Origin: Lysobacteraceae bacterium
GTDB taxonomy: Bacteria > Patescibacteriota > Patescibacteriia > JAACEG01
Reading direction: 5' to 3'
Assembly (NCBI GenBank): GCA_011682665.1
Contig: JAACEG010000002.1
Location: 1 to 16,200 of the forward strand
Length of the DNA stretch: 16,200 nucleotides
Shown here: positions 1 to 16,200 of the stretch, piece by piece
How positions within the stretch are numbered: position 1 is the first letter of the stretch
Layout of the letters: every line of letters begins with the position of its first letter
Notes under the pieces: model-generated
Databases searched by the model: none
What the model was told of the DNA's origin: nothing
Seen by the model: only the letters and a program-made list of their open reading frames with translations
Translations under genes and position numbers: made by a program

Positions 1-126
1 CAAATTTTTTTACCTTACCTTAGGGTAGGCTAAAAAAATTATTTAAAAAATTTGTCTCAACTTGCCTGCCGGCGAGGCAGAAATCTAAAAATTTCGTGAC
101 GAAAACGCTCTCATCATCAGCCCCTA
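1..126 (-). repeat. Modular hairpin repeat, copy 1
   Basis: Read on the minus strand, this copy starts with block A (GGGGCTGATGATGAGAGCG, about 106-124). A short linker (CGTCACGAAATTTTTAGATTT) follows, then block B at 1-54. Block B is a long imperfect palindrome: CAAATTTTTT at one end, AAAAAATTTG at the other, and a central hairpin CTTACC-TTAG-GGTAGG flanked by a T7 run and an A7 run. The same units recur at 14947-15060 and 16107-16200. Against the 16107 copy this one carries about 21 extra bases at 60-80. No reading frame is apparent. It may be a miniature mobile element or a small-RNA-like repeat; I do not recognise the family. Confidence 0.85.
60..80. repeat. Short GC-rich palindrome nested in repeat copy 1
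   Basis: The segment CTTGCCTGCCGGCGAGGCAG folds as TGCCT/AGGCA around GCC/GGC with one bulged G. The homologous repeat copy at 16107-16200 lacks it, so this looks like an insertion of about 21 bp. Its base composition (about 75% GC) contrasts sharply with the surrounding AT-rich DNA. Confidence 0.7.
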
Positions 127-152
127 AATAAAAAATAGTTACTGTTTAAAAA

Positions 153-181
153 TTGTAAAATTGCAAAAAACAATATATAAT
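153..181 (+). promoter_or_regulatory. Putative sigma-70-type promoter for the small membrane protein gene
   Basis: A -35-like TTGTAA (153-158) and a perfect -10 TATAAT (176-181) are separated by 17 bp. Transcription would start near 188 and leave a leader of about 80 nt before the chosen ATG at 269. The DNA is very AT-rich, so chance matches are likely. Confidence 0.4.
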
Positions 182-268
182 ATTAGTTATTAAATATTAT
201 TCAATTTCTAATCAATTTTCAGTAAATTTTGCATTTTGAATTTTAAACTTTACATTTTTACCATATTT

Positions 269-523
269 ATGACCTTCTTAGGAAAAATAATTTTTGGTTC
301 AATTGGCGCGCTTATTGGTTTTTTATTAATAAAATATTCAAATTCCATTCGTCAAAATTTTGGTGCTATATATTCAGCTGAAAAATATTTTGGTTCTTTT
401 GGAGGAACGCGTTTAATGTGGAAACTTATAGGTTTTTTAATAATATTTCTATCTTTTTTGCTAATGACTGGCCTTTTAGGCAAATTTATGGAAACGATAT
501 TATCACCATTTATCCCAAGCTAA
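269..523 (+). CDS. Small two-helix membrane protein, unknown function
   Basis: This 84-residue hydrophobic protein has a first membrane segment near residues 3-22 (FLGKIIFGSIGALIGFLLIKY). A short, moderately polar loop (residues 23-52) contains AEKYFGSFGGTRLMWK, and a second membrane segment covers about residues 53-72, followed by a short tail. The open frame extends upstream to a TTG at 236, but that gives an AT-driven extension without a ribosome binding site. I prefer the ATG at 269, which places the first helix at the N-terminus. No Shine-Dalgarno site is visible. A terminator follows directly. I have an impression that similar small proteins with a GTRL-K-GF-I-MTGLLG pattern occur in Patescibacteria, but no function is known to me. 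The function is unassigned. Confidence 0.6.
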   Translation: MTFLGKIIFGSIGALIGFLLIKYSNSIRQNFGAIYSAEKYFGSFGGTRLMWKLIGFLIIFLSFLLMTGLLGKFMETILSPFIPS

Positions 524-547
524 CAATCTTTATTTTTATTCCAAAAT

Positions 548-576
548 AAAAAACGGTTTTAAACCGTTTTTTATTT
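548..576. terminator. Bidirectional intrinsic terminator
   Basis: AAAAAACGG pairs with CCGTTTTTT across a TTTTAAA loop, and a T-rich tail follows on both strands. It lies between the plus-strand small membrane gene and the 3' end of the minus-strand tRNA cluster, so it can end both transcripts. Confidence 0.75.
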
Positions 577-582
577 ACCAAG

Positions 583-612
583 TACGCGTAGATGGGCTTG
601 AACCATCGACCC
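583..612 (-). pseudogene. 3' part of a disrupted tRNA (tRNA-Val-like): T arm and acceptor
   Basis: On the minus strand this reads as variable loop GGGTC, T stem GATGG, T loop TTCAAGC, T stem CCATC, acceptor strand TACGCGT and discriminator A; no CCA is encoded. The acceptor strand pairs with GCGCGTA of the tRNA 5' half at 761-798: six Watson-Crick pairs and a terminal G-U. The two fragments therefore belong to one tRNA. The five bases preceding the variable loop (AATGG) do not match the CGTAG expected to pair with the 5' half's CTACG anticodon-stem strand. As the sequence stands, the anticodon stem cannot form properly. Confidence 0.7.
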
Positions 613-619
613 CCATTTA

Positions 620-758
620 CCCCGCACCAATAAATTTTGTATGCTTAATTAAATAGTAGGCATAGGTGGACTCGGACCACCGACCCCCACGTTATAAGCG
701 TGGTGCTCTAACCAACTGAGCTATATGCCCTTAAGGTTGATAAATTTATGGTGCGGGG
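620..758. repeat. Inverted-repeat-bounded insert carrying tRNA-Ile inside a tRNA gene
   Basis: The arms 620-637 (CCCCGCACCAATAAATTT) and 742-758 (AAATTTATGGTGCGGGG) are reverse complements apart from one extra A. They abut the two broken ends of the tRNA-Val-like gene and enclose the intact tRNA-Ile gene. In a transcript they would form a helix of 17 bp with one bulge and bring the tRNA halves together. The outer part of each arm is GC-rich and the inner part AT-rich. It could be a mobile insertion, an intron-like arrangement or an assembly chimera. Confidence 0.75.
657..730 (-). tRNA. tRNA-Ile(UAU)
   Basis: This is a complete 74-nt cloverleaf on the minus strand. The acceptor GGGCATA pairs with TATGCCT (first pair G-U), followed by TA, D stem GCTC/GAGC and D loop AGTTGGTTA. 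The anticodon stem is CCACG/CGTGG, with loop CTTATAA giving anticodon UAU. The variable loop is GGGTC and the T stem GGTGG/CCACC. The discriminator is A and CCA is not encoded. The T loop is TCCGAGT rather than the usual TTCNANT, so position 55 is C instead of U. Anticodon UAU reads AUA directly; most bacteria use a CAU tRNA modified by TilS instead. The gene sits between the halves of a disrupted tRNA and probably shares its promoter. Confidence 0.93.
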
Positions 759-760
759 CG

Positions 761-798
761 GGTAAGCGTAGTGCTCTAGCCAACTGAGCTATACGCGC
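761..798 (-). pseudogene. 5' part of a disrupted tRNA (tRNA-Val-like, UAC)
   Basis: On the minus strand this reads as acceptor GCGCGTA, TA, D stem GCTC/GAGC with loop AGTTGGCTA, base A, anticodon-stem strand CTACG and the start of a loop CTTAC. If the normal register is kept, the anticodon would be UAC (Val). The sequence then departs from any tRNA into the GC-rich inverted-repeat arm (CCCGCCCCGCACC) instead of returning with CGTAG. The matching T arm and acceptor strand lie at 583-612, beyond the tRNA-Ile gene. The Val identity is tentative because the loop is interrupted right after the anticodon. Confidence 0.7.
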
Positions 799-800
799 CT

Positions 801-816
801 TAAAATAATTATAGCA
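801..816 (-). promoter_or_regulatory. Extended -10 promoter for the tRNA cluster
   Basis: On the minus strand the sequence TGCTATAAT (808-816) is a perfect extended -10 element lying 9 bp before the first tRNA base at 798. No good -35 hexamer is visible at 17 bp, as is common with extended -10 promoters. Confidence 0.6.
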
Positions 817-840
817 TAAAAAACAGAAATGGCTAATGAA

Positions 841-1977
841 CTACTTTTCCAACACTCTTTTTAATTTTCCTATAATCTCTTTTTCCGCTTCTAATAAATG
901 TCTATTAGATGTAGTTAAAATTATCATTCCCTTATATTCCTGTGGATTATACGCTGAAAAAATAGAAAAAATATCTGTTTTATTTTTATCTTTTAAAATT
1001 ACTTTAATTTTATCGTCCATATCTTGAAAAAATAAAACCACTAATTTTGTTTTTGGTATATTTATTATAAAATCTTCTATAACACCTATAAGATGACTCT
1101 TGTTAGTATTTGTTTTTATAAAATCTTCCTTAGTAATTAATGACCAAACTAATTCTCTATTATTATTTTCTTTTAATCTAGCTAAAATCCTACCCCATAA
1201 TTTCAAACTGTCAACTGAATAAATTTGATATAAATTTTCAATTATTTTTTCTCTATGAGCTCCTAAAGATATTAGCTCAGATACAACGATAAGCGTCTGC
1301 GCTGTGACAGACGTTGATTTAAAACTATTGGTGCTGTCAATAATCCCTGTTAAAAGCAAATCAGCAATTTTTTCATTTATATTTATATTATCTTTGTTCT
1401 CTTTTAATAAAAAAAATATTATTTCAGCCGTAGAACTAGCTGTCAATTCCACTAAATTGATTTGTCCAAATCTTTCATTGTTGGGAAGATGATCAATATT
1501 GATAATAGTTGTATTATAAAAAAAATTCGTATTATTTTCAAAAATTTCCCCTAAAGATTCTAGATCAGGAGAATTGATTACAAAAATTAAATCATATTTT
1601 AATTCCGGTTCCTTGATAATAACATCTTTTTTTGAAAAATATCCATTTTTAGGTTCAATAATAATGTCAAGAAAATCCTCCTTTTTTTCATATCTAAGGG
1701 AAGCAACTTTTATTTTGGATGTATCTAAACTTATAATAAAATTTTTATCTCGTTGAAAGTCAGACTTAATATTCTCTGTATAATTCAAAAATTTGAATTT
1801 ATCTTTTATCTTAAATTCATCGCAAATAACATCAACAGATTTGCCAATATTTTTCAAAAAATAAAATAAACTCAAGGCAGAACCGATTGCGTCTCCATTA
1901 TAATCTTTTCGGAAAACAATTAAAATATTAGCGCTTTTCTCAACAGCAGCAAATATTTGCTCTTTTATTTCTAACAT
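841..1977 (-). CDS. DHH-family phosphoesterase-like protein with degenerate active site
   Basis: This 378-residue protein has the layout of the NrnA/PAP-phosphatase-like DHH family: a DHH domain in roughly residues 1-220 and a DHHA1-type domain up to the C-terminus. Motif I is FRKDYNGDAIGS (22-33), where the family usually has HxxPDGDAIGS. Motif II is INSPDLESLG (134-143), where an Asp normally replaces the first Asn. Motif III is NIDHLPNNERFG (160-171), that is DHL instead of DHH. Motif IV, TGIIDSTNSF (210-219), is intact. Several metal-binding residues are therefore changed (R23, N27, N135, L164), which suggests weak or no hydrolysis. Active members cleave nanoRNA, pAp or c-di-AMP products. 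Its own promoter lies at 2032-2060. It is most likely cytoplasmic, and its substrate is unknown. Confidence 0.82.
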   Translation of the reverse strand: MLEIKEQIFAAVEKSANILIVFRKDYNGDAIGSALSLFYFLKNIGKSVDVICDEFKIKDKFKFLNYTENIKSDFQRDKNFIISLDTSKIKVASLRYEKKEDFLDIIIEPKNGYFSKKDVIIKEPELKYDLIFVINSPDLESLGEIFENNTNFFYNTTIINIDHLPNNERFGQINLVELTASSTAEIIFFLLKENKDNININEKIADLLLTGIIDSTNSFKSTSVTAQTLIVVSELISLGAHREKIIENLYQIYSVDSLKLWGRILARLKENNNRELVWSLITKEDFIKTNTNKSHLIGVIEDFIINIPKTKLVVLFFQDMDDKIKVILKDKNKTDIFSIFSAYNPQEYKGMIILTTSNRHLLEAEKEIIGKLKRVLEK

Positions 1978-2015
1978 AATTTTAGTTAAAACTTAAAAAA
2001 ATAAAAACAAGCTTA

Positions 2016-2043
2016 TTGCCATAATTATATTATGATATATAAT
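2016..2043 (+). promoter_or_regulatory. Putative promoter for the nucleotidyltransferase/O-antigen-ligase pair
   Basis: TTGCCA (2016-2021) and a perfect TATAAT (2038-2043) are separated by 16 bp and lie 28 bp upstream of the ATG at 2071. The element overlaps the divergent promoter for the DHH gene. Confidence 0.5.
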
Positions 2044-2060
2044 TAAATTATAAAAGTCAA
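2032..2060 (-). promoter_or_regulatory. Putative divergent promoter for the DHH-family gene
   Basis: On the minus strand TTGACT (2055-2060) and TATCAT (2032-2037) are separated by 17 bp, with one mismatch to consensus in each box. Transcription would start near 2025 and reach the DHH start codon after about 48 nt. Confidence 0.5.
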
Positions 2061-2070
2061 GAGTCCTCTT

Positions 2071-3018
2071 ATGAATGATAATTTAGACAAATCCATAATT
2101 TCTTCTTTAATTTTTTTTGATATATTTGATTATCCTTTAACAAAATTGGAAATTTGGAAATTTCTTTATAAAAACAATTATAATAATGATCATGCTAAAT
2201 TGTCCCTGTTTGACATTGAAAAAACTTTAAATAATAAATTGATAAATAAAATTGAAAATAAAAATGGATTTTATTTTTTGCCAGGGAAAAAGAATATTAT
2301 TAAAATACGGAATAAGCGTTATAAGCAAAGTTTTTATAAATTTCAAAAGGCAAAAAAAGCTAGTAAAATTTTTTCATTGTTACCCTTTATTAAAATGATT
2401 GCTATAGGGAACTTTATGCCTTCAAATAATACTAAGAAGGAAAGTGATCTTGATTTTTTTATTGTTACTAAAAAAAATAGAATCTGGATAACAAGATTTT
2501 TTTGTGTTCTAATTTCTCAACTGCTTGGCTGGCGACCAACTAAAAAAAATAAAAAAGATAAAATATGCCTTAGTTTTTTTATCAGTGAAAAAAATCTTGA
2601 TTTGCGGAATATCGCAATTGCAAAAGAAAAAATTAATGACATTTATCTTTGTTATTGGATAGCGACGCTTTATCCTTTATATAATAAAGGCAAAACTTAT
2701 GAAAATTTTGTAAGTCAAAATAGCTGGATAAAAAAATATTTGCCGAATTTTGCAAAAATTATTCCTATCCAACAAAGAAAAATCAATCCCTGTTTTTTCT
2801 CTTTTATTTTTTTACTTTTGAATTTTAATTTTTTGGAAAAAATAGCAAAAAAAATTCAGCTGAAAATTATGCCTGAAAATCTAAAAAAATTAGCTGGTAA
2901 AAGCGATGGCGTAATTATTAATGATGATATTTTAAAATTTCACGAAAATGATAGAAGAAAATATTACAGAAATAAATTTTTAAATAATTATGAAAAAATT
3001 TATAAAAAAAATTTTTGA
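2071..3018 (+). CDS. Nucleotidyltransferase-fold protein with N-terminal winged-helix-like region
   Basis: This 315-residue soluble protein starts with FFDIFDYPLTKLEIWKFL (15-32), which resembles the winged-helix start of many Patescibacterial nucleotidyltransferase-like proteins. A pol-beta-type motif follows: G113-N-F, then SDLDFFIV (125-132), matching the family pattern GS...SDxDxxV with D126 and D128 as metal ligands. The Gly-Ser that normally opens the motif is Gly-Asn here. The rest is Lys/Asn-rich with aromatic patches and no recognised domain. The last 29 bp overlap the start of the O-antigen-ligase-like gene, so translation is probably coupled and a role in surface polysaccharide assembly is plausible but unproven. 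The substrate cannot be predicted. Confidence 0.7.
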   Translation: MNDNLDKSIISSLIFFDIFDYPLTKLEIWKFLYKNNYNNDHAKLSLFDIEKTLNNKLINKIENKNGFYFLPGKKNIIKIRNKRYKQSFYKFQKAKKASKIFSLLPFIKMIAIGNFMPSNNTKKESDLDFFIVTKKNRIWITRFFCVLISQLLGWRPTKKNKKDKICLSFFISEKNLDLRNIAIAKEKINDIYLCYWIATLYPLYNKGKTYENFVSQNSWIKKYLPNFAKIIPIQQRKINPCFFSFIFLLLNFNFLEKIAKKIQLKIMPENLKKLAGKSDGVIINDDILKFHENDRRKYYRNKFLNNYEKIYKKNF

Positions 3019-4360
3019 ATATTCGCTTTACCTTTTTGTTTTTTTATTGCCTTTGCAAACTTGTTTTATAATAAGAAACTCAATAATTAATGGAGATAAA
3101 TGGCAATATGGGACAATCTGTTTTTATTTGACTGACGTTATTTTAATTGTTTTGCTTTTAAGCGGATTTTACAATTTAATTTTAAAAATAAAGGAAAGAC
3201 AACAAATAAAAATAAAAAAAAAATGGCGGATAACTATTATAACAATTCTGGGGTTATTTATCACTTATTCTTTTATTTCTATTTCTTTGGCAATAGATAA
3301 AGAACTTGCTTATTATTCTGCGATAAAATTAGCTTCTGCCATAGCTCTTGTTTTTATTATTCTTAATACAAAAATAAATTGGAAAAAAGTATTAATTATT
3401 TTTATTATATCCGCTGTTTTGCAGGCTGGGTTAGGGATATGGCAATTTTTAAATCAAGAAACTTTTTCCAATCATTGGCTGGGAATAAGTAGCTATAATC
3501 CCAGTGATGTTGGAGTTTCGGTTGTGCAAACAATACAAGGCAGACGTTGGCTACGATCCTACGGCGGATTTCAACATCCTAATATTTTTAGTGGTTATTT
3601 ATCAATAGCTTTACTTTTAGCAATAGGACTTTATTTAAAAATCCAAAAATCAACAAAAAATTATCCAAATTTATTTCAGAATTATTTCATTTTATTTAAT
3701 ATAATCATTTTATTTACAGGGCTTTTAACCTCTTTTTCCCGCGCTTCATGGATAGCAACCGGAGGAGCTTATATTAGTATTTTATTTTTTAAATTAATTA
3801 AAAAAGATAAGCGCGATTTACTTAGTCTTTTTAAAATTTTTCTAATTTTCATTTTAATTTCAGGAATATTTGGTTTTATCTTCAAGGAAGCCTTTATCGC
3901 TCGTTTATCAATTAATAATCGGTTAGAAGTGAAATCAATTACGGAACGAAGTGAATATTTTAAACAAGCCAAAGATTTAATAAAAGATAATTGGCTTTTA
4001 GGAGTTGGTATTGGAAATTATACTTTAGCTAATTATAATAAGATAGGGAAAAAATATCCTGCCTGGTATTTTCAGCCAGTTCATAACACTTATCTTCTAA
4101 TTTTTGCTGAATTGGGGGCAATCGGAGCAACATTTTTTTTATCGTTTTTTATTTTATTATTTTACAAATCATTAAAATTATTGCCAAAAATCTTAAAAAA
4201 TAATGATTTCACTATTATATTTTTCAGCTGCTTGCTTTCTTTATTCATAATGATGTTTTTTGATCATTGGCTTTGGAGCTTACATTTTGGGATATTGTTA
4301 TTTTGGCTAATATTTGGAATATATCTAAAGTTTTTAGTAGCGAATGATAAAAAATTTTGA
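2990..4360 (+). CDS. O-antigen ligase/polymerase-like membrane protein (Wzy_C family)
   Basis: This 456-residue polytopic membrane protein has about 11-12 predicted helices. The pattern GGFQHPNIFSGYL (192-204), then SFSRASW (248-254), a long soluble loop at about 300-365, and PVHNTYLLIFAELG (363-376) is typical of the O-antigen ligase/Wzy polymerase superfamily. R251 and H365 are the positions usually needed for glycan transfer. Members use lipid-linked glycans at the outer face of the membrane. In a CPR cell the product could be a glycoprotein or a surface polysaccharide. The start codon lies inside the upstream gene (29 bp overlap). No other sugar-transfer genes are present in the window, so polymerase and ligase cannot be told apart. 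Confidence 0.85.
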   Translation: MKKFIKKIFEYSLYLFVFLLPLQTCFIIRNSIINGDKWQYGTICFYLTDVILIVLLLSGFYNLILKIKERQQIKIKKKWRITIITILGLFITYSFISISLAIDKELAYYSAIKLASAIALVFIILNTKINWKKVLIIFIISAVLQAGLGIWQFLNQETFSNHWLGISSYNPSDVGVSVVQTIQGRRWLRSYGGFQHPNIFSGYLSIALLLAIGLYLKIQKSTKNYPNLFQNYFILFNIIILFTGLLTSFSRASWIATGGAYISILFFKLIKKDKRDLLSLFKIFLIFILISGIFGFIFKEAFIARLSINNRLEVKSITERSEYFKQAKDLIKDNWLLGVGIGNYTLANYNKIGKKYPAWYFQPVHNTYLLIFAELGAIGATFFLSFFILLFYKSLKLLPKILKNNDFTIIFFSCLLSLFIMMFFDHWLWSLHFGILLFWLIFGIYLKFLVANDKKF

Positions 4361-4408
4361 ATAAAATCCCCACCAATTTTACGCCAGCGGATTAAAACTT
4401 GTCTGAAA

Positions 4409-5752
4409 TTATAATTTTGTTAATTCTTCTCTCACGACTTTTCTATCATCCCAAGAAATTTTTTTGCCATCAGCCACGCAGATCGCCTGCTCGCTTCCTT
4501 TGCCTGTCACTAAAACCAAATCGTTTTTTCTTGCTAAAGCAAACGCTTTTTTAATTGCTCCTCTTCTGTCTAAAATTTTAAAAAGATTTTTATCTAAAAT
4601 TTTACCAGTTTCTATGGCGCCTTGCGACACATCGTCTATAATTTTTTTAGGATCATCATCGTAAGGATCTTCATTTGTAATGATAACATAATCAGCGTTT
4701 TTAGCGGAAATCTTTCCTAAAATCGGACGGCGCGCAATATCTCTTCCTCCGCCGCAGGATCCTAAAATATGGATTATTTTATTCACTTTTAAACTACTCA
4801 AAAAATTATATAGCTGTTTTAAAGATTCTGGTTCAGGAGCGTAATCAACAATGACTTTAAAATCTTGCCCTTCATCAATAATTTCCATTCTTCCAGGAAT
4901 TTTTTTTATTTTTTCTAAAATATTTTTTATTTCCTTTATATCCAAATTCTGGCTTAATCCAACCCCGATTCCCGCTAAAGAATTATAAACATTAAATTTT
5001 CCTAACAAATTTAAATTAAACTCTTCATCTTTTAATCTAAAACTCAAACCTTGTTCATAACTTTTACAATTTGTAGCTAATAGATATTCGTTGACTAATT
5101 CAAATTTTTTATTTTCTGAATCCAAAGAATAACCGATTTTTTTATCAACTTTAAAATTTAAAAAATCTTCACAATGCTTATCATCCAAATTCGCGATAAT
5201 TATTTTTTTGATCTTTTTATTATCTATTATTTTACGTTTTGATATTTCTAAATGTTTAAACAATTCTAATTTTACTTTTTTATAATTTTTAAATCCATGG
5301 TGCGCTTCAATATGTTCAGGAGTTAAATTAGTAAAAACAAGAATGTCATAATTTATTCCCAGATGCCGAAACTGTTTTATGCCTTCTGACGAAGTTTCTA
5401 TAACAGCATATTTGCATTTGCTTTTCAACATTTTCGCGAGCATTTTTTGCAATCCAAATCTGCCAAGCATTGTCATTTTTTTGTCATTAAGCCATTCTTT
5501 GCGAGCGATTTTAAAAAGAGTTGTGGAAGTCTCTCCTGTTTTTATGCCTCTTGCTTCTAAAATTTTAGCAATCAAATGAGTTGTTGTTGATTTTCCATTA
5601 GTTCCTGTAACTCCGATAATAATTAATTTATTGCTTGGATAACCATAAAAAAAATTAGCCGAATAACTCATAATTTTATGATAATACGGCTGAAAAAATT
5701 TGAATACTATTTTAGGAATAATTTTTTTAATTAAAATAAAAATCTTTTCCAT
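4409..5752 (-). CDS. murE: MurE-like UDP-MurNAc-tripeptide ligase, short N-terminus
   Basis: This 447-residue cytoplasmic ATP-dependent Mur ligase has P-loop GVTGTNGKST (47-56) and central motifs ETSSEG (119-124) and TNLTPEHIEAHHGF (141-154). It then has IPGRMEIID, DYAPEPESL and GSCGGGRDIARRP in the C-terminal domain. MurE normally adds the third residue of the peptidoglycan stem peptide. Two features are unusual. The usual N-terminal UDP-binding domain is replaced by about 45 residues with a hydrophobic, basic start (FILIKKIIPKIVFKFF). The substrate-selecting motif, DNPR in diaminopimelate enzymes, reads EDPYDDDP here. The same truncated layout is, as I recall, common in CPR. The third amino acid cannot be predicted. 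The gene converges with the O-antigen-ligase-like gene and has no visible Shine-Dalgarno site. A MurE-like paralogue of other function is possible. Confidence 0.85.
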   Translation of the reverse strand: MEKIFILIKKIIPKIVFKFFQPYYHKIMSYSANFFYGYPSNKLIIIGVTGTNGKSTTTHLIAKILEARGIKTGETSTTLFKIARKEWLNDKKMTMLGRFGLQKMLAKMLKSKCKYAVIETSSEGIKQFRHLGINYDILVFTNLTPEHIEAHHGFKNYKKVKLELFKHLEISKRKIIDNKKIKKIIIANLDDKHCEDFLNFKVDKKIGYSLDSENKKFELVNEYLLATNCKSYEQGLSFRLKDEEFNLNLLGKFNVYNSLAGIGVGLSQNLDIKEIKNILEKIKKIPGRMEIIDEGQDFKVIVDYAPEPESLKQLYNFLSSLKVNKIIHILGSCGGGRDIARRPILGKISAKNADYVIITNEDPYDDDPKKIIDDVSQGAIETGKILDKNLFKILDRRGAIKKAFALARKNDLVLVTGKGSEQAICVADGKKISWDDRKVVREELTKL

Positions 5753-5800
5753 AATAATAATTTTGAATTACCAAGCTCTCTTTTATCATTCCCATGTTCT

Positions 5801-5840
5801 CACTGTCATTCCCGTCCCGATACTTATCGGGAGGAATCTC
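5801..5840. repeat. Imperfect palindromic repeat (TCCCGAT type)
   Basis: An outer stem ATTCC (5808-5812)/GGAAT (5833-5837) and an inner stem TCCCGAT (5815-5821)/ATCGGGA (5826-5832) enclose the loop ACTT. It shares the GTCATTCCCG start with the neighbouring repeat pair. Confidence 0.75.
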
Positions 5841-5857
5841 ATGTTAGCTCTTCCCTT

Positions 5858-5931
5858 CTGTCATTCCCGCGAAGGCGGGAATCCCATGTTTGTTACATGC
5901 AATGAAATTCCCGCCTTCGCGGGAATGACAG
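5858..5931. repeat. Inverted pair of REP-like palindromes
   Basis: Arm 5858-5882 (CTGTCATTCCCGCGAAGG plus CGGGAAT) is an exact reverse complement of arm 5907-5931 over 25 bp. Each arm is itself a hairpin, ATTCCCGC-GAAG-GCGGGAAT. The 24-bp centre contains TGTTACATGCAA. Repeats of the sequence class TGTCATTCCCGCGAAGGCGGG are widespread in bacterial genomes, so this is probably a small mobile palindrome. It fills the spacer between the MurE-like gene and ruvA. Confidence 0.9.
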
Positions 5932-5978
5932 ATAAAAGTAAAAACGGAAAAAATAATTGATTTTGTAATTCAATATAA

Positions 5979-6563
5979 TTATTTATTTCTCCCTATTTCT
6001 TTTAAGGCTTGTTTTATTTTATTATCAACTCCTTTTATTTCTTTCGGCAAGGACTTAACTATTTGCTGCGCGTTATATAAACTATAGCCTAAATTAGTTA
6101 AAGCATTAACAACATCATTATCCTCATTAGAATATTCAATCTCTTTCAGATTCTCATCTCCAACAATAAAAACCTTATTTTTTAATTCAACAATAATTCT
6201 TTCCGCTGTTTTCTTTCCTAATCTAGGAGCTTGGCTTAAAACTTCAGGCCTATTGCTAGCAATCGCAGACTTAACGCTATTTACGCCGACAGAATCCAAT
6301 AAAATTGAAGCGGAACTTGGACCAACACCAGAAATAGAAATTAATAAAATAAACAAATCTAACTGTTGTTTATTTTTAAAACCATATAATTTTATACTAT
6401 CTTCACGCCAATATTGATAAGTAAACAAATCAATTTCCTGTGTTTTTTTAAGTTTGCTTAAAAAATTTTCGCCAAGCAAAACCTGATAGCCAACACTGCC
6501 AGTTAATAAAATCACAGACTTATCGTCTTTTTCTATGATTGTTCCCTTTAAGTAAGCTATCAT
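5979..6563 (-). CDS. ruvA: Holliday junction DNA helicase subunit RuvA
   Basis: This 194-residue protein is the DNA-binding subunit of the RuvAB branch-migration motor. It starts MIAYLKGTIIEKDDKSVIL, the family's N-terminal OB fold, which extends to about residue 62. Two helix-hairpin-helix motifs follow: LLISISGVGPSSASILLDSVG, and then APRLGKKTAERIIVELKNK. A short C-terminal domain containing DVVNALTNLGYSLYNAQQIV is the RuvB-binding part. The length is normal. It lies 58 bp downstream of the AI-2E-family permease on the same strand and is probably cotranscribed; no terminator is visible between them. No ruvB or ruvC is in the window. Confidence 0.95.
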   Translation of the reverse strand: MIAYLKGTIIEKDDKSVILLTGSVGYQVLLGENFLSKLKKTQEIDLFTYQYWREDSIKLYGFKNKQQLDLFILLISISGVGPSSASILLDSVGVNSVKSAIASNRPEVLSQAPRLGKKTAERIIVELKNKVFIVGDENLKEIEYSNEDNDVVNALTNLGYSLYNAQQIVKSLPKEIKGVDNKIKQALKEIGRNK

Positions 6564-6621
6564 AAATTTTAATCTATAAATTTTTAAAAATAAAAAAAAT
6601 TAATTTTAAATCTTATTTTAA

Positions 6622-7662
6622 TCAAATTTTATTTTTTGACTCAATTTTTGGCAAAAAATTTAAAATAACAATTATAGACACTACCAAAGGAATGGCTAAA
6701 ATCGCTCCAAGCGTTCCCCCTATCTCAAAACCGGCTGTCAAAGAGACTAAACTAATAATAGGATTGACGCCAATCACTCTTTTCATAATCTGGGGAACTA
6801 ATATATTTCCTTCAAATTGCTGAATGATAACATAAATAATAATAACAATAAAAGCAGTAGATAATGATTGAAAAAGCGCTAAAAATACCGCTGGAATTGC
6901 CCCAATAATCGGACCTAAAAAAGGTATGAATTCTGTTAACCCTGCGATTAAAGCTAAGACAAGCGCATATTTCATTTTAAAAATAGACAAAGCAATAAAA
7001 GTCAAAATAAAAATAATAAAACATAATAATGTTTGCGCTCTTGCCCAACCTCCTAATTTATCTTTTATTTTATTTAATAATTTTACAAAATATTTTCTAT
7101 AGTTTGAAGGAACTATGTTTTGCGCCATTTTATTAATAAAAGACTTATCTATTAGCATATAAAAACTGATTACTAAAATTGTGATAAACGATAAAAGCCC
7201 GCCAAAAATTTCAACCATAATTGAAATAATTCCTTTAACCCCTCCCCCAATGCCAGCTTTCAACATATTAAGATCATTTTGAATATTTTCCTCAATTCCA
7301 TATTTATTAGAATACTCTTTTAATTGCAAAAAACTAGTAAAAGTTTTATCTAAATAATCAGGAAAAGTTTTAATTAGATCGCTTACTTGATTAATAATAA
7401 TTGGAACAATAAGTATAAAAACTGAAACTATGATAACGAACAAAAATAGATAAATAATTGCAACGCCCACTGGCCGTGGAATGTTATAACGATACAATTT
7501 ATTTACTAATGGGTTAAGCGCTGAAAAAAGAATAAATGAAATAAAGAGCACTAATATAATGTTAATTGTTAAATATAAAAGATAGAAAAAAAACAATAAA
7601 ACAACTATTTTTATAATTGAAACAGTTGAAATGCTCAACTCGTTTTTTGTTGAATTTAGCAT
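6622..7662 (-). CDS. AI-2E/PerM-family transporter
   Basis: This 346-residue membrane protein is recognisable as the AI-2E transporter (PerM/YdiK) superfamily. Two N-terminal helices end in the family-like stretch LFSALNPLVNKLYRYNIPRPVGV. A long extracytoplasmic region follows (about 85-150), rich in charged and amphipathic residues. A helical bundle then contains EFIPFLGPIIGAIPA and VPQIMKRVIGVNPIISLVSL, the two best-conserved family blocks. Family members include exporters of autoinducer 2 and Na+/H+ antiporters; the substrate here cannot be inferred. It probably leads an operon with ruvA. Its start is 76 bp from the divergent tsaE start. Confidence 0.9.
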   Translation of the reverse strand: MLNSTKNELSISTVSIIKIVVLLFFFYLLYLTINIILVLFISFILFSALNPLVNKLYRYNIPRPVGVAIIYLFLFVIIVSVFILIVPIIINQVSDLIKTFPDYLDKTFTSFLQLKEYSNKYGIEENIQNDLNMLKAGIGGGVKGIISIMVEIFGGLLSFITILVISFYMLIDKSFINKMAQNIVPSNYRKYFVKLLNKIKDKLGGWARAQTLLCFIIFILTFIALSIFKMKYALVLALIAGLTEFIPFLGPIIGAIPAVFLALFQSLSTAFIVIIIYVIIQQFEGNILVPQIMKRVIGVNPIISLVSLTAGFEIGGTLGAILAIPLVVSIIVILNFLPKIESKNKI

Positions 7663-7738
7663 AAAAGAAAAATTAATTTTAAATTATTTTGATTTATTAT
7701 TTAATAATGTTAAAGTGAATAATATTAATATTTTTTCT

Positions 7739-8188
7739 ATGAAAATATACATTTCTAAAAATGAAAAGCAAACTCTATCTTTTGCAAAAAATTTCGCAAA
7801 AAAGTTAAAGGGCGGCGATATTATATTATTGATAGGCAATTTAGGAAGCGGTAAAACAATATTTGTAAAAGGGATCGCAAAAGCTCTCAACATTAAAAAA
7901 TCAATATCTAGTCCTACTTTTAATATAATAAAAATTTATAATATTCCGCATAATTTAGATAAAAAAAACAAAATTAAATATCTATGCCATATTGACGCTT
8001 ATCGTTTAAAAAATCAAAAAGATTTAAAAATTTTAGGAATTGATGAAATATTGTCTTCCCAAAAAACAGTTACTTTAATTGAATGGGCTAATAAAGTAAA
8101 AAATATTTTGCCTAAAAACAATATTTCTATACAATTTAAAACAACTAATAATAAAAATGAAAGAATAATCATTATACATAATTATTAA
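7739..8188 (+). CDS. tsaE: TsaE, ATPase of the tRNA t6A-synthesis complex
   Basis: This 149-residue protein has P-loop GNLGSGKT (33-40), a SPTF motif at about 58-61, HIDAYRL, and a late LIEWANK. Together these are characteristic of TsaE, which energises the TsaB-TsaD complex making threonylcarbamoyl-adenosine at position 37 of ANN-reading tRNAs. The frame is open from an ATG at 7631, but that would overlap the divergent permease gene by 32 bp and add 36 AT-rich residues absent from the family. The ATG at 7739 gives a normal-length protein. It may be relevant that the window's tRNA-Ile(UAU) reads an ANN codon. No Shine-Dalgarno site is visible. Confidence 0.93.
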   Translation: MKIYISKNEKQTLSFAKNFAKKLKGGDIILLIGNLGSGKTIFVKGIAKALNIKKSISSPTFNIIKIYNIPHNLDKKNKIKYLCHIDAYRLKNQKDLKILGIDEILSSQKTVTLIEWANKVKNILPKNNISIQFKTTNNKNERIIIIHNY

Positions 8189-8247
8189 CTGGCTTGATAA
8201 CATTTTTAATGATTTTAGTTAAAAATTTTAAATTGAAAATTCTAATA

Positions 8248-9948
8248 TTACCCTGCTACTCTAAATACTTCTTCAACTGTTGTTACGCCTTGAATGGCTT
8301 TCAAGATTCCATCTTGAGCCATAGTTAGCATCCCCTTGTCAACAGCCAGCTCTTCTATTTTTGATTCAGAAATATCTTTGTCAGATAAAACCAAATCCTT
8401 CATATCTTTATCAAAATCAATAATTTCAAAAATTCCGATTCTTCCTTTATAGCCAATATTTCCGCATTTATCACATCCTCTTCCTTTATAAAAATCAGTT
8501 TCATCCAATTTGTCTATATTTATTTTCCCTTGTAATTTTTTTGGGATTTTGGCAAAAATATTTTTAATTCGCTTTATTGCTTCATCGTCTATCTTTACTT
8601 TTTCTTTACAATAGGGACAAATTCTCCGAACTAATCTTTGAGCTATAATAGTGTTTAAAGCCGGTACTAATAAAAATTTTTTTGCCCCCATAGATAAAAG
8701 TCTTGCAATAGTGCCAGAAGCGCTATTGGTATGAACTGTACTTAAAACTAAATGCCCTGTTAAAGCTGATTGAATAGCAGTATCAGCTGTATCAAGATCA
8801 CGTATTTCGCCAACCATTATAATATCCGGATCTTGCCTGACAAGAGAACGGAGAGCCTTGGCAAAAGTATAACCAGAGCCTGAATCAACACTGCTTTGAT
8901 TGACTCCTGGCAAACGATATTCGATAGGATCTTCAATAGTTATAATCTTAATTCCTTCTTTATTTAATTTAGTTAAAATAGAATATAAAGTTGTAGTTTT
9001 CCCAGAACCAGTAGGTCCTGTATTTAAAATCATACCATTGGGTCGGTTTATCCCTTTTTCTAAAACTTTATAAGATTCATCACTTAACCCAAGTTCCTGA
9101 ATAGTTAACATTTTATGCGAAAACATCAAAATTCTAATCGCGACACTTTCTCCAAAAGCGGTCGGAAGTGTAGAAACTCTGATATCAATTTGCTCCTTGT
9201 CTAAAAAAATAGTGAACCTTCCATCTTGCGGCTTATCATCAACATTTATTTTTAACCCTGACAACAATTTAATCCTTGATATTAAAACCTTCCATTTTTC
9301 TTTTGGCAAAACAGTCGCATCATGCAAGATACCATCAATTCTAAATCTAATTTTAACACTCTCCTTTTCAGCTTCAATATGGACATCAGAAGCGTTAACA
9401 TTAATTGCCACACCTAATAATAAAGCAAGAATTTCCGTCAGTGAAATTTTTTTGATTTCATTTGAAATATCTTGGAAATTATTAATATTTCTAAATTTAT
9501 TCAAATCTTTTTCTGTTATTTTTACTCCCTCGTCTTTTATTTTTTTTGATGGCAATTTAGCATAATCCGCAAAAGCTGTGTCAAAACTATGTTTGGAAAT
9601 TAAATATATAATAATCTTTTTGTTAAAAAAAGTGTCTCTTATTTTAACAATAAAATCCTGAACTTCTTTTTTTGCAGGGTCAACAACCCCTAAACGCATT
9701 TGTTGACTTCCATAAAAAAAACAAATAACTTTATATTTTTCAGCTTTATCCTTATCAATTATTTTCAAAGCGTCTTGAGAGATAGGAAAACCAAACAAAT
9801 TTATATAAGCAAGGTTTAAATCTCTTGCATCGCTTTTAACAAATTCTTCTTTTTCTTTCACGTCAATTTCTTTAATTTTATCCTTAAAGTTACCTTTTAC
9901 TTCATCGCTGGCAAGCTGAACTTTCTTTCTATTTATAATATCACTCAT
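8248..9948 (-). CDS. pilB: Type IV pilus assembly ATPase (PilB/GspE family)
   Basis: This 566-residue hexameric ATPase powers pilus extension from the cytoplasmic side of the inner membrane. An MshEN-like N-terminal part (about 40-130) precedes the core. The core contains Walker A GPTGSGKT (311-318), Asp box ITIEDPIEYRLPGVNQ (336-351), Walker B RQDPDIIMVGEIRD (371-384) and His box TGHLVLSTVHTN (397-408). A tetracysteine zinc motif follows, C444-x2-C447 and C492-x2-C495, as expected for PilB/GspE and not for the retraction ATPase PilT. Its ATG overlaps the end of the upstream membrane-protein gene by 4 nt, suggesting translational coupling. No other pilus genes are in the window. Confidence 0.95.
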   Translation of the reverse strand: MSDIINRKKVQLASDEVKGNFKDKIKEIDVKEKEEFVKSDARDLNLAYINLFGFPISQDALKIIDKDKAEKYKVICFFYGSQQMRLGVVDPAKKEVQDFIVKIRDTFFNKKIIIYLISKHSFDTAFADYAKLPSKKIKDEGVKITEKDLNKFRNINNFQDISNEIKKISLTEILALLLGVAINVNASDVHIEAEKESVKIRFRIDGILHDATVLPKEKWKVLISRIKLLSGLKINVDDKPQDGRFTIFLDKEQIDIRVSTLPTAFGESVAIRILMFSHKMLTIQELGLSDESYKVLEKGINRPNGMILNTGPTGSGKTTTLYSILTKLNKEGIKIITIEDPIEYRLPGVNQSSVDSGSGYTFAKALRSLVRQDPDIIMVGEIRDLDTADTAIQSALTGHLVLSTVHTNSASGTIARLLSMGAKKFLLVPALNTIIAQRLVRRICPYCKEKVKIDDEAIKRIKNIFAKIPKKLQGKINIDKLDETDFYKGRGCDKCGNIGYKGRIGIFEIIDFDKDMKDLVLSDKDISESKIEELAVDKGMLTMAQDGILKAIQGVTTVEEVFRVAG

Positions 9949-10955
9949 AATCTACTTTTTTTAAAATTTCCAATTAAATTAGAAATAGCGCCTTTATTAA
10001 TTCTTTTATTATTATTTAAACGTACAAACATTAGTGTCCAAACAGAATAATTATAAGAAACTAATATTGATATAAAAGATAAAACAAAGAAAATCAACAA
10101 ACAAGGAATAAATACAAAATAAAAATCAAAGCTAAACCCACCAAACATATAAAGGCTGAAGCCTTCAAAAGTTCTTGTTAAAGGAACTAATAAAATTATA
10201 GCCATTAATATCATTATATATTTAAAAATATAATTAATTACAAATAGAAAAAATGCTATTTCAAAATTAACAATATAATTTTTATAAAATAAAATTATCC
10301 CCTCTTTAATAGAAGCAATTGGATTTTTACCTTTTAATACGACAAAAGCCAAGGCATATTTCATTATTAAAGAACAAATTATTAAAACAACAGTGATTAG
10401 GATCAAAAAAATAAAAGACCAAATTATAATAGATGAGGACTTTTTAGCAAGACCTAAAACAGTTAGGGTCGCCAAAAAAAATGACAGTGTCCATATTATA
10501 TATTTTTCAATGATATTCAAACTCAAAATTCGCCAAAAATTTCTACGTCCAATAGATATTCCATCATGAATATTTATTTTTTCTTTTTTATCTAATTTAA
10601 AAATAGAATAAACTAATCCACCTTGGCCTATAGCTGAAACAAAAATCAAAATTATAAATATAAATATAATCAACAAAAATATAAAAATAATCATAAAAAA
10701 TGAAAACCAATCAGAAAGCATCGCATTCTTTAAATTATTTAAAAATGAATTGTTGAAAATTCCAATTTTAGCAAGATTAAAAATAATTCCTCCTTGCTTA
10801 AAGACTCCTGAAAAAGAATCCGAAGTAAAATTGCACCAAACTCCTTTGCCTAAAATAAACGAAAATAAACCAAAAAACCATAAAAGCTTGTTACGCCAAA
10901 CTAATTTCCAAGAATCAATCAAGATTCTTAAATAAAAAATGTTTTTTTTAACCAT
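9945..10955 (-). CDS. Polytopic membrane protein of unknown function, coupled to pilB
   Basis: This 336-residue protein has about six membrane segments. They include a very hydrophobic stretch near residues 85-107 and another near 178-197. The N-terminus contains WKLVWRNKLLWFFGLFSF. I recognise that pattern from uncharacterised CPR membrane proteins but cannot name a function. The segment KGKNPIASIKEGIILFYKNY lies between two helices and is amphipathic. An AGGGGGA tract 8 bp before the ATG could serve as a ribosome binding site. The stop codon overlaps the pilB start by 4 nt, so the two are translationally linked and a pilus-related or secretion-related role is possible. That link is inference from context only. 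Confidence 0.7.
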   Translation of the reverse strand: MVKKNIFYLRILIDSWKLVWRNKLLWFFGLFSFILGKGVWCNFTSDSFSGVFKQGGIIFNLAKIGIFNNSFLNNLKNAMLSDWFSFFMIIFIFLLIIFIFIILIFVSAIGQGGLVYSIFKLDKKEKINIHDGISIGRRNFWRILSLNIIEKYIIWTLSFFLATLTVLGLAKKSSSIIIWSFIFLILITVVLIICSLIMKYALAFVVLKGKNPIASIKEGIILFYKNYIVNFEIAFFLFVINYIFKYIMILMAIILLVPLTRTFEGFSLYMFGGFSFDFYFVFIPCLLIFFVLSFISILVSYNYSVWTLMFVRLNNNKRINKGAISNLIGNFKKSRL

Positions 10956-11124
10956 AAATTTTCCCCCTAAATTATTTAATAATTAAATTTATAAAATTTT
11001 TTTTACACCAATCCGCTTAGAAATTTATCAGCGCTGATTATAAATCCGATTTTTTATAACATACTCTAAAAAAAACGCAAAAATTTTCTACTTGGGTAAA
11101 AACTATCGAATTTATAAAATTCTA
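10956..11124. other. AT-rich spacer between ftsH and the pilB operon
   Basis: Both flanking genes are on the minus strand. The spacer holds a perfect 12-bp palindrome ATCAGCGCTGAT (11027-11038) and a weak AT hairpin GAATTT/AAATTC near 11108-11123 that may help end ftsH transcription. No gene or convincing promoter was found. Confidence 0.4.
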
Positions 11125-12981
11125 TTATTCGCTTAATTTTTTATTTGGATTTGAATCAACTTCTGTTTTATTTTTTTTAAACAAACTGTCAAATTCTTCT
11201 CTTTCAATCGTCTCTTTCTTTAATAAAATTTTAACAATTTTTTCCATTTTTTCTTTATTTTCTTTTATAATTTTTTCAGCTGTGGCACAAGCGTTATTGA
11301 TTAACTCAAATATTTCTGAGTCTATTATTTCTGCTGTCTTCTCGCTATAATCTCTTTGCTCATGTATTTCTCTCCCTAAAAATATCATCTCTTCCTGCTC
11401 TCCATAGGTTCTTGGAGGAAGTTTTTTAGACATCCCAAACTCCGTAATCATTCTTTTACATAATTTTGTTGCCTGTTGTAAATCGTTTGTGGCTCCTGTG
11501 GTTACTTCTCCAAAATTAATTTTTTCAGAAATATAACCTCCTACTAAAACCGCGAGTTCGTCAATAAATTTAGACCGCGAGCTAAACTTTCTGTCCTCTG
11601 AGGGAAGCTTAAGAGTATAGCCAGCCGCTTTGCCACGCGAAATAATAGAAACTTTGTGGACAGGATCTGTTCTTGGCAATTTTTTAGCCACCAAAGCATG
11701 ACCAGCTTCATGATAAGCGGTTATTTTCTTTTCTTCCGGTCCTAAAATATGACTTTTCCGCTCTGGACCTATTAAAACTCTTTCAATACTGTCAAGAATC
11801 TCTTGCTGTTCCACCTTTTTTTTATGATGGCGTACTGTGAGGATAGCGGCTTCATTTAACAAATTCTCCAAATCAGCTCCTGAAAATCCAGGGGTTCTTT
11901 CCGCAACTTCTTTTAAAGAAACATTCTTTTCTAATGGTTTTTTAAAAGAATGAACTTTTAAAATTGCTTCTCTTTCAACAATATCTGGTAAATCTATTAT
12001 TACCTGCCTGTCAAAACGGCCAGGACGCAAAAGCGCTGGGTCTAAAACATCTGGCCTATTAGTAGCGGCTAAAACTATGACATTATCATTTTGATCAAAG
12101 CCGTCCATTTCAACTAATATTTGATTTAGAGTTTGTTCTCTTTCGTCATGCGATCCTCCTAAACCAGCACCCCTTCTTCTCCCAACGGCATCAATTTCAT
12201 CAATAAATAAAATTGACGGCGCGTTTTTTTTAGCTTTGCTAAATAAATCGCGAACGCGCGCCGCCCCCACGCCGACAAACATTTCAACAAATTCTGAACC
12301 AGAAATATGAAAAAAGGGAACATTTGCCTCCCCAGCGACTGCTCGTGAAAGTAAAGTCTTTCCAACGCCAGGAGCGCCAAGCAATAAAACACCCTTAGGA
12401 ATTTTAGCTCCAAGATCACTATATTTTTTATGATCTTTTAAAAAATCAACTATTTCAAACAATTCTTCTTTTGCTTCTTCAGCGCCAGCAACATTTTTAA
12501 AGGTAACCTTTTTTCCAGTGCCTTTTACATTCTTAACTTTACTTCGTCCAAACATCATTGCTTTCTGATTCATTCCTTGAACCTGACGCATCATAATAAA
12601 TATAAATAATCCAATTAAAATAAAAGGGATTAAATATGGTAAAAGATTATTCATCCAAAAACCAGCTCCTGACTCATCTTTGACAACAATATTTACCTTT
12701 CCCATTTTTTCAGGAGAAACGCCAAAATTTTTAAACATTTCTGAAAGTGATTCAATTCCCTCTTTCTGCGCTTTTTGTTTCTCATTTGAGAATAAAATAA
12801 TTTCTAATTTATCTCCCTTCACAGTGATCTCTTTAACTTTTTCTTTATTGACTTCATTAATTAATTTAGCAACGCTAATCTGTTCAACTTTCTGCTCTGG
12901 TTGCGCGTATAAACTGATAAATCCCGCTACCATTAAAATAACAAATAAAACAATTAAAAAATTTTTTAAAATATTTTTCAT
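11125..12981 (-). CDS. ftsH: ATP-dependent zinc metalloprotease FtsH
   Basis: This 618-residue membrane-anchored hexameric AAA+ protease extracts and degrades membrane and unstable proteins. Two transmembrane helices (about 5-25 and 111-131) flank a small extracytoplasmic domain. The AAA domain has Walker A GAPGVGKT (202-209), pore loop FVGVG (235-239), Walker B ILFIDEID (257-264) and the SRH containing [10 protein letters not shown] (317-326). The protease domain has the zinc site HEAGH (424-428), with D500 in [11 protein letters not shown] as the likely third ligand. Length and order are standard. A candidate promoter lies at 13018-13046. It sits downstream of a HAD gene and an MFS gene on the same strand. 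Confidence 0.97.
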
Positions 12982-13017
12982 AATTTGTAAATTTTATTTT
13001 TAATAATTTTGTTATAA

Positions 13018-13046
13018 AGTATAAACCATATTTACAAAATAAGCAA
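13018..13046 (-). promoter_or_regulatory. Putative ftsH promoter
   Basis: On the minus strand TTGCTT (13041-13046) and TATACT (13018-13023) are separated by 17 bp, within the 67-bp HAD-ftsH spacer. This would give an ftsH leader of about 30 nt. Confidence 0.5.
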
Positions 13047-13048
13047 AT

Positions 13049-13669
13049 TTAGTTAATTTCTTCTTTTGCAAAATTTTCAAAATCATTATAAATTTTTTCT
13101 TTATGTTTAATATTATAAGAATAAGGACCCTGAATAATTTTAAATTTACAATTTTTACCTAATAACTTTGCCATAGCAAAAGTTTCTTTAGCATTATCGT
13201 TTATTATTAAAATTTTTTCTTGGGAATTTTTCAGAGATTTTAAAAAATCGTTTTTTCCTTTAGCGCTATCTTCTAAAATAATTTTATCAAAATACTTTTT
13301 AATTTTTAAATTATCAATCTTTAATTTTTGCCAATCAAGATTGCCAAAAGAAATTAATATTAATTTGTTACCATTATTTCTAAAATATTTTAGGGCCTTT
13401 TCCACCCCGGGAAACAAATAATCATCCATTTTTTTAAAAAAAATATTTAATTTTTGTTTTATCTTTTTTTCTTCCGTAAAATTAATCTGTTTTTGTTTTT
13501 TTAATATTTTTAAATGCTCCTCTATGCCATAATTAAGACTTTTACTTTTAAAATATTTTTCATAATATTTATTGAATTCATCAATATTCATATCAAAAAC
13601 AGAGGCTAAATCTTGCCTAAATTTTTTAGAATCAAGCAAAGTATAATCTAAATCAAAAATAACTATCAT
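13049..13669 (-). CDS. HAD-superfamily hydrolase
   Basis: This 206-residue cytoplasmic phosphohydrolase-like protein carries all four HAD motifs. Motif I is FDLDYTLLD (5-13), with nucleophile D6 and acid/base D8. Motif II is LISFGN (105-110), with S107. Motif III is a lysine in SAKGKND (135-141). Motif IV is IINDNAKE (155-162), with N157-D158 in place of the common DD or GDxxxD. A helical cap lies between motifs I and II, as in the phosphoglycolate/pyrimidine-nucleotidase group. The substrate is unknown. It starts 3 nt after the MFS gene's stop, so the two form one operon. Confidence 0.85.
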   Translation of the reverse strand: MIVIFDLDYTLLDSKKFRQDLASVFDMNIDEFNKYYEKYFKSKSLNYGIEEHLKILKKQKQINFTEEKKIKQKLNIFFKKMDDYLFPGVEKALKYFRNNGNKLILISFGNLDWQKLKIDNLKIKKYFDKIILEDSAKGKNDFLKSLKNSQEKILIINDNAKETFAMAKLLGKNCKFKIIQGPYSYNIKHKEKIYNDFENFAKEEIN

Positions 13670-13672
13670 AAA

Positions 13673-14881
13673 TTATATTCTTTCTCTTTCACTTTTATTA
13701 TCAACCAACTTAAAAGCGGGATAGAGTCCAGACAAAGACACGATCGCTATAAGTAAAAAAATTAATTTTATATCAAAAGATAATAATAATAAAAAAGATG
13801 ACAAAATGGTGGCAATTATATAACCGACAGGCCTAGAAGTACGGAAAAAATCAATTATATCAAGGTCATAGCCATCAATCTTTTTGTAAAAATAAGAATC
13901 GCGCAAAATTTCTATAATAGAAGCGCCAACGCGCGTGACGAATAAAATTGTTGTTAAAAACAAAATATCTTTATAATTAAAAAGATAAAGAATTAATGTT
14001 GCCACTCCCATTATAAAAATAGAAAAAATTAGGAATTCTTTTTCTCCTGTTTTTTTATCAGCTAAAATTCCAACTGGATATTGAAATAAAACAAATGGGA
14101 TAAGAATTATTGAAAAAACTAATCCTATTTGCGACAAAGAATATCCTATTTGCAAAAAATAAAGCGGTGTATAGATAACCATCAAAGCGTAAAAAAAATC
14201 CAAGACAAAAGAAATATAATAAATCCGCATAATATTTTTTCTTTTAAAAACTCTTTTTAAAAGCTGAATCGTTGTTTCTTTCCTCTTGAATGTATGGTCT
14301 ACCCCTCTAAAGGCCATTAAAGAAATTGAAAAAATTAAAAACTGAATAACAAAAGAAGCAAAAAATATTCCTTTAAATCCAAAAATATCTAAAATTTGGA
14401 ATGATAAAAACGGCGCTAAAATAAAACCAGCGTTACCAATAGTAAGATAAACGCCCCGAATTCTTCCAGACATTTTATCTACTGAAAAAAATTCTAAAAT
14501 GATATCTAAGCAAACCCAGCTCATTGCATCGCCAATAATGTAAATCATTAAAAATATTATCCCCAAAATTGATAACGGCAAATAAAATAATGCAGTTATA
14601 GCAATTATCTTTATAACAAAAGTTAAATAAAAAAGGTATGATTTTCCTATTTTTTGCGCTAATTTATGTAAATTTAAAAAGATGATCAAAATAATCAAAT
14701 AAGAAATCAAAAAAAATATTCCAACATTATCTGTTCCTGATATTACTTTAAAGTAAAGAGATAAAATATAAGCCAATAAAGATGAAGAAAAACCCATTAA
14801 AAAAGAAATAAGATTGGTAAATTTTATATTATCTATATTTAATTTTTCTTTATGATTTAAAAAATTTTCTGCCATAAACAT
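13673..14881 (-). CDS. Major facilitator superfamily permease
   Basis: This 402-residue protein has about 12 hydrophobic helices in two halves. The loop PVGILADKKTGEKEF in the second half is the MFS motif-A equivalent (GxxaDkxGxr), and the first half carries a weaker NLHKLAQKIGKSY. A cytoplasmic linker, FRGVDHTFKRKETTIQLLKRVFKRKN, joins the halves. The substrate cannot be predicted; similar proteins in CPR are annotated only as MFS. The first ATG (14881) is followed two codons later by another ATG, and neither has a Shine-Dalgarno site. It forms an operon with the HAD gene 3 nt downstream. Confidence 0.85.
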   Translation of the reverse strand: MFMAENFLNHKEKLNIDNIKFTNLISFLMGFSSSLLAYILSLYFKVISGTDNVGIFFLISYLIILIIFLNLHKLAQKIGKSYLFYLTFVIKIIAITALFYLPLSILGIIFLMIYIIGDAMSWVCLDIILEFFSVDKMSGRIRGVYLTIGNAGFILAPFLSFQILDIFGFKGIFFASFVIQFLIFSISLMAFRGVDHTFKRKETTIQLLKRVFKRKNIMRIYYISFVLDFFYALMVIYTPLYFLQIGYSLSQIGLVFSIILIPFVLFQYPVGILADKKTGEKEFLIFSIFIMGVATLILYLFNYKDILFLTTILFVTRVGASIIEILRDSYFYKKIDGYDLDIIDFFRTSRPVGYIIATILSSFLLLLSFDIKLIFLLIAIVSLSGLYPAFKLVDNKSERERI

Positions 14882-14946
14882 TAATCGTAATTAATTGTAA
14901 TTGATAATCAATTAAAAAATGGTCTTAATAATTTTAGTTGAATATT

Positions 14947-15060
14947 TAGGGGCTGATGACGAGAGCCTTTTCTACTGCAATTTTCATCTTTTGGTCAAAT
15001 TTTCTTCAAATTTTTTTACCTTACCTTAGAGTAGGCTAAAAAAATATTTTAAATAAATTT
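14947..15060 (+). repeat. Modular hairpin repeat, copy 2, rearranged
   Basis: Block A (GGGGCTGATGACGAGAGC, from 14949) is in plus orientation. The following 40 bp are unrelated to the linkers of copies 1 and 3. Block B (15007-15060, CAAATTTTTTTACC onward, including CTTACCTTAGAGTAGGC) is then in the opposite orientation relative to block A compared with the other two copies. The two blocks can thus be arranged independently. It sits between the MFS gene and the terminator of the zinc-ribbon operon. Confidence 0.8.
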
Positions 15061-15084
15061 AAAGTCACCTATATCTTACCTTAT

Positions 15085-15141
15085 CTTTTTAAAAAAATAA
15101 AGGTTCGTTTGCTTTTGTAATACTTTTACAAACGAACCTTT
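15085..15141 (-). terminator. Strong intrinsic terminator of the zinc-ribbon operon
   Basis: A perfect 13-bp stem, AAAGGTTCGTTTG (15099-15111)/CAAACGAACCTTT (15129-15141), with a 17-nt loop is followed on the minus strand by ATTTTTTT. It starts 8 nt after the stop of the second zinc-ribbon gene. Confidence 0.9.
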
Positions 15142-15148
15142 CTGGCTG

Positions 15149-15358
15149 CTAATCAAAAGTCGGTGATTTAGAAAATTTCGCCTCCTTTTGATAGCCACAT
15201 TTAGGACATAAAAAAAATCTTTTCGTGTTTGTGTTTCCCCAGGGTCCGTTTATTTCCCTGGCCTCTTTTCTCATCGGTTGCCCACATTTTGGGCAAGTCT
15301 TAATGATAAAATTTGCTTTATTCTTTTTAATCCTTTTAATATCAAGAAATTCCCACAT
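15149..15358 (-). CDS. Tiny zinc-ribbon protein, second gene of the T-box operon
   Basis: This 69-residue protein has a two-knuckle zinc ribbon, C22-PK-C25-G and C51-PK-C54-G, separated by a basic loop (MRKEAREINGPWGNTNTKR). The N-terminus MWEFLDIKRIKKNK resembles MRELLDIKKMNQ of the upstream gene, so the two may be tandem relatives. A strong Shine-Dalgarno site, AAGGAGG, lies 5 nt before the ATG. Zinc ribbons of this size usually bind nucleic acid or protein partners, but no specific family is recognised. It has a dedicated T-box leader and terminator, so its expression probably answers to the charging of one tRNA. Confidence 0.8.
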   Translation of the reverse strand: MWEFLDIKRIKKNKANFIIKTCPKCGQPMRKEAREINGPWGNTNTKRFFLCPKCGYQKEAKFSKSPTFD

Positions 15359-15387
15359 TTTAACCTCCTTCTACTTTTGTTTTTTAT

Positions 15388-15549
15388 TTAATCTTTTTTC
15401 CATCCGCATGGGCACTTTCTGTAGGCATCTTCTACAACACTATAATCCCTACTAAGTACGTTAATGGAGATAAGTTTTTCTCCACATCTCGGACAAAAAT
15501 TAGGTCTTTCTGTTTGATTCATTTTTTTAATATCTAATAATTCCCGCAT
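15388..15549 (-). CDS. 53-residue zinc-ribbon protein, first gene of the T-box operon
   Basis: Translating from the ATG at 15549 gives 53 residues: MRELLDIKKMNQTERP, then CPRCG (C19, C22), a middle part with LISINVLSRDYSVVEDAY, and a C-terminal CPCGWKKD (C46, C48). The four cysteines suggest one bound zinc. A textbook AAAGGAGG site sits 6 nt upstream of the ATG, which fixes the start. It is the first gene after the T-box terminator and is separated from the second zinc-ribbon gene by 29 nt. The function is unknown. The closest conceptual parallel is Bacillus anti-TRAP, also a 53-residue zinc protein behind a T box, but the cysteine pattern differs and I claim no homology. Confidence 0.8.
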   Translation of the reverse strand: MRELLDIKKMNQTERPNFCPRCGEKLISINVLSRDYSVVEDAYRKCPCGWKKD

Positions 15550-15598
15550 AGCTCCCTCCTTTATTTGTTTTGATGACTTTATTTTTACTTTTTTAAAA

Positions 15599-15652
15599 TA
15601 AAAAACTTCTCATCTCTTTATCCAAAAAAAATTAGATAAAGGGACGAGAAGT
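15599..15652 (-). terminator. T-box regulatory terminator
   Basis: On the minus strand ACTTCTC (15646-15652)/GAGAAGT (15605-15611) and CTTTATC/GATAAAG form a long stem that includes the conserved CGTCCC. A run of T follows. This is the off-state hairpin that competes with the T-box antiterminator at 15660-15675. Confidence 0.88.
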
Positions 15653-15950
15653 CTTATTTCCCGCGGTGCCACCCTTGGTTCCCAGCGCTAATTTCATTTT
15701 TTTAAAAAATAAAGAAATTAAATTAGCGCTAAGCACTTTTACTGACTCCGGACTAGGTTAAACATCTTAGATAGTAAACTATCTATTGCCTTAAGGGATA
15801 TCAGTTATCCTATGGTTACGGAGGAAGCCGAATCTCCACTAACGCAAAGATCATCTTTTCACAAAAAATGTGAATAAATTAGACCCAACCCTTTGAATTA
15901 AAATTCAAAGGATCTAATTTGTAGATTTTATGATTATCAAAATTACTTTT
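15599..15950 (-). promoter_or_regulatory. T-box riboswitch leader (tRNA-sensing)
   Basis: The signature T-box sequence AGGGTGGCACCGCGGG occupies 15660-15675 on the minus strand. The conserved CGTCCCTTT follows inside a terminator stem. A Stem III-like helix, AGCGCTAATTT/AAATTAGCGCT (15684-15694/15720-15730), precedes it. Upstream are a helix AGATAG/CTATCT (15769-15784), a hairpin GGATA-ACTGA-TATCC (15796-15810) and a long 5' hairpin (15876-15920). UGGC in the antiterminator bulge would pair with GCCA, so the sensed tRNA should have discriminator G. I could not identify a canonical Stem I or specifier codon. Uncharged tRNA would stabilise the antiterminator and turn on the two zinc-ribbon genes. 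Confidence 0.88.
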
Positions 15951-15978
15951 ATTAAAACACAAATAAAAAATTTGTCAA
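15951..15978 (-). promoter_or_regulatory. Promoter of the T-box operon
   Basis: On the minus strand a perfect -35 TTGACA (15973-15978) and a -10 TTTAAT (15951-15956, one mismatch) are separated by 16 bp. The predicted start near 15944 gives a leader of about 395 nt before the first zinc-ribbon ATG. Confidence 0.65.
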
Positions 15979-16065
15979 GCAAATAAATTAATTTCATAAG
16001 CTGACAAAAAAATTTTAAAGGCAATGTATTGACTTTTTTTATTTTTTTGTTATTATCAAGAAATA

Positions 16066-16100
16066 GACTTACTGCGCAAATAATCTTATAATAAAATTAG
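16066..16100 (+). promoter_or_regulatory. Putative promoter reading into repeat copy 3
   Basis: TAGACT and a perfect TATAAT, separated by 17 bp, lie on the plus strand directly before the conserved GGGGCTGGTGACGAGAGCG block. This would place the transcript start within about 15 nt of the block. AT-rich chance matches are possible. Confidence 0.35.
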
Positions 16101-16106
16101 ATTACA

Positions 16107-16200
16107 TAGGGGCTGGTGACGAGAGCGTTTTCGTAACGAAATTTTTAGATTTTGAGACAAATTTTTTAAATAATTTTTTTAGCCTACCCTAAGGTAAGGT
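16107..16200 (+). repeat. Modular hairpin repeat, copy 3 (reaches the window edge)
   Basis: This is block A (GGGGCTGGTGACGAGAGCG) followed by the linker TTTTCGTAACGAAATTTTTAG and block B up to the last base (AGCCTACCCTAAGGTAAGGT). It aligns base for base with the reverse complement of copy 1, apart from a few substitutions and the 21-bp palindrome missing here. Copies 1 and 3 therefore form an inverted repeat spanning the window, and copy 3 is cut off by the window end. Confidence 0.88.

Follow-up and report, generated by a model that had tools for sequence, protein, structure and literature searches.

We propose that a tryptophan-specific T-box riboswitch, apparently of the transcriptional class, controls an undescribed family of small zinc-ribbon proteins which are induced by Trp starvation and serve as regulators or adaptors in some Patescibacteria. 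We put the probability of this reading at about 0.6. The case starts from a stretch of 16,200 nucleotides (hereafter the window; contig JAACEG010000002.1) belonging to a draft genome of 679 kb that is 76% complete.

Read on the minus strand, the unit consists of a promoter-like site, a structured leader, two short genes and a terminator, in this order (Table 1). Its content is limited to the 53- and 69-residue genes and the terminator, and the next gene on this strand past that final terminator starts at 14881. The promoter-like site, about 220 bases downstream of the contig end (16200), is omitted by the promoter scanner, which requires the second hexamer to have A as its second base.

Table 1. 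Elements of the T-box unit, in window coordinates
Feature	Position	Strand	Basis and remarks
Promoter-like site	15951..15978	(-)	TTGACA 15973-15978, 16-nt spacer, TTTAAT 15951-15956; read from sequence
Short Stem I	15876..15920	(-)	lower helix 8-9 bp, specifier side bulge on 3' side, upper helix 9 bp, 4-nt loop; covarying helices; fold -14.3 kcal/mol
Specifier UGG (Trp codon) inside GUUGGG	15885..15887	(-)	equal placement in five aligned leaders
Linker hairpin, Stem I to Stem II	15858..15874	(-)	both-side changes in 2/5 pairs
Stem II, conserved loop UGCGUUAGUG	15831..15852	(-)	both-side changes in 5/6 pairs, five sequences
Stem IIA/B pseudoknot region (CGG..CCG; UCCU with AGGA)	15807..15830	(-)	aligns to CGG..CCG element of Rfam model
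Stem III region, base ACUGA..UCAGU	15741..15806	(-)	read from sequence and leader alignment; pairs not counted
Long hairpin inserted between Stem III and antiterminator	15684..15730	(-)	inverted repeat, 21-nt arms, 90% complementary
Antiterminator with T-box sequence AGGGUGGCACCGCG (15662-15675)	15639..15676	(-)	-10.3 kcal/mol
UGGC bulge for tRNA end	15668-15671	(-)	within antiterminator
Intrinsic terminator competing with antiterminator	15600..15652	(-)	-25.1 kcal/mol; ACUUCUCGUCCCUU common to both; then U6
ORF 1, 53 aa, zinc-ribbon-like (CPRC ... CPC)	15388..15549	(-)	preceded by AGGAGG; single-sequence fold pLDDT 75
ORF 2, 69 aa, zinc ribbon (CPKC ... GPWGN ... CPKC)	15149..15358	(-)	preceded by AAGGAGG
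Terminator closing transcript	15091-15141	(-)	fold -17.5 kcal/mol, then T7

The T box, whose presence had been claimed in the preliminary description, is real. The Rfam model RF00230 matches 15637-15871 (-) along its whole length (model positions 1-219) with 36.1 bits, albeit below the gathering score; a search of 441 bases gave E = 1.5e-6, and one of the entire genome 5.3e-7. The leader folds better than its shuffled versions (z -7.5; none of 100 shuffles as good). When the gathering threshold of 93 bits is applied, the window T box is not listed, 36.1 bits falling far short of it; this score is a curation threshold and no functional feature of T boxes. In common with transcriptional T boxes of RF00230, the leader has a specifier, Stem II, the Stem IIA/B pseudoknot, Stem III, the T-box bulge and a competing terminator. 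Unlike them, it has a short Stem I of 45 nt, which lies immediately 5' to the Rfam match and carries the specifier in a side bulge. It lacks the double T-loop, for which 15876-15920 offers no room. The T-box sequence lies in an antiterminator that competes with the terminator, all three are intact, and the switch looks to be of the transcriptional class. T-box surveys are available in TBDB (PMC7778990) and in a survey of 2008 (PMC2494555).

Comparison of five related leaders adds covariation to this anatomy. Both-side changes occur in 18 of 34 pairs, a number reached by none of 500 shuffles (mean 5.3). The common structure leaves 98% of cells paired, as against 34-55% when partners are slid by 1-3 columns; it was drawn from the same five sequences, which favours it. 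Covariation is strong in Stem II. It is limited in the IIA/B pseudoknot, where both-side changes affect one of four pairs and 85% of cells are paired.

To follow the switch through the class, a covariance model spanning Stem I to IIA/B was run over 380 genomes at E <= 0.01. It matched 44 places in 42 genomes, including two in the window genome. All were kept, 34 of them being strong (E 7e-10 or better) and ten weak (E 1.3e-5 to 0.009), some of the latter with a seemingly longer Stem I (e.g. L042, L173). By this model the Trp T box is present in one genome of the same genus (G001) and in one of the four other genomes of the same family (G003), and absent from the remaining three (G002, G004, G005). 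The second clear T box of the window genome, on contig C79 (L004 2506-3139), has the same unusual short Stem I and drives a lone 80-residue protein, which has no zinc ribbon and no Pfam match. The terminator that closes this unit nearly duplicates the one at the end of the window unit, so that the genome holds two cassettes with different cargo. A third, weak match (C16, E 0.09), with no small Cys-rich ORF among those listed, was dropped.

Other cargo was seen behind Trp T boxes. A motif like that of low-molecular-weight phosphatases, [VI]C.GNI[HQ]RS, follows the switch at 4 of the 44 loci (L101, L153, L161, L175); Pfam confirms the family membership of one such protein (L101). Beside this type of cargo, a sulfotransferase-like ORF was recognised by eye in G001 and G306, the one in G001 being without a Pfam match. 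In G373, G364 and G239 the first gene behind the T box encodes a protein of 265-267 residues (L147 2934-3737, L151, L167), for which no Pfam or NCBIfam match was found with the L147 protein as query.

The switch should sense tryptophan, because its specifier is UGG, the tRNA-Trp of the host carries G73, and trpS, trpB or trpD genes stand behind the same switch in relatives. In the window genome, tRNA-Trp has anticodon CCA and discriminator G73, which fit the UGG specifier and the UGGC bulge, respectively. All five tRNA-Trp genes collected from five genomes, the window genome included, have G73. The pattern search for them covered 30 genomes, 23 without a match, and allowed a gap of 15-19 (the window genome's tRNA has 14); seven of its ten matches were given to ARAGORN, which called four tRNA-Trp, and L343, L344 and L349 were left out. 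Among the 44 matched leaders, UGG stands between a pyrimidine and a purine in 43, and the remaining partial match starts at UGG. For G231 and G373 the specifier search returned an earlier chance UGG, the bulge UGG being present too, as seen by eye. Opposite the discriminator, 25 of these leaders have C in the bulge, 19 have U and none has A or G, as expected for G73; 51 other surveyed T boxes have mostly A here (31), and U (11), C (7) or G (2) in the rest.

Gene context agrees with this assignment. A trpS, trpB or trpD motif lies within 3.2 kb of at least 23 of the 44 Trp loci, a lower bound, since inspection by eye shows trpS-like ORFs in G272 and G353 that the motif calls overlook, but near none of 49 other T boxes (p = 5e-10). 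NCBIfam confirms example trpB and trpS genes (L325), and the trpD-like gene in L150 falls below the NCBIfam trpD cut-off. We are close to certain that the window contains a Trp-sensing T box. Since the same switch drives trp genes in relatives, it is less odd than its cargo.

Two observations on neighbouring genes are recorded here. A gene of the BtpA/SgcQ family follows trpD-like genes behind Trp T boxes (L165 1920-2726; by eye also L070, L172, L174) and may be part of an unusual tryptophan or indole route. In two Staskawiczbacteria, tyrS genes (L321 5270-6403, L327 4153-5274) are found downstream of a T box with UGG specifier and a small Cys-rich ORF, a position that the UGG specifier does not explain.

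Is the cargo of the window unit an isolated case? We searched within 2.5 kb of each T box for ORFs of 30-100 residues with a Shine-Dalgarno sequence and two Cys pairs. Such an ORF was found at 12 of the 44 Trp loci and at none of the 49 other T boxes (p = 5e-5), and the difference persists without the model's five seeds (9/39, p = 4e-4); three loci with a masked stretch in the first ORF (L166) or short downstream sequence (L155, L167) were counted as misses. The 12 loci belong to seven families, and all are among the 34 strong matches. The same rule applied to the antisense strand of the Trp loci gave none in 44. The 49 controls are what remains of 62 pattern-recognised T boxes after removal of 11 in the Trp set and two with too little downstream sequence (L081, L082). 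They come from a survey of 144 genomes that overlaps with the 380-genome sample but differs from it, and should be read as other T boxes, not as a set free of Trp-sensing ones: at least one (L046) precedes trpE-like and trpG-like ORFs, as seen by eye, and may itself be a Trp T box. T-box recognition gave no pattern match in 21 fetched loci, two of which are in the Trp set. When a further species collection, with some overlap, was scanned with a DNA pattern, nine loci emerged, five of them new. In four of the new ones, from two Staskawiczbacteria, a Parcubacteria and another Patescibacteria genome, a small Cys-rich ORF comes first.

The reverse figures define how far the association goes. No such ORF lies within 2.5 kb at 32 of the 44 Trp loci, nor in any of 70 trpS upstream regions (0.9-1.7 kb each; 30 + 40 of 93 hits in 89 of 95 genomes). 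These 70 do not comprise the trpS loci of G029, which lies behind a leader peptide with a zinc-ribbon ORF, and of G048, which lies behind a T box. A general linkage of the small Cys ORF to trpS is ruled out by these upstream regions, and from both counts it follows that the protein is dispensable and rare. Moreover, trpS was not found in the window genome at its 76% completeness. The missing ORFs, the missing trpS, the different second cargo and the weakness of the motif that unites the family lower the claim of a core function, not that of a regulated one.

Support for the Trp connection came also from a different kind of leader. A profile of eleven small Cys proteins was run over the 380 class genomes. 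Its own members score E 2.5e-12 or better, the next 14 matches lie between 8.5e-7 and 3.8e-4, and six of these are in open frames below 100 residues (L189, L191, L195, L197, L201, L202), short frames having been examined among matches up to E 4e-4. In three genomes (G029, G202, G171) the homologue stands behind a short ORF with WWW, WPW and WWW, respectively, followed by hairpins and T runs; compared with shuffled versions, these leader stretches fold more stably (z -3.7 to -6.4). Outside the class, G610, one of 379 phylum genomes, is arranged likewise, its leader carrying WW and having FWN at its end. The homologue is followed by trpS in G029 (family match) and in G171 (by sequence). Such an arrangement has the form of a Trp leader-peptide attenuator and would act by attenuation. 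Attenuators of this kind, as in the enterobacterial trp operon, sense stalled ribosomes and not tRNA directly. In these four genomes the short Trp-rich ORF takes the place of the T box; it is absent from the window.

The leader rule that finds all four positives detects no Trp-rich leader ORF in the 450 bases upstream of the small Cys proteins of G002 (L195), G138 (L197), G183 (L202) and G412 (L314), and in G699 (L305) the contig ends 20 bases upstream of the homologue. Owing to the Trp leader peptides before homologues, the connection to Trp starvation has support independent of the T box, and we consider it very likely that a conserved link of this kind exists.

In G002, of the same family as the window genome, three small Cys-pair ORFs lie close together on contig C184 (L195); the matched one is without a Trp-rich leader ORF. 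In G001, of the same genus as the window genome, a leader-like peptide, MLNRVWNWIWNV, is located about 230 bases upstream of trpS (L285), for which reason the genus may use both Trp mechanisms.

The two window proteins share a strong Shine-Dalgarno sequence and two Cys pairs each. Their genes are 73% identical over 44 nt around the starts and their products 29-33% identical, and they look like tandem duplicates. In a family alignment of 14 rows four Cys are invariant, usually arranged as CPxC plus a further pair. Most rows place G[WF]G between the two pairs, so that the family can be written roughly as CPxC...G[WF]G...C(x1-5)C. The window proteins, small and with two Cys pairs around a G-aromatic-G motif or similar, belong here, RDYS replacing the motif in ORF 1. 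WG falls within the last eight residues in 7 of 22 such proteins. Both proteins are putative zinc binders. The model of ORF 2 has three strands (pLDDT 82-85 for residues 21-60, 68 overall), and its neighbours are zinc ribbons of the RNA polymerase small-subunit, Rpb9 and TFIIS types; the best match is weak (E 0.066), and we take the likeness as a hint to the fold only.

Known families do not account for these proteins. Neither ORF reaches the cut-off of any Pfam or NCBIfam model among the matches listed; those to Zn_Ribbon_1, YnfU and Lar are weak Cys-pattern matches below the curated cut-offs. We know of no description of Zn_Ribbon_1, YnfU or Lar proteins under Trp control. Searches with either single window protein gave nothing at E <= 0.001 in 94 relatives and are uninformative, hence the family is defined by the four Cys, the G-aromatic-G motif and the context. 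A phage origin was also considered and rejected: PHROGs matches are weak (best 2.7e-4, eight proteins), and the exact T-box DNA pattern has no match in viral contigs.

The nearest known counterpart is anti-TRAP (AT, RtpA/YczA) of Bacillus subtilis, which is controlled by a tRNA-Trp T box; the window unit is similar in size, Cys pattern and T box, and zinc binding is predicted for its proteins. The Cys spacing of anti-TRAP differs from that of the window proteins, and the ORF 2 model leans, weakly, towards Rpb9/TFIIS-type ribbons. TRAP itself (PF02081) was above cut-off in none of 285 class genomes, the window genome, 76% complete, giving no match, one genome (G269) a weak one and B. subtilis, the positive control, a match. 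Since TRAP is missing at this cut-off, the window proteins must act on another target. No anti-TRAP family is found among the Pfam matches listed (six for ORF 1, the best 25 of 66 for ORF 2) and the family profile's 15 PDB matches at E <= 1 include no anti-TRAP chain, both weak tests with proteins this short. On the TRAP result and the missing PDB chain we reject literal anti-TRAPs and homology to them. Bacillus anti-TRAP is, according to PMC11255114, made under the same signal, tRNA-Trp starvation.

The preliminary description had named anti-TRAP as the nearest parallel, and because the trigger, tryptophan, is the same, the parallel is closer than was then supposed, even though the window proteins are not anti-TRAP itself. 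It is borne out by the T-box match and by homologues that lie behind T boxes in relatives, at the 12 Trp loci and the new ones, with a homology that rests on a weak profile. The undescribed amino-acid-starvation response making small zinc proteins, which it had suggested, gains support and can now be assigned to tryptophan, zinc binding and regulatory role being putative.

The unit would work as follows. When uncharged tRNA-Trp(CCA) accumulates, its anticodon would recognise the UGG specifier, while the GCCA end would base-pair to the UGGC bulge. With the tRNA bound, the leader would form its antiterminator, and RNA polymerase would read into the two small paralogous zinc-ribbon genes. With charged tRNA-Trp, the terminator would stop transcription. 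Both tRNA binding and antitermination switching are suggested by the conserved anatomy. The proteins would be starvation-induced regulators or adaptors that bind protein or RNA, doing a job like that of Bacillus anti-TRAP on other targets. This role is the tentative part of the proposal, and we give it somewhat less than an even chance.

Could the zinc ribbons instead be accessory or assembly partners of TrpRS and TrpB, the window unit having moved away from the enzyme genes? Such an ORF does share its locus with a trpS-like gene in nine genomes (G109, G272, G236, G231, G226, G256, G263 (C27), G029, G171) and with trpB in three (G341, G231, G226). However, the stretches read of the window genome, G003, G302 and G150 contain no trpS, trpB or trpD motif, the same holding by eye for L323, and the 70 trpS upstream regions devoid of the ORF indicate that the enzymes work without the protein. 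We therefore regard a partner role as unlikely and favour a regulator or adaptor, as no trp gene is near in the window genome and several others. Small ORFs of this composition might also serve mainly as a second sensor, Trp codons in G[W/F]G and a C-terminal GWG making their translation Trp-dependent, with feedback to the genes downstream or to their own amounts, in the manner of Trp-rich leader peptides. Trp indeed accounts for 27 of 1331 residues (2.0%) in 22 proteins, compared with 37 of 4449 (0.8%) in 12 larger window genes, and the terminal WG noted above fits as well; nevertheless, the enrichment is modest against an assumed background of 1.2% (p = 0.007), the conserved Cys pairs imply a folded product and the window unit has no downstream gene to regulate, which makes a sensor function quite improbable.

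It is very unlikely that the unit is a relict, that is, a Trp T box deprived of its trp genes, whose present small genes would be unrelated and serve no selected purpose. The cargo behind the same switch is varied (an 80-residue protein, the LMW phosphatase family, the sulfotransferase-like ORF seen by eye, and others), and the window unit has on either side a copy of a repeat with 71 occurrences in the genome, as would suit a relict. Yet neither protein has lost its strong ribosome site or its Cys pairs, and the same type of cargo recurs in seven families and behind a different, Trp-rich kind of leader. That it recurs with two Trp-sensing leaders of unrelated kinds speaks for a function under selection. 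Finally, it is extremely improbable that the leader is no functional T box and owes its resemblance to chance or decay: the 36 bits obtained, set against a gathering score of 93, have to be weighed with an E value of 1.5e-6, compensatory pairs, a specifier and a discriminator contact fitting the same tRNA, and an intact terminator.

The repeat just mentioned, CTCTCGTCANCAGCCCCTA, is present at window positions 14947-14965 and 16107-16125 (-) and at 69 other places, in all 71 copies with at most two mismatches, while its reversed control gave none. Often two copies face outwards, about 145-220 bp from each other, in the manner of the ends of small mobile repeats; the T-box unit has copies on both sides, and several others are close to the start of a contig. 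Elsewhere in the window (656-730, minus strand) there is a gene for tRNA-Ile with anticodon UAU, in addition to a tRNA-Ile GAU elsewhere in the genome. To our knowledge, the UAU anticodon is unusual in bacterial tRNA-Ile.

A regulator or adaptor made under Trp starvation invites a bolder version, which we hold to be rather unlikely in its full extent. Patescibacteria, lacking TRAP, may have evolved, independently of Bacillus, tiny zinc ribbons that report Trp starvation through a short-Stem-I transcriptional T box or a Trp leader peptide. Acting in trans, these general starvation effectors would target the machinery of transcription or translation, and their own Trp residues would limit their synthesis when starvation is severe.

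If our main reading is true, the unit is a natural case, outside Bacillus, of tRNA-Trp starvation being turned into a small zinc protein. It would also extend T-box regulation to a reduced, uncultured bacterial group; a full-text search, outside of which most subscription papers fall, found no paper on T boxes in Patescibacteria, the Candidate Phyla Radiation or Parcubacteria. The apparently transcriptional T boxes of this group have a short Stem I, contrary to the general rule that transcriptional ones need the long form. The genes behind the Trp switch would then make up a concrete list of uncharacterised proteins tied to tryptophan supply.
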